Below, one piece after another: positions 1 to 64,000 of a DNA stretch of 64,000 nucleotides (position 1 is the stretch's first letter; the number at the start of each line of letters is the position of its first letter). Source of the DNA: Modestobacter altitudinis (lineage in GTDB: Bacteria > Actinomycetota > Actinomycetes > Mycobacteriales > Geodermatophilaceae); the NCBI RefSeq assembly GCF_005930475.1, contig NZ_SJEW01000001.1, forward strand, positions 62,001 to 126,000, written 5' to 3'. The notes under the pieces are model-generated. The model did no database searches. It was not told where the DNA came from and saw nothing but the letters and a program-made list of their open reading frames with translations. The translations under genes and the position numbers were made by a program.

Positions 1-191
1 TTCTCTGTGTCCACGTCCGACACCGCGGACGTTAGGAGGACCCCCCGACAGTTCTGCTCGACCGACCTGCAGCGCTGCCCGCACCCGGTGCAGCACGCAC
101 CCCGGGCCGGTGCGCGCGCCACGCCGGGGCGCGGCCGGCTCCCGGCGTGGCGTCCCCCGGACTGTCGGACCCCCGACCTAGCGTCCGCTGC

Positions 192-2144
192 GTGCCGTCC
201 CACCCCGTTCCACCGCCGTTCCCGCCGGCCGCCACCGAGGGGGGTCCGCCGGCCTGGCGGCGGGTGGCGCTTCCCACAGCCGCTCCCGACCGGCCGCGCT
301 ACCTCCAGGCGACGATCGACGACATCGGGACGCCGCTGGCGGAGGTCACCTTCGTCGTGGTCGACCTGGAGACCACCGGCGGCTCACCGAAGGACAGCGC
401 CATCACCGAGATCGGCGCGGTGAAGGTCCGCGGCGGTCAGGTGCTGGGCGAGTTCCAGACCCTGGTGGACCCGGGCCGGGAGATCCCGCCCTACATCAGC
501 GTGCTGACCGGGATCACCTCGATGATGGTGGCCGCCGCTCCGCGCATCGACTCGGTCCTGCCGGCCTTCATGGAGTTCGCCCGGGGCACCGTGCTGGTCG
601 CCCACAACGCCCCCTTCGACCTCGGCTTCCTGCGCGCCGCGTGCGAGGAGACGGGCACGCCCTGGCCCACGTTCGCCTCGGTCGACACCGCCGTGCTGGC
701 CCGCCGGCTGCTCACCCGCGACGAGGTGCCCAACTGCAAGCTCGGCACCCTCGCCCCCTTCTTCTCGACCTCGACGCAGCCCTGCCACCGTGCCCTGGAC
801 GACGCCCGGGCCACCGTAGACGTGCTGCACGGTCTGTTCGAGCGGCTGGGCCCGCTGGGCGTCACCTCCCTGGAGGAGCTGTCCGGGCTGACCCGCCAGG
901 TCGACCCGCAGCGGCGGCGCAAGCGGCACCTGGCCGAGCACGTGCCCTCCGGACCGGGCGTCTACCTCTTCCGCGGGCCGCGTGACGAACCGCTCTACGT
1001 CGGCACGTCCAACGACTTGCGCACCAGGGTCCGCAGCTACTTCTCCGCCGGGGAGCAGCGCAGCCGGATGACCGAGATGATCGCGCTGGCCGAGCGGATC
1101 GAGGCGCTGCCGTGCGCGCACGACCTGGAGGCCGCCGTCCGGGAGCTGCGGCTCATCGCCGAGCACAAGCCCCGCTACAACCGCCGCTCGCGCTTCCCCG
1201 AGCGCGCCCTGTGGATCCGGCTGACCGACGAGGTCTTCCCGCGACTGTCGGTCGTCCGGCGCGTCCGGCCCGGCGCGGGCGTGTTCCTCGGCCCGTTCCC
1301 CGACCGGCGGGCCGCCGACGCCGCGGTCGCCGCCGTCCACGAGTCGCTGCCGCTGCGGCAGTGCACGTCCCGGCTGTCGCTGACCGTGCTGGGCACCGCC
1401 TGCGCGCTGGCCGGGATGGGCCGCTGCGGGGCGCCGTGCACCGGCGCGCAGAGCCGGGAGGACTACGCCTCGATCGCGGCGGTGTTCGCCGCGGCCGTCG
1501 ACTCCGACCCCCGCGACCTGGTCGCCCCCCTGCTGGACCGGGTCGAGCGACTGGCCGAGGAGGGCCGGTACGAGGACGCCGCGGTGCTCCGCGACCGGGT
1601 CGCCGTCCTGGTCCGGGCGGTGCGCCGGCGGCAGCGGCTGGAGTCGCTCGCGACCGTCCCCGAGTTCGTCATCGCCCGGCCCGACGGTGCCGGGGGCTGG
1701 CAGCTGTCCGTGGTGCGCCGGGGCCGGCTGGTGGCCGCCGGGGTGGCCGAGCGCGGCCGCTCCGTCCGGGGGTACCTGGCCGACCTCCGGACCACCGCCG
1801 AGACGCCCGTCGGCCCGGACGGCGAGCTCGCGGCCTCGGTCGACGAGACGGAGCTGGTGCTGCGCTGGATGGAGAAGCCGGGCACCCGGCTCGTCGACGT
1901 CACCGGCACCCTGGCCAGTCGCACCCCCGGCACCGGGCACTACAGCGACTTCCTGGCCCGGGTCGACGCCGGCCGGGCCGAACGCGACCCCTTCGCCGAC
2001 AACCGGTCGCTGAGCACCCGGGCACAGCCGGACCGGGTCACCCCGGGGCAGCCGGCGCCCCGGGCCGGACGCGGCGGACGGGGCGGCGGGCGGGCTGCGG
2101 CGCGACGCGGCCGGGTGGCCACCGGGCTAGCATCGCCGGCGTGA
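192..2144 (+). CDS. DEDDh exonuclease fused to UvrC-type GIY-YIG nuclease domain
   Basis: Two-domain DNA-processing protein of about 650 residues. The N-terminal half has the DEDDh exonuclease (DnaQ/epsilon-like) motifs: VDLETTG with the metal-binding Asp/Glu, then AHNAPFDLGFL, and HRALDDARAT with the late His and Asp. The second half starts with GPGVYLFRG and PLYVGTSNDLRTRVRSYF, a GIY-YIG fold as in UvrC, followed by a UvrB-binding-like UVR helix (EGRYEDAAVLRDRV). The UvrC C-terminal RNase H and HhH domains are absent. Mycobacterial Rv2191 has the same architecture and the same neighbours. The start at GTG 192 is chosen because TAGCGT (179-184) sits 7 nt upstream, a leaderless arrangement; GTG 264 is an alternative. 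It is likely an accessory DNA repair nuclease; the precise substrate is not known from sequence. Confidence 0.88.
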   Translation: MPSHPVPPPFPPAATEGGPPAWRRVALPTAAPDRPRYLQATIDDIGTPLAEVTFVVVDLETTGGSPKDSAITEIGAVKVRGGQVLGEFQTLVDPGREIPPYISVLTGITSMMVAAAPRIDSVLPAFMEFARGTVLVAHNAPFDLGFLRAACEETGTPWPTFASVDTAVLARRLLTRDEVPNCKLGTLAPFFSTSTQPCHRALDDARATVDVLHGLFERLGPLGVTSLEELSGLTRQVDPQRRRKRHLAEHVPSGPGVYLFRGPRDEPLYVGTSNDLRTRVRSYFSAGEQRSRMTEMIALAERIEALPCAHDLEAAVRELRLIAEHKPRYNRRSRFPERALWIRLTDEVFPRLSVVRRVRPGAGVFLGPFPDRRAADAAVAAVHESLPLRQCTSRLSLTVLGTACALAGMGRCGAPCTGAQSREDYASIAAVFAAAVDSDPRDLVAPLLDRVERLAEEGRYEDAAVLRDRVAVLVRAVRRRQRLESLATVPEFVIARPDGAGGWQLSVVRRGRLVAAGVAERGRSVRGYLADLRTTAETPVGPDGELAASVDETELVLRWMEKPGTRLVDVTGTLASRTPGTGHYSDFLARVDAGRAERDPFADNRSLSTRAQPDRVTPGQPAPRAGRGGRGGGRAAARRGRVATGLASPA

Positions 2145-2428
2145 TCACCGCCATCGTGATGATCGATGCCGCCACCGACTCGATCGGCGAGGTCGCCGAG
2201 GCCGTCGCGGCCCTGTCCGGGGTGAGCGAGGTCTACTCGGTCGCCGGGGACGTCGACCTGGTCGCCCTCGTCCGGGTGCACGAGTTCGACGACATCGCCG
2301 CCGTCGTCGCCGGGCAGATCAACAAGGTGCCCGGCGTCCTGGACACTGCGACCCACGTCGCCTTCCGGGCGTACTCCCGGCACGACCTGGAAGCGGCCTT
2401 CTCGATCGGCTTCGAGTCCGCCGACTAG
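2141..2428 (+). CDS. Lrp/AsnC-family ligand-binding (RAM) domain protein, stand-alone
   Basis: A 95-residue protein that is only the C-terminal effector-binding (RAM/ACT-like) domain of Lrp/AsnC regulators: ITAIVMIDAA, then VAALSGVSEVYSVAGDVDLVA and a closing beta-strand with TATHVAFRAY. No helix-turn-helix is present, so it does not bind DNA itself; such proteins form oligomers and bind amino acids. The GTG start overlaps the stop of the nuclease gene (GTGA), so the two are probably translationally coupled, although TAGCAT at 2128-2133 also gives it its own leaderless promoter. The convergent trpD next door suggests, but does not prove, an amino-acid sensing link. Confidence 0.85.
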   Translation: MITAIVMIDAATDSIGEVAEAVAALSGVSEVYSVAGDVDLVALVRVHEFDDIAAVVAGQINKVPGVLDTATHVAFRAYSRHDLEAAFSIGFESAD

Positions 2429-2450
2429 GGGGACCCCTGCGCAGGGGGCG

Positions 2451-3503
2451 TCAGGGCTGGTCGCGGGCAGCCCGGCTGACCCGGACCCACTCCTCCAGCT
2501 TGGCCGCGGCCCGGCCGTCGTCGACCGCCGCGGCGGCCCGCTCCAGACCACTGCCGAAGGCGTCGTGCAGCCGGGCACCCCGCGGGTCGAAGGCGGCCAG
2601 CGCCGCCGCCGCGTTGAGCAGGACCGCGTCGCGCACCGGCCCGTGGTCCCCGGCCACCAGCCGGCGGACCACCTCGGCGTTGTCCTCCGGGCCACCGCCG
2701 CGCAGCGCCCCTGGTGCCGAGAGCGGCAGCCCGAGCGCGGCCGGGTCCAGCCGCTCGGGGACCACCTCACCGTCGCGCACGACCCACACCGCCGACGTCG
2801 TGGTCGTGGTCAGCTCGTCCAGGCCGTCGTCGCCGCGGAACACCAGCGCCCGGGTGCCCCGCCGGGCCAGCACCTCGGCGAGCACCGGCGCCATCCGGGC
2901 GTCGGCGCAGCCGATCGCGGCCGCCACCGGACGGGCCGGGTTGGTCAGCGGCCCGAGGAAGTTGAAGACCGTGCCGATGCCCAGCTCCCGGCGGGGGACG
3001 GCGGCGTGCCGGAAACCGGGGTGGAAGACCGGTGCGAAGAAGAAGCCGATGCCCGCCTCCCGCACGCACCGGGCCACGGCGGGCGCCGGCAGGTCGATGA
3101 CCACCCCGAGGGCCTCGAGGACGTCCGCGGTGCCCGACCGCGACGACGCCGCGCGGTTGCCGTGCTTGGCCACCGGCGCACCGGCCGCGGCCGTGACGAC
3201 AGCGGCCATCGTCGAGATGTTCACCGTCTGGGCACCGTCCCCGCCGGTTCCCACGATGTCGACGCAGTCGACCGGCAGGGTCACCGGCGTGGCGAGGTCG
3301 ACCATCGTGGCGGCCAGCCCGGCGACCTCCTCCGGCGACTCGCCCTTGGCGCGGAGCGCGACCAGGAACCCGGCCACCTGCGTCGGGCTGGCCTCTCCGG
3401 TCATCACCTGCCGCATCGCCCAGCGGGTGTCCTCGGCGGTGAGGTCCTCGCTGCGGAGGAGCCGGGTCAGCAGGCCCGGCCACGTCGGGCTGGCGGCGGT
3501 CAC
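2451..3503 (-). CDS. trpD: Anthranilate phosphoribosyltransferase
   Basis: Second enzyme of tryptophan branch: transfers phosphoribosyl from PRPP to anthranilate. All hallmark motifs are present: the PRPP loop [14 protein letters not shown], the [12 protein letters not shown] anthranilate/PRPP segment, and the metal-binding DD/E region near [10 protein letters not shown]. Length (350 aa) is normal. As in mycobacteria it stands alone, away from other trp genes, beside the respiratory cluster. It starts five bases after the stop of the receiver-like gene 3509-3931 and is probably its operon partner. Cytoplasmic. Nothing is missing. Confidence 0.96.
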
Positions 3504-3508
3504 GCCGG

Positions 3509-3931
3509 TCAGCGGCGGACGGCGGGACGCTGCGCGAGACGCTCGCGCAGCAGCCCCGCCACCACGTCGGCCGCGACGAGCGGGTCGACGGGGTAGGCCA
3601 GCGTGCCGTCGGCCAGCGACCAGTGCGCGAGCCAGCGGTCGGCCTGGCGGGCGATGAGCACCACCAGCGAGGGGCAGTCGGCGATCTCGTGCTTCAGCTG
3701 CCGGGCGATGCCCATGCCGCCGGTGGGCTGGGCCTCGCCGTCGAGCAGGCAGAGGTCGATCCCGCCGCCGTCGACCGCGGCGACGACCTCGTCACCGGTG
3801 GCACACTCCACGTACGTGAGGGGTCCCACGTCCGGCGCCGGCGAACGGCCGAGTGCGGTGCGGACGGCGGCGCGGACCTCGGCCCGCTGGCTGAAGACGA
3901 GCACGGTGGCCGGTGCGGCGTCGAGGCTCAC
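3509..3931 (-). CDS. Receiver-like (CheY-fold) protein, orphan
   Basis: A 140-residue single-domain protein resembling response-regulator receivers: a hydrophobic beta1 ([13 protein letters not shown]), an Asp in the beta3 position ([17 protein letters not shown]) and a beta4 strand with [13 protein letters not shown]. The usual acidic pair after beta1 is replaced by SQR and the beta5 Lys is not evident, so canonical phosphorylation is doubtful. It has no output domain. TAGGCT lies 7 nt upstream of the GTG start (leaderless). It precedes trpD by 5 bp. A similar small protein flanks this locus in other actinobacteria; function unknown. Confidence 0.78.
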
Positions 3932-4078
3932 CCGGGGGAGCCTAGTGGCAGGCGTGGACGACGCGAGGGCCGTGGCTCACCGGGCCGTGCGGCACCCGGT
4001 GCCAGCCCCCGCCGGGAGACGCGCCGTCCGCGGCCACCCCACGTCGTGGACGACCTGTCCCGATGCCATGATGAGCCC

Positions 4079-4693
4079 GTGACAACGGCCCCCGTGGCGA
4101 GCAGCACCTTCGACACCTCGCGGGTGCACTCCCTGACTCGACCGAACATGGTCAGCGTCGGCACGATCGTCTGGCTCGCCAGCGAGCTGATGTTCTTCGC
4201 CGGACTGTTCGCCATGTACTTCACCTCGCGCGCGCGAGCCACCGGTGGTTGGCCGCCGGAGCCCACCGAGCTCGACGTCCCCTACGCCCTGTTCTTCACG
4301 CTGATCCTGGTGCTCTCCTCGGTCACCTGTCAGTACGGCGTGTTCGCGGCGGAGATCGGCAACGTCTACGGGCTGCGACGCTGGTTCACCATCACCTTCG
4401 TGATGGGCCTCGCCTTCGTGCTGGGTCAGGCGAACGAGTACCGGAACCTGATCATGAACCACGACACGACGATCGCGTCCTCGACGTACGGCTCGGTCTT
4501 CTACCTGACCACCGGTTTCCACGCGCTGCACGTCATCGGTGGCCTCGTCGCCTTCGTCTTCGTGCTCATCCGGTCCACCATGGGCCGTTTCACTCCTGCC
4601 CAGGCGACCTCGGCGATCGTGGTGTCCTACTACTGGCACTTCGTCGACGTCGTGTGGGTCGGTCTCTTCATCACGATTTACCTGATCAAGTAG
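4079..4693 (+). CDS. ctaE: Cytochrome c oxidase subunit III (aa3)
   Basis: Membrane subunit III of the aa3-type terminal oxidase, 204 residues with five hydrophobic helices, matching the short actinobacterial form. Recognisable subunit III segments are [26 protein letters not shown] and the [10 protein letters not shown] and [11 protein letters not shown] motifs. It opens the ctaE-qcrC-qcrA-qcrB operon, 8 bp before qcrC, so oxidase and bcc genes are co-transcribed as expected for the III2-IV2 supercomplex. The GTG start overlaps the stop of a four-codon upstream ORF (ATG 4068), possibly a coupling device. Confidence 0.96.
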
Positions 4694-4701
4694 GGAACCG
4701 G

Positions 4702-5583
4702 GTGTCCACACCGAACGCCTCCTCCGTCGCTCCTCCCGAGGGCGGCCGCCGCGGGCTGTTCCGCCGTCGTCCGGCGGTCGGCACCCCGGCCGCCGCGGCG
4801 CGGGACCGCCGACGCTCCAAGCAGCGCCGCCGCCTGGCCAACGTGGCCGGGCTGATGGCTGCGCTCGTGCTGACCGGGGTGGGCTACTCCGCGCTCGCCC
4901 CGGGCGCCAGCGCCGCCGACGACCCGACCGGCAACCCGTCGAACGCCGTCGAGGCCGGTCGCGAGCTCTACACGCGCAGCTGCATCACCTGCCACGGGTC
5001 CAACCTGGAGGGCATCCCGGGCCGCGGTCCCTCGCTCATCGGGGTCGGCGAGGCCGCCGTCTACTTCCAGGTGCACACCGGGCGCATGCCCCTGGTCCGC
5101 CAGGAGGCACAGGCTCCCGAGCGCCCGCCGATCTTCTCCGAGGAGGAGATCGACCAGCTGATGGCCTACATCCAGGAGAACGGCGGCGGTCCGACCCTGC
5201 CCTCGGGTGACCTCCGGGCCGGCGACCTGGCCGAGGGCGGCGAGCTCTTCCGGCTCAACTGCGCCCAGTGCCACAACTTCGCCGGCGAGGGCGGCGCGCT
5301 CTCCTCCGGGAAGCGGGCTCCCTCGCTGCGCGAGGCCAGCGACATGGTCATCTACTCGGCGATGCTGTCCGGGCCGGAGAACATGCCGGTCTTCGGGGAC
5401 AACCAGCTCAGCCCGGACGAGAAGCGCTCCATCATCAACTACGTGCAGACCCTCAAGGCCCAGGCCGACCCCGGTGGCGCCGGCATCGGCCGGGTCGGCC
5501 CGGTCGCCGAGGGCCTGGTCATCTGGGTCGTCGGCATCGGCGCCCTGCTCTTCGGGATCTTCTGGATGGGGACCAAGGCGTGA
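4702..5583 (+). CDS. qcrC: Cytochrome bc1 complex dihaem cytochrome c subunit
   Basis: Dihaem cytochrome cc of the actinobacterial bcc complex, which replaces soluble cytochrome c and passes electrons directly to the CuA of the aa3 oxidase. Two haem c motifs are visible, CITCH (Cys94-His98) and CAQCH (Cys187-His191). A basic N-terminus is followed by a signal/anchor helix (GLMAALVLTGVGYSALAPGA) and the C-terminus ends in a membrane helix (GLVIWVVGIGALLFGIFWMG). Length 293 residues is usual. The stop overlaps the qcrA start (GTGA). Confidence 0.96.
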   Translation: MSTPNASSVAPPEGGRRGLFRRRPAVGTPAAAARDRRRSKQRRRLANVAGLMAALVLTGVGYSALAPGASAADDPTGNPSNAVEAGRELYTRSCITCHGSNLEGIPGRGPSLIGVGEAAVYFQVHTGRMPLVRQEAQAPERPPIFSEEEIDQLMAYIQENGGGPTLPSGDLRAGDLAEGGELFRLNCAQCHNFAGEGGALSSGKRAPSLREASDMVIYSAMLSGPENMPVFGDNQLSPDEKRSIINYVQTLKAQADPGGAGIGRVGPVAEGLVIWVVGIGALLFGIFWMGTKA

Positions 5584-6698
5584 GCACCACCGACCACTCC
5601 CGCCCCGGCTCGGCCGGCGGCGCGGACGAGCCGGGCCAGCTGCACGGCGGTCCGGACGACGACTACAGCCCCGCGCAGCTCGCCGCGATGGACCGCACCG
5701 AGCTGGACCGGCTGGGTGCGCGCTACGACGGCGTCGAGGTCCTGCACGTCGAGCCCGTCGCCCCGCCCGGCTCGCCGCTGGACAAGAAGAACACCCGCCA
5801 GGTGACCCTGTGGTTCGCCCTCGCCGCGCTGTTCGCGGTGGCCTTCGTCGTCGTCTACGCAGGCTCCGGCTGGTTCCTCCCCACCTGGGCGTGGACGACG
5901 GGTTCCAGCACCTGGAGCGCGCTCTACACCCCGCTGCTCGGCGCGCTGTTCGGGCTGTCGATGATCTCCATCGGCATCGGCCTGGTCCTGTACGTCAAGA
6001 AGCTGCTGCCACACGAGACGGCCGTGCAGGACAAGCACGACGGCTCGCACTTCGACCGGGTGACCACCGGCGCCACGCTGATGGGCGGCCTCGACAACTC
6101 CGGTCTCCCCCGCCGCAAGATGCTGTCGGGGGTCCTCGGGGTGCTGGGGCTGGCCTTCGGCGCCATGCTGGTGTCCCTGCTGGGCGGGTTCATCAAGAAC
6201 CCGAACAAGGGCAACCCGCTGGGGACCACACCCTGGGCCGACGGGCTGCGGCTGCTCCGTGACGACGGCACACCGGTCCGCCCCGGTGACCAGGTCGCCG
6301 GTTCGCTGGCCACCGTCTTCCCGTCCGTGGCGGGTGGCAACAAGGCCTACGACGCCGCCGTCATCCTGATCCGGCTCCGTCCGGAGCAGCTGACCGAGCT
6401 GAGGATCCCAGCCGGCCAGGAGGACTTCGGCTACGGCGACTACGTCGCCTACTCCAAGATCTGCACGCACGCCGGCTGCCCGGTGTCGCTGTACGAGCAG
6501 GAGACGAACCGGATCCTGTGCCCCTGCCACCAGTCGCAGTTCGACGTGACCGATGGCGCCAAGCCGGTCTTCGGGCCGGCCACCCGCCCGCTCCCCCAAC
6601 TCCCGATTACCGTGGATGATGAGGGTTACTTCGTCGCGCGAGGGGACTTCCCGGCGCCCGTCGGACCGTCGTTCTGGAACATGGGGAGGCTCGGCTGA
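5580..6698 (+). CDS. qcrA: Cytochrome bc1 complex Rieske iron-sulfur subunit
   Basis: Rieske [2Fe-2S] subunit of menaquinol:cytochrome c reductase. The cluster ligands are in CTHAGC (about residue 295) and CPCHQSQFD (about 315), including the two Cys, two His and the disulfide Cys pair. Three membrane helices precede the cluster domain ([58 protein letters not shown]), the actinobacterial three-helix form rather than the usual single anchor. GTG start overlaps the qcrC stop; the stop shares one base with the qcrB ATG. Confidence 0.97.
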
Positions 6699-8389
6699 TG
6701 GCGACCAACACTGTGCCCGGTCCGCGGGTCGGTCAGCCGACCTCGCTCGCCGGGAAGGCGGCCTTCGAGGTCGACGACCGGCTGATCGTGGCCGGGCCCG
6801 TCCGGCGGACGCTGAACAAGGTCTTCCCGGACCACTGGTCCTTCCTGCTCGGGGAGATCGCGCTCTACTCGTTCATCGTCCTGCTGCTGTCCGGCACCTG
6901 GCTGACGTTCTTCTACGACGCCTCCATGAAGGAGGTCATCTACGACGGGACGTACGCCCCGCTGCGCGGCATCGAGATGTCCGCGGCCTACGAGTCGACG
7001 CTGAACATCTCCTTCGACGTCCGCGGTGGCCTGCTGATCCGGCAGATGCACCACTGGGCCGCGCTGCTGTTCGTGGCCTCGATCGTCGTCCACCTGCTGC
7101 GCATCTTCTTCACCGGCGCGTTTCGCCGGCCGCGTGAGACCAACTGGTTCATCGGCGTCACCCTGCTGGTGCTGGCCATGCTCGAGGGCTTCGCCGGCTA
7201 CACCCTCCCCGACGACCTGCTCTCCGGCGGTGGGCTGCGGATCTTCTCCGCCGTCTTCCTGTCGATCCCGGTGATCGGGACCTGGGTCTACTTCACCGTC
7301 TTCGGTGGTGACTTCCCCGGAGAGGTGATCATCGGTCGGCTGTACATCCTGCACGTGCTGATCATCCCGGCGATCCTGCTGGGCCTGATCGCGCTGCACC
7401 TGCTCATCCTGGTCAAGCAGAAGCACACCCAGTTCCCCGGAGCGGGGCGGACCGAGCACAACGTCGTCGGCAACCGGCTGTTCCCGACCTTCGCCGCCAA
7501 GGCGACCGGCCTGCTGTTCATCGTGGTCGGGCTGTGCGCCGCGCTCGGTGGCCTGGTGCAGATCAACCCGATCTGGCTGCTGGGTCCGTACAACCCTGCG
7601 CAGGTGACCGCCGGGTCCCAGCCCGACTGGTACATCGGCTTCGTCGACGGTGGCGCCCGGATCTTCCCCCCGTGGGAGATCGTGCTGTGGGGATACCACA
7701 TCCCGCCGGTCTTCTGGGGCGCCCTCGGCCTCCCCGGCCTGATGTTCGGTGCGCTGGCGCTCTACCCGGTCCTCGAGCGCGTGCTCACCAAGGACACCGC
7801 CAGCCACCACCTGCTGCAGCGCCCGCGCGACGTCCCGGTGCGGACCTCGCTCGGCGCGATGGCCGTCACCGCCTACGTCGTGCTCTGGATCTCCGGTGGC
7901 AACGACCTGATCGCCGACAAGTTCGACCTGAGCCTGAACGCGATGATCTGGTTCGGCCGGATCGGCTTCCTGACGCTGCCGCCCATCGCCTACTGGGCCA
8001 CCTACCGGATCTGCATCGGCCTCGAGCGGCACGACCGCGAGGTGCTCGAGCACGGCATCGAGACCGGTGTCATCCGGCGGCTGCCCAGCGGTGAGTTCAT
8101 CGAGGTGCACCAGCCGCTGGGGCCGGTGGACGAGCACGGCCACGGCCAGCTCGCCTACGGTGGCGCCTCGGTGCCCAAGAAGATGAACCAGGTCGGTGGC
8201 GCCCGCCGCGCGATCCGGGGCTTCTTCAAGCCGATCGAGGAGCCGGCCGAGGTCCAGCGGCAGGCCGAGATCGAGGCCCGCGGCCTCGAGTCCGAGCAGG
8301 CCAGCCGCCGCGAGCTGACCGGCTCGGGTCGTCCGTCCGAGGGTGGCCGCCCGTCCGAGGGTGGTCGACCGCAGGACCCGCGCGACTGA
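6698..8389 (+). CDS. qcrB: Cytochrome bc1 complex cytochrome b subunit
   Basis: Membrane-embedded cytochrome b that oxidises menaquinol, 563 residues. Haem-binding His residues sit in [11 protein letters not shown] and IHLL-type helices ([27 protein letters not shown]), and the Qo-site motif appears as [11 protein letters not shown] with the following PDWY. The C-terminal cytoplasmic tail is hydrophilic and ends in a near-perfect GRPSEG repeat. Closing gene of the ctaE-qcrCAB operon; a strong hairpin follows at 8408-8449. It is the target of bcc inhibitors in mycobacteria (established for the family). Confidence 0.97.
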
Positions 8390-8407
8390 TCAGCACGCAG
8401 CACCACC

Positions 8408-8449
8408 CAGCAGGGGCCCCGGCGGAACACTCCGCCGGGGCCCCTGCTG
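8408..8449 (+). terminator. Terminator hairpin after qcrB
   Basis: A perfect 19-bp inverted repeat (CAGCAGGGGCCCC... arms 8408-8426 and 8431-8449) with a four-base loop ACAC, 18 bp past the qcrB stop. No T-run follows, as is normal for high-GC actinobacteria. It ends the respiratory operon. Confidence 0.85.
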
Positions 8450-8980
8450 CGTTGCAGGCAGAGCTGGTCGAGCCCGTCGTCCACCCCTGGCCCCGACCTG
8501 ACGGGTGCCCGGGACCGCGGGACGGGGTGCTACCGGCCACCGCAGGATGAATGAGGCCGGCACGTGCGTGGGCTCGTGTCGGCTCCCAAGGCCGGTCCAG
8601 CGGGTCCGCCCGTGAGCAGCTCGCGGGACTCCCGGACGCCCTCCTGTCTGCCGCAGCCTCGCTCCTGCCGCCGGCCCGGACCATGACCGGCGCCGCTGCT
8701 CTCGCGGCCGCGACGCCTCGGCGCCGTGCCGACCTGCCGGCACCCGGGACGGCCGTCGGCCATCACGGCACCGGCCTGCTGTCAGCCGACGGGAGGCCTG
8801 CTGGCCCCCTCCCCCGTCCTGGTGGTCGGTAGGACGACCTGACGGCGCTGCGTCGTGCCACTGCCCCGCCGCGACCAGGTCGGTGCCCCCCCGGGTGACG
8901 GCAGGTCGGCAGGCCGCTGTGCGGCGTCTCAGCGGGCGCGACGGGGCCGGCCGGTGCCCACCCACACCCCGGACACGCGT
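8450..8980. other. Non-coding gap between convergent respiratory operons
   Basis: About 530 bp without a convincing gene. Open frames here on both strands have arginine- and proline-rich, low-complexity translations, no start signals, and no recognised domain. No RNA gene or repeat copy was recognised. In mycobacteria other membrane genes (for example mmpS3) occupy the equivalent position, so this could be decayed sequence. Confidence 0.5.
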
Positions 8981-9010
8981 CGGGGCCCCTCCCAGCTGGG
9001 AAGGGCCCCG
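8981..9010 (-). terminator. Terminator hairpin after ctaF
   Basis: Inverted repeat with 13-bp arms (8981-8993 and 8998-9010, one mismatch) around an AGCT centre, lying 22 bp beyond the ctaF stop on the minus strand. Its GGGGCCC core is like that of the qcrB terminator on the opposite side of the gap. Confidence 0.8.
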
Positions 9011-9032
9011 ACCCGCTGCGGTGGTGCCGCGA

Positions 9033-9431
9033 TCAGTGCGCGTTCTGCCCGACGTAGTACTCGAAGAGCAGGCCGCCGATGGTGAGCAGCAGCGCGGCTC
9101 CGGCGATGGCGATCAGCCACGGGTAGTAGAACGCCAGCGCCAGGCCCATCAGGCCGGCGGAGAGCGCCAGGCCGAAGGGCCAGTAGCTGCCCGGGCTGAA
9201 GAAGCCCAGCTCGCCGGCACCGTCGGCGATCTCGGCGTCCTTGGAGTCCTCGGGGCGGGCGTCGATCCGTCGGCTGACGAACCAGAAGAAGCCACCGATG
9301 AGCGCGGTCAGCCCGGCGGACAGGGCCAGCGCCGTGGTGCCGACCGGCTCCTGGGCCCAGAAGCCGTAGACCACGGCGGAGGCGATGCAGAACACCGCGA
9401 TCAAGTTGAAGATGAGCGCTTCGACCTTCAC
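9033..9431 (-). CDS. ctaF: Cytochrome c oxidase subunit IV (actinobacterial)
   Basis: Small membrane subunit of the aa3 oxidase, 132 residues with four predicted helices in two pairs (ALIFNLIAVFCIASAVVYGF, TALALSAGLTALIGGFFWFV, PFGLALSAGLMGLALAFYY, WLIAIAGAALLLTIGGLLF). The intervening FSPGSYWP segment is characteristic of actinobacterial subunit IV. GTG start has a GGAGGA ribosome site 6 nt upstream. Follows ctaC by 33 bp in the same transcription unit. Confidence 0.93.
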   Translation of the reverse strand: MKVEALIFNLIAVFCIASAVVYGFWAQEPVGTTALALSAGLTALIGGFFWFVSRRIDARPEDSKDAEIADGAGELGFFSPGSYWPFGLALSAGLMGLALAFYYPWLIAIAGAALLLTIGGLLFEYYVGQNAH

Positions 9432-9464
9432 GGCCGGTCCTCCAGGTGCTGCAGGGTGATCGGG

Positions 9465-10373
9465 TCAGTCATCCGAGGCCGCCGAGGCCTGCTGCTCGCG
9501 GTCGCCCCTGAAGGGCTCGGTGGCGATCGACGCACCGGGCTGGCCGATGGTCTCCAGCGCGTCGAAGGTCGACAGCCCGGACTCACGAGCGCTCAGGTAG
9601 GCGTCGAAGTCCGCCGGGCTCACCGACCGGACCTCGAAGTTCATGAACGCGTGGTAGGTGCCGCAGAGCTCGGCGCAGCGACCGACGAAGGCACCCTCCT
9701 CGCGGACGGTCACCTCGAAGACGTTGTCGCGGCCGTTCTCGTTGCCGGGGATCACGTCGAGCTTGAAGAGGAACTCCGGCACCCAGAAGGAGTGGATGAC
9801 GTCGGCCGAGGCCAGCTCGAACCGGATCGTCTGACCGGTGGGGACCACCAGGATCGGCACCTCCTCGGTGGAACCGACCGTCGACACCGGCTCGCCGCCG
9901 TTGGCGTCGGTGGTGTCGGGGTAGACGAACTGCCAGTTCCACTTGAACGCGTTGACCGCGACGGTGACGTCCGGGTCCTCGCTGCGCTCCATCACCCGGT
10001 TCTGCGTGCTCACGGTGAAGAAGAACAGGATCGCGATGATGACGAACGGGATGATCGTGTAGACGACCTCGAGCGGCAGGTTGTAGGCAGTCTGCCGGGG
10101 CAGTTCCTCATCGCTGCCCTTGCGCTTGCGGTACTTGATCGCCGCGTAGGCGATGAGGAGCCACACCGCGATGCCGACCACCAGGGCGGCCAGGGTCGAA
10201 CCGATCCACAGGTCGTGCATCCGGTGCGCCTCGTCGGTGATGCCCTCGGGCCATCCCCAGCTGAGCCAACTGCCTCGGACGTCACACCCGCTGAGCGTCA
10301 GCACCCCCAGGAGACCGAGCCCGGCGACCTGCGCCGGCTTGCTGCGTCGAGCCACTGCCCGCTGCCTCCTCAT
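9465..10373 (-). CDS. ctaC: Cytochrome c oxidase subunit II
   Basis: CuA-bearing subunit II of the aa3 oxidase. The chosen ATG at 10373 gives a lipoprotein signal peptide with lipobox LSGC (Cys30), as in mycobacterial CtaC. Two membrane helices follow (WIGSTLAALVVGIAVWLLIAY and VVYTIIPFVIIAILFFFT). The cupredoxin domain has the aromatic KWNWQFVYP, HSFWVPEF and the CuA ligands in CAELCGTYH (Cys233, Cys237, His241). Upstream in-frame sequence to 10604 is Arg/Pro-rich and non-conserved, so the long frame was cut. Forms a unit with ctaF, convergent to qcrCAB. Confidence 0.95.
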   Translation of the reverse strand: MRRQRAVARRSKPAQVAGLGLLGVLTLSGCDVRGSWLSWGWPEGITDEAHRMHDLWIGSTLAALVVGIAVWLLIAYAAIKYRKRKGSDEELPRQTAYNLPLEVVYTIIPFVIIAILFFFTVSTQNRVMERSEDPDVTVAVNAFKWNWQFVYPDTTDANGGEPVSTVGSTEEVPILVVPTGQTIRFELASADVIHSFWVPEFLFKLDVIPGNENGRDNVFEVTVREEGAFVGRCAELCGTYHAFMNFEVRSVSPADFDAYLSARESGLSTFDALETIGQPGASIATEPFRGDREQQASAASDD

Positions 10374-10451
10374 CCCCCGCGTGGCGGCACCACGCGGTCT
10401 CACCGGCGGGGTCGCATCGGTCGCCCGACAGGTCCTGCCCACCCCGACCTC

Positions 10452-10467
10452 AGTCTCGCCGAGACTA
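10452..10467 (-). promoter_or_regulatory. ctaC promoter region with overlapping palindrome
   Basis: A perfect 7-bp inverted repeat AGTCTCG-C-CGAGACT (10452-10466) overlaps TAGTCT (complement 10462-10467), a plausible -10 for ctaC about 90 bp upstream of its start. The overlap would suit a repressor operator. No regulator is identified. Confidence 0.4.
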
Positions 10468-10650
10468 GCCGACCCCGCTCGTCGTCCGAGGAGCGGGAGC
10501 ACCACCCCGGCGGGTCGCCCCCGGCTCGGCGGGCCGGCCCGCCGAGGGGTGGCCGTCCGCGCAGGTCGCGCAGCGTGTGACGGGCGACGCCCCAGCCGCC
10601 GCACGGCCGGACGGCGGCACCCGGCGCGGGCCGGCGGCTACAGTCGGGGC

Positions 10651-11016
10651 GTGTACCAACGCCTCCTGACCTGGCGCTGGGTGCTGTTGCACCTGCTGGT
10701 CCTGGCGCTGTTCGTCGCGACTTTCTTCCTCGGCCACTGGCAGCTGGGCAAGGCCGAGGACGGCGGCGGCGCGGTCAACTGGAGCTACGCACTGCAGTGG
10801 CCGTTGTACGGCTTCATGGGCCTGGGCTTCTACCTGCGGATGGTCCGGGACGAGCTGCGCCGGGACCCGGCCGAGGACGAGCCCGGCGCCGCCGTGGTGC
10901 TCTACCAGCGGCCGCGGATCGACACCACGGGCGACCCCGAGCTGGCCGCCTACAACGCCTACCTGGCGGAGCTGAACGCGAAGGCGCTGGGGCAGCAGGT
11001 GAACGGTGGCCGCTGA
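10651..11016 (+). CDS. Small SURF1-N-terminus-like membrane protein
   Basis: 121 residues, one strong membrane helix (WVLLHLLVLALFVATFFLG) followed by HWQLGKAE, which resembles the first helix and start of SURF1-type oxidase assembly proteins, then a second hydrophobic stretch (WPLYGFMGLGFYLRMV) and a soluble tail. It is much shorter than SURF1. Position beside ctaC is compatible with a role in oxidase assembly, but that is inference. TACAGT lies 6 nt before the GTG start (leaderless). Its 3' end overlaps the next gene by 11 bp. Confidence 0.8.
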   Translation: MYQRLLTWRWVLLHLLVLALFVATFFLGHWQLGKAEDGGGAVNWSYALQWPLYGFMGLGFYLRMVRDELRRDPAEDEPGAAVVLYQRPRIDTTGDPELAAYNAYLAELNAKALGQQVNGGR

Positions 11017-11359
11017 GTCGACCGCGTCCCCGGCGGCCACGGTCCCACCGAAGGTCCAGGGAGCACTGACCCGCTACCGGGTGATGGCCTACGTCGTCGG
11101 CGTCATGCTGCTGCTGCTGGTCTTCGTCGCGGTGCCGCTGCGCTATGCCGCGGGTGTGCCCGAGGTGTCCGCGGTCGTGTCGCCGGTGCACGGCTTCCTC
11201 TACATCGTCTACCTGGTGGCCGCCTTCGACCTCGCGTTGAAGGCGCGCTTCACCGCCAAGGGCACCGTCCTGGTGCTGCTCGCCGGCGTGATCCCCTTCC
11301 TCTCCTTCTGGGCCGAGCGCCGGGTGTCCGTCCGGGTCCGCGCCGGCCAGCCGCTCTGA
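11006..11359 (+). CDS. DUF3817 integral membrane protein
   Basis: 117 residues with three membrane helices (VMAYVVGVMLLLLVFVAVPL, VHGFLYIVYLVAAFDLAL, GTVLVLLAGVIPFLSFWAE). The YxVxAYxxGxxL, HGxLYxxYL and FWxER elements are those of the DUF3817 family, widespread in actinobacteria and of unknown function; some members are fused or adjacent to transporters. Overlaps the preceding gene by 11 bp, so they are co-translated. Confidence 0.85.
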   Translation: MAAESTASPAATVPPKVQGALTRYRVMAYVVGVMLLLLVFVAVPLRYAAGVPEVSAVVSPVHGFLYIVYLVAAFDLALKARFTAKGTVLVLLAGVIPFLSFWAERRVSVRVRAGQPL

Positions 11360-11395
11360 CCTCCCCCCGCTACCGACTCCCTGGAGCCCTCCCGC

Positions 11396-13330
11396 ATGTG
11401 CGGTCTGCTCGCCTACCTGTCCACCGATGCCGAACGGGTCGACGAGCAGACGGTGGCCGGGGTGCAGCACGCCCTCCGCTGCCTGCGCCACCGCGGCCCC
11501 GACGACCGGGAGGTCTGGTCCGACGGGCACGCCGTCCTGGGGTTCAACCGGCTGGCGTTCATCGACATCGAGGGCAGTCCCCAGCCGATGCCGTACGCCG
11601 GTGACCGCTACCGGATCGTCTTCAACGGCGAGATCTACAACTACCTGGAGCTGCGCGAGGAGCTCAAGGCCGCCGGCGCGACCTTCGCGACCGAGGGCGA
11701 CACCGAGGCGATCGTCGCCGGGTACCACCTGTGGGGCGAGGCCGTCGTCCCGAGGCTGCGCGGCATGTTCGCCTTCGTCATCTGGGACAGCCTGACCGGG
11801 ACGGCGTTCGGCGCCCGGGACGCCTTCGGCATCAAGCCCCTGTTCACCGCCCGGCTGGCCGACGGCGGACTGGTCTTCAGCTCCGAGAAGAAGGCGCTGC
11901 TCGAGCTGCTGGGCGGCAGCGACGCGGCCGGCGGGGTCGACGCGGCCTCGCTGCAGCACTACCTGACCCTGCAGTACGTGCCGGAGCCCGCGACCCTGCA
12001 CCGGGGCATCCGGCGGATCGAGAGCGGCACCAGCTTCACCGTCGTCGACGGCGAGCTGCACACCTCCCGCTGGTTCCACCCCCGGTTCGACTCGACGCCG
12101 GTGGCCGCAGGGTCGGAGCAGGCGCTCTACGACCGGATCGCCGAGGTGCTCGACGACTCGGTGGCCAAGCACATGCGCGCGGACGTGACCGTCGGCTCGT
12201 TCCTGTCCAGCGGCATCGACTCGACGGCGATCGCGGCGCTGGCGCACAAGTACAACCGCGACCTGGTGACCTTCACCGTCGGCTTCCAGCGCGAGGCCAC
12301 CTCGGAGGTGGAGATCGCCGCGGAGTCGGCGGCTGTCCTGGGCGTCCGGCACGTGCCGGTCGAGATCACGGCCGAGGAGTTCGCCGAGGCGATCCCGACG
12401 GTCGTCTGGTACCTCGACGACCCGGTCGCCGACCCGGCGCTGGTGCCGCTGTACTTCGTGGCCCGGGAGGCGCGCAAGCACGTCAAGGTCGTGCTCTCCG
12501 GCGAGGGGGCCGACGAGCTGTTCGGCGGCTACACCATCTACCGCGAGCCGCTGAGCCTGGCGTGGGCGGCGAAGCTGCCCGCCGTGGGCCGGCAGGCGCT
12601 GGGCCGGCTGTCCCGGCTGGTGCCCGAGGGCGTCCGCGGGCAGGACCTGCTGCGCCGCGCGTCGATCCCGCTGGAGGAGCGGTACTACGGCAACGCCCGC
12701 AACCTCAACGCCGACGAGCTGGCCCAGCTGCTGCCCGGCCGTGACCCGGACCTGTCGCACGTGACGGTCACCGAGGCGCTGTACCGGCAGACCCGCGAGG
12801 CCGGCTACGACGACGTGACGGCCATGCAGTACGTCGACCTGTTCACCTGGCTGCGCGGTGACATCCTGGTCAAGGCCGACAAGATGACGATGGCCAACTC
12901 GCTGGAGCTGCGGGTGCCCTTCCTCGACCCCGAGGTGTTCGCAATCGCCAGCAGCCTCCCGCTGGAGATGCGCGTGCCCCGCCGCGGCGACGCGACCAAG
13001 TTCGCGCTCCGCCAGGCGATGCGTCAGATCGTGCCGCCGAAGATCATGAACCGCCGCAAGCTGGGCTTCCCGGTGCCGACGGCGGAGTTCCTGGCCGGTC
13101 CGCTGCACGACTGGGCGCAGTCGATCGTCAAGGACAGCCAGACCGACGAGTGGCTGGACCGCGAGCACGTGCTCGGTCTGCTCGAGCGGCTGACCCGGGC
13201 CGACGTGCCCAGCAAGCGGATCGCCCGGCAGGTGTGGGAGGTGCTCGTCTTCATGATCTGGCACGGCATCTTCGTCGAGGAGCGGATCCGCCCCGAGGTC
13301 CCGGAGCCGGTCTACCCGGTCCGGCTGTGA
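11396..13330 (+). CDS. asnB: Asparagine synthase (glutamine-hydrolysing)
   Basis: Class II glutamine amidotransferase/ATP-dependent synthetase, 644 residues. Cys2 (MCGLLAYL) is the glutaminase nucleophile after Met removal; RHRGPDD and FNGEIYNY follow. The synthetase half contains the pyrophosphate loop SSGIDSTAIAAL (usual SGGxDS with Ser for the first Gly) and LSGEGADELFGGY. Same position next to ctaC as mycobacterial Rv2201. It may make asparagine or amidate a cell-envelope substrate; the sequence does not decide. Stop overlaps the next gene (GTGA). Confidence 0.93.
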   Translation: MCGLLAYLSTDAERVDEQTVAGVQHALRCLRHRGPDDREVWSDGHAVLGFNRLAFIDIEGSPQPMPYAGDRYRIVFNGEIYNYLELREELKAAGATFATEGDTEAIVAGYHLWGEAVVPRLRGMFAFVIWDSLTGTAFGARDAFGIKPLFTARLADGGLVFSSEKKALLELLGGSDAAGGVDAASLQHYLTLQYVPEPATLHRGIRRIESGTSFTVVDGELHTSRWFHPRFDSTPVAAGSEQALYDRIAEVLDDSVAKHMRADVTVGSFLSSGIDSTAIAALAHKYNRDLVTFTVGFQREATSEVEIAAESAAVLGVRHVPVEITAEEFAEAIPTVVWYLDDPVADPALVPLYFVAREARKHVKVVLSGEGADELFGGYTIYREPLSLAWAAKLPAVGRQALGRLSRLVPEGVRGQDLLRRASIPLEERYYGNARNLNADELAQLLPGRDPDLSHVTVTEALYRQTREAGYDDVTAMQYVDLFTWLRGDILVKADKMTMANSLELRVPFLDPEVFAIASSLPLEMRVPRRGDATKFALRQAMRQIVPPKIMNRRKLGFPVPTAEFLAGPLHDWAQSIVKDSQTDEWLDREHVLGLLERLTRADVPSKRIARQVWEVLVFMIWHGIFVEERIRPEVPEPVYPVRL

Positions 13331-13581
13331 CCCGCCGGCGGGCGGGCGGCGCGGCCGTCGGCCTGCTGGCCGTGGCGCTGCTCGCCGGCTGCTCCGGCGG
13401 CGACGACGACCCGGGCCCGGCGCCCACCACGGCCGTGTCCGTCGCGCCGTCGTCCGCACGGACCCCGCCGCCGATCTCGCCGCGGACGACGATCAGCTTC
13501 CCCCCGGACACCAGCCTCTCGCCGCCGAACGGCGGCGGGGTGCCCGTCCCCATCCCGTCGGACCCGCAGACCGACCGCTGA
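13327..13581 (+). CDS. Small proline-rich lipoprotein
   Basis: 84 residues: an N-terminal signal with lipobox LLAGC (Cys22), then a disordered Pro/Ser/Thr tail with no fold. The GTG start overlaps the asnB stop by GTGA, so it is coupled to asnB translation. No homologous family is recognised; being exported and coupled to AsnB, it may be an envelope partner, but this is a guess. Confidence 0.65.
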   Translation: MTRRRAGGAAVGLLAVALLAGCSGGDDDPGPAPTTAVSVAPSSARTPPPISPRTTISFPPDTSLSPPNGGGVPVPIPSDPQTDR

Positions 13582-13587
13582 ACGCGG

Positions 13588-13622
13588 CAGCGCCCGGCCC
13601 CTCGACGAGGTACCGGGCGCTG
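13588..13622 (+). terminator. Terminator hairpin after asnB operon
   Basis: Perfect 10-bp arms CAGCGCCCGG / CCGGGCGCTG with a 15-base loop, 6 bp past the lipoprotein stop. Confidence 0.7.
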
Positions 13623-13636
13623 TCACACGTCGTTCC

Positions 13637-13694
13637 GGCCCTCCTGCAGGGCCCCGCCGCGAGCTCGCGAGTGGTGGCGGGCAGGAGGGTCCTT
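13637..13694. repeat. Intergenic palindromic repeat, copy A
   Basis: Outer arms CCCTCCTGC (13639-13647) and GCAGGAGGG (13681-13689) enclose CCGCC/GGCGG and a central 12-bp palindrome CGCGAGCTCGCG; the right edge is GGTCCTTC. It lies between convergent genes. Nine related copies occur in the window. Confidence 0.8.
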
Positions 13695-13696
13695 CC

Positions 13697-14053
13697 TCAG
13701 TGGAAGGAGTCGCCGCAGGCGCAGGAGCCGCCGGCGTTCGGGTTGTCGATCGTGAAGCCCTGCTTCTCGATGGTGTCGACGAAGTCGATCGTCGCGCCGC
13801 CGAGGTACGGGCCGCTCATCCGGTCGACGATGACCTCGACGCCACCGAACTCATAGGTCTGGTCGCCGTCGAGGAAGCGCTCGTCGAAGAACAGCTGGTA
13901 GCGGAGGCCGGAGCAACCGCCGGGCTGCACCGCGATCCGCAGCCGCAGGTCGTCGCGACCCTCCTGCTCCAGCAGCGTCTTCACCTTCGACGCGGCGGGG
14001 TCGCTGAGGATGACGCCCGTGGCGCCGGGGGCCTGCGTGTCCTGCACGGTCAT
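13697..14053 (-). CDS. erpA: Iron-sulfur cluster insertion protein (A-type carrier)
   Basis: HesB/IscA/ErpA A-type Fe-S carrier of 118 residues. The three cluster Cys are visible: GGCSGLRYQL and the C-terminal GGSCACGDSF pair. FVDTIEKQGFTIDNPNAGGSC is typical of actinobacterial ErpA (I split it here only for identification). Start ATG 14053 is supported by GGGAGG 8 nt upstream. Mycobacterial Rv2204c sits at the same place. It likely delivers [Fe-S] clusters to enzymes such as LipA, encoded 29 kb away. Confidence 0.93.
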   Translation of the reverse strand: MTVQDTQAPGATGVILSDPAASKVKTLLEQEGRDDLRLRIAVQPGGCSGLRYQLFFDERFLDGDQTYEFGGVEVIVDRMSGPYLGGATIDFVDTIEKQGFTIDNPNAGGSCACGDSFH

Positions 14054-14273
14054 GTTGTGGTCCTCCCACACTCGAGGGTGTCCTGCTCGACCGGCCGCGG
14101 GAGCTCACTCCTCTGGCTGGTCATCACTGGCGCTCAACACCGCCGTGGCGGAGCTGCTTCCCACTGTACGGCGCAGGTCCGCGTGAAGGGGAGCACGCGG
14201 ACCACTCCCGAGGAGGAGCCGGGACCCGCGACCAGCCTCGGAGGGCGCCCGCGGACACGTAGACTCCACGTCC

Positions 14274-14891
14274 GTGAAGCTCCGCCTGCCCGGCCGCCGT
14301 CCCGCCACCGACCCGACGCCGGAGGCCGCCACCGCCGTGACCGCCCACGGGGCGACGGCGGTGGGCACGACGGGCAAGGGCCGGCCGACCCCCAAGCGCA
14401 CCGAGGCGCAGGGTCGCCGCTCCGGGCCGGTCCCGCCGCCCCCCACCACGCGCAAGGAGGCCTTCAAGCGCCAGCGCGAGCAGCAGGCCGCCGGCCGCGG
14501 CAGCGCCCGGGAGGCCGCCGCCCGCGGTGACGACAGCGCGCTGCCCGCCCGGGACCGTGGCCCGGTGCGCCGCCTCGTCCGCGACGTCGTCGACGCCCGG
14601 CGCAACGCCGGCAGCTTCTTCCTGGTGGTCGCCGCCCTGGTGCTGATCGGCTACTTCATCCCCAGCCCGGCGGTGCAGGGTTACACCGTGTTCGTGTGGT
14701 TCGCGTTCTTCCTGGTGATCATCGCCGACTCGTTCGTGCTCGGTCGGCGGATCAAGCGGGTCGTGCTCGAGCGGTTCCCGAACCACAAGGAGTCGATGCG
14801 CTCGCTGATCTGGTACGGGGTGAGCCGGGCGACGATGATCCGTCGCTGGCGCTTCCCCAAGCCCCAGGTCGCCCTCGGCGCCGAGATTTAG
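14274..14891 (+). CDS. DUF3043 membrane protein
   Basis: 205 residues: a long, charged, disordered N-terminus (rich in Pro, Arg, Thr), the conserved segment RDRGPVRRLVRDVVDARRN, two membrane helices (FFLVVAALVLIGYFIPSPAV and YTVFVWFAFFLVIIADSFVL), then GRRIKRVVLERFP and a basic tail. This order defines the actinobacterial DUF3043 family. Function unknown. TAGACT ends 8 nt before the GTG start. Divergent from erpA. Confidence 0.9.
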   Translation: MKLRLPGRRPATDPTPEAATAVTAHGATAVGTTGKGRPTPKRTEAQGRRSGPVPPPPTTRKEAFKRQREQQAAGRGSAREAAARGDDSALPARDRGPVRRLVRDVVDARRNAGSFFLVVAALVLIGYFIPSPAVQGYTVFVWFAFFLVIIADSFVLGRRIKRVVLERFPNHKESMRSLIWYGVSRATMIRRWRFPKPQVALGAEI

Positions 14892-14945
14892 GGCCCCCCC
14901 GCCCCCCACCACTCGCAAGCTCGCGGCGGGCCCCTGCGAGGGGCC
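14892..14945. repeat. Intergenic palindromic repeat, copy B
   Basis: Reverse-oriented copy with the core ACTCGCAAGCTCGCGGCGGG flanked by C-runs and GGGGCC; the GGTCCTTC edge is eroded. It follows the DUF3043 stop directly and so may serve as its terminator. Confidence 0.7.
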
Positions 14946-14985
14946 GAAGGGTCGTCATTACCCGACCTAAGTACCGTTCCTGGTC

Positions 14986-15969
14986 GTGCAGACACGACGC
15001 CTCGGCCGTTCCGGCCTGACCATCTCCGAGATCGCCTACGGGAACTGGCTGACCCACGGCAGCCAGGTCGAGGAGGACGCCGCGCACGCCTGCGTGCGGG
15101 CCGCCCTCGACGTGGGGATCACCACCTTCGACACCGCCGACGTCTACGCCGGCACCCAGGCCGAGTCCGTGCTCGGCCGGGCGCTCGCCGGCCAGCGCCG
15201 CGAGGGCCTGGAGGTCTTCACCAAGGTGTACTGGCCCACCGGGTCCGGTGCCAACGACCGCGGCCTGTCCCGCAAGCACATCACCGAGAGCTGCAACGCC
15301 TCGCTGAAGCGGCTGCAGACCGACTACGTCGACCTCTACCAGGCGCACCGCTACGACGCCTCGGTGCCGCTGGAGGAGACGATGACCGCCTTCGCCGACC
15401 TCGTGCGGCAGGGCAAGGTGCTCTACCTGGGCGTCTCCGAGTGGCGCGCCGAGGAGATCGCCGCCGCGGCCGAGCTGGCCCGGGAGCTGAAGGTCCAGCT
15501 GATCAGCAACCAGCCGCAGTACTCGATGCTCTGGCGGGTCATCGAGTCCGAGGTGGTGCCGACCAGCGAGAAGGAGGGCCTCTCGCAGATCGTCTGGTCG
15601 CCGCTGGCCCAGGGTGTGCTGACCGGCAAGTACCTGCCCGGCCAGCAGCCGCCCGCCGACAGCCGCGGTGGGCACGCAGGTGTCGGTGGCTCCATGAAGA
15701 GCTATCTGACCGACGACGTGCTCACCCGGGTGCAGCAGCTGCGTCCGATCGCCGACGAGCTCGGCCTGTCCATGGCGCAGCTGGCGGTGGCCTGGGTGCT
15801 GCAGAACCAGAACGTCGCTGCGGCGATCATCGGGGCCAGCCGTCCCGAGCAGGTGCACGACAACGTCAAGGCGGCCGGCGTCGAGCTGCCGGCCGAGGTC
15901 ATGACCCGCATCGACGAGGCGCTCGGGGACGTCGTGGAGCGCGACCCCGCCAAGACCAGCCGGGGCTAG
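14986..15969 (+). CDS. Aldo/keto reductase
   Basis: NADPH-dependent oxidoreductase of 327 residues with a complete AKR tetrad: Asp49 (FDTADVY), Tyr54, Lys80 (FTKVYW) and His121 (LYQAHRYD). The N-terminal RRLGRSGLTISEIAYGNW, the LGVSEW strand and the C-terminal IIGASRPEQ cofactor segment place it among the AKR6/AKR14-like (Kv-beta/YghZ-type) reductases. Substrate not predictable. GTG start with TACCGT ending 8 nt upstream. Single-gene unit flanked by repeat copies B and C. Confidence 0.9.
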   Translation: MQTRRLGRSGLTISEIAYGNWLTHGSQVEEDAAHACVRAALDVGITTFDTADVYAGTQAESVLGRALAGQRREGLEVFTKVYWPTGSGANDRGLSRKHITESCNASLKRLQTDYVDLYQAHRYDASVPLEETMTAFADLVRQGKVLYLGVSEWRAEEIAAAAELARELKVQLISNQPQYSMLWRVIESEVVPTSEKEGLSQIVWSPLAQGVLTGKYLPGQQPPADSRGGHAGVGGSMKSYLTDDVLTRVQQLRPIADELGLSMAQLAVAWVLQNQNVAAAIIGASRPEQVHDNVKAAGVELPAEVMTRIDEALGDVVERDPAKTSRG

Positions 15970-15971
15970 TC

Positions 15972-16028
15972 GAAGGACCCCGTCCCCCTCACCCCTCGCA
16001 AGCTCGGGGCGAGCCTCTGGACGGGGCC
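15972..16028. repeat. Intergenic palindromic repeat, copy C
   Basis: Left edge GAAGGACC, outer arms GGACCCCGTCC / GGACGGGGCC, centre CTCGCAAGCTCGGGGCGAG. Follows the aldo/keto reductase stop; a separate hairpin comes right after. Confidence 0.8.
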
Positions 16029-16060
16029 ACCGGGGCGGACGATGCGTCGTCCGCCCCGGT
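16029..16060. terminator. Bidirectional terminator between convergent genes
   Basis: Perfect 14-bp arms (16029-16042, 16047-16060) with a TGCG loop, ending exactly at the stop codon of the convergent 70-aa gene. Suited to terminate both directions. Confidence 0.85.
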
Positions 16061-16273
16061 TCACGTCGCCGCCAGGCCCATCGGGCCGTACACCCGCTCA
16101 CCATCCTGCTGGAGGGTGACCGTCGCGATCCCGCGCTCCAGCAGGTCACGCCAGGCCTCCCCCAGCCAGGACTCCGCGTCGCCCTGGTTGTCGCACTCGG
16201 GCACCTCCACCCCGAGCGTGGCCGGATCGACCGTCGCCCCGGTGGGGTCTTCCAGCTGCCAGGTCCAGCCCAT
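16061..16273 (-). CDS. Conserved small actinobacterial protein
   Basis: 70 residues starting MGWTWQLEDPTG and ending VYGPMGLAAT, with an acidic middle (VPECDNQGDAESWLGEAWRDLLERG). Short proteins of this pattern recur in actinobacteria with no assigned role. Supported by AGGCTA complement (TAGCCT, 16280-16285) 6 nt before ATG (leaderless) and by the hairpin placed at its stop. No membrane segment or known domain. Confidence 0.72.
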   Translation of the reverse strand: MGWTWQLEDPTGATVDPATLGVEVPECDNQGDAESWLGEAWRDLLERGIATVTLQQDGERVYGPMGLAAT

Positions 16274-16328
16274 GCGGCGAGGCTAGCGAGCATCGGTCCC
16301 CGAGAGCAGCTCCAGCCACGGCGATCTT

Positions 16329-16356
16329 GGTTTACCCGGTGAGGACAACGGGGCAT
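16329..16356 (+). promoter_or_regulatory. Candidate general-stress (SigB/SigF-type) promoter
   Basis: GGTTT (16329-16333), 17 bp, then GGGCAT (16351-16356) closely fit the GTTT-N15-17-GGGTAT pattern of actinobacterial SigB/SigF promoters. It lies about 80 bp upstream of the DUF3618 gene with no other gene between. Confidence 0.5.
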
Positions 16357-16436
16357 GGCAGGGTCGGCGCGCTCGCGTCACAGCCGTTCCCCCGAGCCCG
16401 CGGAGGACCCATGAGCCAGCTGGAGCGGGTGTCGCG

Positions 16437-16697
16437 ATGACCGCCCCCGACGAGCCGCGCCCCGCTGACCCGGACGCGATCCGTGCCGACATCGAGGCGA
16501 CCCGCGAGCAACTGGGCCGCACGGTCGACGAGCTGGCTCACCGGCTGGACGTGCCGAGCCGCGCCAAGGAGCGCGCGCTGCTGGCCCGGGACACCGCGGT
16601 GGAGACCTACCGAGAGAGCCCACCCGCCGTGCTCGGGGCCGCCGCGGCCCTGGTCGCGGTCGTCGTGGGCATCGTCATCTGGAGGAAGAAGCGATGA
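16437..16697 (+). CDS. DUF3618 membrane-anchored protein
   Basis: 86 residues: an amphipathic helix with DPDAIRADIEATREQLGRTVDELAHRLDV, the DUF3618 signature, followed by one C-terminal membrane helix (AVLGAAAALVAVVVGIVIW) and a positive end RKKR. Usually found in stress-induced envelope operons with DUF4235 and holin-like proteins; the holin-like gene often seen in front is absent here. ATG start, GGAG about 13 nt upstream. Overlaps the next gene by 4 bp. Confidence 0.88.
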   Translation: MTAPDEPRPADPDAIRADIEATREQLGRTVDELAHRLDVPSRAKERALLARDTAVETYRESPPAVLGAAAALVAVVVGIVIWRKKR

Positions 16698-16966
16698 GCA
16701 AGGGCGCGAAGATCGTCTACCGCCCGATCGGGCTGATCGGGAGCCTCGTGGCGAGCTCGATCGCCGCGTCCCTGTTCCAGGTCATCTGGAAGAAGGCGAC
16801 GCACGCGGAAGACGCCCCGACCGCGATGCAGAGCGAGTACCGGCTGCGCGAGATCCTCGTCGCCTCCGCCCTCCGCGGGGCGATCGTCGCCGTCGTCAAG
16901 GCGCTCGTCAGCCGGGGCGGGGCGCGCGGCTTCACCAAGCTGACCGGCGCCTGGCCGGGCGACTGA
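16694..16966 (+). CDS. DUF4235 membrane protein
   Basis: 90 residues with two hydrophobic segments (IGLIGSLVASSIAASLFQVIW and ILVASALRGAIVAVVKALV); KIVYRPIGLIGS and the final GARGFTKLTGAWPGD are typical of DUF4235. ATGA overlap with the DUF3618 gene shows coupling. Function unknown, membrane-linked, likely stress related by context. Confidence 0.88.
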   Translation: MSKGAKIVYRPIGLIGSLVASSIAASLFQVIWKKATHAEDAPTAMQSEYRLREILVASALRGAIVAVVKALVSRGGARGFTKLTGAWPGD

Positions 16967-17014
16967 CCTCCCACCCCCACCCGTAGGCACCACCGCGAGA
17001 CGAGGACCAGCACG

Positions 17015-18190
17015 ATGGCGGACACCCAGCGGCCACAGAACGCCGTGGAGCGGATCCAGCAGCGGGTGCAGGAGAAGGCTGCCCGCCGTGCCGCGGCGCG
17101 CGCAGCCGAGGACAGGTCCACCGACTCGCTCCCCCGCAACGGCGCCACCACGTCGACGGTCGTGGAGACCGAACGGCGGGAGGCCGCGCGGCCTGCTCCG
17201 GAGGTGCCGAGCGAGGCCGAACTGCCGGGCGTGCACGCGGAGAAGCCGACCGAGATCCCGGCGCGCGGCTGGAAGCAGATCGTGAAGCGCGCGTGGGCGG
17301 AGAACAGCGCCGACAACATGCCCATCATCGGCGCCGGCGTGGCGTTCTTCGCCTTCCTCGCCCTGTTCCCGGCACTGATCGCGACCATCTCGCTCTACGG
17401 CCTGGTGGCCTCCCCGGAGACGGTCTCCCGGCAGATCCAGTCGCTGTCGGACCAGCTCCCGGCAGAGGCGCAGACGCTGCTCGCCGACCAGCTGACCGCC
17501 ATCACCGAGAACAGCGGCGGCGCCCTGACGGTCAGCCTCATCATCTCCATCGCCGCGGCGCTGTGGAGCGCGGCGGGCGGCACGGGGAACCTGATCACCG
17601 CGGTCAACCTGGCCTACGACGAGGTGGAGACCCGCGGCTTCGTCAAGCGCAAGCTGCTGGCCCTGGGGCTGACCCTCGGCGCGATCATCTTCGTGCTGCT
17701 CACCATCGCCCTCATCGCGGTGGTCCCGGCCGTGCTGGACGCGCTGCCGCTGGGGATCGTCGGGACCGTCCTGGCCCAGGTGCTGCGCTGGGTGCTGCTG
17801 CTCGGTGTGATGGCCGGCGCCCTGTCGGTCCTCTACCGGGTGGCCCCCGACCGGGACGCGCCGAAGTTCCGCTGGGTCAGCCTCGGCTCGATCGTCGTCA
17901 CCGTCATCTGGGCGCTGGTCAGCCTGCTGTTCAGCCTCTACGTGAACAACTTCGGGTCCTACGACAAGACCTACGGGGCGATCGCCGGCGTCATCGTGCT
18001 CATGCTGTGGCTGCAGCTGACCGTCTTCCTCGTCCTCCTGGGAGCCGAGATCAACTCCGAGGCCGAGCACCAGACGTCGGCGGACACCACCGAGGGCGAG
18101 CCGCAGCCGATGGGCCAGCGCGACGCCACCATGGCCGACGAGCTGCCCGACCCCCCGACCCCCACGAAGGAGAGCAAGCAGAAGGCGTAG
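17015..18190 (+). CDS. YihY/BrkB-family integral membrane protein
   Basis: 391 residues. A charged cytoplasmic N-terminus (1-80) precedes the YihY/BrkB (formerly RNase BN-like) membrane domain with about six helices; conserved elements are GAGVAFFAFLALFPALIA, ALWSAAGGTGNLITAVNLAYD, ETRGFVKRK and LYRVAPDR. C-terminal tail is hydrophilic, Glu/Lys-rich. The family is a putative transporter/permease of uncertain substrate. Third gene of the DUF3618-DUF4235 unit, 48 bp downstream with its own upstream ribosome-site-like GAGACGAGGA. Confidence 0.88.
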   Translation: MADTQRPQNAVERIQQRVQEKAARRAAARAAEDRSTDSLPRNGATTSTVVETERREAARPAPEVPSEAELPGVHAEKPTEIPARGWKQIVKRAWAENSADNMPIIGAGVAFFAFLALFPALIATISLYGLVASPETVSRQIQSLSDQLPAEAQTLLADQLTAITENSGGALTVSLIISIAAALWSAAGGTGNLITAVNLAYDEVETRGFVKRKLLALGLTLGAIIFVLLTIALIAVVPAVLDALPLGIVGTVLAQVLRWVLLLGVMAGALSVLYRVAPDRDAPKFRWVSLGSIVVTVIWALVSLLFSLYVNNFGSYDKTYGAIAGVIVLMLWLQLTVFLVLLGAEINSEAEHQTSADTTEGEPQPMGQRDATMADELPDPPTPTKESKQKA

Positions 18191-18197
18191 CCCTCCT

Positions 18198-18254
18198 GGC
18201 CCCGTTCAGGGACCCGCGTCGAGCGTGCGAGGGGTGTGGGGAACGGGGTCCTTG
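18198..18254. repeat. Intergenic palindromic repeat, copy D (enters gcvT 3' end)
   Basis: Arms CCCCGTTC (18200-18207) and GAACGGGG (18241-18248), then GGTCCTTGG. It occupies the YihY-gcvT convergent junction and encodes the last 15 or so codons of gcvT. Confidence 0.75.
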
Positions 18255-19366
18255 GTGTGGGACTCGACGAACGGGGGACGACGGACGACGACCGGCTGCG
18301 GGCGGCCCCGGACGTCGACGGCGACCTCGGCCCCCTCGACGAGCCCGGCCGCGGTGTCCAGCAGCGCCAACGCGATGCCAGTGCGCAGGGTCGGGGAGAA
18401 CGTCCCGCTGGTCACCTCGCCGACGACCGCACCGTCGGCGGCCAGCACGCTCATCCCGGGCCGCGGGATGCCCCGGCCCGGTGCCTGCAGGCCCCACAGC
18501 CGCCTCGACGGGCCGGCGGCCCTCTCCGCCGTGAGCGCCTCCCGGCCCCAGAAGGCGTCCTTGTGCCACCCCACCGCCCAGCCGGAGCGGGCCTGGTCGG
18601 GGGTGATGTCCAGGGACAGCTCGTGGCCGTGCAGCGGGTAGCCCATCTCGGTGCGCAGCGTGTCCCGGGCGCCGAGCCCGCACGGCCGGATCTGCTCGGG
18701 CTCGCCGGCGGCCAGCAGCGCGTCCCAGAGTCGAGCGGCACGGTCGGCGGCGACCAGCAGCTCGTAGCCGTGCTCCCCGGTGTAACCGGTGCGGCAGACG
18801 GTGACCTCCTCGCCGGCCGCGCCGGGCGTCTCAGCGAAGGACATGTAGTCCAGCTGCCCGGGCAGCCCGACGGCGGCGAGCACCTCCGCCGACCGGGGCC
18901 CCTGCAGCGCCAGGACCGCGACCTCGGTGTGCCGGTCGGTCACCGAGACCCTGGCCGGTGCCCCGTCGGCGAGCCGGGTGAGGACGGCCGCGGCATTGGC
19001 GGCGTTCGGCACGAGCAGGACGTCGTCGGGGCCGTGCAGGTAGACGATCAGGTCGTCGACCACGCCGCCGGCCCGGGGCTCGCCGTCGGGGACGCAGCAC
19101 AGCGTGTACTGCGCCTGCCCCGGGCCGATCCTCGCCAGGTCGTTGGTCAGGCAGGCATTGACGTACTCCGCCGCCCCGGGACCGCGGACGGTCGCCGTCC
19201 CGAGGTGGGAGACGTCGAAGAGACCGACCCCCTCGCGCACCGCGGTGTGCTCGGCGAGCACTCCCCCGCCGGCGTACTCGATGGGCATGGACCACCCGCC
19301 GAAGTCGGCGAACTTGGCGCCAGCGGCCTCGTGGCGGTCGTGCAGAGGAGAGGTCAGCGGGCTCAC
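18206..19366 (-). CDS. gcvT: Aminomethyltransferase (glycine cleavage T protein)
   Basis: Tetrahydrofolate-dependent T protein of the glycine cleavage system, 386 residues with the full fold: [20 protein letters not shown], the folate-site Asp region [25 protein letters not shown] and [14 protein letters not shown]. The GTG at 19366 is preferred over GTG 19375 because TAGCGT (complement 19374-19379) overlaps the first and stands 7 nt before the second. gcvP/gcvH are not in the window. The C-terminal end is repeat-derived (copy D). Confidence 0.95.
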
Positions 19367-19383
19367 GGCGGACACGCTAGTGC

Positions 19384-19442
19384 GGCCCTCCTGCAGGGTC
19401 CCGCCGCGAGCGTGCGAGCGGTGGGGGGCAGGAGGGTCCTTC
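19384..19442. repeat. Intergenic palindromic repeat, copy E (divergent promoters)
   Basis: GGCCCTCCTGC...GGCAGGAGGGTCCTTC around CCGCCGCGAGCGTGCGAG. Nearly identical to copy A. It lies between divergent gcvT and pepA and abuts the pepA -10, so it cannot be acting as a simple terminator here. Confidence 0.8.
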
Positions 19443-19454
19443 TAGGATCACCGC

Positions 19455-20972
19455 GTGCCGCCGACGATCTCCGCCACCGACCGCCCGCTCGAGAAGCTCT
19501 CCGCCGACGCCGTCGTCGTCGGCGTGGGCAAGGGACCCGACGGGCTGCTCAGCACACCGGGCGCCGACGCCGTCGACCGGCTCCTCGGCGGGCGACTGCT
19601 CGGCGCGCTGGCCGACCTCGGCGCGAGGGGCGGCGAGGACGAGGTCACCAAGCTGCCCACCTTCGGCCAGGGTCCCTTCCCGGTGGTCGCGGTCGCCGGT
19701 CTCGGGGCCCCGCAGCCCGACGGCGGGTACGCCCCGGAGGCGGTCCGCCGCGCCGCGGGGGCTGCCAGCCGGGCGCTCACCGGACGGGCCGCGGTCCTCA
19801 CCCTGCTCGCGGCGGTCGGCGGGGCGCCGGACGTCGCGCGGCTGCAGGCAGTCGGTGAGGGCGCGCTGCTGGGTGCCTACGAGTTCACCGCCTACAAGTC
19901 CGACCTGCCCGCGGGGCGGCCCACCCCGCCGGCGTCCTTCCAGCTCGTCGTCCCCGACACCGGGGCGGCCAAGGCGCCGCTGGCCCGGGTCCGCGCCGTC
20001 GCCGACGCCGTCGCCCTGGTGCGTGACCTGGTCAACACGCCGCCCAACGACCTGTACCCGGCCGAGCTCGCGGCGCGCGGCGCCGCCGCCGGCAAGAAGG
20101 CGGGGCTGTCGGTGGAGGTGCTGGACGAGAAGGCGCTGGCCGCAGGTGGCTACGGCGGCATCCTGGCCGTCGGCGCCGGCTCGGCCCGCCCGCCGCGGCT
20201 GCTCCGCCTGGAGTACCGGGGCAAGAAGGCCCGGACGAGCGTGGCGCTGGTCGGCAAGGGCATCACCTTCGACAGCGGCGGCATCTCGATCAAGCCGGCG
20301 GCCGGCATGGCCGACATGAAGAGCGACATGGCCGGTGCGGCCGCGGTGATCGCGACGGTCTGCCTGGTCGCGGAGCTGGGCCTGCCGGTCGACGTCACCG
20401 CCACGGTGCCGATCGCGGAGAACCTGCCCAGCGGGACCGCCTACCGACCGGCCGACGTGGTGACCTTCCGCAACGGCAAGAAGTCCGAGATCACCAACAC
20501 CGACGCGGAGGGCCGCGTGGTGCTCGCCGACGCGATCACCCGCGCGCTGGAGGACTCCCCCGCCCACCTGCTGGAGACCTCCACCCTGACCGGCGCCCAG
20601 CTGGTGGCGCTGGGCACCCGGACCTCGGGGGTCATGGGCAGCGAGGAGCTGCGGGACGCCGTCGTGTCCGCCAGCCGTCGCAGCGGTGAGCCGATGTGGG
20701 CGATGCCGCTGCCGCCGGAGCTGCGCCGCAGCCTGGACTCCACCACCGCGGACTTCACCAACTCCGGCTCGGACCGCTTCGGCGGCATGCTGGTGGCCGG
20801 GCACTTCCTCGCCGAGTTCATCCCGTCCGGCCAGCAGTGGGCGCACATCGACATCGCCGGCCCGGCCTACAACACGGGAGCTCCGTGGGGCCACACGCCC
20901 AAGGGCGGCACCGGCGTGCCGGTGCGCACCCTGCTGGCGACGATCGAGGACCTCATCGCCGACGCGAGCTGA
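19455..20972 (+). CDS. pepA: Leucyl aminopeptidase (M17)
   Basis: Cytosolic M17 dimetallo-aminopeptidase, 505 residues. The catalytic C-terminal half has GKGITFDSGGISIKPA (metal/catalytic Lys and Asp) and the signature NTDAEGRVVLADA with metal-binding Asp/Glu and catalytic Arg, plus DMAGAAAV. N-terminal macro-like domain precedes. GTG 19455 is set by TAGGAT (19443-19448) 6 nt upstream. Corresponds to mycobacterial pepB at the same locus. Confidence 0.95.
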   Translation: MPPTISATDRPLEKLSADAVVVGVGKGPDGLLSTPGADAVDRLLGGRLLGALADLGARGGEDEVTKLPTFGQGPFPVVAVAGLGAPQPDGGYAPEAVRRAAGAASRALTGRAAVLTLLAAVGGAPDVARLQAVGEGALLGAYEFTAYKSDLPAGRPTPPASFQLVVPDTGAAKAPLARVRAVADAVALVRDLVNTPPNDLYPAELAARGAAAGKKAGLSVEVLDEKALAAGGYGGILAVGAGSARPPRLLRLEYRGKKARTSVALVGKGITFDSGGISIKPAAGMADMKSDMAGAAAVIATVCLVAELGLPVDVTATVPIAENLPSGTAYRPADVVTFRNGKKSEITNTDAEGRVVLADAITRALEDSPAHLLETSTLTGAQLVALGTRTSGVMGSEELRDAVVSASRRSGEPMWAMPLPPELRRSLDSTTADFTNSGSDRFGGMLVAGHFLAEFIPSGQQWAHIDIAGPAYNTGAPWGHTPKGGTGVPVRTLLATIEDLIADAS

Positions 20973-20975
20973 CCT

Positions 20976-21032
20976 GGAGGACCCCGCCCTCCTCACCCCT
21001 CGCAGGCGCGGGATGAGCCTCTGGACGGGGCC
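20976..21032. repeat. Intergenic palindromic repeat, copy F
   Basis: Reverse-oriented copy: GGAGGACCCCGCCCTCCTCACCCCTCGC at left (described, not all shown elsewhere), GCCTCTGGACGGGGCC at right. Convergent position between pepA and the following minus-strand gene. Confidence 0.72.
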
Positions 21033-21040
21033 GGCGCGTC

Positions 21041-21394
21041 CTACTGGAGGCGGTCCCCCTTCTGCCGTGCGCTCCAGTCCCGCATCCGCTGCGGGTAACC
21101 GGTGACCTGCGCGTCGTAGACGGGCACCGCGAGGTCCCGGGACAGCCGGCGCGCGACCTCGGGGCCGTCGATGCGCCGGCGCGTCCACTCCCCGTCCGCC
21201 GCGACGAGCAGGATCGTCGTCTCGGTGACGGCGGTCCGCGGCTCGACGTACCCCTCGACCCCGCGCCGGCTGGCCACGAACTGCTCCAGGTGGGCGAGGT
21301 CCGCAGACCCCGAGGCGCGGTCGAGGGTGCCCCGGCGGTCACGGCCCCGACCCCCTCCGGCGCCCCGGCCGCGCAGCCGGTCGAACAACCCCAT
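21041..21394 (-). CDS. Conserved actinobacterial protein next to lpd
   Basis: 117 residues: MGLFDRLRGRG, a Gly/Arg-rich linker, then a compact domain (LEQFVASRRGVEGYVEPRT, TTILLVAADGEWTRRRI, AVPVYDAQVTGYPQRMRDW). This pattern recurs beside lpd/E2 loci in actinobacteria; function unknown. ATG 21394 has GGGAG 5 nt upstream; the longer frame to 21562 overlaps lpd and was rejected. Divergent from lpd. Confidence 0.8.
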   Translation of the reverse strand: MGLFDRLRGRGAGGGRGRDRRGTLDRASGSADLAHLEQFVASRRGVEGYVEPRTAVTETTILLVAADGEWTRRRIDGPEVARRLSRDLAVPVYDAQVTGYPQRMRDWSARQKGDRLQ

Positions 21395-21552
21395 GTCCCG
21401 CTCCCGTCGCCGGGGCCGCGACCTGCTGCGCGACGCTCCAGCGACAGCAACGGTGCATGCGGACGCGCCGTTCCCGGGAGTGGCAGGATGGGCAGGCGCA
21501 GGATCGCCGGGCCCGGGACACCTCCGGGCCACCCAGCACTTGAGGAGCACTC

Positions 21553-22932
21553 GTGAGCGCACCGACCACCCCCGCTGACCTGGTCATCCTCGGTGGTGGC
21601 TCCGGTGGCTACGCCGCCGCGCTGCGCGCCGCCGAGCTCGACATGTCCGTCGTCCTGATCGAGAAGGACAAGGTCGGCGGCACCTGCCTGCACCGTGGCT
21701 GCATCCCCACCAAGGCGCTGCTGCACACCGCCGAGGTCGCCGACCACGCCCGCGAGGGCGAGGCGGTGGGCGTCAAGTCCACGCTGTCGGGCATCGACAT
21801 GGACGGGGTGAACGCCTACAAGGACGGCGTCATCTCCAAGAACTTCAAGGGCCTGCAGGGCCTGATCAAGAGCCGCGGGATCACCATCGTCGAGGGCGAG
21901 GGCCGACTGGTCTCCCAGACCGCGGTCCAGGTCGGCGACCAGACCTACGAGGGCCGGCACGTCCTGCTGGCCACCGGCTCCTTCGCCCGTTCGCTGCCGG
22001 GCATCGAGATCGACGGCACCCGGGTCATCACCAGCGACCACGCGCTGCAGCTCGACCGCGTGCCCAGCTCGGCGATCATCCTCGGCGGCGGCGTGATCGG
22101 CTGCGAGTTCGCCAGCGCCTGGAAGTCCTTCGGCGTCGACGTCACCATCGTCGAGGGCCTCCCGCACCTGGTGCCGCTGGAGGACGAGTCGTCCTCGAAG
22201 CTGCTGGAGCGCGCCTTCCGCCGTCGCAAGATCGACTTCTCGCTGGGCAGCCTGGTCTCGAGCGTGCAGACCACCGCCGACGGGGTGAAGGTCAGCCTGC
22301 AGAACGGCAAGGAGTTCGAGGCGGAGCTGGTGCTCGTCGCCGTCGGTCGCGGCCCGGTCAGCCAGGGCCTGGGCTACGAGGAGGCCGGCGTGGCGATGGA
22401 GCGCGGCTTCGTGCTCGTCGACGAGTACATGCAGACGAACGTGCCGACCATCTCCGCCGTCGGTGACCTGGTGCCGACCCTGCAGCTGGCCCACGTCGGC
22501 TTCGGTGAGGGCATCCTCGTCGCCGAGCGGCTCGCCGGGCTGCCGGTCGTGCCGATCGACTACGCCGGCGTCCCCCGGGTCACCTACTCCGAGCCCGAGG
22601 TCGCCTCGGTGGGTCTGACCGAGGCCCAGGCCAAGGAGCGGTACGGCGAGGTCGAGGTCGTCACCTACGACCTGGCCGGCAACGGCCGCGCCGCCATCCT
22701 GAAGACCGCCGGCGCCGTGAAGCTGATCCGGGCCAAGGACGGCGCCGTGGTCGGGGTGCACATGGTGGGCAGCCGGGTCGGCGACCTCGTCGCCGAAGCG
22801 CAGCTGATCTACAACTGGGAGGCGCTGCCCGAAGAGGTCGCGCAGCTCATCCACCCGCACCCGACGCTCAGCGAGGCCCTCGGCGAAGCTGCTCTGGTGC
22901 TGGCGGGCAAGCCGCTGCACGCTCACACCTGA
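21553..22932 (+). CDS. lpd: Dihydrolipoamide dehydrogenase (E3)
   Basis: FAD/NAD disulfide oxidoreductase, 459 residues, reoxidising lipoyl groups of 2-oxoacid dehydrogenases. FAD motif VILGGGSGGYAAALRA, redox disulfide GGTCLHRGC (Cys45, Cys50), NAD motif ILGGGVIGCEFAS, second FAD motif TISAVGDLV and the catalytic His-Glu in HPHPTLSE. GTG start with GAGGAG upstream. 62 bp before the E2 gene, same unit. Confidence 0.96.
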   Translation: MSAPTTPADLVILGGGSGGYAAALRAAELDMSVVLIEKDKVGGTCLHRGCIPTKALLHTAEVADHAREGEAVGVKSTLSGIDMDGVNAYKDGVISKNFKGLQGLIKSRGITIVEGEGRLVSQTAVQVGDQTYEGRHVLLATGSFARSLPGIEIDGTRVITSDHALQLDRVPSSAIILGGGVIGCEFASAWKSFGVDVTIVEGLPHLVPLEDESSSKLLERAFRRRKIDFSLGSLVSSVQTTADGVKVSLQNGKEFEAELVLVAVGRGPVSQGLGYEEAGVAMERGFVLVDEYMQTNVPTISAVGDLVPTLQLAHVGFGEGILVAERLAGLPVVPIDYAGVPRVTYSEPEVASVGLTEAQAKERYGEVEVVTYDLAGNGRAAILKTAGAVKLIRAKDGAVVGVHMVGSRVGDLVAEAQLIYNWEALPEEVAQLIHPHPTLSEALGEAALVLAGKPLHAHT

Positions 22933-22994
22933 TCGCCGCCCAGTCCCCGCTCGACCCCCTGCTCCACCCCCCGACTTGAGGAGACCTGCCTTCG

Positions 22995-24902
22995 ATGCCG
23001 ACGTCCGTCACCATGCCCGCCCTGGGCGAGAGCGTCACCGAGGGCACGGTCACCCGCTGGCTGAAGCAGGAGGGTGACCAGGTCGAGGTCGACGAGCCAC
23101 TCCTGGAGGTGTCCACCGACAAGGTGGACACCGAGATCCCGTCCCCGGCGGCCGGCGTGCTCTCCAAGATCATCGTCGCCGAGGACGAGACCGTGGAGGT
23201 CGGCGCGGAGCTCGCTGTGATCGGCGGCGACGCCGGTGGCGACGGCGGCACCCCGGCACAGGAGGCTCCCGCGCAGGAGGCCCCGGCACAGGAGGACCCC
23301 GCACAGGAGGCCCCGGCACAGGAGGCCCCCGCACAGGAGGCCCCGGCACAGGAGGCCCCCGCACAGGAGGCCCCGGCGCAGGAGGCCCCAGCAGCGGAGA
23401 CCCCCGCACCGTCCGGCGGCTCGGCGGGTGGCGGCGAGGGCACGAAGGTGACCATGCCGGCGCTGGGTGAGAGCGTCACCGAGGGCACGGTCACCCGGTG
23501 GCTGAAGGCAGTCGGTGACGAGGTGGCGGCCGACGAGCCCCTGCTCGAGGTCTCCACGGACAAGGTCGACACCGAGATCCCGTCCCCGGTGTCGGGCACG
23601 CTGCTGTCGATCACGGTCAACGAGGACGAGACCGTCGAGGTCGGCGCGGAGCTCGCGCTCATCGGCGCCGCTGGCGCCGAGCCCGAGTCCGCACCGTCCA
23701 CCCCCGCACCGTCCACCCCCGCGCCGGCCGCGGACGAGCCGCAGCAGTCGGCTCCGGAGACCGACGCGCCGGCGCCCGTCTCGCAGGAGGCCCAGCCGAC
23801 CTCGGTGAAGGCCACCACCGACACCGGCCAGCCCGGCGCGGACTACGGCTCCAGCGGCGCGATGCCGACCCAGTCCCCCACCGACCAGCCCTCGCCGGCC
23901 CAGGCCGTCGCGCCGGCGACCCCGCCGGCTCCCGCACCGGCAGGTGCCGCGGCCTACGTGACCCCGCTCGTGCGTCGCCTGGCTGCCGACAACGGCGTGG
24001 ACCTGAACTCGGTCGAGGGCACCGGGGTGGGTGGACGGATCCGCAAGCAGGACGTCCTCGCAGCAGCCGAGAAGGCCGCCCAGCCCGCTCCCGCGGCGGC
24101 CGCACCGGCCGCCGCCGCGTCGTCCGCGTCGTCGGGTGCCCCCACGCCGTCGCCGGCCGCCACTCCGGACAGCTCGCTGCGTGGTCGCACCGAGAAGATG
24201 TCGCGGCTGCGCACGGTCATCGCGAAGCGGATGGTGGAGTCGCTGGAGATCAGCGCCCAGCTGACGACCGTGGTCGAGGCGGACGTCACCCGGATCGCCA
24301 ACCTGCGCAACCGGGTGAAGAACGACTTCGCCGCCCGCGAGGGCGTCAAGCTCTCGTTCCTGCCGTTCTTCGCCAAGGCGGCCGTCGAGGCGCTCAAGGT
24401 CCACCCCTCGGTGAACTCCTCGGTCGACATGGCCGCAGGCACGGTGACCTACCACGACAGCGAGAACCTGGGCATCGCCGTCGACACCGAGCGGGGTCTG
24501 CTCGTCCCGGTGATCAAGGGCGCCGGCGACCTCAGCCTGGCCGGGATCGCCCGCAAGATCGGCGACCTCGCCGAGCGGACCCGCTCCAACAAGGTCACCC
24601 CGGACGAGCTGGGCGGCGGCACGTTCACGCTGACCAACACCGGCAGCCGGGGCGCGCTCTTCGACACCCCGATCATCAACCAGCCGCAGGTCGCGATCCT
24701 GGGCGTCGGTTCGGTCGTGAAGCGTCCGGTCGTGGTCCAGGACCCGGAGCTGGGTGAGGTCATCGCCGTGCGGTCGATGGTCTACCTGGCGCTGACCTAT
24801 GACCACCGGATCGTCGACGGCGCCGACGCCGCCCGCTTCCTCACCACGGTGCGGGAGCGACTGGAGGCCGGTCAGTTCCACGGGGAGCTCGGCCTGTCCT
24901 GA
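22995..24902 (+). CDS. dlaT: 2-oxoacid dehydrogenase E2 (dihydrolipoamide acyltransferase)
   Basis: 635-residue E2 with two lipoyl domains (lipoyl Lys43 and Lys190, each in STDKVDTE), an Ala/Pro-rich linker with nine PAQE(A/D) repeats (about 89-135), the E3/E1-binding domain (about 320-357) and the acyltransferase core with [11 protein letters not shown] near residue 603. Position matches mycobacterial dlaT/sucB (Rv2215), which in that genus serves pyruvate dehydrogenase; succinyl- versus acetyl-transfer cannot be read from sequence. The repeats are expected to be a flexible swinging arm. Confidence 0.94.
23254..23394 (+). repeat. 15-bp tandem repeat inside E2 linker
   Basis: Nine copies of a GCACAGGAGGCCCCG-like unit, period exactly 15 bp, with AGGAGG hexamers starting at 23260 and every 15 bp to 23380. 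In frame it encodes PAQEA. Copies vary only at wobble positions and one Asp. Confidence 0.95.
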
Positions 24903-24907
24903 GCGGC

Positions 24908-24960
24908 GGCCCCGTCCTGATCGTCCCCCGCACGCTCGGGACGGGACCTCGGACGGGGTC
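24908..24960. repeat. Intergenic palindromic repeat, copy G (diverged)
   Basis: GGCCCCGTCC at left and GGACGGGGTC at right around CCCGCACGCTCGGGACGGG. Degenerate copy after the E2 stop, followed by a classical hairpin. Confidence 0.6.
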
Positions 24961-24962
24961 TG

Positions 24963-24992
24963 GAGGGGCCCCGGCTCACACCGGGGCCCCTC
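24963..24992 (+). terminator. Terminator hairpin after lpd-E2
   Basis: Perfect 12-bp arms GAGGGGCCCCGG / CCGGGGCCCCTC with a CTCACA loop, 60 bp past the E2 stop. Confidence 0.8.
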
Positions 24993-25053
24993 GCCGTCTG
25001 CACCGCCCGACGGTGCGCCTCCGGCGCCCGCGCCCGGACCCAGGGAGCTCACG

Positions 25054-25956
25054 TTGAAGGTCGCAGTCACCGGATCGTCCGGCCTCATCGGGCCCGAGCT
25101 CGTGCGGACCCTGCGCGCCGATGGCCACGACGTGCTGCGACTGGTCCGCCGGACGCCGCGGACGGCAGACGAGCACCGCTGGGAACCCGCCCTCCACCGC
25201 ATCCCGCCGGGCCTGCTCGACGACGTCGACGCGGTGGTCAACCTGGCCGGCGTCGGGGTCGCCGACCGCCCGTGGACGACGAAGCGCAAGCAGCTCGTGC
25301 TCGCCAGCCGGGTGGACAGCACCACGACGGTCAGCCGTGCCCTCGCCCAGGCCGTGACCGACCACCCGGGCCGGGAGCGGGTCCTGCTGTCCGCCTCCGC
25401 GGTCGGCTGGTACGGCGACACCGGTGACCGGGTCCTCGACGAGACGGTGCCGGCCGGGGACGACTTCCTGGCCCGGGTGTGCGTCGAGTGGGAGGCGGCC
25501 ACCGGCTCGGCCGCGGCGGCCGGCGTCCGGGTCGCGACGCTCCGCACCGGCCTCGTGCTCGGCCGGGGTGGGCTGCTGGGGAAGCTGCTGCCGCTCTTCC
25601 GCGCCGGGCTGGGCGGGAAGCTCGGGAACGGTCGGCAGTACATGCCCTGGATCAGCCTGCGGGACGAGGTCGACGCGATCCGCTTCCTGCTCACGGCGCC
25701 GGTCTCCGGCCCGGTGAACCTGACCGGCCCCGCGCCGGTCACCAACGCGGAGTTCACCGCGGCCCTCGCCGGCGTCGTGCACCGGCCGGCCGTGCTGACC
25801 GTCCCCGGACCGGCCATGCGTCTGGCGCTGGGCGAACTGGCCCGGGTGGGCGTCCTCGCCGGCCAGCGTGCGGTGCCGACGGTGCTCGAGGCGGCCGGCT
25901 TCTCGCACAGCCACCCCGACCTCGTGTCGGCGCTGCAGGCCGCCGTGCGCGCGTGA
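25054..25956 (+). CDS. TIGR01777-family epimerase/SDR
   Basis: Extended short-chain dehydrogenase, 300 residues. NAD-binding GSSGLIGPELVRTLRADGH, conserved VVNLAGVGVADRPWT, SASAVGWYG and ISLRDEV are typical of the TIGR01777 family (YfcH-like), which in mycobacteria (Rv2216) occupies the same slot between E2 and lipB. TTG 25054 is chosen: AGGGAG stands 6 nt upstream and residue 3 begins the Rossmann strand. Physiological substrate unknown. Confidence 0.92.
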   Translation: MKVAVTGSSGLIGPELVRTLRADGHDVLRLVRRTPRTADEHRWEPALHRIPPGLLDDVDAVVNLAGVGVADRPWTTKRKQLVLASRVDSTTTVSRALAQAVTDHPGRERVLLSASAVGWYGDTGDRVLDETVPAGDDFLARVCVEWEAATGSAAAAGVRVATLRTGLVLGRGGLLGKLLPLFRAGLGGKLGNGRQYMPWISLRDEVDAIRFLLTAPVSGPVNLTGPAPVTNAEFTAALAGVVHRPAVLTVPGPAMRLALGELARVGVLAGQRAVPTVLEAAGFSHSHPDLVSALQAAVRA

Positions 25957-25959
25957 GGA

Positions 25960-27663
25960 TCACGGCTCCACCTGTGCCTCGCTGATCCGCCAGCCGACGT
26001 CGGTCGGCCGGACGACCAGGTGCACCTCGGTCGCACCGCGCGCCGGCACGTCGGTGGCCGCGGGCCCGTCGACGCCGACCGGCTCCACGCGGTAGCCGGG
26101 CAGTTCGTCGACCAGCCGGAGCTCGACCCGGTCGTCGGCTCCGGCCCTGACCTCCTCCAGCCGTCGGACCTGCGGCGCGAAGCCGCGCAAGGCCCGGCCC
26201 TGGTCCCGCAGCGCCAGCAGCGCGGTCGTGTCCCGGTCGAGCAGTGCGCTGCCCGGCACGTACACCCCGGCGAGGAGCGTGGCGTCGCCGGCGGTGAAGG
26301 CCGCCGCGCGTCGGGCGTACAGCTCGGTGAGGACCGCGGTCCACGCTGCGTCGTCGGCCGGCAGCACGGGCTGGTCGGCGGCGGGCACACCGACAGGCGC
26401 CGGGTCGGCTCGCGGCACGGCGCTGCCGGTCGGCTGCGGAGACGCCGTCGGCGACGGGTCGGCGGGTGGTGCCGTGGTCGTCGCGTCCACCTCCGCCCGC
26501 TGCTCGGTCGTCTCCGCGGCCGGGACCGGCTCAGCCGGGCCGCCGCCCCAGCTGGCCCCCGCCCAGGCCGCTCCGGTGAGGCCGACGGCGACCGCCGCCA
26601 GGACACCGGCCACCACGACCGCCCGGTGGAGGAGCCGGCCGGCGATGCCTCGGACGCCGTGCTCCGCCGCCGGCCCGAGCCGTTCGGCCAGGCCGGCGCG
26701 GAGCCGGGCGAGCCGGCCAGCGGGAACCGGAGCGGCGTGGGCCGCCCGGACCCGCCCGGGCACCTGGTGGGTCAGCTCGGTACGCCGCCCGGGGCCGGTC
26801 GCGCCCAGCTCGGTGTCCGGCACGCCGGTCACCGGCAGCCGGATCGGCTCAGGCGTGCAGGCGTGCCGCAGGTCGAGGGCGAAGGCCGCCGCGGAGCCGC
26901 GCCGGTGGGGCTCTGGAGACAGACCCCGCCGGACCACCCGGAGGAGTTCCTCCGGGGACTCCGGGGCCAGCAGCTCGAGGTCCGGGAGCTCTCCGTCGGC
27001 GGCGACGGCGAGCGTGCCCCGGGGGTCGGCCGCGTTCCACGGTGCGATCCCGGTGAGTGCGTGGAAGGCCGCAGCAGCCACCCCGAAGACGTCCGAGGCC
27101 GGTCCCGGGGCGCCGCCACGGGCCACCACCGGGTCGACGTAGGCCGGGGTGACCTCGGCCCCCACCCGGTCGCCGACCAGGCGCGCCGTGCCGAGGTCGG
27201 TCACCACGGGGCGGCCCTCCGCCGTGAAGACCACGTTCCCGGGAGACAGGTCGCCGTGCACGATGCCCCGGTCGTGGGCGTGTGCCAGCGCGGCCGCGAC
27301 CGGTGCCACGGCGGTGACGACCTCCCCGGGGCGCAACCGCCCGCGTCGCGCCAGCAAGGCCGCCAGGCTCCCACCGGCGAGGAGGTCGAGGACGAGCGTG
27401 ACCTCCGCCGGGCCGCCCCGCACCTCCCGTCGCACCACCTCGTGCAGGCGCACCAGGTGCGGGTGGTCGAGCTCACCGAGCAGCGCGGCCTCGCGCTCCT
27501 GCCGGGCCGCGTCGCCTCGCACCAGGACCTTGACCGCGACCGGCGGGCCCCCACCGCGAGGCCGGGCGCGCCAGACCTGCCCGGACCCGCCGCGACCGAG
27601 CAGTTCCTCGAGCACGTAACCGGGCACGACGGGAGCCGCGGGCGGGCTGGACTGAGCGGGCAT
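25960..27663 (-). CDS. Membrane Ser/Thr protein kinase, non-RD
   Basis: 567 residues. Kinase domain 14-270: glycine loop GRGGSGQV, Lys45 (VAVKV), catalytic loop HGDLSPGN (Asp138, Asn143; the Arg of HRD is Gly, so non-RD) and DLG in place of DFG (Asp156). Catalytic residues are kept, so it may be active without activation-loop phosphorylation. Then a basic linker, one membrane helix (347-369) and an extracytoplasmic Pro/Thr linker plus a domain ending VVRPTDVGWRISEAQVEP, which looks like a sensor. ATG 27663 is set by TACCGT (complement 27671-27676) 7 nt upstream. Confidence 0.9.
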   Translation of the reverse strand: MPAQSSPPAAPVVPGYVLEELLGRGGSGQVWRARPRGGGPPVAVKVLVRGDAARQEREAALLGELDHPHLVRLHEVVRREVRGGPAEVTLVLDLLAGGSLAALLARRGRLRPGEVVTAVAPVAAALAHAHDRGIVHGDLSPGNVVFTAEGRPVVTDLGTARLVGDRVGAEVTPAYVDPVVARGGAPGPASDVFGVAAAAFHALTGIAPWNAADPRGTLAVAADGELPDLELLAPESPEELLRVVRRGLSPEPHRRGSAAAFALDLRHACTPEPIRLPVTGVPDTELGATGPGRRTELTHQVPGRVRAAHAAPVPAGRLARLRAGLAERLGPAAEHGVRGIAGRLLHRAVVVAGVLAAVAVGLTGAAWAGASWGGGPAEPVPAAETTEQRAEVDATTTAPPADPSPTASPQPTGSAVPRADPAPVGVPAADQPVLPADDAAWTAVLTELYARRAAAFTAGDATLLAGVYVPGSALLDRDTTALLALRDQGRALRGFAPQVRRLEEVRAGADDRVELRLVDELPGYRVEPVGVDGPAATDVPARGATEVHLVVRPTDVGWRISEAQVEP

Positions 27664-27781
27664 GCCGGGGACGGTAGGACGATCGGCCGTGCCGCCGCCG
27701 GCGTCGTCCACAGGCACCGGTGATGTCCACAGCCCCCGTCCCGAGCACGACGGCACCTGCCGCACGGCCTAGGTTCGGCCC

Positions 27782-29041
27782 ATGCCACTCCCCTCCCGCG
27801 CCGAGGTCGTCGTGGTCGGCGCCGGTCTCGCCGGGCTGTCCGCGGCGACCCGACTGGCGGCCGCCGGCCGGGACGTCCACCTGCTCGACGCGGCCGAGGC
27901 GGCGGGCGGCCGACTGGCCACCACCCGGATCGACGGCTTCCTGGTCGACCGCGGGTTCCAGGTGCTCAACACCGGCTACCCGCGGGTCGCCGACCTCGAC
28001 CTGCCCGCGCTGGACCTCGGCTTCTTCTGGACCGGCGCCGTGCTGCGGGTCGAGGGGCGCGCGCACCGGGTCGTCGACCCCCGCCGGCACCCCGCGGCCA
28101 CCGTGGACACGCTCCGCGCTCCCCTGGGTGGTCCGCTCCGGGAGGCCGCACTCGCCGCGTTCTCCGCCCGCGCCGGCTACCTGCCGGTCCCCCGGCTGCT
28201 GTCGGCAGTCGAACGGTCGGCCGAGGAGTCCCTGCGCCGGGCCGGCGTCGGGGAGCAGGCACTCGAGGTCCTCCTCCGGCCGTTCCTGGCCGGCGTGCTG
28301 CTGGAGGACGGGCTCGAGACCTCCAGCCGCTACCTCGACCTGGTCTGGCGCAGCTTCGTCCGCGGTCGGGTCGGCCTGCCTGCCGCCGGCATGCAGGCGA
28401 TCGGCGGCCAGTTGGCAGCCCGGCTCCCGGCCGAACGGCTGCACCTGGGGGTCGGGGTGACGGCGGTCGACGGCGGGTCCGTGCGCACCGGAGCCGGGAC
28501 GACGACCGCTGACGCGGTGGTGGTGGCCACCGACCCGGACACCGCGGCAGCGCTGGTGCCGGGCCTGGACGCCGCGGCACCCCGCCAGGTGACCACCCAC
28601 CTGCACGTCCTGCCGGCCTCCCCGTGGCCCGACCCCCTCATCGTGCTCGGGCAGCCGGGCGGGCAGCTGGTCAACACCGTGGTCGTCTCCGACGCCCAGC
28701 CCGCCTACAGCCCCGACCGCCGGGCGCTGGTGTCCAGTTCCACGCTGGCCCCGACCCGGGAGGCCGACGTCCGCGCCGAGATCGCCCGGGCGCACGACGT
28801 GGCCGAGGCCGACCTGGAGCACCTCACCAGCGTGACGGTGACCGGCGCGCAGCCGGCCGCCACTCCCCCGCTGCAGCACCGCCGGCCGGTGGACCTCGGC
28901 GGCGGGTTGTTCGTCTGCGGTGACCACCGGGACACCCCGTCCATCCAGGGCGCCATGGCCAGCGGTGCCCGCACCGCCCGGGCGGTGCTGCGGCGGCTCG
29001 GCGAGGCAGCACCGGCGGCGGCCGACCGGGGCGGCCGGTGA
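27782..29041 (+). CDS. FAD-dependent amine-oxidase/phytoene-desaturase-like oxidoreductase
   Basis: 419 residues. N-terminal dinucleotide motif VVVVGAGLAGLSAATRLAAAG, then DAAEAAGGRL and DRGFQVLNTGYP, as in protoporphyrinogen oxidase/phytoene dehydrogenase-like proteins; the C-terminal FAD segment FVCGDHRDTPSIQGAMASG completes it. Substrate unknown. TAGGTT (27770-27775) is 6 nt before ATG. Divergent from the kinase and overlapping the peptidase gene (GTGA). Confidence 0.88.
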   Translation: MPLPSRAEVVVVGAGLAGLSAATRLAAAGRDVHLLDAAEAAGGRLATTRIDGFLVDRGFQVLNTGYPRVADLDLPALDLGFFWTGAVLRVEGRAHRVVDPRRHPAATVDTLRAPLGGPLREAALAAFSARAGYLPVPRLLSAVERSAEESLRRAGVGEQALEVLLRPFLAGVLLEDGLETSSRYLDLVWRSFVRGRVGLPAAGMQAIGGQLAARLPAERLHLGVGVTAVDGGSVRTGAGTTTADAVVVATDPDTAAALVPGLDAAAPRQVTTHLHVLPASPWPDPLIVLGQPGGQLVNTVVVSDAQPAYSPDRRALVSSSTLAPTREADVRAEIARAHDVAEADLEHLTSVTVTGAQPAATPPLQHRRPVDLGGGLFVCGDHRDTPSIQGAMASGARTARAVLRRLGEAAPAAADRGGR

Positions 29042-29775
29042 CCGCCACCGCGCCGACAGTGCTGGCCACGAGCATCGGCTTCGACTCGCGTGGCCGCGGG
29101 CCGTACGACTGGTCGCCGGGGCCGGTCTTCGACCTGGCGTTCCAGCTGGCCGGCGACCCCGACCGCCCCCGGATCTGCCACCTGGGCACCGCCACCGGGG
29201 ACGAGCCCACCCGGATCGCCGGTTTCTACGGCGCCTTCGCCGCGCGCCCCGACGTGGCCGTGTCCCACCTGAGCCTGTTCCCGATGCCCACCGTCGCCGA
29301 CGTCCGCGCGCACCTGCTGGCCCAGGACGTCGTGTGGGTCGGTGGCGGGAGCGTGGCCAACCTGCTCGCCGTCTGGGCGGTGCACGGCCTCGACGAGGTG
29401 TTCCGCGAGGCGTGGCGGGCCGGCGTGGTGCTGGCCGGGGTGTCGGCGGGCTCGCTGTGCTGGCACGTCGGCGGCACCACGGACTCCTTCGGTCCGGACC
29501 TGCGTCCGGTGACCAACGGCCTGGGCCTGCTCCCGTACTCCAACGGGGTGCACCACGACTCCGAGGTCCGGCGCCGACCGCTGTACCACCGGCTGGTGGC
29601 CGACGGCACCCTGCCGCCGGGGTTCGCGACCGACGACGGGGTGGGCCTGGTGTACCGGGGCGCCGAGCTGGTGGAGGCCGTCGCCGACCGCCCCGGCAAG
29701 GCGGCCTACCGCGTCGAGCGCGGGGACGACGGCGCGGCGGTGGAGACCCGGATCGAGCCGCGGCGACTGCGCTGA
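29038..29775 (+). CDS. Peptidase E-like (S51) protein
   Basis: 245 residues with the S51 dipeptidase E fold: nucleophile elbow GVSAGSLCW, WVGGGSVANLL before it, and a His-containing YSNGVHHDSE segment. Family members cleave Asp-X dipeptides; others such as cyanophycinase share the fold, so specificity is open. GTG overlaps the oxidoreductase stop, so both are made together. Confidence 0.88.
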   Translation: MTATAPTVLATSIGFDSRGRGPYDWSPGPVFDLAFQLAGDPDRPRICHLGTATGDEPTRIAGFYGAFAARPDVAVSHLSLFPMPTVADVRAHLLAQDVVWVGGGSVANLLAVWAVHGLDEVFREAWRAGVVLAGVSAGSLCWHVGGTTDSFGPDLRPVTNGLGLLPYSNGVHHDSEVRRRPLYHRLVADGTLPPGFATDDGVGLVYRGAELVEAVADRPGKAAYRVERGDDGAAVETRIEPRRLR

Positions 29776-29850
29776 CGGCCCGCGGCCCGCGGCCGGCGCC
29801 GGTCACCGCCATGACGGCACGCGTCCCGCCGCCGGGCATAGGCTCCGACC

Positions 29851-30492
29851 GTGAGCGAACTGCGAGTGGTCCGGGCGGGCACGGTCCCCTACGAGGACGC
29901 GTGGGCATGGCAGCGCCGGCTGCACGAGGAGCGGGTCGCGGGCACCGGCCCGGACACGCTGCTGCTGCTGGAGCACCCGGCGGTCTACACCGCCGGCAAG
30001 CGCACCCTGCCGCACGAGCGGCCCTTCGACGGCACGCCGGTGATCGACGTCGACCGCGGGGGCAAGATCACCTGGCACGGCCCGGGGCAGCTGGTCGGCT
30101 ACCCGATCGTGGCGCTGCCCGACCCGGTCGACGTCGTCGCGCACGTCCGCCGGATGGAGCGGGCGCTCATGACGGTGTGCTCCGAGCTCGGCGTCGCGAC
30201 CGCGCTGGTCGAGGGCCGCAGTGGGGTCTGGGTGCTCGCCGACGACCGGGGGCCGGACCGCAAGGTGGCGGCCATCGGCGTCCGGGTGGCCCGCGGGGTG
30301 ACCATGCACGGCTTCGCGCTCAACTGCGACCCGGACATGGCAGCCTTCTCCAACATGGTGCCGTGCGGCATCCCCGACGCCGGCGCCACCTCGCTGAGCG
30401 CCGAGCTCGGCCGCGACGTGCCGGTCAGCGAGGTCATCGACGCCGTCGAGGCCGCGATGCGCCAGGTGCTCGCAGCCACCGTCCCGGCGTAG
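29851..30492 (+). CDS. lipB: Octanoyl-[ACP]:protein octanoyltransferase
   Basis: First enzyme of de novo lipoate assembly, moving octanoyl from ACP to the lipoyl domains of E2 and GcvH. 213 residues; [17 protein letters not shown] carries the conserved glycine/His segment, and the catalytic Lys ([10 protein letters not shown]) and Cys (VPCGI) are present. Works upstream of LipA, here separated by about 12 kb. TAGGCT (29839-29844) is 6 nt before GTG (leaderless). Confidence 0.96.
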
Positions 30493-30506
30493 GGCCAGCA
30501 CGACCC

Positions 30507-30565
30507 GGCCCCCTCGCAGGGGCCCGCTGCGAGCCTGCGAGCGGTGGGGGGCGAGGGGGTCCTTC
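30507..30565. repeat. Intergenic palindromic repeat, copy H
   Basis: GGCCCCCTCGC...GCGAGGGGGTCCTTC around CCCGCTGCGAGCCTGCGAGCGG. Convergent junction of lipB and leuS, one base from the leuS stop codon. Confidence 0.82.
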
Positions 30566-30566
30566 G

Positions 30567-33482
30567 TCAGCCGAGGACGAAGTTGACCAGCCGGCCCGGC
30601 ACCGCGACCACCCGGCGCACGGTGGCGCCGGCCAGGTGTCCGGCGATCCGGTCGTCGGCCCGGGCCGCGGCCTCCAGCGCGGCGGCGTCCGCGTCGGCGG
30701 GCACCTCCACCTGCGCCCGCACCTTGCCGTTGACCTGCACCGCGACCTCGACGGTGTCGTCCACCAGCCACTGCGGGTCGGCCACCGGGAACGAGGCCCA
30801 GGCCACCGAGTCCGGGTGCCCCAGCCGGGCCCACAGCTCCTCGGCCAGGTGCGGGGCCAGCGGCGCCACCAGCAGGACCAGTGCCTCGGCCACCGCGCGG
30901 GGCACCGCCGTCCCCGGCTGGGAGGCCGAGGTCAGGTGGTTGGTCAGCTCGGTGATCCGGGCGATGGCGATGTTGAACCGCAGCGTCGTCATGCCGTCCC
31001 GGACGGCCTCGATCGCCCGGTTCAGCGCCCGCGAGGTGTCGGCGTCGGGCTCGACGTCCCCGGCCCGCACCGCGCCGGTCTCCTCGTCGACGACCACCCG
31101 CCAGATCCGCTGCAGCAGCCGCTGCGACCCGACGACCGCCTTGGTCTCCCACGGCCGCGACTGATCCAGCGGCCCGGTCGACATCTCGTAGACCCGGAAG
31201 GTGTCGGCCCCGAAGGCGTCGACCATCTCGTCGGGCGTGATCACGTTCTTCAGGCTCTTGCCGATCTTCCCGTACTCACGGTCGACCGGCTGCCCCTGGT
31301 AGAGGAACTGCCCGTCGGACTCGACCACCTCGGCGGCGGGCACGTAGAAGCCCCGCGCGTCGGTGTAGGCGAACGCCGAGATGTAGCCCTGGTTGACCAG
31401 CCGGCGGAACGGCTCCTCGCTGGAGACGTGCCCCAGGTCGAACAGGATCTTGTGCCAGAAGCGGGCGTACAGCAGGTGCAGCACCGCGTGCTCCACCCCG
31501 CCGACGTACAGGTCGACGCCGCCGACGTCACCCGGCTCCTGCGGCCCCAGCCAGTACCGCTCCAGCTCCGGGTCGACGAGCACCTCGTCGTTGGTCGGGT
31601 CGGCGTAGCGCAGGTAGTACCAGCACGACCCGGCCCAGTTGGGCATCGTGTTGGTCTCCCGGCGGTAGGTCCGCGGGCCGTCCCCCAGGTCCAGGGTGAC
31701 CGTGGTCCAGTCGGTGGCCCGCGACAGCGGCGGCTCGGGCTTGGAGTCCGCGTCGTCGTCGGCGAAGGTCTTCGGGGAGTAGTCGTCGACGTCGGGCAGC
31801 AGCACCGGCAGCAGCGCCTCCGGGACGGCGACCGGCAGGCCGGCGTCCGGCCCGTCGACGGCGTACACGATCGGGAACGGCTCGCCCCAGTACCGCTGCC
31901 GGCTGAACAGCCAGTCCCGCAGCTTGTAGGTGGTCGTCGCCTCGCCGTGGCCGGAGGCCACCAGCCACTCGGTGACGGTGGCGATCGCAGCGGCCTTGTC
32001 CAGCCCGTCCAGCGACAGCTGCTCGTTCGAGCTGTTGATCATCGGCCCGGTGCCGGTCCAGGCGCCGCCGTCGAAGTCGGCCGGCGGCTGCACGGTGCGG
32101 ACGACGGGCAGCCCGAAGACCTGCGCGAACTCCCAGTCCCGGGTGTCCTCCCCGGGCACCGCCATGATCGCGCCGGTGCCGTACCCGGTCAGCACGTAGT
32201 CGGCGATGAACACCGGCAGGTCCCGGCCGGTCAGCGGGTTGACCGCGGACACGCCCAGCCAGACGCCGGTCTTGTCCCGGCCCTCGGTCTGCCGCTCCAG
32301 CTCCGACCGGCGGGAGGCCTGCAGCTGGTAGGCGGCCACCGCCTCGGCCGGGGTGGCCGCCCCGGCCGTCCAGCGCGGGTCGGCGTCGGCCGGCCACTGC
32401 GCGGCGGTCAGCGTCTCGACCAGCGGGTGCTCCGGGGCCAGCACCAGGTACGTGGCACCGAACAGGGTGTCCGGCCGGGTGGTGAACACCTCGACAGCCT
32501 GGGATCCCGCGGCCTCGCCCCCACCCACCCCGAAGCGGACGCGGGCACCGGCCGAGCGACCGATCCAGTTGCGCTGCATCTGCTTCAGCGAGTCCGGCCA
32601 GTCCAGCCGGTCCAGGTCGGTCAGCAGCCGTTCGGCGTAGGCGGTGATCCGCATCTTCCACTGGGTCAGCGGACGCCGGAACACCGGGAAGTTGCCGCGC
32701 TCGGAGCGGCCGTCCGCGGTGACCTCCTCGTTGGACAGCACGGTGCCCAGCCCCGGCGCCCAGTTGACCGGCGCCTCGTTCAGGTAGGCCAGCCGGTGCG
32801 CGTCGACGACCCGCCGGCGCTCGACCGGGTCCAGCTCCGCCCAGCTGCGACCCTCGGGCAGGGTGCCCGGCGCCGGCTCGCGGGTGCCGGCGTCCAGCTC
32901 GGAGACCAGTTCATCGATCGGGCGTGCCTTGCCGGCGGTCTCGTCGAACCACGCCTCGAAGACCTGCCGGAAGATCCACTGGGTCCACTTGTAGTAGCCC
33001 GGGTCGATCGTGGCGAAGGTGCGGCGGGTGTCGTGGTCGACGCCCAGCCGGCGCAGCTGACGACTGATCGCGGCGATGTTGGACTCGGTGGTGACCCGCG
33101 GGTGCTGACCGGTCTGCACGGCGTACTGCTCGGCGGGCAGCCCGAAGGCGTCGTAGCCCATCGGGTGCAGCACGTTGCGCCCGTCCATGCGCAGGAAGCG
33201 GCTGGTCACGTCGGTGCCCAGGTAGCCCAGCGGGTGCCCGACGTGCAGCCCGTCCCCGGAGGGGTAGGGGAACATGTCCATGACGAAGGCCTTGGGCCGG
33301 TCGGCCACCCGCTCGAAGCCCCCGCTCAGCGGACCCACCGGGTTGGGCGTGTGGAAGGTGCCCTCGGCGTCCCAGCGGTCCTGCCAGGCGAGCTCGATCT
33401 GCTGCGCCAGTGCCGGGGTGTACCGGTACGGCGGTACCCCGTCGGTGGACGGGTCGGTGCTCGGGCTGGCCGTCTGGCTCAT
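30567..33482 (-). CDS. leuS: Leucyl-tRNA synthetase
   Basis: Class I synthetase, 971 residues. HIGH box as HVGH (His80-His83, in [10 protein letters not shown]), KMSKS box as KIGKS (about 738-742), tryptophan-rich WTQWIF and the CP1 editing domain with [14 protein letters not shown]. Start ATG 33482 has GGGAG upstream; the longer frame enters the attenuator. Preceded by a leader peptide and Rho-independent terminator (33525-33611), so expression is expected to respond to charged tRNA-Leu. Confidence 0.97.
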
Positions 33483-33524
33483 GGTCGGGTGCTCCCAGGT
33501 GCTGGTGTCCGGTGCGGCGGGCAG

Positions 33525-33550
33525 AAAAAAACCCCTCACGCAGGAGGGGT
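33525..33550 (-). terminator. leuS attenuator: intrinsic terminator
   Basis: On the minus strand ACCCCTC (33550-33544), loop CTGCGT, GAGGGGT (33537-33531), then a run giving seven T in all. It is the only hairpin with a real T-run noticed in the window and it lies in front of leuS, 43 bp before the ATG. Confidence 0.85.
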
Positions 33551-33586
33551 CGCCGTGCTGCTCTGAGGTCTCAGGTCAGCACGGCG
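33551..33586 (-). promoter_or_regulatory. leuS leader hairpin (pause/antitermination structure)
   Basis: Perfect 10-bp arms CGCCGTGCTG (33551-33560) and CAGCACGGCG (33577-33586) with an inner CTGAG/CTCAG pair. Its upstream arm overlaps the last codons of the leader peptide, the layout needed for ribosome-controlled switching with the terminator. Confidence 0.7.
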
Positions 33587-33611
33587 GCAGAAGCAGGAGT
33601 CCGCCGGTCAC
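33576..33611 (-). CDS. leuS leader peptide with four consecutive Leu codons
   Basis: Eleven-codon ORF, M-T-G-G-L-L-L-L-P-P-C (GTG start), with Leu codons CTC CTG CTT CTG at 33599-33588, stop TGA just inside the leader hairpin. TAGGAT (complement 33619-33624) lies 7 nt before the GTG, so the transcript would begin at the start codon. Stalling at Leu codons would cover the upstream arm of the hairpin. Classical attenuation logic; not found as an open-frame prediction because of its size. Confidence 0.8.
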   Translation of the reverse strand: MTGGLLLLPPC

Positions 33612-33618
33612 GCCGCCG

Positions 33619-33624
33619 ATCCTA
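33619..33624 (-). promoter_or_regulatory. -10 element of leuS leader transcript
   Basis: TAGGAT on the minus strand, 7 nt before the leader-peptide GTG. No good -35 is seen, which is common in actinobacterial leaderless promoters. Confidence 0.6.
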
Positions 33625-33919
33625 GCGCGCGGCGCGCCCGGCCCTGGGTCCGTCCACGGCGAGTGGCACCGGTCACCTTGCGGGACCGTTTCGTCCGCTG
33701 ATCGTCCGGGCAGACCTGAGGTGGCGTTCAAGATGGCAGCGCCGCCCCGCCGGGCCCGTGAGACAGCGCACCCCGGGGGCTCTGCAGCTGCCGACCGGTC
33801 CGTCACCGGAGGCCACATCCACGTCCTGACGACGCCGGCCCGGTCACGGCCGTCGTCGCGCGTGGGTTCTGCACGCCCCCGTGGCGCTCCTCCCGGACCG
33901 GTGCCAGCCGGAGGAACCC

Positions 33920-35488
33920 ATGACCGACGTCGCGTCGACACCGTCCACCCGTCAGCTCGACCGCCCTGCCGAGCCGCTCAACGCCACCACCCTGTCCGGG
34001 CTCGCCGACCGCGCCCAGGTGCCCACCTACGACCGGAGCGCCCTCACCCCCGCGGTCGTGCACATGAGCGTCGGCGGCTTCACCCGGGCCCACCAGCTGG
34101 TCTACCTCGACGAGCTGGCCGAGCGCGGGTGCACCGACTGGGGGGTGGTGGGCGTCGGCCTGCACAGCACCCACATGCGCGACGCGCTCGCGCCCCAGGA
34201 CCACCTCTACACCGTGGTGGAGCGGGGCGAGGACGCCGAGCGCGCGCGGGTCGTCGGGGCGATGGTCGACTACGTCTACGCCCCGGACGCACCCGAGCGG
34301 GTGCTGGACCTGCTCGCCGACGAGCGGACCCGCGTGGTGACCATGACCGTCACCGGCACCGCCTACCGGATCGACCCGCACAGCGGCGAGTTCGAGCCCG
34401 ACGACGAGGCCCGGGCCGACCTCGAGCACCCGCACCGACCGAGCTCGGTGTTCGGCTTCCTCGTCGAGGCGCTCGACCGTCGCCGGCGGGCGGGCACCCC
34501 GCCGTTCACCGTGGTGTCCTGCGACAACATGCAGTCCAACGGGACCGCGGCCCGCACCGCCGTCGTCGGCTTCGCCCGCCTGCGGGACGAGGTCCTGGCG
34601 CGCTGGATCGCCGACGAGGTCGCCTTCCCCAGCAGCATGGTCGACCGGATCACGCCCGCGACCAGCACCGACGAGCGCGACGCCATCGCCGCCGACCTCG
34701 GCATCGACGACAACTGGCCGGTCATCACCGAGCCGTTCTCGCAGTGGTTCGTCGAGGACCGGTTCTGCAACGGCCGACCGGAGCTGGAGACCGTCGGTGT
34801 CCGGTTCGTGGACGACATCGCCCACTACGAGCTGATGAAGACCAGGTTGCTGAACGCCAGCCACTGCGCGATCGGCTTCCTCGGCCAGCTCGCCGGGCTG
34901 GAGACCACCGACCAGGTCGTGTCGGACCCCGTCTTCCACGACTACCTGGACCGGCTGATGCTCGGTGAGGTGATCCCGCTGCTCCCCCGGCCCAGCGGCG
35001 TGGACCTGCCCGAGTACGAGTCGTCCCTGCTCCGCCGGTTCGCCAACCCGGCCATCGGTGACCAGCTGGGCCGACTGAGCCGCCGCGGCTCCACCAAGGT
35101 GCCGAACTACCTGCTGCCGTCGCTGTGCGCGGCGCTGCAGGAGCGCCGCCCGCACGCGCTGCTCACCATCGCCGTGGCCGGGTGGCTGCGGTACCTGCAC
35201 GGCGCCGACGAGGCGGGCCGGCCGATCGAGGTCCAGGACCAGCTGGCCGACCGGCTGCAGGAGCTGGCCCGCCGCGGGGGCACCGACCCGCGCCCGCTGC
35301 TCGCCGAGCGGTCGGTCTTCGGCGACCTGGTCGAGGACGAGGCGTTCGTCATGCGCCTGGAGGAGGTTCTGCGGCAGCTGGCGGACGGCGGGGTCCGGGC
35401 GACGCTCGCCGGCCACCTGGCCGCCGCCGGGCCCGTGCCCGCGCAGCCGGACGTGGACGACGCCGCCGAGGAGCAGGTGCCTGCCTGA
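33920..35488 (+). CDS. Mannitol dehydrogenase-family polyol dehydrogenase 1
   Basis: Long-chain polyol dehydrogenase, 522 residues. Rossmann segment VVHMSVGGFTRAHQLVYLDEL, then TMTVTGTAYRID, CDNMQSNG and the catalytic block KTRLLNASHCAIG with the family Lys, Asn and His. Acts on mannitol, arabitol or phosphorylated polyols in known members; substrate here unknown. ATG 33920 has GAGGAA 3 nt upstream. Paralogue of the next gene, about 350 bp away, with its own terminator. Starts an apparent polyol-phosphate polymer locus. Confidence 0.92.
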   Translation: MTDVASTPSTRQLDRPAEPLNATTLSGLADRAQVPTYDRSALTPAVVHMSVGGFTRAHQLVYLDELAERGCTDWGVVGVGLHSTHMRDALAPQDHLYTVVERGEDAERARVVGAMVDYVYAPDAPERVLDLLADERTRVVTMTVTGTAYRIDPHSGEFEPDDEARADLEHPHRPSSVFGFLVEALDRRRRAGTPPFTVVSCDNMQSNGTAARTAVVGFARLRDEVLARWIADEVAFPSSMVDRITPATSTDERDAIAADLGIDDNWPVITEPFSQWFVEDRFCNGRPELETVGVRFVDDIAHYELMKTRLLNASHCAIGFLGQLAGLETTDQVVSDPVFHDYLDRLMLGEVIPLLPRPSGVDLPEYESSLLRRFANPAIGDQLGRLSRRGSTKVPNYLLPSLCAALQERRPHALLTIAVAGWLRYLHGADEAGRPIEVQDQLADRLQELARRGGTDPRPLLAERSVFGDLVEDEAFVMRLEEVLRQLADGGVRATLAGHLAAAGPVPAQPDVDDAAEEQVPA

Positions 35489-35502
35489 GCCCGGCCCCGA
35501 CC

Positions 35503-35534
35503 CGGACACCTCGCCCCTCCGGGCGGGGTGTCCG
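35503..35534 (+). terminator. Terminator after polyol dehydrogenase 1
   Basis: 14-bp stem (35503-35516 / 35521-35534) with one T-G wobble and a CTCC loop, 14 bp after the stop. Confidence 0.75.
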
Positions 35535-35841
35535 CGGGCGGTGGACCCGGTCCGGACCAGTGGTCATGATCACCTGGGCGTTTGCCGTGCGACACTGAGG
35601 GCACGTAGACCTCCCGGCGTTGAGCAACAGCGCCGCCTGGCGAACGACCGCAGACGGCCCGCCCCTGGTCAGGGTGGTGCCGGCAGCTGCGGGAAGGGCC
35701 CTGACGCTGCGGCCGCCCCCGGGCGGCCGCGCGAGGGACGGTCGGTCGCGGCGGGGCCCGGACACGCGGGCGCGGCAGGCAGGGGCAGGACGCGGGACAA
35801 CCCGCAGGTCGAGCACGTTGACGCAGACGAGGAGGTCACGC
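35535..35841. other. Intergenic region upstream of polyol dehydrogenase 2
   Basis: About 307 bp. Contains a relatively AT-rich patch GTGGTCATGATCACCTGGGC (35560s) with a TGATCA core and likely holds the promoter of the downstream unit; no gene or repeat copy is seen. Confidence 0.45.
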
Positions 35842-37500
35842 ATGGCAGCAGGCGCCCCGCACGGCAGGGTCGGGATGATCGATGCCCCGGCACCGGAGGC
35901 CGTCCCGCTGTCCGAGCGCACCCTCGGCGTGCACGCACGCCGCCTCCGCGTGCCCACCTACGACCGGGCTGCCCTGACCCCTGCGGTCGTCCACTTCAGC
36001 GTCGGCGGGTTCCACCGCGCCCACCAGCTCGTCTACCTCGACGACCTGGCCGAGCAGGGCGTGTCCGACTGGGGTGTGATCGGCGTCGGGCTGCACTCCC
36101 CGGCCATGCGCGACGCGCTCCGGCCCCAGGACCACCTGTACACCGTCGTCGAGCGCAGCTCCGCGGGCGAGCAGGCCCGGGTGATCGGCTCGATGGTCGA
36201 CTACCACTTCGCGCCCGACTCGCCGGAGACGGTCCTGGCGCTGCTGACCGACGAGCGCACCCGGTTGGTCACCATGACCGTGACCGGCAACGCCTACCGG
36301 ATCGACGCGCTCAGCGGCGAGTTCGCCCCCGACGAGGCGGTGCTCGCCGACCTCGCCGACCCGCACCACCCGCGGTCGCTGTTCGGCTACATCGTCGAGG
36401 CGCTGGACCTCCGCCGCCGGGCCGGCCAGCGCCCGTTCACCGTGCTCTCCTGCGACAACATGCAGCAGAACGGCGAAGCCGCCCGCGCCGCCGTCGTCGG
36501 CTTCGCCCAGCTCCGCGACGAGGTGCTGGCCCGCTGGATCGCCGACAACGTGGCCTTCCCGGGGAGCATGGTCGACCGGATCACCCCGTCGACCAGCGAG
36601 CAGGACCGGGACGACATCGCCCGGCGGTTCGGCGTCGCGGACGCATGGCCGGTGATCACCGAGCGGTTCTCCCAGTGGGTCATGGAGGACTCCTTCTGCA
36701 ACGACCGGCCCCCGCTGGAGCGGGTCGGCGTCCAGTTCGTCACCGACGTGGGCGACCACGAGCTGATGAAGACCCGGCTGCTCAACGCCGGCCACTCGGC
36801 GCTGGGCCACCTCGGGCAGCTTGCGGGGCTCACCCGCGTCGACGAGGTCATGGCCGACCCGGTGCTCGGCCGGTACGTGACCCGGCTGATGGCCGAGGAG
36901 ATCGCCCCGCTGCTGCCGCCTCCCGCCGGGGTCGACCTGGCCGGGTACCAGCGGAGCCTGCTGCAGCGCTTCGCCGACCCCTCGATCGGCGACCGCCTCG
37001 ACCGGCTGTGCCGGCGGGGCTCGTCGAAGGTCCCGCTCTACCTGCTGCCCACGCTGCGCACGGCGCTGGCCACCGGCCGGCCGAGCCGGCTGCTCACCCT
37101 GGCGGTCGCCGGCTGGTGCCGCTACCTGCAGGGCACCGACCTGGCGGGGAACGAGCTCGTCGTCGCCGACGAACGCGCCGCGGAGCTGCAGGAGCTGGCC
37201 CGGGCCGGCGGCACCGACCCCCGCCCGCTGCTCGAGGTGCGCTCGGTGTTCGGCGACCTGGGCGACGACCCGGCGTTCGTCGACGCGGTGGCGCTGGCGC
37301 TGCGCCGGCTGGAGCGGGACGGCGTCCGGGCGACGCTCGCCGCCGCGGTGGACTACGCAGCCGGTGTTCGCCACGATGCGGTCACCCCCGCGCCCGCGGG
37401 TCGAGCCGTGGACCACGGTCGGCGCGCTCGCTCCGCGGCGCTCTCGTCCGTCCCGGTGGCCACGGTGGCGGCGGTCGGCGATCGCCTGCTGCCCGCATGA
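35842..37500 (+). CDS. Mannitol dehydrogenase-family polyol dehydrogenase 2
   Basis: 552 residues, clearly paralogous to the preceding dehydrogenase: VVHFSVGGFHRAHQ, TMTVTGNAYRID, CDNMQQNGEAAR and catalytic KTRLLNAGHSALG. A C-terminal extension of about 45 residues rich in Ala/Arg is unlike copy 1. ATG 35842 with GGAGG 6 nt upstream. 41 bp before the HAD gene; the four following genes are tightly packed with it, so this copy is the likely operon head. Confidence 0.92.
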   Translation: MAAGAPHGRVGMIDAPAPEAVPLSERTLGVHARRLRVPTYDRAALTPAVVHFSVGGFHRAHQLVYLDDLAEQGVSDWGVIGVGLHSPAMRDALRPQDHLYTVVERSSAGEQARVIGSMVDYHFAPDSPETVLALLTDERTRLVTMTVTGNAYRIDALSGEFAPDEAVLADLADPHHPRSLFGYIVEALDLRRRAGQRPFTVLSCDNMQQNGEAARAAVVGFAQLRDEVLARWIADNVAFPGSMVDRITPSTSEQDRDDIARRFGVADAWPVITERFSQWVMEDSFCNDRPPLERVGVQFVTDVGDHELMKTRLLNAGHSALGHLGQLAGLTRVDEVMADPVLGRYVTRLMAEEIAPLLPPPAGVDLAGYQRSLLQRFADPSIGDRLDRLCRRGSSKVPLYLLPTLRTALATGRPSRLLTLAVAGWCRYLQGTDLAGNELVVADERAAELQELARAGGTDPRPLLEVRSVFGDLGDDPAFVDAVALALRRLERDGVRATLAAAVDYAAGVRHDAVTPAPAGRAVDHGRRARSAALSSVPVATVAAVGDRLLPA

Positions 37501-37541
37501 CCCGGCCACCCACCCGACCGAACCCTGAGGAGGGCGCACCG

Positions 37542-38312
37542 ATGCCACCGATCACCGCAGCGCTCGCCGAGAGCCTCGAGGCCCTGCTCTGCGACGCGGA
37601 CGGGAACCTGTTCCCCTCCGAGGAGCCCGCCTTCGTCGCCTCCGCCGACGTCACCAACCGCTTCCTGGCCGCACACGGCATCGACCTGCGCTTCACCGCC
37701 GAGGAGCTCCGGCTGGCCACCACCGGCAAGAACTTCCGGACGACGGCGGCCGAGCTCGCCGCCTCCGCCGGCCGGGACGTCGTCGACCTCGACACCTGGG
37801 TCGCCGAGGAGAAGGTGACCGTCACCAGCCACCTCGCGCAGACCCTCCGCCCCGACGCCGAGGTCAGCGCCGCGCTCACCGCGCTGTCGACGCGGCTCAC
37901 GCTCGCGGCGGTCAGCTCCAGCGCGCTGTCCCGGCTGGCCGGGTGCTTCACCGCCACCGGGCTGGACGAGCTGGTCCCCGCGAGCCGCCGGTACAGCGCG
38001 GAGGACTCGCTGCCGACCCCGACCAGCAAGCCCGACCCGGCCGTCTACCTGCACGCCTGCGCCGACCTGGGGATCACCCCGGAGCAGGGCCTGGCGGTCG
38101 AGGACTCGGTGCCCGGGGCCCTCTCCGCGGTCCGGGCGGGCTGCCCGACCGTGGGCAACCTGCGCTTCGTCCCCCCGGCCGAGCGGGCCGAGCGCGCCGC
38201 CCAGCTCCGCGAGGCCGGCGTGCTGGCGGTCGTCTCGTCCTGGACCGAGCTGACCGACCTGCTCCGGCCCGCTCCCGAGACCTCGCTGACCCGGGCGGGC
38301 GGTGCCCGGTGA
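37542..38312 (+). CDS. HAD-superfamily hydrolase (phosphatase)
   Basis: 256 residues. Motif I CDADGNLFPSE (Asp18 nucleophile, Asp20 acid/base), motif II VSSSALS, motif III SKPDPAVY and motif IV EDSVPGA: a complete subfamily IA phosphatase with a helical cap. GAGGAGG stands upstream of ATG. Between polyol dehydrogenase and CDP-glycerol-type transferase genes, a polyol phosphatase or phosphomutase role fits but is inferred. Stop overlaps the next GTG. Confidence 0.88.
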   Translation: MPPITAALAESLEALLCDADGNLFPSEEPAFVASADVTNRFLAAHGIDLRFTAEELRLATTGKNFRTTAAELAASAGRDVVDLDTWVAEEKVTVTSHLAQTLRPDAEVSAALTALSTRLTLAAVSSSALSRLAGCFTATGLDELVPASRRYSAEDSLPTPTSKPDPAVYLHACADLGITPEQGLAVEDSVPGALSAVRAGCPTVGNLRFVPPAERAERAAQLREAGVLAVVSSWTELTDLLRPAPETSLTRAGGAR

Positions 38313-39406
38313 AGGTCGTGCTGAACAGCTTCCAAGGGGTCTACGCCGACAACCCGCGGGTCCTCTACGAGGCCCTCCGCGAGCGCGGGGACGACCACGA
38401 GTACGTCTGGCTGGCCCGGCCCGACCGGGTCGCGGACTTCCCGGCCGACGTGACCACGGTCGACTTCTGCAGCGCCGAGGCACGCGCCGCCCTCGAGGCG
38501 GCCGACGTCGTCGTCTCCAACGACCACATCGGGTTCGACTGGGACAAGCGGCCCGGCACCACCTACCTGCAGACCTGGCACGGCACCCCGCTCAAGCGCA
38601 TCCACAACGACGTGCTGTGGGCGCCGGAGGGCCGGCTGGCCTACCTGGACACCGAGATCGCCCGCTGGGACGTGCTGCTCTCGCAGAACGCAGCGAGCAC
38701 CCCGCGGTTCCGGCAGGCCTTCGGCTTCACCGGACCGGTGCACGAGACCGGGTACCCGCGCAACGACGTCCTCAGCTCGCCGGACCGGGACCGCATCCGC
38801 GCCGAGGTCCGCGCGCAGCTCGGCATCGCTGACGGGGTCACCGCAGTGCTGTACACCCCCACCTGGCGCGACGACCTCGTCTTCGCCGAGGCCGGCGGTC
38901 CGCAGCACACCTTCCCGCTCGACCTGAACGAGTTCGCCGCCGGACTCGGCGAGGACCACGTGCTGCTGCTCCGGCTGCACCAGATGGTCTCCGACCGGCT
39001 GGAGTTCCCCGAGGGCGGCCCGGTCCGCGACGTGTCGGCCCACCCCGACATCCGGTTCCTCTACCTGGCCGCCGACGTCCTGGTCACCGACTACTCCTCG
39101 ACGATGTTCGACTTCGCCGTCACCGGCCGGCCGATCATCAACTTCACCTACGACCTGGACTACTTCGCCGACGAGCTGCGCGGGTTCTACTTCGACCTCG
39201 CCGAGGCCGCACCCGGCCCGCTGCTGGCGACCAGCGACCAGGTCCTGGCCGCGATCGCCGAGCTCGGCAGCCGGCCCTGGGTGCCCACGCCCGAGTACAC
39301 CCGCTTCCAGGAGACCTTCTGCTCCCTGGAGGACGGCCACGCCACCGAACGGGTCCTCGACCTGTTCTTCCCGCCCCAGCAAGCGAACAACGAACCGAGG
39401 AGATGA
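38309..39406 (+). CDS. CDP-glycerol glycerophosphotransferase-family protein
   Basis: 365-residue soluble GT-B-like polymerase/primase of the TagB/TagF family, which moves polyol-phosphate from a CDP-polyol to a lipid-linked or growing chain. Signature elements: TWHGTPLKRI (His91), YTPTWRDD, and LVTDYSSTMFDFAVTGRPII. No membrane helix. Length is that of the single-domain enzymes. GTGA overlap with the HAD gene; the stop is beside the nucleotidyltransferase start. Suggests a teichoic-acid-like envelope polymer. Confidence 0.9.
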   Translation: MKVVLNSFQGVYADNPRVLYEALRERGDDHEYVWLARPDRVADFPADVTTVDFCSAEARAALEAADVVVSNDHIGFDWDKRPGTTYLQTWHGTPLKRIHNDVLWAPEGRLAYLDTEIARWDVLLSQNAASTPRFRQAFGFTGPVHETGYPRNDVLSSPDRDRIRAEVRAQLGIADGVTAVLYTPTWRDDLVFAEAGGPQHTFPLDLNEFAAGLGEDHVLLLRLHQMVSDRLEFPEGGPVRDVSAHPDIRFLYLAADVLVTDYSSTMFDFAVTGRPIINFTYDLDYFADELRGFYFDLAEAAPGPLLATSDQVLAAIAELGSRPWVPTPEYTRFQETFCSLEDGHATERVLDLFFPPQQANNEPRR

Positions 39407-39408
39407 GC

Positions 39409-40230
39409 ATGCGCACTGCAGACCCGATCCTGACCGGGCACAGCGATCGGCGGTCGCGTCCGGCCGTCGCCAGTCGTTCGTCCGAGACCCCTCCCGCGCC
39501 CCCGCAGGTGGTGATCCTCGCCGCGGGGATGGGCACCCGGCTGGGCCGCAAGCTGCCCAAGCCGCTGACCCCCCTGATGGACGGGCGGAGCATCATGCAG
39601 CAGCAGCTGGACGGCATCCGCGCCGTCTTCGGCGACGCGGCGTCGGTGACCGCGGTCGTCGGCTACCGGGCCAAGGCCGTCATGCGGGCGCAGCCGGACC
39701 TGCGGTTCGCCTTCAACCCGGACTTCGCCGTCACCAACACCTCGCAGAGCCTGCTGCGCGCGCTGCGCACCTCGCATCCGGGCGGGGTCCTCTGGATGAA
39801 CGGCGACGTGGTGTTCGACCCCGCGGTGCTCGACCACGCCGCGTCCCTGGTGCACGCCGACGAGAGCTTCGTCTGCGTGGACACGTCCACGGTCGCCGAC
39901 GAGGAGGTCAAGTACACCCTGGACGGCGACGGCTTCATCGCCGAGCTGTCCAAGACCGTCGTCGGCGGGCTGGGCGAGGCGGTGGGCATCAACTTCGTGT
40001 CCAGCGCCGACAAGGCGGCCCTGATCGAGCACCTCACCGCGTGCGAGCTGCACGACTACTTCGAGCGCGGCATGGAGCTGGCCGTCCAGCACGCCAAGGT
40101 GCGCTTCCACCCGCTGGACATCTCCCGGTTCTCCGCCGTCGAGGTCGACTTCGACGAGGACCTGCAGCGGGCGAACACCTGGCTGGGCTCCCGGGCGGCG
40201 CTCGAGCCGCTGTCGAACGAGCTGGGCTGA
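39409..40230 (+). CDS. NTP transferase (phosphocholine/polyol-P cytidylyltransferase-like)
   Basis: 273-residue nucleotidyltransferase: VVILAAGMGTRLGRKLPKPLTPL is the nucleotide-binding signature, VLWMNGDVVFDP carries the metal Asp and VEVDFDEDLQRA the second acidic site. LicC-like enzymes of this kind make CDP-choline or other NDP-linked alcohols; here it would supply the CDP-polyol for the preceding polymerase (inference). ATG 39409 has GAGGAG 6 nt away; ATG 39403 overlaps the previous stop (ATGA) but lies directly against that site. Confidence 0.86.
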   Translation: MRTADPILTGHSDRRSRPAVASRSSETPPAPPQVVILAAGMGTRLGRKLPKPLTPLMDGRSIMQQQLDGIRAVFGDAASVTAVVGYRAKAVMRAQPDLRFAFNPDFAVTNTSQSLLRALRTSHPGGVLWMNGDVVFDPAVLDHAASLVHADESFVCVDTSTVADEEVKYTLDGDGFIAELSKTVVGGLGEAVGINFVSSADKAALIEHLTACELHDYFERGMELAVQHAKVRFHPLDISRFSAVEVDFDEDLQRANTWLGSRAALEPLSNELG

Positions 40231-40251
40231 CCGACCGGACCCGACCGACGG

Positions 40252-40280
40252 GCGCCCCACCCCTGCCGGGGGTGGGGCGC
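40252..40280. terminator. Bidirectional terminator after polyol locus
   Basis: 12-bp stem GCGCCCCACCCC / GGGGTGGGGCGC with a short TGCCG loop between convergent genes. Confidence 0.8.
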
Positions 40281-40288
40281 TCGTCGGT

Positions 40289-41218
40289 TCAGCTCAGCTG
40301 CGGGGCGACCTCGGCGGCCACCAGGTCGAGGTGGTCGAGGTCGGAGAGGTCGAGCACCTGCAGGTACACCCGGCTCGCACCGGCCTCCGCGTAGCGGCCC
40401 AGGGTGTCCACCGCCTGCGCCGGCGTGCCGGCCACCCCGGAGCGGAGCAGCTCGTCGACGTCCCGGCCGATGGCCGCGGCCCGGCGCCGGAGCTCGGCGT
40501 CGTCCCTCCCCACGCACAGCACCAGCGCCGAGCTGTTCACCAGGTCGGCGGGGTTGCGGCCGGCCTCCTCGCAGGCCCCGCGGACCCCGGCGAACAGCCG
40601 CGCGTTGTCCTCGGCCGAGGCGAAGGGCACGTTGAACTCCGCGGCGTACCGGGCGGCCAGCCGCGGCGTGCGCCTCCGGCCGCTGCCACCGACCAGGACC
40701 GGGACGCCGCCGGGCTGCACCGGCTTGGGCAGCGCCGGTGACCCGCTGAGCTGGTAGTGGGTGCCGGCGAAGTCGAACGTCTCCCCCACCGGGGTGCCCC
40801 ACAACCCGGTGATCACCGCCAGCTGCTCCTCGTACCGGTCGAAGCGCTCACCGAGCTCGGGGAAGGGGATGCCGTAGGCACCGTGCTCCTCGGCGAACCA
40901 GCCGGACCCGATGCCGAGCTCGACCCGGCCACCGCTCATCTGGTCGACCTGCGCCACCGCGATGGCCAGCGGTCCGGGCAGCCGGAACGTGGCTGCGGTC
41001 ATCAGCGTGCCGAGCCGGATGCGGCTGGTCTCCCGGGCCAACCCGGCCAGGGTCACCCAGGCGTCGGTCGGGCCGGGCAACCCGTCCCCGCCCATGGTCA
41101 GGTAGTGGTCGGAGCGGAAGAAGGCGTCGAAGCCGGTCTCCTCGGTGCGCCGGGCCACCGCGAGGAGGTCGTCGTAGGTGGCGCCCATCTGGGGTTCGGT
41201 GAAGATCCGTAGCTGCAC
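40289..41218 (-). CDS. LLM-class F420-dependent oxidoreductase
   Basis: 309 residues with the luciferase-like barrel: FRSDHYL, GLARETSRIRLGTLM, QVDQMSGGRVELGIGSGW and GIPFPELGERF as in F420-binding LLM enzymes (TIGR03560-like). Needs F420, made by actinobacteria. Substrate unknown. TACGTT (complement 41225-41230) is 6 nt before the GTG start. Confidence 0.9.
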   Translation of the reverse strand: MQLRIFTEPQMGATYDDLLAVARRTEETGFDAFFRSDHYLTMGGDGLPGPTDAWVTLAGLARETSRIRLGTLMTAATFRLPGPLAIAVAQVDQMSGGRVELGIGSGWFAEEHGAYGIPFPELGERFDRYEEQLAVITGLWGTPVGETFDFAGTHYQLSGSPALPKPVQPGGVPVLVGGSGRRRTPRLAARYAAEFNVPFASAEDNARLFAGVRGACEEAGRNPADLVNSSALVLCVGRDDAELRRRAAAIGRDVDELLRSGVAGTPAQAVDTLGRYAEAGASRVYLQVLDLSDLDHLDLVAAEVAPQLS

Positions 41219-41332
41219 CGCCCGAACGTAGCCACCCGCCGGCCCTGCTGCCGCGGGGATTCCTGCTTGGGGGTGTGCCGGGGGGCGATGCCGGGCAGGA
41301 TGATCGCGACGCGATCAACCGGAGGTGCTGGA

Positions 41333-42769
41333 GTGTTCCGCAAGAAGAGCCGGACAGAGGTCATCGGCGCCGAGTTGCAGGAGGGCTTCGCCCACATCGG
41401 CGCAGCCGTGGCCGAGGCCCGGAAGGCGACGGCCGAGCAGCTGGGTCCGCAGGTCGCCGCCGCTGCGAAGGCCGCGCAGCAGTCCTACGCCGCAGACGTC
41501 GCCCCCCGGGTCGAGGCGGCGGTCGCCGCGATCGCCCCGCAGCTCGACGCGGCGCGGGAGGTCCTCGTGCCCCGCCTGGACGCTGCGCGGGAGAGCCTCG
41601 TGCCGCGGTTCGAGGCGGCCCAGAAGAGCCTCGCGCCCCGGATCGAAGCAGCGCAGAAGGCCTACGAGTCCGACGTCGTCCCCCGGCTGGAGGCGGCCAG
41701 CAAGGCCGCCCTCGCCAACCTGGAGACCGCCGTCGCCGCGGCCGTGCCCCGGATCGAGGCGGCACGCGGGGCCGCCGGCCCGGCGCTGGACGCCGCCCGG
41801 GCCAACCTCGCCGCCCAGGTGGCGGCGACCGCTCCGAGGATCAGCGCGGCACGCGGAGCCGCCGGCCCCCGGATCAGCGCTGCCCGTGACGCGGCCGGTC
41901 CAGCGCTGGACAGCGCCCGGGCCAACCTCGCCGCCCAGGTCGAGGCTGCCCGTGCCCAGCTCGACTCCCGCAGCGCCGACCTCGCCGCGACCGCCGCGAC
42001 GCTGAGCGCGGCCACCGCCAAGCAGAGCGGCAAGGTCCGCAAGGACGCTGCTGCCGCGGCGGAGGCCGCGCGGGTGCAGGCCGCCGTCCGGGTCGCCGCC
42101 CTCAGGGCCGCCGCCGACGCGACCACCAGCGCGGCGGGCGAGAAGGCGGAGAAGCTCAGCAAGAAGGCCGACAAGCTGGCCCAGAAGGCCGTCAAGCGGC
42201 GCGCGGAGATGGAGAAGGCCACCGCCAGGGCCCGCAAGCAGGCCGCCAAGCGCACCGCGGCGACGGTGACCTCGGTCAGGCGGAGCGTGGGCCTGGAGAC
42301 GCCCCAGCCCCGCCGCTGGCCGTGGGTGGTCACCGCGCTCGCCGCGATCGCCGCGGGCGTCGTCATCCTGATCCGCCGCAACGCCCCCGAGGACCAGTGG
42401 ACGCCTGCGCCGACCGGCGACGGCCCCGTGCCCAGCTACCGAGAGGACCCCGTGCCCAGTTCACCGAGCACCCCCGCAGGCGGATCCGAGAGCCCCGAGG
42501 CCCAGGGCAAGACGGTGTCCACGTCGATGACCGCACCGTCGGACTCCGGGCCGGCCGAGGGCGGCATCGGGGCCCTGGAGGCCGAGCCGGCCTCCGGACC
42601 CGGCGAGCCCAGCAACCAGGACCGTCCGACCACCGCGACCGGCAGCACCAACGACCCGGACAGCCCGGTCGCCACGGCTGCGCCCGACAGCTTCACCGAG
42701 GCCCCCGGCAGCGCCGGCAACTCGGCACCCAGCCGGGGCACCCGCCCCGACGAGGACGCCGCGGGCTGA
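41333..42769 (+). CDS. Membrane-anchored amphipathic-repeat (apolipoprotein-like) protein
   Basis: 478 residues. Residues about 30-270 are Ala-rich 11-/22-residue amphipathic repeats with Pro punctuation (VPRLEAA, APRIEAA, GPALDAARANLAAQV), resembling apolipoprotein helices; 40-residue modules are duplicated (27-bp identical DNA at 41794 and 41914). A Lys-rich helix follows (KKADKLAQKAVKRR), one membrane helix (WPWVVTALAAIAAGVVILI) and an acidic Ser/Thr/Pro tail of about 120 residues, probably outside or disordered. GTG with GGAGG 7 nt upstream. Function unknown. Confidence 0.8.
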   Translation: MFRKKSRTEVIGAELQEGFAHIGAAVAEARKATAEQLGPQVAAAAKAAQQSYAADVAPRVEAAVAAIAPQLDAAREVLVPRLDAARESLVPRFEAAQKSLAPRIEAAQKAYESDVVPRLEAASKAALANLETAVAAAVPRIEAARGAAGPALDAARANLAAQVAATAPRISAARGAAGPRISAARDAAGPALDSARANLAAQVEAARAQLDSRSADLAATAATLSAATAKQSGKVRKDAAAAAEAARVQAAVRVAALRAAADATTSAAGEKAEKLSKKADKLAQKAVKRRAEMEKATARARKQAAKRTAATVTSVRRSVGLETPQPRRWPWVVTALAAIAAGVVILIRRNAPEDQWTPAPTGDGPVPSYREDPVPSSPSTPAGGSESPEAQGKTVSTSMTAPSDSGPAEGGIGALEAEPASGPGEPSNQDRPTTATGSTNDPDSPVATAAPDSFTEAPGSAGNSAPSRGTRPDEDAAG

Positions 42770-42787
42770 CCCGCTGCACCACTCCCT

Positions 42788-42826
42788 GACACAGGGGCCC
42801 AGCCGATCCGGCTGGGCCCCTGTGTC
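42788..42826 (+). terminator. Terminator hairpin before lipA
   Basis: Perfect 18-bp stem (42788-42805 / 42809-42826) with an ATC loop, 19 bp past the coiled-coil gene. Confidence 0.88.
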
Positions 42827-42873
42827 GCGTCGGGGCCCCGGGCGTGCTGATCCGCGGGAGTACCGTGCTCGCC

Positions 42874-43863
42874 ATGAGCCTGGGCATGGAGGAGGCGCCG
42901 ACGGAGACCCCGCGGACGTCCTCCGGGATCGAGCCGGCCGGTCGCAAGATGCTGCGCCTGGAGGTCCGCAACAGCCAGACACCCATCGAGCGCAAGCCCG
43001 AGTGGATCAAGACGAAGCTGAGGACCGGGCCGGAGTACACCGAGCTCAAGTCGCTGGTGCGCCGCGAGGGGCTGCACACCGTCTGCGAGGAGGCCGGCTG
43101 CCCCAACATCTACGAGTGCTGGGAGGACCGCGAGGCGACCTTCCTCATCGGCGGTGACCAGTGCACCCGGCGCTGCGACTTCTGCCAGATCGACACCGGC
43201 AAGCCCGCGGACTTCGACGCCGACGAGCCTCGCCGGGTCGCCGAGAGCGTCGTCTCGATGGGCCTGCGCTACGCCACGATCACCGGTGTCGCCCGCGACG
43301 ACCTGCCCGACGGCGGTGCCTGGCTCTACGCCGAGACGGTCCGGCAGATCCACCAGCAGATCCCCGGCTGCGGCGTCGAGCTGCTCATCCCCGACTTCAA
43401 CGCCGAGCCCGACCAGCTGGCCGAGGTCTTCTCCTCCCGGCCCGAGGTGCTGGCGCACAACGTCGAGACCGTGTCGCGGATCTTCAAGCGGATCCGCCCC
43501 GGCTTCCGGTTCGAGCGGTCGCTGTCGGTCATCACCGCCGCCCGCGAGGCCGGCCTGGTGACCAAGTCCAACCTGATCCTCGGCATGGGCGAGGAGCCGC
43601 ACGAGATCGTCGAGGCCATGCAGGCGCTGCACGACGCCGGCTGCGACCTGCTGACGATCACCCAGTACCTGCGGCCCAGCGTCCGGCACCACCCGGTCGT
43701 CCGGTGGGTCAAGCCCGAGGAGTTCGTCGGCTTCCAGGCGCAGGCCGAGGAGATGGGCTTCGCCGGCGTGCTGGCCGGCCCGCTGGTGCGCAGCTCCTAC
43801 CGCGCCGGCCGGCTCTACCAGCAGGCCGCCGAGGCGCGCGGGCTCACCGTCACCACGGCCTGA
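42874..43863 (+). CDS. lipA: Lipoyl synthase
   Basis: Radical-SAM enzyme inserting two sulfurs into octanoyl groups, 329 residues. Auxiliary cluster Cys71, Cys76, Cys82 ([13 protein letters not shown]) and the radical-SAM cluster CTRRCDFC (Cys97, Cys101, Cys104) are intact; C-terminal RSSYRAG holds the Ser ligand. ATG 42874 is chosen because TACCGT (42861-42866) ends 7 nt before it. Works after LipB on the E2 lipoyl domains and GcvH. Confidence 0.97.
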
Positions 43864-43870
43864 GTCCCGC

Positions 43871-43929
43871 GGCCCGCGTGCAGGGGGCCCGCCGTGAGCT
43901 CGCGAGTGCGGGGGGCGGCGGGTCCTTCG
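43871..43929. repeat. Intergenic palindromic repeat, copy I
   Basis: GGCCCGCGTGCAGGGGGCCC at left, CGTGAGCTCGCGAG centre, GGTCCTTC at right. Between codirectional lipA and DUF4191, ending 3 bp before that gene's -10. Confidence 0.8.
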
Positions 43930-43944
43930 CCTATCCTGGGCGGC

Positions 43945-44787
43945 ATGGCACGCAGCAGGTCCACCGACACCTCCGCTCCCTCCGGCACGGCCGGACGGGG
44001 CCCGGCCGGCGGGCCGCCCGGACGCGGGACCAAGGGCTCGACGGCCGTGGGCGCCGGCAAGAAGGGCAAGCCCAAGGTCGGCAAGGACGGCCAGCCCAAG
44101 GTCTCGCGGCTGGCGAAGATGAAGAACCAGGCCGGCATGATCGGCCAGGCCTACAAGATGACCTACAAGAACGACCCCAAGCTCCCCTGGGTGATGCTCA
44201 TCGCCTTCGTGGTGGTCGTCGCGGTGGTCGAGCTCATCGGCATCCTGCTCAGCTCCCCGTTCCTGTTCCTGCCCATCGCTGTCCTGCTCGGTCTGCTGGC
44301 CGCCTTGATCGTCTTCGGTCGCCGGGCCCAGGGCACCGCCTACCGGCAGGTCGAGGGTCAGCCCGGCGCCGCGAGCTGGGTGCTCGAGGGCATGCGCGGC
44401 GACTGGCGGGTCACGTCGGGTGCTGCGGGCAACCGGGAGCTGGACGCCGTCCACCGGGTGCTCGGCCGGCCCGGCATCGTGCTGGTCGGCGAGGGCAACC
44501 CCCAGCGGGTGCGGAGCCTGATCGCCCAGGAGAAGCGGCGGATCGCCAAGGTCGTCGGCGACACCCCGATCTACGACGTCACGGTCGGCGACGGCGAAGG
44601 CCAGGTCCCGCTGAAGAAGCTCAGCGCGCACGTCATGAAGCTCCCGCGCAACCTCACCGGCGCCGAGGTCAACGCCCTCGGCAAGCGGATGGCCGCGCTC
44701 GGCGGCGCCCGGATGCCGGTGCCCGGTGGTCCCCTCCCCGGTGGCCGGCAGATGTCGGTCAGCCAGCGCCAGGTCCGCCGGCGCTGA
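43945..44787 (+). CDS. DUF4191 membrane protein
   Basis: 280 residues: a basic disordered N-terminus, KMKNQAGMIGQAYKMTYKNDP, two adjacent helices (VMLIAFVVVVAVVELIGILL and FLFLPIAVLLGLLAALIVF), and a cytoplasmic C-terminal domain with YRQVEGQPGAASWVLEGM and RGDWRVT. The family follows lipA across actinobacteria (Rv2219). Unknown function. TATCCT (43932-43937) is 7 nt before ATG. Confidence 0.92.
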   Translation: MARSRSTDTSAPSGTAGRGPAGGPPGRGTKGSTAVGAGKKGKPKVGKDGQPKVSRLAKMKNQAGMIGQAYKMTYKNDPKLPWVMLIAFVVVVAVVELIGILLSSPFLFLPIAVLLGLLAALIVFGRRAQGTAYRQVEGQPGAASWVLEGMRGDWRVTSGAAGNRELDAVHRVLGRPGIVLVGEGNPQRVRSLIAQEKRRIAKVVGDTPIYDVTVGDGEGQVPLKKLSAHVMKLPRNLTGAEVNALGKRMAALGGARMPVPGGPLPGGRQMSVSQRQVRRR

Positions 44788-44804
44788 CGCCCGTCCAGCA
44801 CGCG

Positions 44805-44837
44805 AACGCCCCGGCCGCTCCCCGCAGCCGGGGCGTT
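44805..44837. terminator. Terminator between DUF4191 and ABC permease
   Basis: 11-bp perfect stem AACGCCCCGGC / GCCGGGGCGTT with an 11-base loop at a convergent junction. Confidence 0.8.
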
Positions 44838-44844
44838 GGTGCGT

Positions 44845-45693
44845 TCACGCCAGGTCGCGGCGGCGCATCAGCACCAGCCCGCCGACGGCGAAGAGCACCA
44901 GGTAGCCCAACAGGACGCCGAGGGCGGTCCCGCCGGTCAGGATCGTCTGGACACCGGGCGTGCCCTCCCCCGTGCTGCCCCCCAGCGCGCCGACCAGCGA
45001 GCCGGCGGCCGTGCCGGGCAGGTGGTCGGTGACGACGGCCAGCCCACCGATCAGGTCGGCCACCCCGCGCAGCAGGTTCTCCACCACCAGCGCCCACACC
45101 AGGCCCAGCCCCACCGCGAGCGCCGGGCTGCGGGTCAGCACCCCGATCAGGACCCCGGCGGCGCACCACATGCCCAGCACGAGGCTGCCGGCGCCTGCAC
45201 CCTCGGCGAGCGCGCCGATCGAGGGCAGGGTCGCCGGCTGGTCCTCGACTGCGGCGAGCACACTGGCCACCGCGAGATCGAGGCCGAGGGTGGCCAGCAC
45301 GAGGCCGACCACCGTGAGCGCCAGGACGACGAGGGTGCCGCCGAAGGCGGTCCCCCGCCCCGGCCCCTGGGTGAGCACCGTCTTCCAGCTGCCCCAGCCG
45401 AACCCGCTGCCCGCCGCGAGCGCGCCCAGGATCAGCAGGATCGCCCCACCGAACAGCGGCGTCCCCTGCACCGCGGCCACCGGCACGGCGTCGGGCAGCA
45501 GACCGGCCAGCAGCTGCGCGCGGGGCACCTGGTCGGCGGGCCCCGCGGCCTCGCCGGTGCGGTAGGCGATGTAGTCGAAGACGTAGACGAACGCCAGGTC
45601 CAGGGCGAACCAGACGCCGATCAGCACCCAGGTCGCCGGCCAGCGGCGCAGCCGGAGCAGCTCGGCGCGGGTGCTGGCCAGCAGCGCGCTCAT
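44845..45693 (-). CDS. ABC-2 type transporter permease
   Basis: 282 residues, about six membrane helices, with a cytoplasmic N-terminus ALLASTRAELLRLRRWPATW and C-terminal LVLFAVGGLVLMRRRDLA, typical for ABC-2 permeases. Overlaps the ATPase stop by ATGA. Substrate unknown; two-component control suggests export of an antimicrobial or envelope compound. Confidence 0.9.
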   Translation of the reverse strand: MSALLASTRAELLRLRRWPATWVLIGVWFALDLAFVYVFDYIAYRTGEAAGPADQVPRAQLLAGLLPDAVPVAAVQGTPLFGGAILLILGALAAGSGFGWGSWKTVLTQGPGRGTAFGGTLVVLALTVVGLVLATLGLDLAVASVLAAVEDQPATLPSIGALAEGAGAGSLVLGMWCAAGVLIGVLTRSPALAVGLGLVWALVVENLLRGVADLIGGLAVVTDHLPGTAAGSLVGALGGSTGEGTPGVQTILTGGTALGVLLGYLVLFAVGGLVLMRRRDLA

Positions 45694-46622
45694 CGCGCGC
45701 CGCCGGCGGGCTGCGTCATCGGCGCCCCGGTCATCGCCAGGAACACCTCCTCCAGCGACCTCTCCACGGTCCGCACCTCCAGCACGTCGACGCCGGCGCT
45801 CACCAGCTCCCGGGTCAGCTGCGGGATCAGCGCGGGCCCGGCGTGCACCCGCAGCGCGTCGCCCGCACCGCCGTGCACCACCTCGACGGCGTCGTCGCCG
45901 CTGACCCGCATCACGACGGCGAGCGCGAGGTCCAGCGGCCGGGCGCGCAGCAGCACCGCCGTCGCGCCGCGGAGCTCGGCGACGGTGCCCTCGGCCAGCA
46001 ACCGACCGCCGGCGATGACGCCCACCCGGTCGCAGACCTCCTGGACCTCGGCGAGGAGGTGGCTGGACAGCACCACGGTCTGGCCACCGGCGGCGACGTC
46101 GACCAGCAGCGCGCGCATGTCCGCCATCCCGGCCGGGTCCAGGCCGTTGGTCGGCTCGTCGAGCACCAGCAGGTCGGGGTCGCCGAGCAGGGCGGCAGCG
46201 ACACCGAGACGCTGCTTCATGCCCAGGGAGTAGCGGCTGTACCGGTCACCGCCCCGGCTGCGCAGGTCCACCCGGTCGAGCACGGCGTCGACGCCCCGGT
46301 CGTCGACCTGCTGGTAGCGCGCCATCACCCGCAGGTTGTCCCGGCCGGACAGGTACGGGTAGAAGCCCGGTCCCTCGACCAGGGCGCCGACCCGGCCGAC
46401 GACCGGCGGGCTGCCCGGCGCTCCGCCGAGCACGACCGCCCGGCCGCTGGTGGGCCGGACCAGGCCCAGGACCATCCGGAGGGTGGTCGTCTTCCCCGCG
46501 CCGTTGGGGCCGAGGAAGCCGTACACCTCCCCCTGCCGCACGGTCAGGCTGACGGAGTCGACCGCCAGCCGGTCCCCGTAGCGCTTGCTGAGTGCGTCGG
46601 TGCGCACGATGGTGTCGGTCAT
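45690..46622 (-). CDS. ABC transporter ATP-binding protein
   Basis: 310 residues. Walker A GPNGAGKTTT, Q-loop region, signature YSLGMKQRLG, Walker B LLVLDEPTNGLDP and H-loop SSHLLAEV are complete. C-terminal extension of about 90 residues with VRTVERSLEEVFLAMTG as in DrrA/NatA-type exporters. Divergent from the histidine kinase with a 24-bp palindrome between. Confidence 0.95.
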   Translation of the reverse strand: MTDTIVRTDALSKRYGDRLAVDSVSLTVRQGEVYGFLGPNGAGKTTTLRMVLGLVRPTSGRAVVLGGAPGSPPVVGRVGALVEGPGFYPYLSGRDNLRVMARYQQVDDRGVDAVLDRVDLRSRGGDRYSRYSLGMKQRLGVAAALLGDPDLLVLDEPTNGLDPAGMADMRALLVDVAAGGQTVVLSSHLLAEVQEVCDRVGVIAGGRLLAEGTVAELRGATAVLLRARPLDLALAVVMRVSGDDAVEVVHGGAGDALRVHAGPALIPQLTRELVSAGVDVLEVRTVERSLEEVFLAMTGAPMTQPAGGAR

Positions 46623-46678
46623 GCCGGTGACCCTCGGCGGCGCCGGCCGTCGCCCGCATCCGCCGTCGGGCGGCTCGC

Positions 46679-46702
46679 GGCCTACGCAGGACTGCGTAGG
46701 CC
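46679..46702. promoter_or_regulatory. Candidate response-regulator operator
   Basis: Palindrome GGCCTACGCA-GGAC-TGCGTAGGCC, 10-bp perfect arms, midway (56-57 bp) between the ATPase start and the kinase start, 42 bp before the kinase -10. Suits a NarL-type dimer. Confidence 0.6.
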
Positions 46703-46756
46703 GATGACGTCAGGACGACGACGCCGGCCAGGGTCCCGCGGTCCTATCGTCGGCGG

Positions 46757-47914
46757 GTGACCGCTCCCGCCGCACCGGTCCGCCGCGGCCGGCTGCCCGG
46801 CGACTGGTGGTGGGACGTCGGCCCCGCCGCGGTGCTGCTGCTGATGTGCTGGCTGGGCACCGGGGCGGCCGCCCGCAACCAGGGACTCCCCCACCCGGGG
46901 GTCACGGCCTACGTCCTGGCCGGCGTCGCGGCCCTGGCACTGCTGGTCCGCCGCCGGTCCCCGCTGGTCACGCTGACCGTGTGCGGCGCCGCCATCAGCT
47001 GCTACCTGCTGCTCGGGCACCCCTTCGGACCGGTCCTCCTCACCGGCCCGGTGGCGGCGTACGCGGTGGCGACCCGGGTGCCGTGGCGCACGGCGGCCGT
47101 CGCCGGCGCCGTCTTCGTGCTGGTCACCGCGCTGCCCCACGCCCTCGACGCCGACGCCGGCGGCTGGGTGCCCCGGCTGGCCTGGGCCGTCGGCTGGGCT
47201 GCCGTCGTCTCCGCACCCGGCGCCATCGGCGCCGCCCGGCAGGCCCGCCGGGGCGCCGAGGCGGGGGTGCGCGCCGAGCAGGCTCGGCGGGCGGTCTCCG
47301 AGGAGCGGCTGGCGATCGCGCGCGAGGTGCACGACGGCGTCGGGCACGGGCTCGCGGTCATCGCGCTGCAGTCCGGGGTCGCCCTGCACGTGCTGGACAA
47401 GGACCCGGCGCGGGCACGCGAGTTGCTCACCGCCATCCAGGCCACCAGCCGCGAGTCGCTGGACGGGCTGCGCGCGGAGCTGCTGCGCTTCCGCGACCCG
47501 GCCGCGCCGGGCGGGTCCCCCGCGCTGCGACCCACGCCCGGGCTGGCCGACCTGCCGGCCCTCCTCGACCGGATGCGCGCCGGCGGGCTGGTGCTGCACG
47601 CCCGGCTCGACGACTGCCCCGGGGTGCCGGCCGAGGTCGGCGCCGCCGCCCACCGGATCGTGCAGGAGGCGCTGACCAACGTGCTCCGGCACGCCGGCGA
47701 CACCCCGGCCTGGGTGACCGTCCGCTGCACCGCCGGCAGCCTGCTCGTCGAGGTGCGCGACTCCGGCCCCGGGCCGGCAGGCGGCGCACCCGCCGGGCTC
47801 GGCATCCCCGGGATGCACGAGCGCGCCGCCGCGGTCGGCGGGCGGCTGGAGACCGGGGTCGAGGACGGCTTCGTCGTGCGGGCCGAGCTGCCGGTCCGGG
47901 GGCGCACCCCGTGA
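46757..47914 (+). CDS. NarL-type sensor histidine kinase
   Basis: 385 residues: four to five N-terminal membrane helices, a short linker helix, HisKA_3 phosphoacceptor REVHDGVGHGLAVIALQ and an HATPase with EALTNVLRHA and the DSGPGP / GLGIPGMHERAAAVGG boxes. No extracytoplasmic sensor domain, so it senses in the membrane. TATCGT (46745-46750) is 6 nt before GTG. Overlaps its regulator gene by GTGA. Confidence 0.93.
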   Translation: MTAPAAPVRRGRLPGDWWWDVGPAAVLLLMCWLGTGAAARNQGLPHPGVTAYVLAGVAALALLVRRRSPLVTLTVCGAAISCYLLLGHPFGPVLLTGPVAAYAVATRVPWRTAAVAGAVFVLVTALPHALDADAGGWVPRLAWAVGWAAVVSAPGAIGAARQARRGAEAGVRAEQARRAVSEERLAIAREVHDGVGHGLAVIALQSGVALHVLDKDPARARELLTAIQATSRESLDGLRAELLRFRDPAAPGGSPALRPTPGLADLPALLDRMRAGGLVLHARLDDCPGVPAEVGAAAHRIVQEALTNVLRHAGDTPAWVTVRCTAGSLLVEVRDSGPGPAGGAPAGLGIPGMHERAAAVGGRLETGVEDGFVVRAELPVRGRTP

Positions 47915-48570
47915 TCCGGGTGGCCGTCGTCGACGACCAGGCCCTGGTGCGGATGGGCCTGCGCGCCCTGCTGGAGACCGAGGCCGACACTGAACTGGTC
48001 GGTGAGGCGGCCGACGGCCGGACCGGGCTGACCCTGGTGCGGACCGTGCTGCCCGACGTCGTCCTGATGGACGTGCGGATGCCCGAGATGGACGGCCTGG
48101 AGGCGCTCCGCCAGATCGCCGCCGACCCGTCGCTCGCCGCGGTCCGGGTCATCGTGCTGACCACCTTCGAGCTCGACGAGTACGTCTTCGCCGCGCTGGC
48201 CGCCGGGGCGAGCGGCTTCGTGCTCAAGGACGGCGAACCGGCCGAGCTGCTCCGCGCCGTCCGGGTGGTCGCCGAGGGCGGGTCGCTGCTCTCCCCCACC
48301 GTCACCCGCCGGGTGATCGAGCACTTCACGGCCGGGCCGGCCCGCCGGAGCGCGCCGCACGCCGGCGTCGCGGAGCTGACCGAACGGGAGCGGGAGGTCG
48401 TCGGCTGGGTCGCCACCGGCCGGTCCAACGACGAGATCGCCGCGACGCTGGTGGTCAGCCCGGCGACGGTGCGCACGCACGTCAGCCGGGCGATGCTGAA
48501 GCTGCACGCCCGGGACCGGGCCCAGCTGGTGGTGTTCGCGATCGAGTCCGGCCTGCGGGTCGAGAAGTGA
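47911..48570 (+). CDS. LuxR/NarL-family response regulator
   Basis: 219 residues. Receiver with Asp-Asp at 8-9, phosphoacceptor Asp54 (LMDVRMPE) and Lys near 104 (VLKDG); C-terminal LuxR HTH LTEREREVVGWVATGRSNDE and SPATVRTHVSRAMLKL. Partner of the kinase; probably binds the palindrome at 46679-46702 and controls the ABC exporter. Confidence 0.94.
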   Translation: MIRVAVVDDQALVRMGLRALLETEADTELVGEAADGRTGLTLVRTVLPDVVLMDVRMPEMDGLEALRQIAADPSLAAVRVIVLTTFELDEYVFAALAAGASGFVLKDGEPAELLRAVRVVAEGGSLLSPTVTRRVIEHFTAGPARRSAPHAGVAELTEREREVVGWVATGRSNDEIAATLVVSPATVRTHVSRAMLKLHARDRAQLVVFAIESGLRVEK

Positions 48571-48592
48571 GGCTCGTCCTCCGGCTTCGGTC

Positions 48593-48640
48593 GGCGCCGT
48601 CCGGAGGCTCGTCCCGAGCTCGCGAGGGACGGGGTCCTTC
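48593..48640. repeat. Intergenic palindromic repeat, copy J
   Basis: GGCGCCGTCCGGAGGCTCGTCCCGAGC then CTCGCGAGGGACGGGGTCCTTC (joined; described in two parts). Convergent junction of the response regulator and RDD gene. Confidence 0.75.
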
Positions 48641-48642
48641 GC

Positions 48643-49065
48643 CTAGCGATCCCGGACCACCGCGGTGTCGGTGAGCCGGTCGTGCAGCCCGCGGCCGTCG
48701 GAGTCGACGACCAGGGCCGGGATCAGCAGCATCAGCAGCCCGGTGCGGACGACGGCCCGCCACAGGGCCAGCCGCTGCCCCGGGTGCGGGTGGGCCAGCC
48801 GGAGACCGAGCAGCCGCATCCCCGGGGTCTGCCCGGCGAGCACCAGGAAGACCACCGTCATCACGCCGAAGGTCAGCAGGCTCCACAGCTCCGGCGGCTC
48901 GGGGGCGGTGAACAGCGCCGCGACCAGGCCCGAGACCACCGCGTCGATGAGGTACTGACCGACCCGGCGGCCGAAGGGGGCCAGCGACCCGGGCCCGGTG
49001 GCCGGCAGCCCCAGTCCGGCGCCGCGGGCCCGTTCCTGAGAGGGTTGGACGTCGTCCCTGGTCAC
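48643..49065 (-). CDS. RDD-family membrane protein
   Basis: 140 residues: [20 protein letters not shown] (the RDD Arg-Asp in the first helix), a second helix, [13 protein letters not shown] and [11 protein letters not shown]. Typical RDD protein, also found before glnA in mycobacteria (Rv2219A). Start moved to GTG 49065 because TACGCT (complement 49072-49077) is 6 nt before it. Function unknown, perhaps transport. Confidence 0.9.
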
Positions 49066-49150
49066 CTCGCAAGCGTAAGTCGTCCCCGGCAGCACCCGGC
49101 CGGGTCACGGGGGTGACGATCGTCGTCCCGGACGACACGCCGGGGCCGTT

Positions 49151-49188
49151 GTTACCGCGACGAAACACCGGAGACACCCCGGAGCAAC
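49151..49188 (+). promoter_or_regulatory. GlnR box upstream of glnA
   Basis: GTTAC-N6-GAAAC-N6-GACAC-N6-GCAAC: two consecutive a/b half-site pairs, all spacers six bases, matching the GlnR operator gTnAC-N6-GaAAC. The box ends 10 bp before TAACTT (49199-49204), a possible -10. Confidence 0.8.
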
Positions 49189-49238
49189 CCCCCGCTCGTA
49201 ACTTCTCCTCGAGCTGGCCGTCCATTCCCGGAGGATCG

Positions 49239-50672
49239 ATGTTCAACAGTCCCGACGAGGTCACCGCGTACATCCGCGACAACGACGTGAAGTTCGTCGA
49301 CGTCCGGTTCTGCGACCTGCCCGGCGTCATGCAGCACTTCACCATCCCGGCGGAGACCTTCGGCCCGGACACCTTCGCCGACGGCCTGGGCTTCGACGGT
49401 TCGTCGATCCGCGGCTTCCAGGCGATCAACGAGTCGGACATGCTGCTGCTGCCCGACGCGAGCAGCGCGTACCTGGACCCGTTCCGCATCCACAAGACGC
49501 TGAACATCAACTTCTTCATCCACGACCCGATCACGCGCGAGGCCTACAGCCGCGACCCGCGCAACGTGGCGAAGAAGGCCGAGGCCTACCTGGCCAGTTC
49601 CGGCATCGCCGACACCGCGTACTTCGGCCCGGAGGCCGAGTTCTACGTCTTCGACTCGGTGCGGCACAACACCGCGATCAACGAGGGCTACTACCACATC
49701 GACGCGGTCGAGGGCTCCTGGAACACCGGGTCGCTCACCGGTGAGAACGGCGGCCCCAACCTCGGGTACAAGACCCGGCCCAAGGGCGGCTACTTCCCGG
49801 TCGAGCCGATCGACCACCAGAGCGACCTGCGCTCGACGATGATGGTCAACCTGACCAACGCCGGGCTGGAGCTCGAGCGTGGCCACCACGAGGTGGGCAC
49901 CGGCGGCCAGGCCGAGATCAACTACAAGTTCGACACGCTGCTGCGCTCGGCGGACAGCCTGATGCTGTTCAAGTACATCATCAAGAACACCGCCTGGGCG
50001 CACGGCAAGAGCGCGACGTTCATGCCCAAGCCGCTCTTCGGTGACAACGGCTCGGGCATGCACTGCCACCAGAGCCTGTGGAAGGACGGCGAGCCGCTGT
50101 TCGCCGCCGAGACCGGCTACGCCGGCCTGTCGGACATGGCCCGGCACTACATCGGTGGCCTGCTCACGCATGCCCCCTCGCTGCTGGCCTTCACCAACCC
50201 GACGGTCAACAGCTACCACCGCCTGGTCCCGGGTTACGAGGCGCCGATCAACCTGGTCTACTCCGCGCGCAACCGCTCGGCGTGCACCCGCATCCCGATC
50301 TCGGGCGACAACCCGAAGGCCAAGCGCATCGAGTTCCGCGTGCCGGACCCCTCGGCGAACCCGTACCTGGCGTTCTCGGCGATGCTGATGGCCGGCCTCG
50401 ACGGCGTCCGCAACAAGATCGAGCCCCCGGCGCCGGTCGACAAGGACCTCTACGAGCTGCCGCCCGAGGAGGCGCTGGGCATCGAGAAGGTGCCCGCATC
50501 GCTGGACGCCGTCCTCGACCGGCTCGAGGTCGACCACGACTACCTGCTCGACGGTGGCGTGTTCACCTCCGACCTGATCGAGACCTGGATCGAGTACAAG
50601 CGGGCCAACGAGATCGACCCGATCCGGCTGCGCCCGCACCCGCACGAGTTCGCGATGTACTACGACATCTGA
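49239..50672 (+). CDS. glnA: Glutamine synthetase type I
   Basis: Ammonium assimilation enzyme, 477 residues, as GlnA1 of mycobacteria. [12 protein letters not shown], the ATP loop [30 protein letters not shown] and the adenylylation site Tyr405 ([11 protein letters not shown]) are present, so GlnE control is possible. ATG with GGAGG 5 nt upstream. Transcription is likely under GlnR through the upstream box. Confidence 0.97.
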
Positions 50673-50699
50673 TCGACCGAGCCGCTCCCGGCTCGTGCA

Positions 50700-50744
50700 C
50701 ACAGCGCAGCCCCCGCCAGGTCTCCCGGCGGGGGCTGCGCTGTG
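50700..50744. terminator. Terminator between glnA and EAL gene
   Basis: Perfect 18-bp stem (50700-50717 / 50727-50744) with a 9-base loop, convergent position. Confidence 0.88.
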
Positions 50745-50767
50745 TCCGGCCGAGGACCTCGGGGACG

Positions 50768-52009
50768 TCAGCGACCGGTCGCCAACGCCGGCGCCTCGTC
50801 CGCCGGGGTCCGGGCGACCGGGACGGCCGGTGCCGGCCGGCTGGTCGCCGGTGCCTCGACCGGTGCCGGCCGCCCGAAGAACCACCCCTGCCCCAGGTCG
50901 ACGCCCAGGTCCCGGAGGACCACGGCCTCGGCGGCGGTCTCGACACCCTCCGCGACCACGGTGGCCCCGCCGCCGTGGCCGAACTCGACGAGGGAGCTCA
51001 CCAGCCTGGTGAGCACGGGGTCGGTGTCGACCCCGGAGACGATGCTGCGGTCCATCTTGAGCACGTCCGGTGCGGTGACGACGATGTGCCGCAGGGAGGA
51101 GAACCCGGCGCCGACGTCGTCGATGGCCAGCCGCATCCCGCGGGCGCGGAGCGGGGCCAGCGCCGCGGCCAGGGCGGCGTAGTCCTCCACCGGGTCGTGC
51201 TCGGACAGCTCGAGCAGCACCCGCTCCAGCGGCAACCGCTCCATGAGCGCGGCGAACTCGGGGAGCAGCAGCGTGGCGGGCGAGATGTTCATGGCCACGT
51301 AGCCCTCGACCGCGGTCAGGTGCTCAGCGGCCCGGCTCAGGGCGATCAGCTCCAGCTCGTGCCCCAGCCCCACGCTGTGCGCCTCGGCGAAGCACACGTC
51401 CGGCGCCTTGTCCCACGCTGCCGGGAACCGGCTCAACGCCTCGGACCCGACGCGGAGCCCGGTCCCCAGGTCCACGATGGGCTGCAGGACGACGACCGGT
51501 CCGCCGCCGGCGAGGACCGGCTCCAGGCGACCCACCAGCTCGCGCCGCCGCTCCTGCTCCCGCACGCCGGGCTCGATGATCACCGCGGCGGCCGACGCCA
51601 GGACGGTCATCAGCGACTTGTCGCGCTTGGTGAGCCCCTTGTCCGTGGTGAGCCCGGCGGCGCAGAAGGTGCCGTAGAGCTGGCCGTCGCTGAGCACGAC
51701 GGGGACCGACACGTAGCTGCGGATCCTCGGCAACCGGGCGGCGGGCAGCGCCATCGCCTGGGGGTGCTGCCGCACGTCGGGGATGACCGCCGGCAGGTCG
51801 CCGTCCAGGATGGCCTGGCAGAAGGAGGTCTCCTGACGCTGCTGGTTGCCCTCCTGGAACAGGAACGGCACGGAGGACTCGACGACCTCCAGGTGCTGCG
51901 TCGTGCCGTCCAGCCGGCTCAGGAAGGCCACGGACAGCTGCAGCGACTCCTTGGCCGTCCGCAGCAGCTCGGCGACCTGCTGGTCGGCGTCTGATCGTCT
52001 CCGCTTCAC
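50768..52009 (-). CDS. GAF-EAL c-di-GMP phosphodiesterase
   Basis: 413 residues. Residues about 1-150 form a GAF-like sensor; the EAL domain follows with SEALSRF (the signature Glu), NISP, ELSEHDP, DDVGAGFSS, KMDRS and VVAEGVE, GQGWFFGRP. All metal and substrate residues look present, so it should hydrolyse cyclic-di-GMP; GGDEF is absent. C-terminal Ala/Pro tail. GTG overlaps the stop of a 66-codon ORF. Confidence 0.9.
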   Translation of the reverse strand: MKRRRSDADQQVAELLRTAKESLQLSVAFLSRLDGTTQHLEVVESSVPFLFQEGNQQRQETSFCQAILDGDLPAVIPDVRQHPQAMALPAARLPRIRSYVSVPVVLSDGQLYGTFCAAGLTTDKGLTKRDKSLMTVLASAAAVIIEPGVREQERRRELVGRLEPVLAGGGPVVVLQPIVDLGTGLRVGSEALSRFPAAWDKAPDVCFAEAHSVGLGHELELIALSRAAEHLTAVEGYVAMNISPATLLLPEFAALMERLPLERVLLELSEHDPVEDYAALAAALAPLRARGMRLAIDDVGAGFSSLRHIVVTAPDVLKMDRSIVSGVDTDPVLTRLVSSLVEFGHGGGATVVAEGVETAAEAVVLRDLGVDLGQGWFFGRPAPVEAPATSRPAPAVPVARTPADEAPALATGR

Positions 52010-52206
52010 GTGCCCTCACTCTCGTCCTCGGTCCCGACCCCATCGGCCGATCGGGACCGTTGCTGGAGCGCCTCATCCGTCGGGGTCAGCGCCGGGGGAC
52101 GCTCCCCGCGCCGGCGCATGACGCGGGCTCGGCGCCGGGGGTCCCGGCCCGCCGCCTGGTCAAGCCGCTGAGCCGGCCGGACGGGCACCGGCGGACGAGA
52201 CGTCAT
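52006..52206 (-). CDS. Small basic ORF coupled to the EAL gene (uncertain)
   Basis: 66 residues, very Arg/Pro-rich N-terminus and acidic end. Its TGA overlaps the EAL GTG (GTGA), the only positive argument. Third-position GC is lower than in neighbours and no ribosome site or -10 is clear, so it may be chance. Confidence 0.3.
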   Translation of the reverse strand: MTSRPPVPVRPAQRLDQAAGRDPRRRARVMRRRGERPPALTPTDEALQQRSRSADGVGTEDESEGT

Positions 52207-52324
52207 CCCGGGTGTCCTGCGGGGTCTTCAGGGGTGCAGGACGAGAGACCAGCCGTCACCGCCGCCCGGAGGACCCGGCCCGCGGTGGCGGAGGGCGGTC
52301 CCTGACCCCGACCGCCCCTCGGAT

Positions 52325-52360
52325 GCCACGTGCCCCCTGACCTGTTCGGGGGCACGTGGC
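52325..52360 (-). terminator. Terminator of stressosome operon
   Basis: 13-bp perfect stem GCCACGTGCCCCC / GGGGGCACGTGGC with a 10-base loop, 14 bp beyond the last stop. Confidence 0.82.
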
Positions 52361-52373
52361 CCCGGGCCCGCGG

Positions 52374-52661
52374 TCAGCCGCCGGCGCGGAAGCCCCGCTG
52401 CACCATGTCGTAGCTCGACAGCACCTCCAGCAGGAAGTCCGAGGCCGCGGCGGCGACCGCCGGGACCTCGTCCGCCGGGGTGTCCCGCAGGACGTCGATC
52501 AACACGAGGTGGTGCACCTGCACCAGCTCGAGCAGCCCGAGCTCGGCCTCCAGCCCGGCCCGGCCGATCTCGTAGCCGGCGTGCAGTGCCGCCTCCTCGT
52601 GCCGGGCCAGGTAGCGCAGGAACGCTGCCCGGTAGCTGCGGCGGACGCCGTCGTCGCTCAC
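52374..52661 (-). CDS. Stand-alone RsbU N-terminal (RsbT-binding) domain protein
   Basis: 95 residues, all helical: SYRAAFLRYLARHEEAALH...GYEIGR and the ending FLLEVLSSYDMVQRGFR match the RsbU N-terminal domain (PF08673-like) that binds RsbT. In RsbU it is followed by a PP2C phosphatase; here the gene stops after this domain and no phosphatase is nearby. GTG overlaps the rsbS stop (GTGA). Presumably an adaptor or decoy for the RsbT-like domain encoded first in the operon. Confidence 0.78.
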   Translation of the reverse strand: MSDDGVRRSYRAAFLRYLARHEEAALHAGYEIGRAGLEAELGLLELVQVHHLVLIDVLRDTPADEVPAVAAAASDFLLEVLSSYDMVQRGFRAGG

Positions 52662-53047
52662 CGCCGTCCGTCCGGGGATCCCGCCGTCCGGCCGTCCAGC
52701 AGGGCCAGCCCCTCCTCCAGGTCCAGTGCCGTCTCCACCACCCCGGTGCTCAGCCCCAGCCGGACCATCGCGATGGCGACCTCGGGCTGGATGCCCACGA
52801 TGACCGTCGCCGCGCCGCGCAGCCGCGCCATGTTGCCGATGTCGCGCAGCGTGCAGGTGGCGAAGGAGTCGAGCACGTCCAGGGCGGCGACGTCGATGAC
52901 CACCCCGCGCGCCCGGTCCCGGCCGATCGTGGCGATCAGGTCGTGCTGGAAGCGGACCAGCTGGGAGTCGTCGAGCGCGGTGTGGATCGAGGCGATCAGG
53001 CAGGTCCCCTGCCGCAGGATGGAGAAGAGCCGGGGCCCCGCGATCAT
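52658..53047 (-). CDS. rsbS: STAS-domain protein, RsbS-like
   Basis: 129 residues, single STAS domain like the stressosome scaffold RsbS. VVIDVAALDVLDSFATC contains Ser61 at the place of B. subtilis RsbS Ser59, the RsbT phosphorylation site. C-terminal tail polar. ATG overlaps the rsbR stop (ATGA) and its stop overlaps the next GTG. Confidence 0.9.
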   Translation of the reverse strand: MIAGPRLFSILRQGTCLIASIHTALDDSQLVRFQHDLIATIGRDRARGVVIDVAALDVLDSFATCTLRDIGNMARLRGAATVIVGIQPEVAIAMVRLGLSTGVVETALDLEEGLALLDGRTAGSPDGRR

Positions 53048-53961
53048 GGCCCGGCCGCCTCGCTGTCCCGCGTCACGATGAACCCCAGCAACCGCTCCGC
53101 CTCTTCCAGACCGCCCTGCAGGTCCCCGATGGTCTCCAGCCGGCTCAGGTCCACCCCGATGGTGACCAGCGTCTGGGCGATCTCCGGCGAGAGCCCGGTG
53201 ATGATCACGCTGGCCCCCATCAGCCGGGACGCGTCGACGGTCTGCACCAGGTGGTTGGCGACGGCCTCGTCGACGTCCGGCACCCCGGTGATGTCGATGA
53301 CGACGACCTTCGCCCGGTGCGCCCGGATCCCGGTGAGCAGCTGCTCGGTGAGCTGCCGGGCCCGCTCCCGGTCCAGCACCCCGATGATCGGCAGGATGAG
53401 CAGCCGCTCGCGGACCCGCAGCACCGGCGTGGACAGCTCCCGGATGGAGTCCTGCTGCTGCCGGATGACCCGTTCCCGCTCGTCGACGAAGCTGACCGCG
53501 ACGGTGTTGGCGATGCGGTTGGCAGCTGGCTCGTAGGCGTCCAGCACCCGGTTGAGCAGCGGCAGGTCGCGCTGGTACTTCTCGAACAGCGACCGGGCGA
53601 GCACGTCGCGCAGCAGCAGGACGATGCCGACGACCTCCTGCGTCTCCACCCCGCGCGGGATGATCCGCTCGGAGAGGTCCCGCGCGTAGTGCTGCAGCGC
53701 CTCGACGCTGCCGGTCTCGAGCACCTCGACGTAGTTGTCGTAGACCGACGTCGTCTCCGCCGCCATCTCCTGGCTGGTCATCGCCTGGAGCAGGTGCGCG
53801 GAGTGGATCCGGCCGACCCACTCCTGCCGCAGCCGGTTGCGGTGTTCCCGCAGGTGGGCCACCAGCTGGGGCAGGAGGCCGTCGTCGTCCCCCGGCGCAC
53901 CTCCCGGTGCCGCCCCGCCGACCTCGTCGTCCTCGGTGTCCTCGGTGTCCTCGGTGTTCAT
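53044..53961 (-). CDS. rsbR: Stressosome sensor protein, RsbR-like
   Basis: 305 residues. An acidic N-terminus built from a 9-bp tandem repeat (EDTEDTEDDE), a helical RsbR_N-type (globin-like) domain about 28-165 without obvious haem ligand certainty, a linker with LSTPV, and a C-terminal STAS domain whose DITGVPDVDEAV holds Thr225, matching the RsbR phosphosite Thr205. Scaffold and sensor of the stressosome. ATG overlaps the fusion gene stop. Confidence 0.9.
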   Translation of the reverse strand: MNTEDTEDTEDDEVGGAAPGGAPGDDDGLLPQLVAHLREHRNRLRQEWVGRIHSAHLLQAMTSQEMAAETTSVYDNYVEVLETGSVEALQHYARDLSERIIPRGVETQEVVGIVLLLRDVLARSLFEKYQRDLPLLNRVLDAYEPAANRIANTVAVSFVDERERVIRQQQDSIRELSTPVLRVRERLLILPIIGVLDRERARQLTEQLLTGIRAHRAKVVVIDITGVPDVDEAVANHLVQTVDASRLMGASVIITGLSPEIAQTLVTIGVDLSRLETIGDLQGGLEEAERLLGFIVTRDSEAAGP

Positions 53962-55037
53962 CGGTCCTCCCGCCACTTCGTCATCGTCACGGTGGTGCCA
54001 CGCCCCGGCTCGGAGGCCACGGCGAACTCGTCCATCAGCCGCCGGGCACCGGGCAGCCCCAGCCCCAGGCCGCGGTAGGTGCTGTAGCCGTCGCGCAGCG
54101 CCTCCTGCACGTCGGGGATGCCAGGCCCGGAGTCCCGCGCGGTGATCCGGATCCCCCGGCGCGGGGAGTCCAGCAGCTCCACCAGCACCTCGCCGGCATC
54201 GGCGAAGCGCACGATGTTGCGCACCACCTCCGAGACCGCCGTCGCGATCTCGGTCAGGTCGGTGGGCGGGAACCCGAGCCGGGCGGCCAGCTCGCGCGCC
54301 GCCTGCCGGGCCGCCACCACGTCCGCGTCGGCGCGGACGGCGACCCGCACCTCGTCGTCCCGGCTGCGTCCGCGCCCCATCAGCGGCTCGCTGAGCCGGG
54401 CGCACAGCTCGCACTCCAGCAGGTGCCGGGCCGCGTCGACCTCGCGCTGCCGCCGCCGGTCGCCGCTGGAGAGGGCCAGCAGCACCGGCCGGCACCGCGG
54501 GGTGGAGGGCTCGACCCGGTCGGCGGCGAGCAGGTACTCGACCCGCAGCCGGGCGCGGGTGCGGTTGAGCTGCGCGGCCACCGCACCCGCCGTGGAGCCC
54601 AGCTCGGCGGCGAGGGAGTGGGTGTCCTGCCCGGAGACCTCGTGCGCCAGCAGGGTGCTGCGCTCGCGCTCGGACAGCCGGGTCAGGGCCTCGGCCATCG
54701 CCGCCCGGTCCTCCTGGGCCAGCACGTCCTCGTCCGGCAGCTGCGGTGGGCGCAGGTCGACGACCCGGTGCTGGTGGCGCCGCTGCCGGTCCTGGTCCCG
54801 CCACATGGTGGCCACCACGTTCCGCGCGGTCACGATGGCGTACGGCTCGACCATGCCCGGCTCGATCCGCTCGACGGCCGCGAGCACCCGGGCCAGCGTC
54901 TCCTGCACCAGGTCGTCGGCGGTCGCCCGGTCGGGCACGCGCGCGGCGACGATGCGGCGGACGATCGGGATCAGCGCCGCGACGTCCAGGGGGCCGCGGG
55001 GCTCCGGGGAGGAGTCGGCGGGTGCCGGGGCCGGCAT
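53958..55037 (-). CDS. ECF-like sigma factor fused to zinc motif and RsbT-type kinase
   Basis: 359 residues in three parts. 18-95: sigma region 2 (DDLVQETLARVL 41-52; PYAIVTARNVVATMWRDQ 66-82). 110-170: sigma region 4 (ALTRLSERERSTLL with HTH to 165). 182-212: Cys182, His205, Cys209, Cys212 in an anti-sigma-like H-x3-C-x2-C pattern. 228-357: RsbT-like GHKL ATPase, N-box Glu270/Asn274, DSGPGIPD 302-309, GLGLGLPGARRL 324-334, final MTKW. First gene of an operon with rsbR, rsbS and an RsbU N-domain, each overlapping by 4 bp; canonical rsbT normally follows rsbS. ATG 55037 set by TAGCGT (complement 55045-55050) 7 nt upstream. Confidence 0.88.
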   Translation of the reverse strand: MPAPAPADSSPEPRGPLDVAALIPIVRRIVAARVPDRATADDLVQETLARVLAAVERIEPGMVEPYAIVTARNVVATMWRDQDRQRRHQHRVVDLRPPQLPDEDVLAQEDRAAMAEALTRLSERERSTLLAHEVSGQDTHSLAAELGSTAGAVAAQLNRTRARLRVEYLLAADRVEPSTPRCRPVLLALSSGDRRRQREVDAARHLLECELCARLSEPLMGRGRSRDDEVRVAVRADADVVAARQAARELAARLGFPPTDLTEIATAVSEVVRNIVRFADAGEVLVELLDSPRRGIRITARDSGPGIPDVQEALRDGYSTYRGLGLGLPGARRLMDEFAVASEPGRGTTVTMTKWREDR

Positions 55038-55128
55038 GCCGGGCACGCTACCGCCGTCCCGGCGATCCGCACCTCCTGCGTCGACCCGCCGCACGGCGGT
55101 CAGCGGTGTCCTCCCGGGGCGCGGCGAC

Positions 55129-55404
55129 TCACCCGGCAGCGCGCCGGTCGGGCCCCCACAGCCCCGCACGGAGCTGGGCAGCGGTCTCCCGGCGCCGGGT
55201 GGCGCGCTCGCGCAGCACCTCGGCGAACACCGCGTTGCCGGTGCGGCTCGCCCGGCCGTCGAGCACGGCCGCGGTCTCCAGGAGCACCGCGATCCGGCGG
55301 AGGTGGTCGCGGGGCAGGGTCCGGCCGGGAGCGGTGCCCGCTCCCCGCCGGTCGGCCGAGCCGACTCGGCTCCCTGCGTCGCGGACTGCGTCGTCGTCGC
55401 TCAC
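55129..55404 (-). CDS. Hypothetical small protein
   Basis: 91 residues; polar N-terminus, then two probable helices (LRRIAVLLETAAVLDGRASR and NAVFAEVLRERATRRRETAAQLR). No recognised domain. GTG 55404 has GGAGAGG 8 nt upstream. Lies between cstA-ybdD and the sigma fusion on the same strand. Confidence 0.6.
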   Translation of the reverse strand: MSDDDAVRDAGSRVGSADRRGAGTAPGRTLPRDHLRRIAVLLETAAVLDGRASRTGNAVFAEVLRERATRRRETAAQLRAGLWGPDRRAAG

Positions 55405-55565
55405 GGTCGCCACCTCTCCTCGGTCAGGCCGATCGCCTGCACCGGTGACGACGCTCCCGGACCGACCGGATGACGCGGGACGCCCCGGCGGGCCACCCCG
55501 ACCGCCTCCAGCGCCTCGAACTCGTGGAAGGCAGCCTCGCGCGCCGACCACGCACGGCACGGCGA

Positions 55566-55769
55566 TCAACAGCAGCGGCTGATCGGGGTGCGCTCGACGG
55601 CGTCGGCCCGGCGCCGCTCGAACTCCCGCCGGGTCAGCGGCTCGTGCCCGTGCTCGGCGCACTCCCGCAGGTGGTCGTCCCAGCGGGCCTCGCCGCTCCA
55701 CTCACGCAGGTACCACCGCACCCCGCGCCCGGCCCGGACGAGGGCCGCCCGCACGTCCCCGGCGGTCAC
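55566..55769 (-). CDS. YbdD/YjiX family small protein
   Basis: 67 residues with WYLREWSGEARWDDHL, HGHEPLTRREFERRR and terminal CC, the YbdD/YjiX pattern. Members accompany CstA-type carriers and are needed for pyruvate or peptide uptake in enterobacteria. GTG overlaps the cstA stop (GTGA). Confidence 0.9.
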   Translation of the reverse strand: MTAGDVRAALVRAGRGVRWYLREWSGEARWDDHLRECAEHGHEPLTRREFERRRADAVERTPISRCC

Positions 55770-57991
55770 GGCCGACCGCCGTCCCGGCTCCCGGCACCCG
55801 AGCCGACCAGGCGGTCGTGCTCGGCCAGGGCGCGCTTCTCCTCGGCCGTGGCCCACAGGCCGGCCGGTTCCACGAGCTCCGACGGCGTGGGCGGTTCCTC
55901 CGTCGTCGGCAGGCCACCGGCCCGGATCGCCCGGGCGATGACGAACACGGCGTTGGCGACGACCACCAGCACCAGCACGGCGAAGAAGCTCTGCAGGATG
56001 CCGTTGAGGGTGGAGTTGAAGATGACCTGGTCCATCTGCCCCTGGTCCTGCGCCGGTGCCAGCAGCTCACCGGCGTCCTGCGCGTCCCGGTACCGCTGGG
56101 CCTGCGCGAAGTAGCCGATCGCCGGGACGTCGGAGAAGACCTTCTGCCAGCTCGCGGTCATGGTGACGACGAGGTCCCAGACCAGCGGCACGCCGGTCAC
56201 CCAGGCGTAGCGCAGCTTGCCGTGCTTGATCAGGAGCACCGTCACCAGGGTCAGCGCGATGGCAGCGAGCAGCTGGTTGGCGATCCCGAACAGCGGGAAC
56301 AGCTGGTTCACACCACCCAGCGGGTCGGTCACCCCGATGTAGAGGACCGAGCCCCACAGCCCGACGACGATGGCGCTGGCGATGACGTTGGCGGGCCGCC
56401 AGGACAGGTCGCCGAAGCGCTTCCAGACGTTGCCGATCGAGTCCTGCAGCATGAACCGGCCCACCCGGGTGCCGGCGTCGACGGCGGTCAGGATGAACAG
56501 CGCCTCGAACATGATCGCGAAGTGGTACCAGAACGCCTGGAGCCCGCCACCGAACGCGTCGCTGAAGATCTGCGAGATGCCGATGGCGAGCGTGGGGGCG
56601 CCGCCGGTGCGCGAGATCAGGGTCGGTTCCTGGACGGCGGCCGCGGCGGCGGCGAGGTCCTGCGCGCTGGTGTCGAACCCGAGCCCCTGCACGAAGGTGG
56701 CAGCCGTGTCGACCGCGCCGCCGGTGGCCCCGGCCGGGCTGTTCATCGCGAAGTAGAGCCCCTGGTCGATGACGCAGGCGGCGATCAGCGCGCTGATGGC
56801 CACGAACGACTCCATCAGCATGCCGCCGTAGCCGATGAGCCGGACCTGGCTCTCCTTGGCCACCATCTTCGGCGTCGTGCCCGAGGAGATCAGCGCGTGG
56901 AAGCCGGACAGGGCGCCGCAGGCGATGGTGATGAAGACGAAGGGGAACAGCTGGCCGGCGAAGACCGGACCGGTGCCCTCCCGGGCGAAGTCGGTGACGG
57001 CCTGGGCCTGCAGCACGGGGCGGGAGATCAGCAGCCCGAGCGCGAGCAGGACGATGACGCCGACCTTCATGAACGTCGACAGGTAGTCGCGCGGGGTGAG
57101 CAGCAGCCAGACGGGCAGCACCGAGGCGACGAACCCGTAGACGACGAGCGCGAGGACCAGCCACTCCTTGGACAGCGTCAGTGCGTCGCCCAGCCCGGTG
57201 TCCTGGATCCAGCCACCGCCGACGATCGCCAGCAGCAGCAGCGCGACGCCGATGCCGGTGGCCTCCAGCACCCTGCCGGGTCGGAGCCGGCGCAGGTAGA
57301 GGCCCATGAACAGCGCGATCGGGATGGTCAGCGCGATGGAGAAGACCCCCCACGGCGACTCGGCCAGCGCGTTGACCACGATCAGCGCGAGCACCGCGAG
57401 GATGATGATCATGATCGCGAAGACGGCGATCAGCGCGGCGACGCCGCCGACGACGCCGATCTCCTCGCGGACCATCTGACCGAGGCTCTTGCCGTTGCGG
57501 CGCATCGAGAAGAACAGCACCGTCAGGTCCTGGACGGCGCCGGCGAAGATGACGCCGACGACGATCCAGATGGTCCCCGGCAGGTAGCCCATCTGCGCGG
57601 CGAGCACCGGCCCGACCAGCGGCCCGGCGCCGGCGATGGCGGCGAAGTGGTGACCGAAGAGCACCCGCCGGTCGGTGACGTCGTAGTCGACGCCGTTGTG
57701 CAGCCGCTCGGCCGGGGTGGCGCGACGGTCGTCGGTGCCGAGCACCCGGTAGGTGAGGAACCGCGCGTAGAAGCGGTAGGCGATCGCGTACGAGCAGAGC
57801 GCCGCGAACAGGATCCACAGTGCGGAGATCGACTCGCCGCGGGCCAGCGCCAGCACCGTCCAGGCGACCGCACCCACCGCTGCCACCGCGACCCAGATGG
57901 CCACCGAGCGCACCGACGAGCGGCGTCCGGCTGCCCCGCCCGGCGGCTGCCCGCCGCCGCTCGCGTCGTCCCTGGTCGCCGTCGTGGACAT
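55766..57991 (-). CDS. cstA: Carbon starvation protein CstA-type transporter
   Basis: 741 residues, about 16-18 membrane helices. Family segments: FYARFLTYRVLGTDDRRATPAERLHNGVDY (positions 66-95, abbreviated), the HHFAAIAGAGPLVGPVLAAQ motif, GTTPKMVAKESQ and GGVNQLFPLFGIANQLLAAI. Likely imports pyruvate or peptides. ATG has GGAGG 5 nt upstream; operon with ybdD. Confidence 0.94.
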   Translation of the reverse strand: MSTTATRDDASGGGQPPGGAAGRRSSVRSVAIWVAVAAVGAVAWTVLALARGESISALWILFAALCSYAIAYRFYARFLTYRVLGTDDRRATPAERLHNGVDYDVTDRRVLFGHHFAAIAGAGPLVGPVLAAQMGYLPGTIWIVVGVIFAGAVQDLTVLFFSMRRNGKSLGQMVREEIGVVGGVAALIAVFAIMIIILAVLALIVVNALAESPWGVFSIALTIPIALFMGLYLRRLRPGRVLEATGIGVALLLLAIVGGGWIQDTGLGDALTLSKEWLVLALVVYGFVASVLPVWLLLTPRDYLSTFMKVGVIVLLALGLLISRPVLQAQAVTDFAREGTGPVFAGQLFPFVFITIACGALSGFHALISSGTTPKMVAKESQVRLIGYGGMLMESFVAISALIAACVIDQGLYFAMNSPAGATGGAVDTAATFVQGLGFDTSAQDLAAAAAAVQEPTLISRTGGAPTLAIGISQIFSDAFGGGLQAFWYHFAIMFEALFILTAVDAGTRVGRFMLQDSIGNVWKRFGDLSWRPANVIASAIVVGLWGSVLYIGVTDPLGGVNQLFPLFGIANQLLAAIALTLVTVLLIKHGKLRYAWVTGVPLVWDLVVTMTASWQKVFSDVPAIGYFAQAQRYRDAQDAGELLAPAQDQGQMDQVIFNSTLNGILQSFFAVLVLVVVANAVFVIARAIRAGGLPTTEEPPTPSELVEPAGLWATAEEKRALAEHDRLVGSGAGSRDGGRP

Positions 57992-58102
57992 GAGCGCCTC
58001 CGAGCACCGCGGCGTCATCGTCGACGCCGTCCGCGCAGAGCATAAGGTCCGGGACCGAGCCGGGCGGGACCTCGGTCCCCAGTGCGCCTGGCTGCTGCGG
58101 GC

Positions 58103-60280
58103 TCAGCGGATGAACAGCATCTCCTGGTAGGTCGGCAGCGGCCACAGGTCGTCGGCGACGACGTCCTCGAGCTCGTCCGCGGCGGCCCGGACGGCAGCCA
58201 TCGCCGGGAGCAGCGCGTCCTGCGCGCGCTGCGCCTCCTCCAGCGCCGATCCCCCCGCGTCACCGGCCAACGCCGTCCGCAGGGTGACCAGTGCGCCGCG
58301 GAGCTCAGCCAGCGGCGCGCTGATCTCGGCCAGCACCGACAGGTCGGGGTCCACCCCGGCCGCCTTGAGCGCGCCGAGGTTCTGCGCGACCTCGGTCTGG
58401 TGCCGGACAGCGGCCGGCAGCACCGACGTCGTCCCGATCTCGAGGGTCAGCCGGGCCTCCACCCCGACGCTGAGCGCGTAGTGCTCCAGGCCGATCTCGT
58501 AGCGGCTGTGCATCTCCCGGTGGCTGAACACCTGGTAGCGGCTGAACAGCTCCATCGCCGAGTCGGTGATCAGCTCCGGCAGCGCGTCCAGGGTGGTGCG
58601 CAGGTTGGGCAGCCGGCGTGCCGCGGCCTCGACCTGCCAGTCCTCGGAGTAGCCGTCGCCGTTGAAGACGACCGCGCCGTGGTCGGTGATGACCTCTTCG
58701 AGCAGCTTCTGGACGGCGGTGTTGAACTCCGCGCCGTCGGCGACCGCCGACTCCAGCTGCGTGGCGATGTGGTCCAGCGCCTCGGCCATGATGGTGTTGA
58801 GCGTGACCATCGGGCCGGCCACCGACTGCATCGAACCGGGCGCGCGGAACTCGAACCGGTTGCCGGTGAAGGCGAAGGGGCTGGTCCGGTTGCGGTCACC
58901 CGGGTCGGTCGGGAGCACCGGCAGGGTGTCGACGCCGATCGTCAAGGTCCCCTTCTCCTTCGACGACGTCGCCCCGCCCTTGGCCACCTGGTCGAAGACG
59001 TCGGCCAGCTGGTCGCCCAGGAAGATCGAGATGATCGCCGGCGGCGCCTCGTTCGCGCCGAGCCGGTGGTCGTTGCTGGCGGAGGCGACCGAGGCGCGGA
59101 GCAGCCCGCCGTACTTGTGCACCGCGCGGATCACCGCGGCGCAGAAGACGAGGAACTGGGCGTTCTCGTGCGGGGTGTCGCCCGGCAGCAGCAGGTTCCC
59201 CTCGGTGGCATTGCCCAGGGAGAAGTTGACGTGCTTGCCCGAGCCGTTGATGCCCTCGAACGGCTTCTCGTGGAAGAGACACTCCATGCCGTGCTTGCGC
59301 GCTGTCCGCTTGAACGTCGTCATCAGCAGCTGCTGGTGGTCGGCCGCGACGTTGCCCCGCTCGAACATCGGAGCGATCTCGAACTGGCCTGGCGCGACCT
59401 CGTTGTGCCGGGTCTTGGCCGGGATGCCGAGTTTGAACAGCTCCCGCTCGGTGTCCATCATGAAACCCAGCACCCGCTCGGGGATGGCCCCGAAGTAGTG
59501 GTCGTCGAACTCCTGACCCTTGGGCGGCTTGGTGCCGAACAGGGTGCGCCCGGCGTTGAGCAGGTCCGGCCGGCCGAGGAAGAAGTGCCGGTCGACCAGG
59601 AAGTACTCCTGCTCGGGGCCGCAGTAGGAGACCACCGCGTCCGGGGTGGCGTGCCCGAACAGCCGGAGCACCCGTTCGGCGTGCTTGGCCATCGACTGCT
59701 GGGACCGGAGCAGCGGCGTCTTGTGGTCGAGCGCGTCACCGTTCATCGAGACGAAGACGGTGGGGATGCACAGCGTGTTGCCGTTGGGGCTCTCCAGCAC
59801 GTACGCCGGGCTGGTCACGTCCCAGCCGGTGTAGCCGCGCGCCTCGAAGGTGTTCCGCAGCCCGCCGCTGGGAAAGCTCGAGGCGTCCGGCTCTCCCTGG
59901 GTGAGGGTCTTGCCGGCGAACTCGGCCAGCGCCGAACCGTCCCCGGCCGGTTCGAGAAAGCTGTCGTGCTTCTCGGCGGTCAGCCCGGTGAGCGGGTAGA
60001 AGACGTGCGCGTAGTGCGTCGCCCCCTTCTCCATCGCCCAGTCCTTCATCGCCGAGGCGACGGCGTCGGCGACCAGCGGGTCCAGCGGCGCGGCGTGGTC
60101 GATCGTCGCCAGGACGGACGTGTAGACCGACTTGGGCAGCCGCTTCTGCATCACCGCCTTGCTGAACACGTTCGCGCCGAACACCTCGCCCGGCGTCTCC
60201 CCCGCGGTGAAGCTGACGGCCGGGGGCACGTGGGCCTCGACGTCCTTGATGGCCTGCAGACGGACGGCGTTCCCGCTCAC
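58103..60280 (-). CDS. glnN: Glutamine synthetase type III
   Basis: 725 residues, the size of GSIII (GlnN). [42 protein letters not shown] and [15 protein letters not shown] are typical. GSIII lacks the adenylylation loop, so it would escape GlnE control. GTG 60280 with GAGGGAG 5 nt upstream; TAGGTT (60339-60344) is a plausible -10 and a GlnR-like half-box lies just upstream. A second ammonium-assimilation enzyme beside GlnA. Confidence 0.95.
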
Positions 60281-60365
60281 GGGAGCTCCCTCGGGACGGC
60301 GGTGCATGCCCGGGAACCGGACGGAACCCGATGCCGCGAACCTAGGAAGGGCACGCACCAGTGGT

Positions 60366-60381
60366 GTTTCGCGCGGGTGAA
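60366..60381 (-). promoter_or_regulatory. Candidate GlnR half-box upstream of glnN
   Basis: On the minus strand TTCAC-N6-GAAAC, one mismatch from gTnAC-N6-GaAAC, 21 bp upstream of the TAGGTT -10. A second pair is not clear. Confidence 0.5.
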
Positions 60382-60401
60382 CACTGCCTCCGCGGCAGGG
60401 C

Positions 60402-60797
60402 TCAGGCAGCGTCGTCCTGCGGCAGGTCGAGGTCGGGCGCGATCATGGCCTCGTTCGTGTGCAGGCTGAGCAGCCAGGGCCCGGCCACGTCCCCGACCGG
60501 CACGCCCGCCCGCTCCGCGACGGTGCTCACCTGCGCGGCCACCAGGTGCCGGGCTGCCTGGTAGACCTGGGCAGCGGACACCGCCACCTGCAGCTCGTCC
60601 AGCCACAGCCGGCCGTCCGGCAGCAACCGGACGTCCGGTCGGGCACCCCAGCCGAGGTCGGCCGCAGCGCTGCTGACCAGCGAGATCGCGGCCCGCAACT
60701 CCATGACCTGGCGACGCCGACGGTCTCCGTCCGCCGAGCGCTCGGCCGCGCCCGGTCGTCCCCCGGTGCTGCTGCCCTCGTGTGCCTCGATCTCCAT
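60402..60797 (-). CDS. Hypothetical ANTAR/GAF-less helical protein
   Basis: 131 residues; charged N-terminus, then [59 protein letters not shown] and [12 protein letters not shown]. No recognised family. ATG with GAGGAGG 5 nt upstream is convincing. Upstream of glnN on the same strand. Confidence 0.6.
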
Positions 60798-60952
60798 CGG
60801 GTCCTCCTCAGCGACGTGCCCGGGTCGTCCGTGCGGCACAGCGTGGCGGCCCGGCGGCGGCAGCAGGCGGACGTCCCGGGTCGGGTGTGCTGCCGGTGCG
60901 CTGGCGGGACGAGTGGGACGAACCGACGCGCGCCCGACCCAGCGGCGTGCGG

Positions 60953-61885
60953 TCAGCGCAACAGCACGTCGAGCAGCTGCCCGGTGATCCGGTCCCGGTC
61001 GGCGGCGAGCACCACCTCGGTGGCCGCCGCGGCCGGGTCCGGCACCGCGAACGGACGCCGGTCGACCAGCAGCATCCCGCGCGTGCGCCCCGGCGCGAGC
61101 TCCACGCCCACCGGCACCGTGGCGGTGCGGGTGACCACCGAGGGGTCGACCGCGACGACCGCGGCGGTCGGGTCGTGCAGCGGGCACCCGCCGGCGCCGC
61201 CCTGCAGCGCGTAGAAGTCCAGGTAGTGGGCCAGGACGCCGGTGAGCAGGTCGGTCAGCGGCGTGCCGTGCGCGGCGATCCGGGCGACGTCGTCGGCGGT
61301 CCACCAGGTCGCCATGGTGGTGTCCAGCGGCACCAGGGTGAGCGGGAAGCCCGCGGCCAGCACCAGCGCTGCGGCCTCCGGGTCCATCGCGACGTTGGCC
61401 TCGGCGACGGCGGTGATGTTGCCGGGGTGCTCGACCGCGCCGCCCATGAGCACCAGCCGGCGCAGCAGCTCGGGCAGCCGGGGCTCGAGCAGCAGCGCCA
61501 GCGCGATGTTGGTGAGCGGGCCGGTGGCCACCACGGTGAGCTCGCCGGGCTCGGCGCGGGCGAGCCGGACCAGCTGCTCGGCCGCGGAGACCTCGGCCAG
61601 CCCCGCGGTGTGCGGCACCGCCTGCCCGCCCAGCCCGTCGAGACCGTGCACCAGCCCGGTGACGTCGGCCGGCTGGACCAGCGGGCGTGCGGCACCGACC
61701 GCCACCGGGATCCCGCTGCGGCCGGCGACCTCGATCAGCTGCAGCGCGTTGGACCCGGCCTGGGCGGCGTGCGCGTTGCCGTGCACGGTACCGATGGCGA
61801 CCAGCTCCACGTCGCCGCGCAGCAGCAGGAAGAGCGTGGCGACGGCGTCGTCGATGCCGTGGTCGCCGTCGTGCACGATCCTCAC
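60953..61885 (-). CDS. Nucleoside hydrolase (inosine-uridine preferring family)
   Basis: 310 residues. IVHDGDHGIDDAVATL is the N-terminal Asp cluster (family DxDxGxDDA) for calcium and ribose; VVATGPLTNIALAL and VLMGGAVEHPGN and a C-terminal HDP (GCPLHDPTAAV) follow. Cleaves nucleosides to base and ribose, salvage role. GTG overlaps the stop of a 10-codon ORF. Confidence 0.92.
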   Translation of the reverse strand: MRIVHDGDHGIDDAVATLFLLLRGDVELVAIGTVHGNAHAAQAGSNALQLIEVAGRSGIPVAVGAARPLVQPADVTGLVHGLDGLGGQAVPHTAGLAEVSAAEQLVRLARAEPGELTVVATGPLTNIALALLLEPRLPELLRRLVLMGGAVEHPGNITAVAEANVAMDPEAAALVLAAGFPLTLVPLDTTMATWWTADDVARIAAHGTPLTDLLTGVLAHYLDFYALQGGAGGCPLHDPTAAVVAVDPSVVTRTATVPVGVELAPGRTRGMLLVDRRPFAVPDPAAAATEVVLAADRDRITGQLLDVLLR

Positions 61886-61914
61886 GCCGGGGCCCCGGCA
61901 GCGTCTGACTCCAT
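61882..61914 (-). CDS. Ten-codon upstream ORF coupled to nucleoside hydrolase
   Basis: ATG 61914 encodes M-E-S-D-A-A-G-A-P-A, TGA overlapping the hydrolase GTG. TACGGT (complement 61920-61925) is 5 nt before the ATG, suggesting a leaderless mini-ORF that delivers ribosomes to the next gene, which lacks a ribosome site. Confidence 0.4.
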   Translation of the reverse strand: MESDAAGAPA

Positions 61915-61956
61915 GCCGCACCGTAGGCAGGTGGTGTCCCGGCGCTGCCGGCATGG

Positions 61957-62844
61957 TCAGCAGCGGCTGGTCAGCTCCGGTGCCGCGCCGAGTGGGCTGG
62001 AGCCCGTCCGCTGCGCCGGGATGAACGGCCGGGTCCTGCTGGACGCGTCGACGGTGACGCGTGCGGCCTGCGTGGGCACCGGGTCGGGCCGCAGCCAGAC
62101 CGGCTCGTACCCCGTCCGGCGCTGGAAGTAGCGGGTGCCCGCGCTGGACAGGAGCATGGACCCGCGCACGGTGAGCATGGTGACGTCCCGGGCGATGAGC
62201 TCGGCGACGACGTGGGTGTGCAGCGGGTACCGGAGGGTCTGCCCGTCGGGCACGGTCTGCAGGGTCCGGAGCCCGGCCCAGCCGCCGTCGACGACCACCT
62301 CGCACACGGCCACCGGGTCCCCGGCGGCGTCGTGGCTGACGGCGAAGAGCGGCGACACCCCGGGCAGCGCCCGCGGTCCGGTCAGCAGCGCCAGTGGGCC
62401 ACCCCGCCGCTGACCGATGTGCGCCGCGCTCCGCTGCACCTCGGCCGGGGACAGGTCGCTGGTGGAGGTGAGCCCGTCCGCCGCGGCGCGGTTGAGGTTG
62501 GTGCGCAGCGCCTGCCGGGGTCGTCCGCGCAGGTACTCGGCACGGGACGCCGGCAGCCGCAGGAGCCCCACCGGGACCCGGTCGACCGGCAGCCGGCGGC
62601 CGGCACCGAACCACGAGCGCAGCTCCTCCCCCGCCGGCGCGGCCGAGAAGGTGGCGGTCTCCCGCGGCAGCGACCGGAGCAGGGCGAGCAGCGCGGCCGG
62701 CCCTCCCCGGGACGCCGCCGCGCGCCAGGCGGTCGCCCGGTCCGGTGCGTGCCGGACCGTGGCCAGGTAGCCGGCAGCGGTCTCGATCGCGGGGTCGCAG
62801 GTCCAGTCCGACGACGGTCGGGACGGCGCGGCAGCGGATGGCAT
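61957..62844 (-). CDS. Hypothetical GNAT-like protein
   Basis: 295 residues. Central LRLPASRAEYLRGRPRQALRT and a C-terminal half with VSHDAAGDPVAVCEVVVDGG and TRYFQRRTGYEPVWLRP recall acyltransferase (GNAT) strand/helix ends, but no acetyl-CoA motif is clear. ATG 62844 with GAGGA 6 nt upstream chosen over ATG 62880, which lacks a site. Confidence 0.6.
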   Translation of the reverse strand: MPSAAAPSRPSSDWTCDPAIETAAGYLATVRHAPDRATAWRAAASRGGPAALLALLRSLPRETATFSAAPAGEELRSWFGAGRRLPVDRVPVGLLRLPASRAEYLRGRPRQALRTNLNRAAADGLTSTSDLSPAEVQRSAAHIGQRRGGPLALLTGPRALPGVSPLFAVSHDAAGDPVAVCEVVVDGGWAGLRTLQTVPDGQTLRYPLHTHVVAELIARDVTMLTVRGSMLLSSAGTRYFQRRTGYEPVWLRPDPVPTQAARVTVDASSRTRPFIPAQRTGSSPLGAAPELTSRC

Positions 62845-63022
62845 GAGCGTCCTCGGGAGCTGGGGACGGGCGGGGGACATGGCCCGTCCACCGGTGACGG
62901 TGCAGGCGTCAGGGCCGTGCACGTCCTCCCGCTGTCTGGAGACCGCGGGCAGTAAAGCAGCGAGATGGTTGCACATTGTGACGACACGCACAGGTGGGAC
63001 GGCTGTGCTCCGAACGACGAGA

Positions 63023-63055
63023 ACGGCCCCCGACCTGCCCGAGGTCGAGGGCCGT
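63023..63055 (-). terminator. Terminator after MFS gene
   Basis: 14-bp stem with one mismatch (63023-63036 / 63042-63055), loop GCCCG, 28 bp past the MFS stop. Confidence 0.75.
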
Positions 63056-63082
63056 CCGGAACGCTGACCAGCAGGATCCGGG

Positions 63083-64000
63083 TCAGTGCGGGCGTGCGGC
63101 GCCCTCGGCCCGGGTGCCGGGACGACGGGTCTGGGCGTTGCGGGCGGCCAGCGGCGTGGCGACGTCCTCCAGCGACCTGCCCTCGGCGCTGACGCCGAGG
63201 ACGGCCGCGACGAGACCACCGACGACCATCACCCCGGCGCCGAGCAGGTAGCCGTAGAACAGCGGACCCCGGCTCTCCCCCTCGCCGATCAGCGCGCCGT
63301 ATATGACCGGGCCGAGGGCACCGAAGCACTGCGCGATCGCGAAGAAGACCGCGATCGCCTTGGCCCGCACCTCCTGCGGGAAGATCTCGCTGACCGTCAG
63401 GTAGGCCGCGCTGGCCCCGGCGGAGGCGAAGTAGAAGATGACGCACCAGGCGATCGTCTGGGTGACGGCGGTCAGCACGTCGGCCTGGAACAGGAACGCC
63501 GTGACCGCCAGCAGCAGCCCGGACAGGATGTACGTGCCGGCGATCATCTTCTTGCGGCCGATGGTGTCGAACAGGTGCCCGAGGGTCAGCGGCCCGGTCA
63601 GGTTGCCGACCGCGAAGGCGATCAGGAACAGCGGCGCCTGCGAGGAGTCGACGTCGTAGAAGTTGCCCAGCACCAGGGTGTAGGTGAAGAAGATGGCGTT
63701 GTAGAGGAACGACTGCGTGATCATCAGCGTCGCGCCGTAGACGGCGCGGCTCGGGTACTCCTTGAACAGCACCCGGGCCAGCGCGAAGTAGCCGATGTTC
63801 TCGGCCGGCTTCAGCTCGATCGCCCGGTCGTCGTCGACTCGGGGCAGCGTGCGGCCGCCCTGCTCGACCTCCTGCTCGATGTAGCTGATGGTCTCCTCGG
63901 CCTCGCGCTCACGGCCGTGCATGACCTGCCAGCGCGGGCTCTCCGGCAGGTGCCGCCGGACGAAGATGATCACCAGGCCGAGGACCGGGCCGATCAGGAA
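63083..64000 (-). CDS. MFS sugar-porter-type transporter, 5'-truncated by window edge
   Basis: C-terminal 305 codons; the frame is open to the window end (FLIGPVLGLVIIFVRRHLPESPRW). PESPRW is the sugar-porter signature after helix 6; GHLFDTIGRKKM and LTVSEIFPQEVRAKAIAVFF follow in the second half, about six helices. Substrate unknown. Missing N-terminus lies outside. Confidence 0.9.
   Translation of the reverse strand, partial: FLIGPVLGLVIIFVRRHLPESPRWQVMHGREREAEETISYIEQEVEQGGRTLPRVDDDRAIELKPAENIGYFALARVLFKEYPSRAVYGATLMITQSFLYNAIFFTYTLVLGNFYDVDSSQAPLFLIAFAVGNLTGPLTLGHLFDTIGRKKMIAGTYILSGLLLAVTAFLFQADVLTAVTQTIAWCVIFYFASAGASAAYLTVSEIFPQEVRAKAIAVFFAIAQCFGALGPVIYGALIGEGESRGPLFYGYLLGAGVMVVGGLVAAVLGVSAEGRSLEDVATPLAARNAQTRRPGTRAEGAARPH

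Follow-up and report, generated by a model that had tools for sequence, protein, structure and literature searches.

A sigma factor joined to an RsbT-type ATPase in a conserved stressosome gene block of Modestobacter altitudinis

The window analysed here, a stretch of 64,000 nucleotides from Modestobacter altitudinis (contig NZ_SJEW01000001.1, positions 62,001 to 126,000), encodes a 359-residue protein in which an ECF-type sigma factor is followed, in a single uninterrupted frame, by an RsbT-type ATPase. The gene stands at the head of a block that also encodes an RsbR, an RsbS and a free-standing RsbU_N domain. Known stressosomes reach a sigma factor by way of a released kinase, a phosphatase, an anti-anti-sigma factor and an anti-sigma factor. 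By analogy with these systems, and with moderate confidence, we propose a one-step stressosome in which the RsbR/RsbS cage would retain the sigma factor through the attached RsbT domain, and phosphorylation of RsbS Ser61 would free it to act directly.

Organization of the four-gene block

The four genes are transcribed leftwards in the order fusion, RsbR, RsbS and RsbU_N. The features of the block are as follows.

55045..55051 (-): GTAGCGT, a -10-like element 14 nt upstream of the fusion ATG, consistent with a leaderless transcript
53958..55037 (-): sigma-RsbT fusion, 359 aa; uninterrupted frame, Pfam and NCBIfam matches, orthologues
54771..54983 (-): sigma region 2, fusion residues 19-89; Pfam and AlphaFold2 helices
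54522..54737 (-): sigma region 4, fusion residues 101-172; Pfam and AlphaFold2 helices
54402..54494 (-): C182-x22-H205-x3-C209-x2-C212 segment; putatively zinc-binding, by motif only; invariant in orthologues
53967..54362 (-): RsbT-type ATPase, fusion residues 226-357; Pfam, comparison with stand-alone RsbTs, AlphaFold2, Foldseek
53044..53961 (-): RsbR-like protein, predicted globin-like sensor fold and STAS domain; 4-nt overlap with the fusion
53266..53268 (-): codon of RsbR Glu232, aligned with Listeria RsbR Thr209
52658..53047 (-): RsbS-like STAS protein; 4-nt overlap with RsbR
52865..52867 (-): codon of RsbS Ser61, the aligned phospho-acceptor
52374..52661 (-): free-standing RsbU_N domain, 95 aa, GTG start; 4-nt overlap with RsbS

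Of the 31 orthologous loci, 29 have the whole block (including L031, in which the fusion frame is broken), and contig ends cut it in L024 and L016; it is also present in all four further fusion loci examined (L123, L124, L131 and L132). When the neighbours of eight loci were compared, no other frame was common to more than seven loci, once frames overlapping the block itself or the additional RsbS of L029 are set aside, and the block is therefore regarded as a self-contained module in varying surroundings. The linkage of the fusion to RsbR and RsbS in the original prediction is borne out by their adjoining genes, in the window and across the orthologous loci. The free-standing RsbU_N, the absence of an RsbX-type phosphatase from the block and a set of related sigma-zinc-membrane proteins (see below) had been overlooked.

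A GAF-EAL protein (50768-52009, (-)) follows the block in the window; L001 and L002 alone among the 31 loci showed a close relative of it. A second RsbS-like protein, ~65% identical, lies near the block at L029:10333-10872 and L018:343-990; in L029 it is followed by a frame that by eye resembles an RsbV-type STAS protein. The neighbours at 49113-50672 (+), 55766-58018 (-) and 58103-60358 (-) are presumably a glutamine synthetase, a CstA-type carbon-starvation protein and a type III glutamine synthetase, respectively.

Of 32 loci, 25 carry the pattern GTAnnnT at -15 to -13 relative to the fusion start; apart from a single occurrence at -8, it is absent from the rest of the 9408 upstream positions. 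It is also frequent 6-8 nt before the ATG or GTG of long frames in the window and in L001-L031, which points to widespread leaderless transcripts. Because the same spacing precedes other open frames in these loci, we read the element as a general leaderless promoter, which supports the chosen ATG, and reject it as a fusion-specific ECF autoregulated promoter; no ECF-type autoregulated promoter was seen upstream of the fusion.

Domain structure of the fusion protein

The original prediction of one 359-residue protein with ECF-like sigma regions 2 and 4 and an RsbT-like ATPase, in that order, is confirmed by the frame and by profile searches. The N-terminal half scores as a sigma factor, matching Pfam Sigma70_r2 (3.4e-12, residues 21-84) and the NCBIfam sigma70-ECF model TIGR02937 (1.7e-19, above its cut-off). 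Sigma70_r4_2 matches residues 113-164 at 1.6e-5 with 24.9 bits, just below the 25.7 cut-off, when the whole fusion is scanned, and scores 26.1 bits, above the cut-off, when residues 1-177 are scanned alone. Pfam lists no match to sigma region 3, and with regions 2 and 4 matched this is the ECF layout. The C-terminal half matches HATPase_c_2 (1.5e-17, residues 238-354) and is a GHKL ATPase close to the RsbTs of RST operons, with its catalytic residues kept. Residues R244, R248, R273 and D302 are retained in 31/31 orthologues, and E270 and N274 are invariant in a 30-row alignment. Unlike RsbT as defined, this part is not a single-domain protein and sits behind a sigma factor.

The Cys and His residues of the zinc-binding pattern noted earlier (C182, H205, C209 and C212) are invariant among the fusion orthologues; no Pfam or NCBIfam model matches the segment up to E 10, so zinc binding is a prediction from the motif. 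Its H-x3-C-x2-C portion is the motif of the ZAS (zinc anti-sigma) domain.

An AlphaFold2 model built from 30 aligned fusions (mean pLDDT 83, pTM 0.57) places sigma region 2 helices at residues 19-89, a low-confidence linker at 90-99, sigma region 4 at 101-172, a short helical zinc-motif segment at 182-220 and the ATPase at 229-355; at this pTM the relative placing of the domains is unreliable. Foldseek matches of the model include SpoIIAB (2.1e-7), mycobacterial SigE (9.3e-6) and RsbW (6.5e-5), and also histidine kinases.

RsbS and RsbR

Two stressosome hallmarks are present in the block: an RsbR with an N-terminal sensor and a STAS domain, and an RsbS STAS protein with an acceptor serine. Ser61 of RsbS, originally proposed as a phospho-acceptor, is invariant (31/31) and aligns with the DSF-motif serine of the Listeria and B. 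subtilis proteins. Thr225 of RsbR, proposed alongside it as a release switch, is the threonine of a DITG motif and not the aligned phosphosite. The latter falls at position 232, using the Listeria RsbR Thr209 numbering given in PMC9237128.

Position 232 is Glu in 26 of the 31 loci, Gln in three, and Ala and Gly in one each, and it is Val in L101 and L102. At this second site (Listeria Thr209, B. subtilis T205) Ser or Thr thus occurs in 0/33 fusion systems, versus Ser in 18/22 stand-alone systems, the rest of which have Gln, Leu, Lys or Glu (Fisher p 5e-11, a value overstated by the treatment of related rows as independent). The first site (B. subtilis T171) is Ser or Thr in 18/31 rows and Arg in the window. 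In B. subtilis, phosphorylation of T171 is described as a prerequisite for that of S59, and phosphorylation of T205 as limiting (PMC7522486). Because RsbR here lacks a second-site Ser/Thr and the window protein has Arg at the first, activation must differ in part from that of B. subtilis. A fixed Glu at position 232 could act as a standing brake, a role that the Gln, Ala, Gly and Val forms do not fit. Since the T209A variant of Listeria RsbR gave higher SigB-dependent transcription without stress (PMC9237128), the Ala, Gly and Val forms might be leaky.

For the RsbR model (mean pLDDT 84, pTM 0.59), matches were obtained to full-length Listeria RsbR at 5.6e-14 and, at a weak 9.0e-4, to the globin sensor of AfGcHK; the N-terminal part is predicted to have a globin-like sensor fold.

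Proposed release of the sigma factor

In the mechanism that we propose, RsbR and RsbS would build the usual cage, and the fusion would dock on it through its RsbT domain, so that the sigma factor would be stored and kept from RNA polymerase. Stress sensed by the globin-like part of RsbR would cause the RsbT domain to phosphorylate RsbS Ser61, upon which the fusion would leave the cage; docking and release are both modelled on known RsbRST behaviour. The free RsbU_N would then take the RsbT face normally used by RsbU and keep the fusion off the cage. The released sigma part would itself direct transcription, making the RsbU phosphatase, RsbV and RsbW steps unnecessary. The least supported parts of the proposal are that the zinc segment may hold the sigma part inactive and that RsbU_N may help rather than restrain. 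In published stressosomes, RsbT is set free by phosphorylation of RsbS and goes on to bind RsbU (PMC7522486 and PMC12143880).

The window genome (99.5% complete, 161 contigs) encodes one RsbR, one RsbS and one RsbU_N. A profile of the RsbT part detects no second RsbT in it at 1e-30, in line with the earlier claim that the fusion is the kinase; the same profile finds stand-alone RsbTs at 1e-43 to 1e-56. HATPase_c_2 is matched 33 times in the genome; these many ATPases could be anti-sigma factors or kinases, and a divergent second RsbT may be among them. With one RsbR, one RsbS and no second close RsbT, the RsbT that RsbR and RsbS hold, if they hold one, is most likely the sigma factor. The original view, in which the kinase in the cage and the sigma factor are one protein, is what we infer as the most economical reading.

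Relatives of the ATPase

The main rival reverses this logic: the ATPase would act on the sigma part of the same protein as an in-built anti-sigma clamp, in the manner of SpoIIAB or RsbW, and unphosphorylated RsbS or RsbR would peel it off, so that the cage-bound form would be active and phosphorylation would switch it off. SpoIIAB binds both a sigma factor and a STAS protein, and it is the best relative of the ATPase among solved structures (2.8e-10; Foldseek 2.1e-7), with no solved RsbT among the matches. The ATPase is, however, ~50-64% identical to the stand-alone RsbTs of RsbR-RsbS-RsbT operons (L088-L097 and L110-L122) versus ~30% to SpoIIAB, and the sigma part is of the ECF type, whereas SpoIIAB and RsbW bind SigF/SigB-type sigma factors. 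We consider an in-built anti-sigma factor unlikely.

RsbR and RsbS adjoin 22 of the 23 stand-alone RsbTs, L119 showing neither. An RsbX-like phosphatase frame, recognized by eye and by place, lies downstream in nine of ten stand-alone loci inspected (L088, L091, L093, L094, L097, L110, L111, L114 and L120). In L116, a stand-alone RsbRST locus, the next frame by eye resembles a GAF and PP2C phosphatase, not RsbX. Three long frames with an RsbT match from Streptomyces-size genomes (L128-L130) were considered as further fusions and discarded; they look like ordinary RsbTs that follow RsbR and RsbS. A tree was built from 55 RsbT domains, and a single branch in it separates the 32 fusions from the rest (92/92; recovered in 90% of 200 bootstrap trees), consistent with the fusion having arisen once.

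The free-standing RsbU_N domain

The sole Pfam match of the 95-residue protein is RsbU_N (PF08673, 1.4e-17); unlike the RsbU phosphatase it has no PP2C domain by Pfam, and in fusion loci RsbU_N is always without an output domain. In stand-alone systems, all five proteins scanned with Pfam carry RsbU_N together with a PAS, HD, histidine kinase, GGDEF or GAF domain (L088, L110, L112, L114 and L120, the RsbU_N match of L112 being below its cut-off). As judged from aligned residues, numbered according to PMC12143880, the RsbT-RsbU interface is partly but not fully kept. On the RsbU side, E24 (E23 in the numbering of RsbU_N itself) is retained in 30/30 free RsbU_N domains, the position of Y28 is variable, I74 is replaced by Leu, Val, Thr or Met, and I78 by Ala or Ser. 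On the RsbT side, mapped with the B. subtilis sequence, R19 and R23 correspond to fusion R244 and R248 (31/31), and the contact residue N24 to fusion Glu249 (Asp in two).

The constant lack of an output domain and the conserved part of this interface (RsbU_N E23, R244 and R248) also agree with a different role, in which the free RsbU_N, as an anti-sigma partner, would hold the fusion inactive after it leaves the cage until a second signal arrives. We know of no case in which RsbU_N inhibits RsbT, however, and no partner for a second signal turned up in the four-gene block. Moreover, RsbT binding activates RsbU in B. subtilis (PMC12143880), and such a restraining RsbU_N appears quite unlikely.

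The sigma part and its relatives

A further possibility is that the sigma part, like that of PhyR, mimics a sigma factor or serves as an adaptor, binding an anti-sigma factor or RNA polymerase without starting transcription. The fusion does have a weak Pfam match to PhyR_sigma2 (0.0011), but both sigma regions match true ECF models far better, and region 4, helix-turn-helix included, belongs to the best-conserved parts of the fusion; a mimic is very improbable.

The sigma and zinc part is 45-60% identical to a group of proteins (L103-L109) with a hydrophobic, transmembrane-like stretch, seen by eye, and a further domain in place of RsbT. The C-x22-H-x3-C-x2-C motif occurs in all nine of these sigma-zinc-membrane proteins (L086, L087 and L103-L109) and is absent from four outgroup sigma stretches. 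By eye, the further C-terminal domain carries a [DN]-E-[GA]-F-W motif in 9/9; a Pfam scan of L103, L106 and L109 returned sigma regions only. In a tree of the sigma parts, two switches between the fusion type and the membrane type are required; with its very long outgroup branches, this tree does not settle the order of origin.

Distribution and integrity of the fusion

Scanning the genome contigs with the fusion yielded 80 loci. L001-L031 are orthologues (68-96% identity); in L032-L080 the match is confined to the sigma or the ATPase part. The frame is complete and unbroken in 29 of the 31 orthologous loci, and unbroken up to the contig end in L024. In L031:8001-9022 the fusion frame is in three pieces, with RsbR, RsbS and RsbU_N present; L125:1788-2875 is on the same contig and is not a second broken case. 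The hosts are Modestobacter, Geodermatophilus, Blastococcus, Trujillonella, Cellulomonas, Terrabacter, Janibacter and Segeticoccus, together with MAGs labelled Nocardioidaceae, Nocardioides, Propionibacteriaceae and Modestobacter.

The survey of actinobacterial genomes thus recovers the same fusion outside the window. Within the window's family 31 of 112 genomes match it at 1e-30: 29 at full length (2.5e-189 or better), many of them the same species as L001-L031, one in two pieces (G410, the L031 contig) and one partially (G463). The same search gave no match in at least 16 genomes of the window's own genus. Four full-length fusions were found in a class sample of 394 genomes (1e-40) and four in a phylum sample of 396 (1e-30), with G000 (the window genome) and G048 common to both. 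The fusions of L101 and L102, 58-60% identical to that of the window, come from outside its class.

Median dN/dS is 0.22 for sigma region 2, 0.19 for sigma region 4, 0.13 for the zinc segment and 0.23 for RsbT, after removal of saturated pairs (at most 51 of the 435 for any domain); all domains are under purifying selection. Despite the broken frame of L031, the chance that a sequencing error joined two adjacent genes, a concern raised with the original prediction, is negligible given the complete frames in 29/31 loci and many assemblies and the purifying selection on every domain.

Resetting of RsbS

At 1e-10 an RsbX profile finds no RsbX of the stand-alone type in the 112 genomes of the window's family; as a control it recovers RsbX in 6/6 genomes at 2.7e-70 or better, one of which (G066) supplied a sequence to the profile. 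Among six fusion genomes examined, G048, G211, G008 and G691 give nothing at 1e-5, and in G000 (three matches, 3.5e-8 at best) and G749 (6.0e-13) the profile matches only inside frames of 480-598 aa. Another phosphatase could serve for RsbS dephosphorylation.

Relationship to known systems

The block resembles the RsbRST(X)-RsbU-RsbV-RsbW-SigB systems of Bacillus and Listeria and the mycobacterial RsbRST in its globin-like RsbR sensor with a STAS domain, the DSF serine of RsbS, the RsbT-type ATPase and RsbU_N. It differs in that RsbT stands behind a sigma factor, RsbU_N lacks an enzyme, the block has no RsbX, and RsbR is without the second phospho-acceptor. RST modules with RsbU_N outputs (the five above, and those in print from Vibrio and Moorella) share the RsbR-RsbS-RsbT core, with RsbTs ~50-64% identical, but carry the output on RsbU_N, whereas here it is on RsbT itself. 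Rv1364c of Mycobacterium tuberculosis, a larger regulator of fused partner-switch domains that includes an RsbW-like ATPase and is not known to contain a sigma factor, gives a weak match (0.0092). The sigma-zinc-membrane proteins share the sigma part and the Cys/His motif and have their membrane-like stretch and further domain where the fusion has RsbT; they may be comparable to ECF48, ECF52 and ECF53 (PMC8999054).

The tables of PMC8999054 name no RsbT or HATPase extension among ECFs. PMC9237108 describes many outputs behind RSTX modules, and no sigma factor is among the domains named in the passages covered here. ECF54, with a listed member from Geodermatophilus amargosae, was rejected as a match, since it is reported from the neighbourhood of carboxypeptidase, subtilase and CHAT genes (PMC8999054). 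No description of a sigma-RsbT fusion was found in the titles and abstracts searched, and a numbered group of the main ECF classification (Casas-Pastor 2021) may already contain these fusions.

Our fuller picture is a tentative one. The cage would store the sigma factor and release it active; with the RsbR damping site mostly a phospho-mimic Glu and no RsbX, there would be no classical reset; the orphan RsbU_N would receive the freed sigma factor; and the fusion would have a single origin, with RsbT replacing the membrane part of a sigma-zinc-membrane protein. The chain from stressosome to sigma factor seems to have been collapsed into one protein, and in certain soil actinobacteria stress may switch genes on in one step. 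If this is true, the block would be a clean system for the effect of cage release alone, and for the contributions of RsbU_N and of the second RsbR phosphosite, and the fusion would represent a new kind of regulatory extension for ECF sigma factors.
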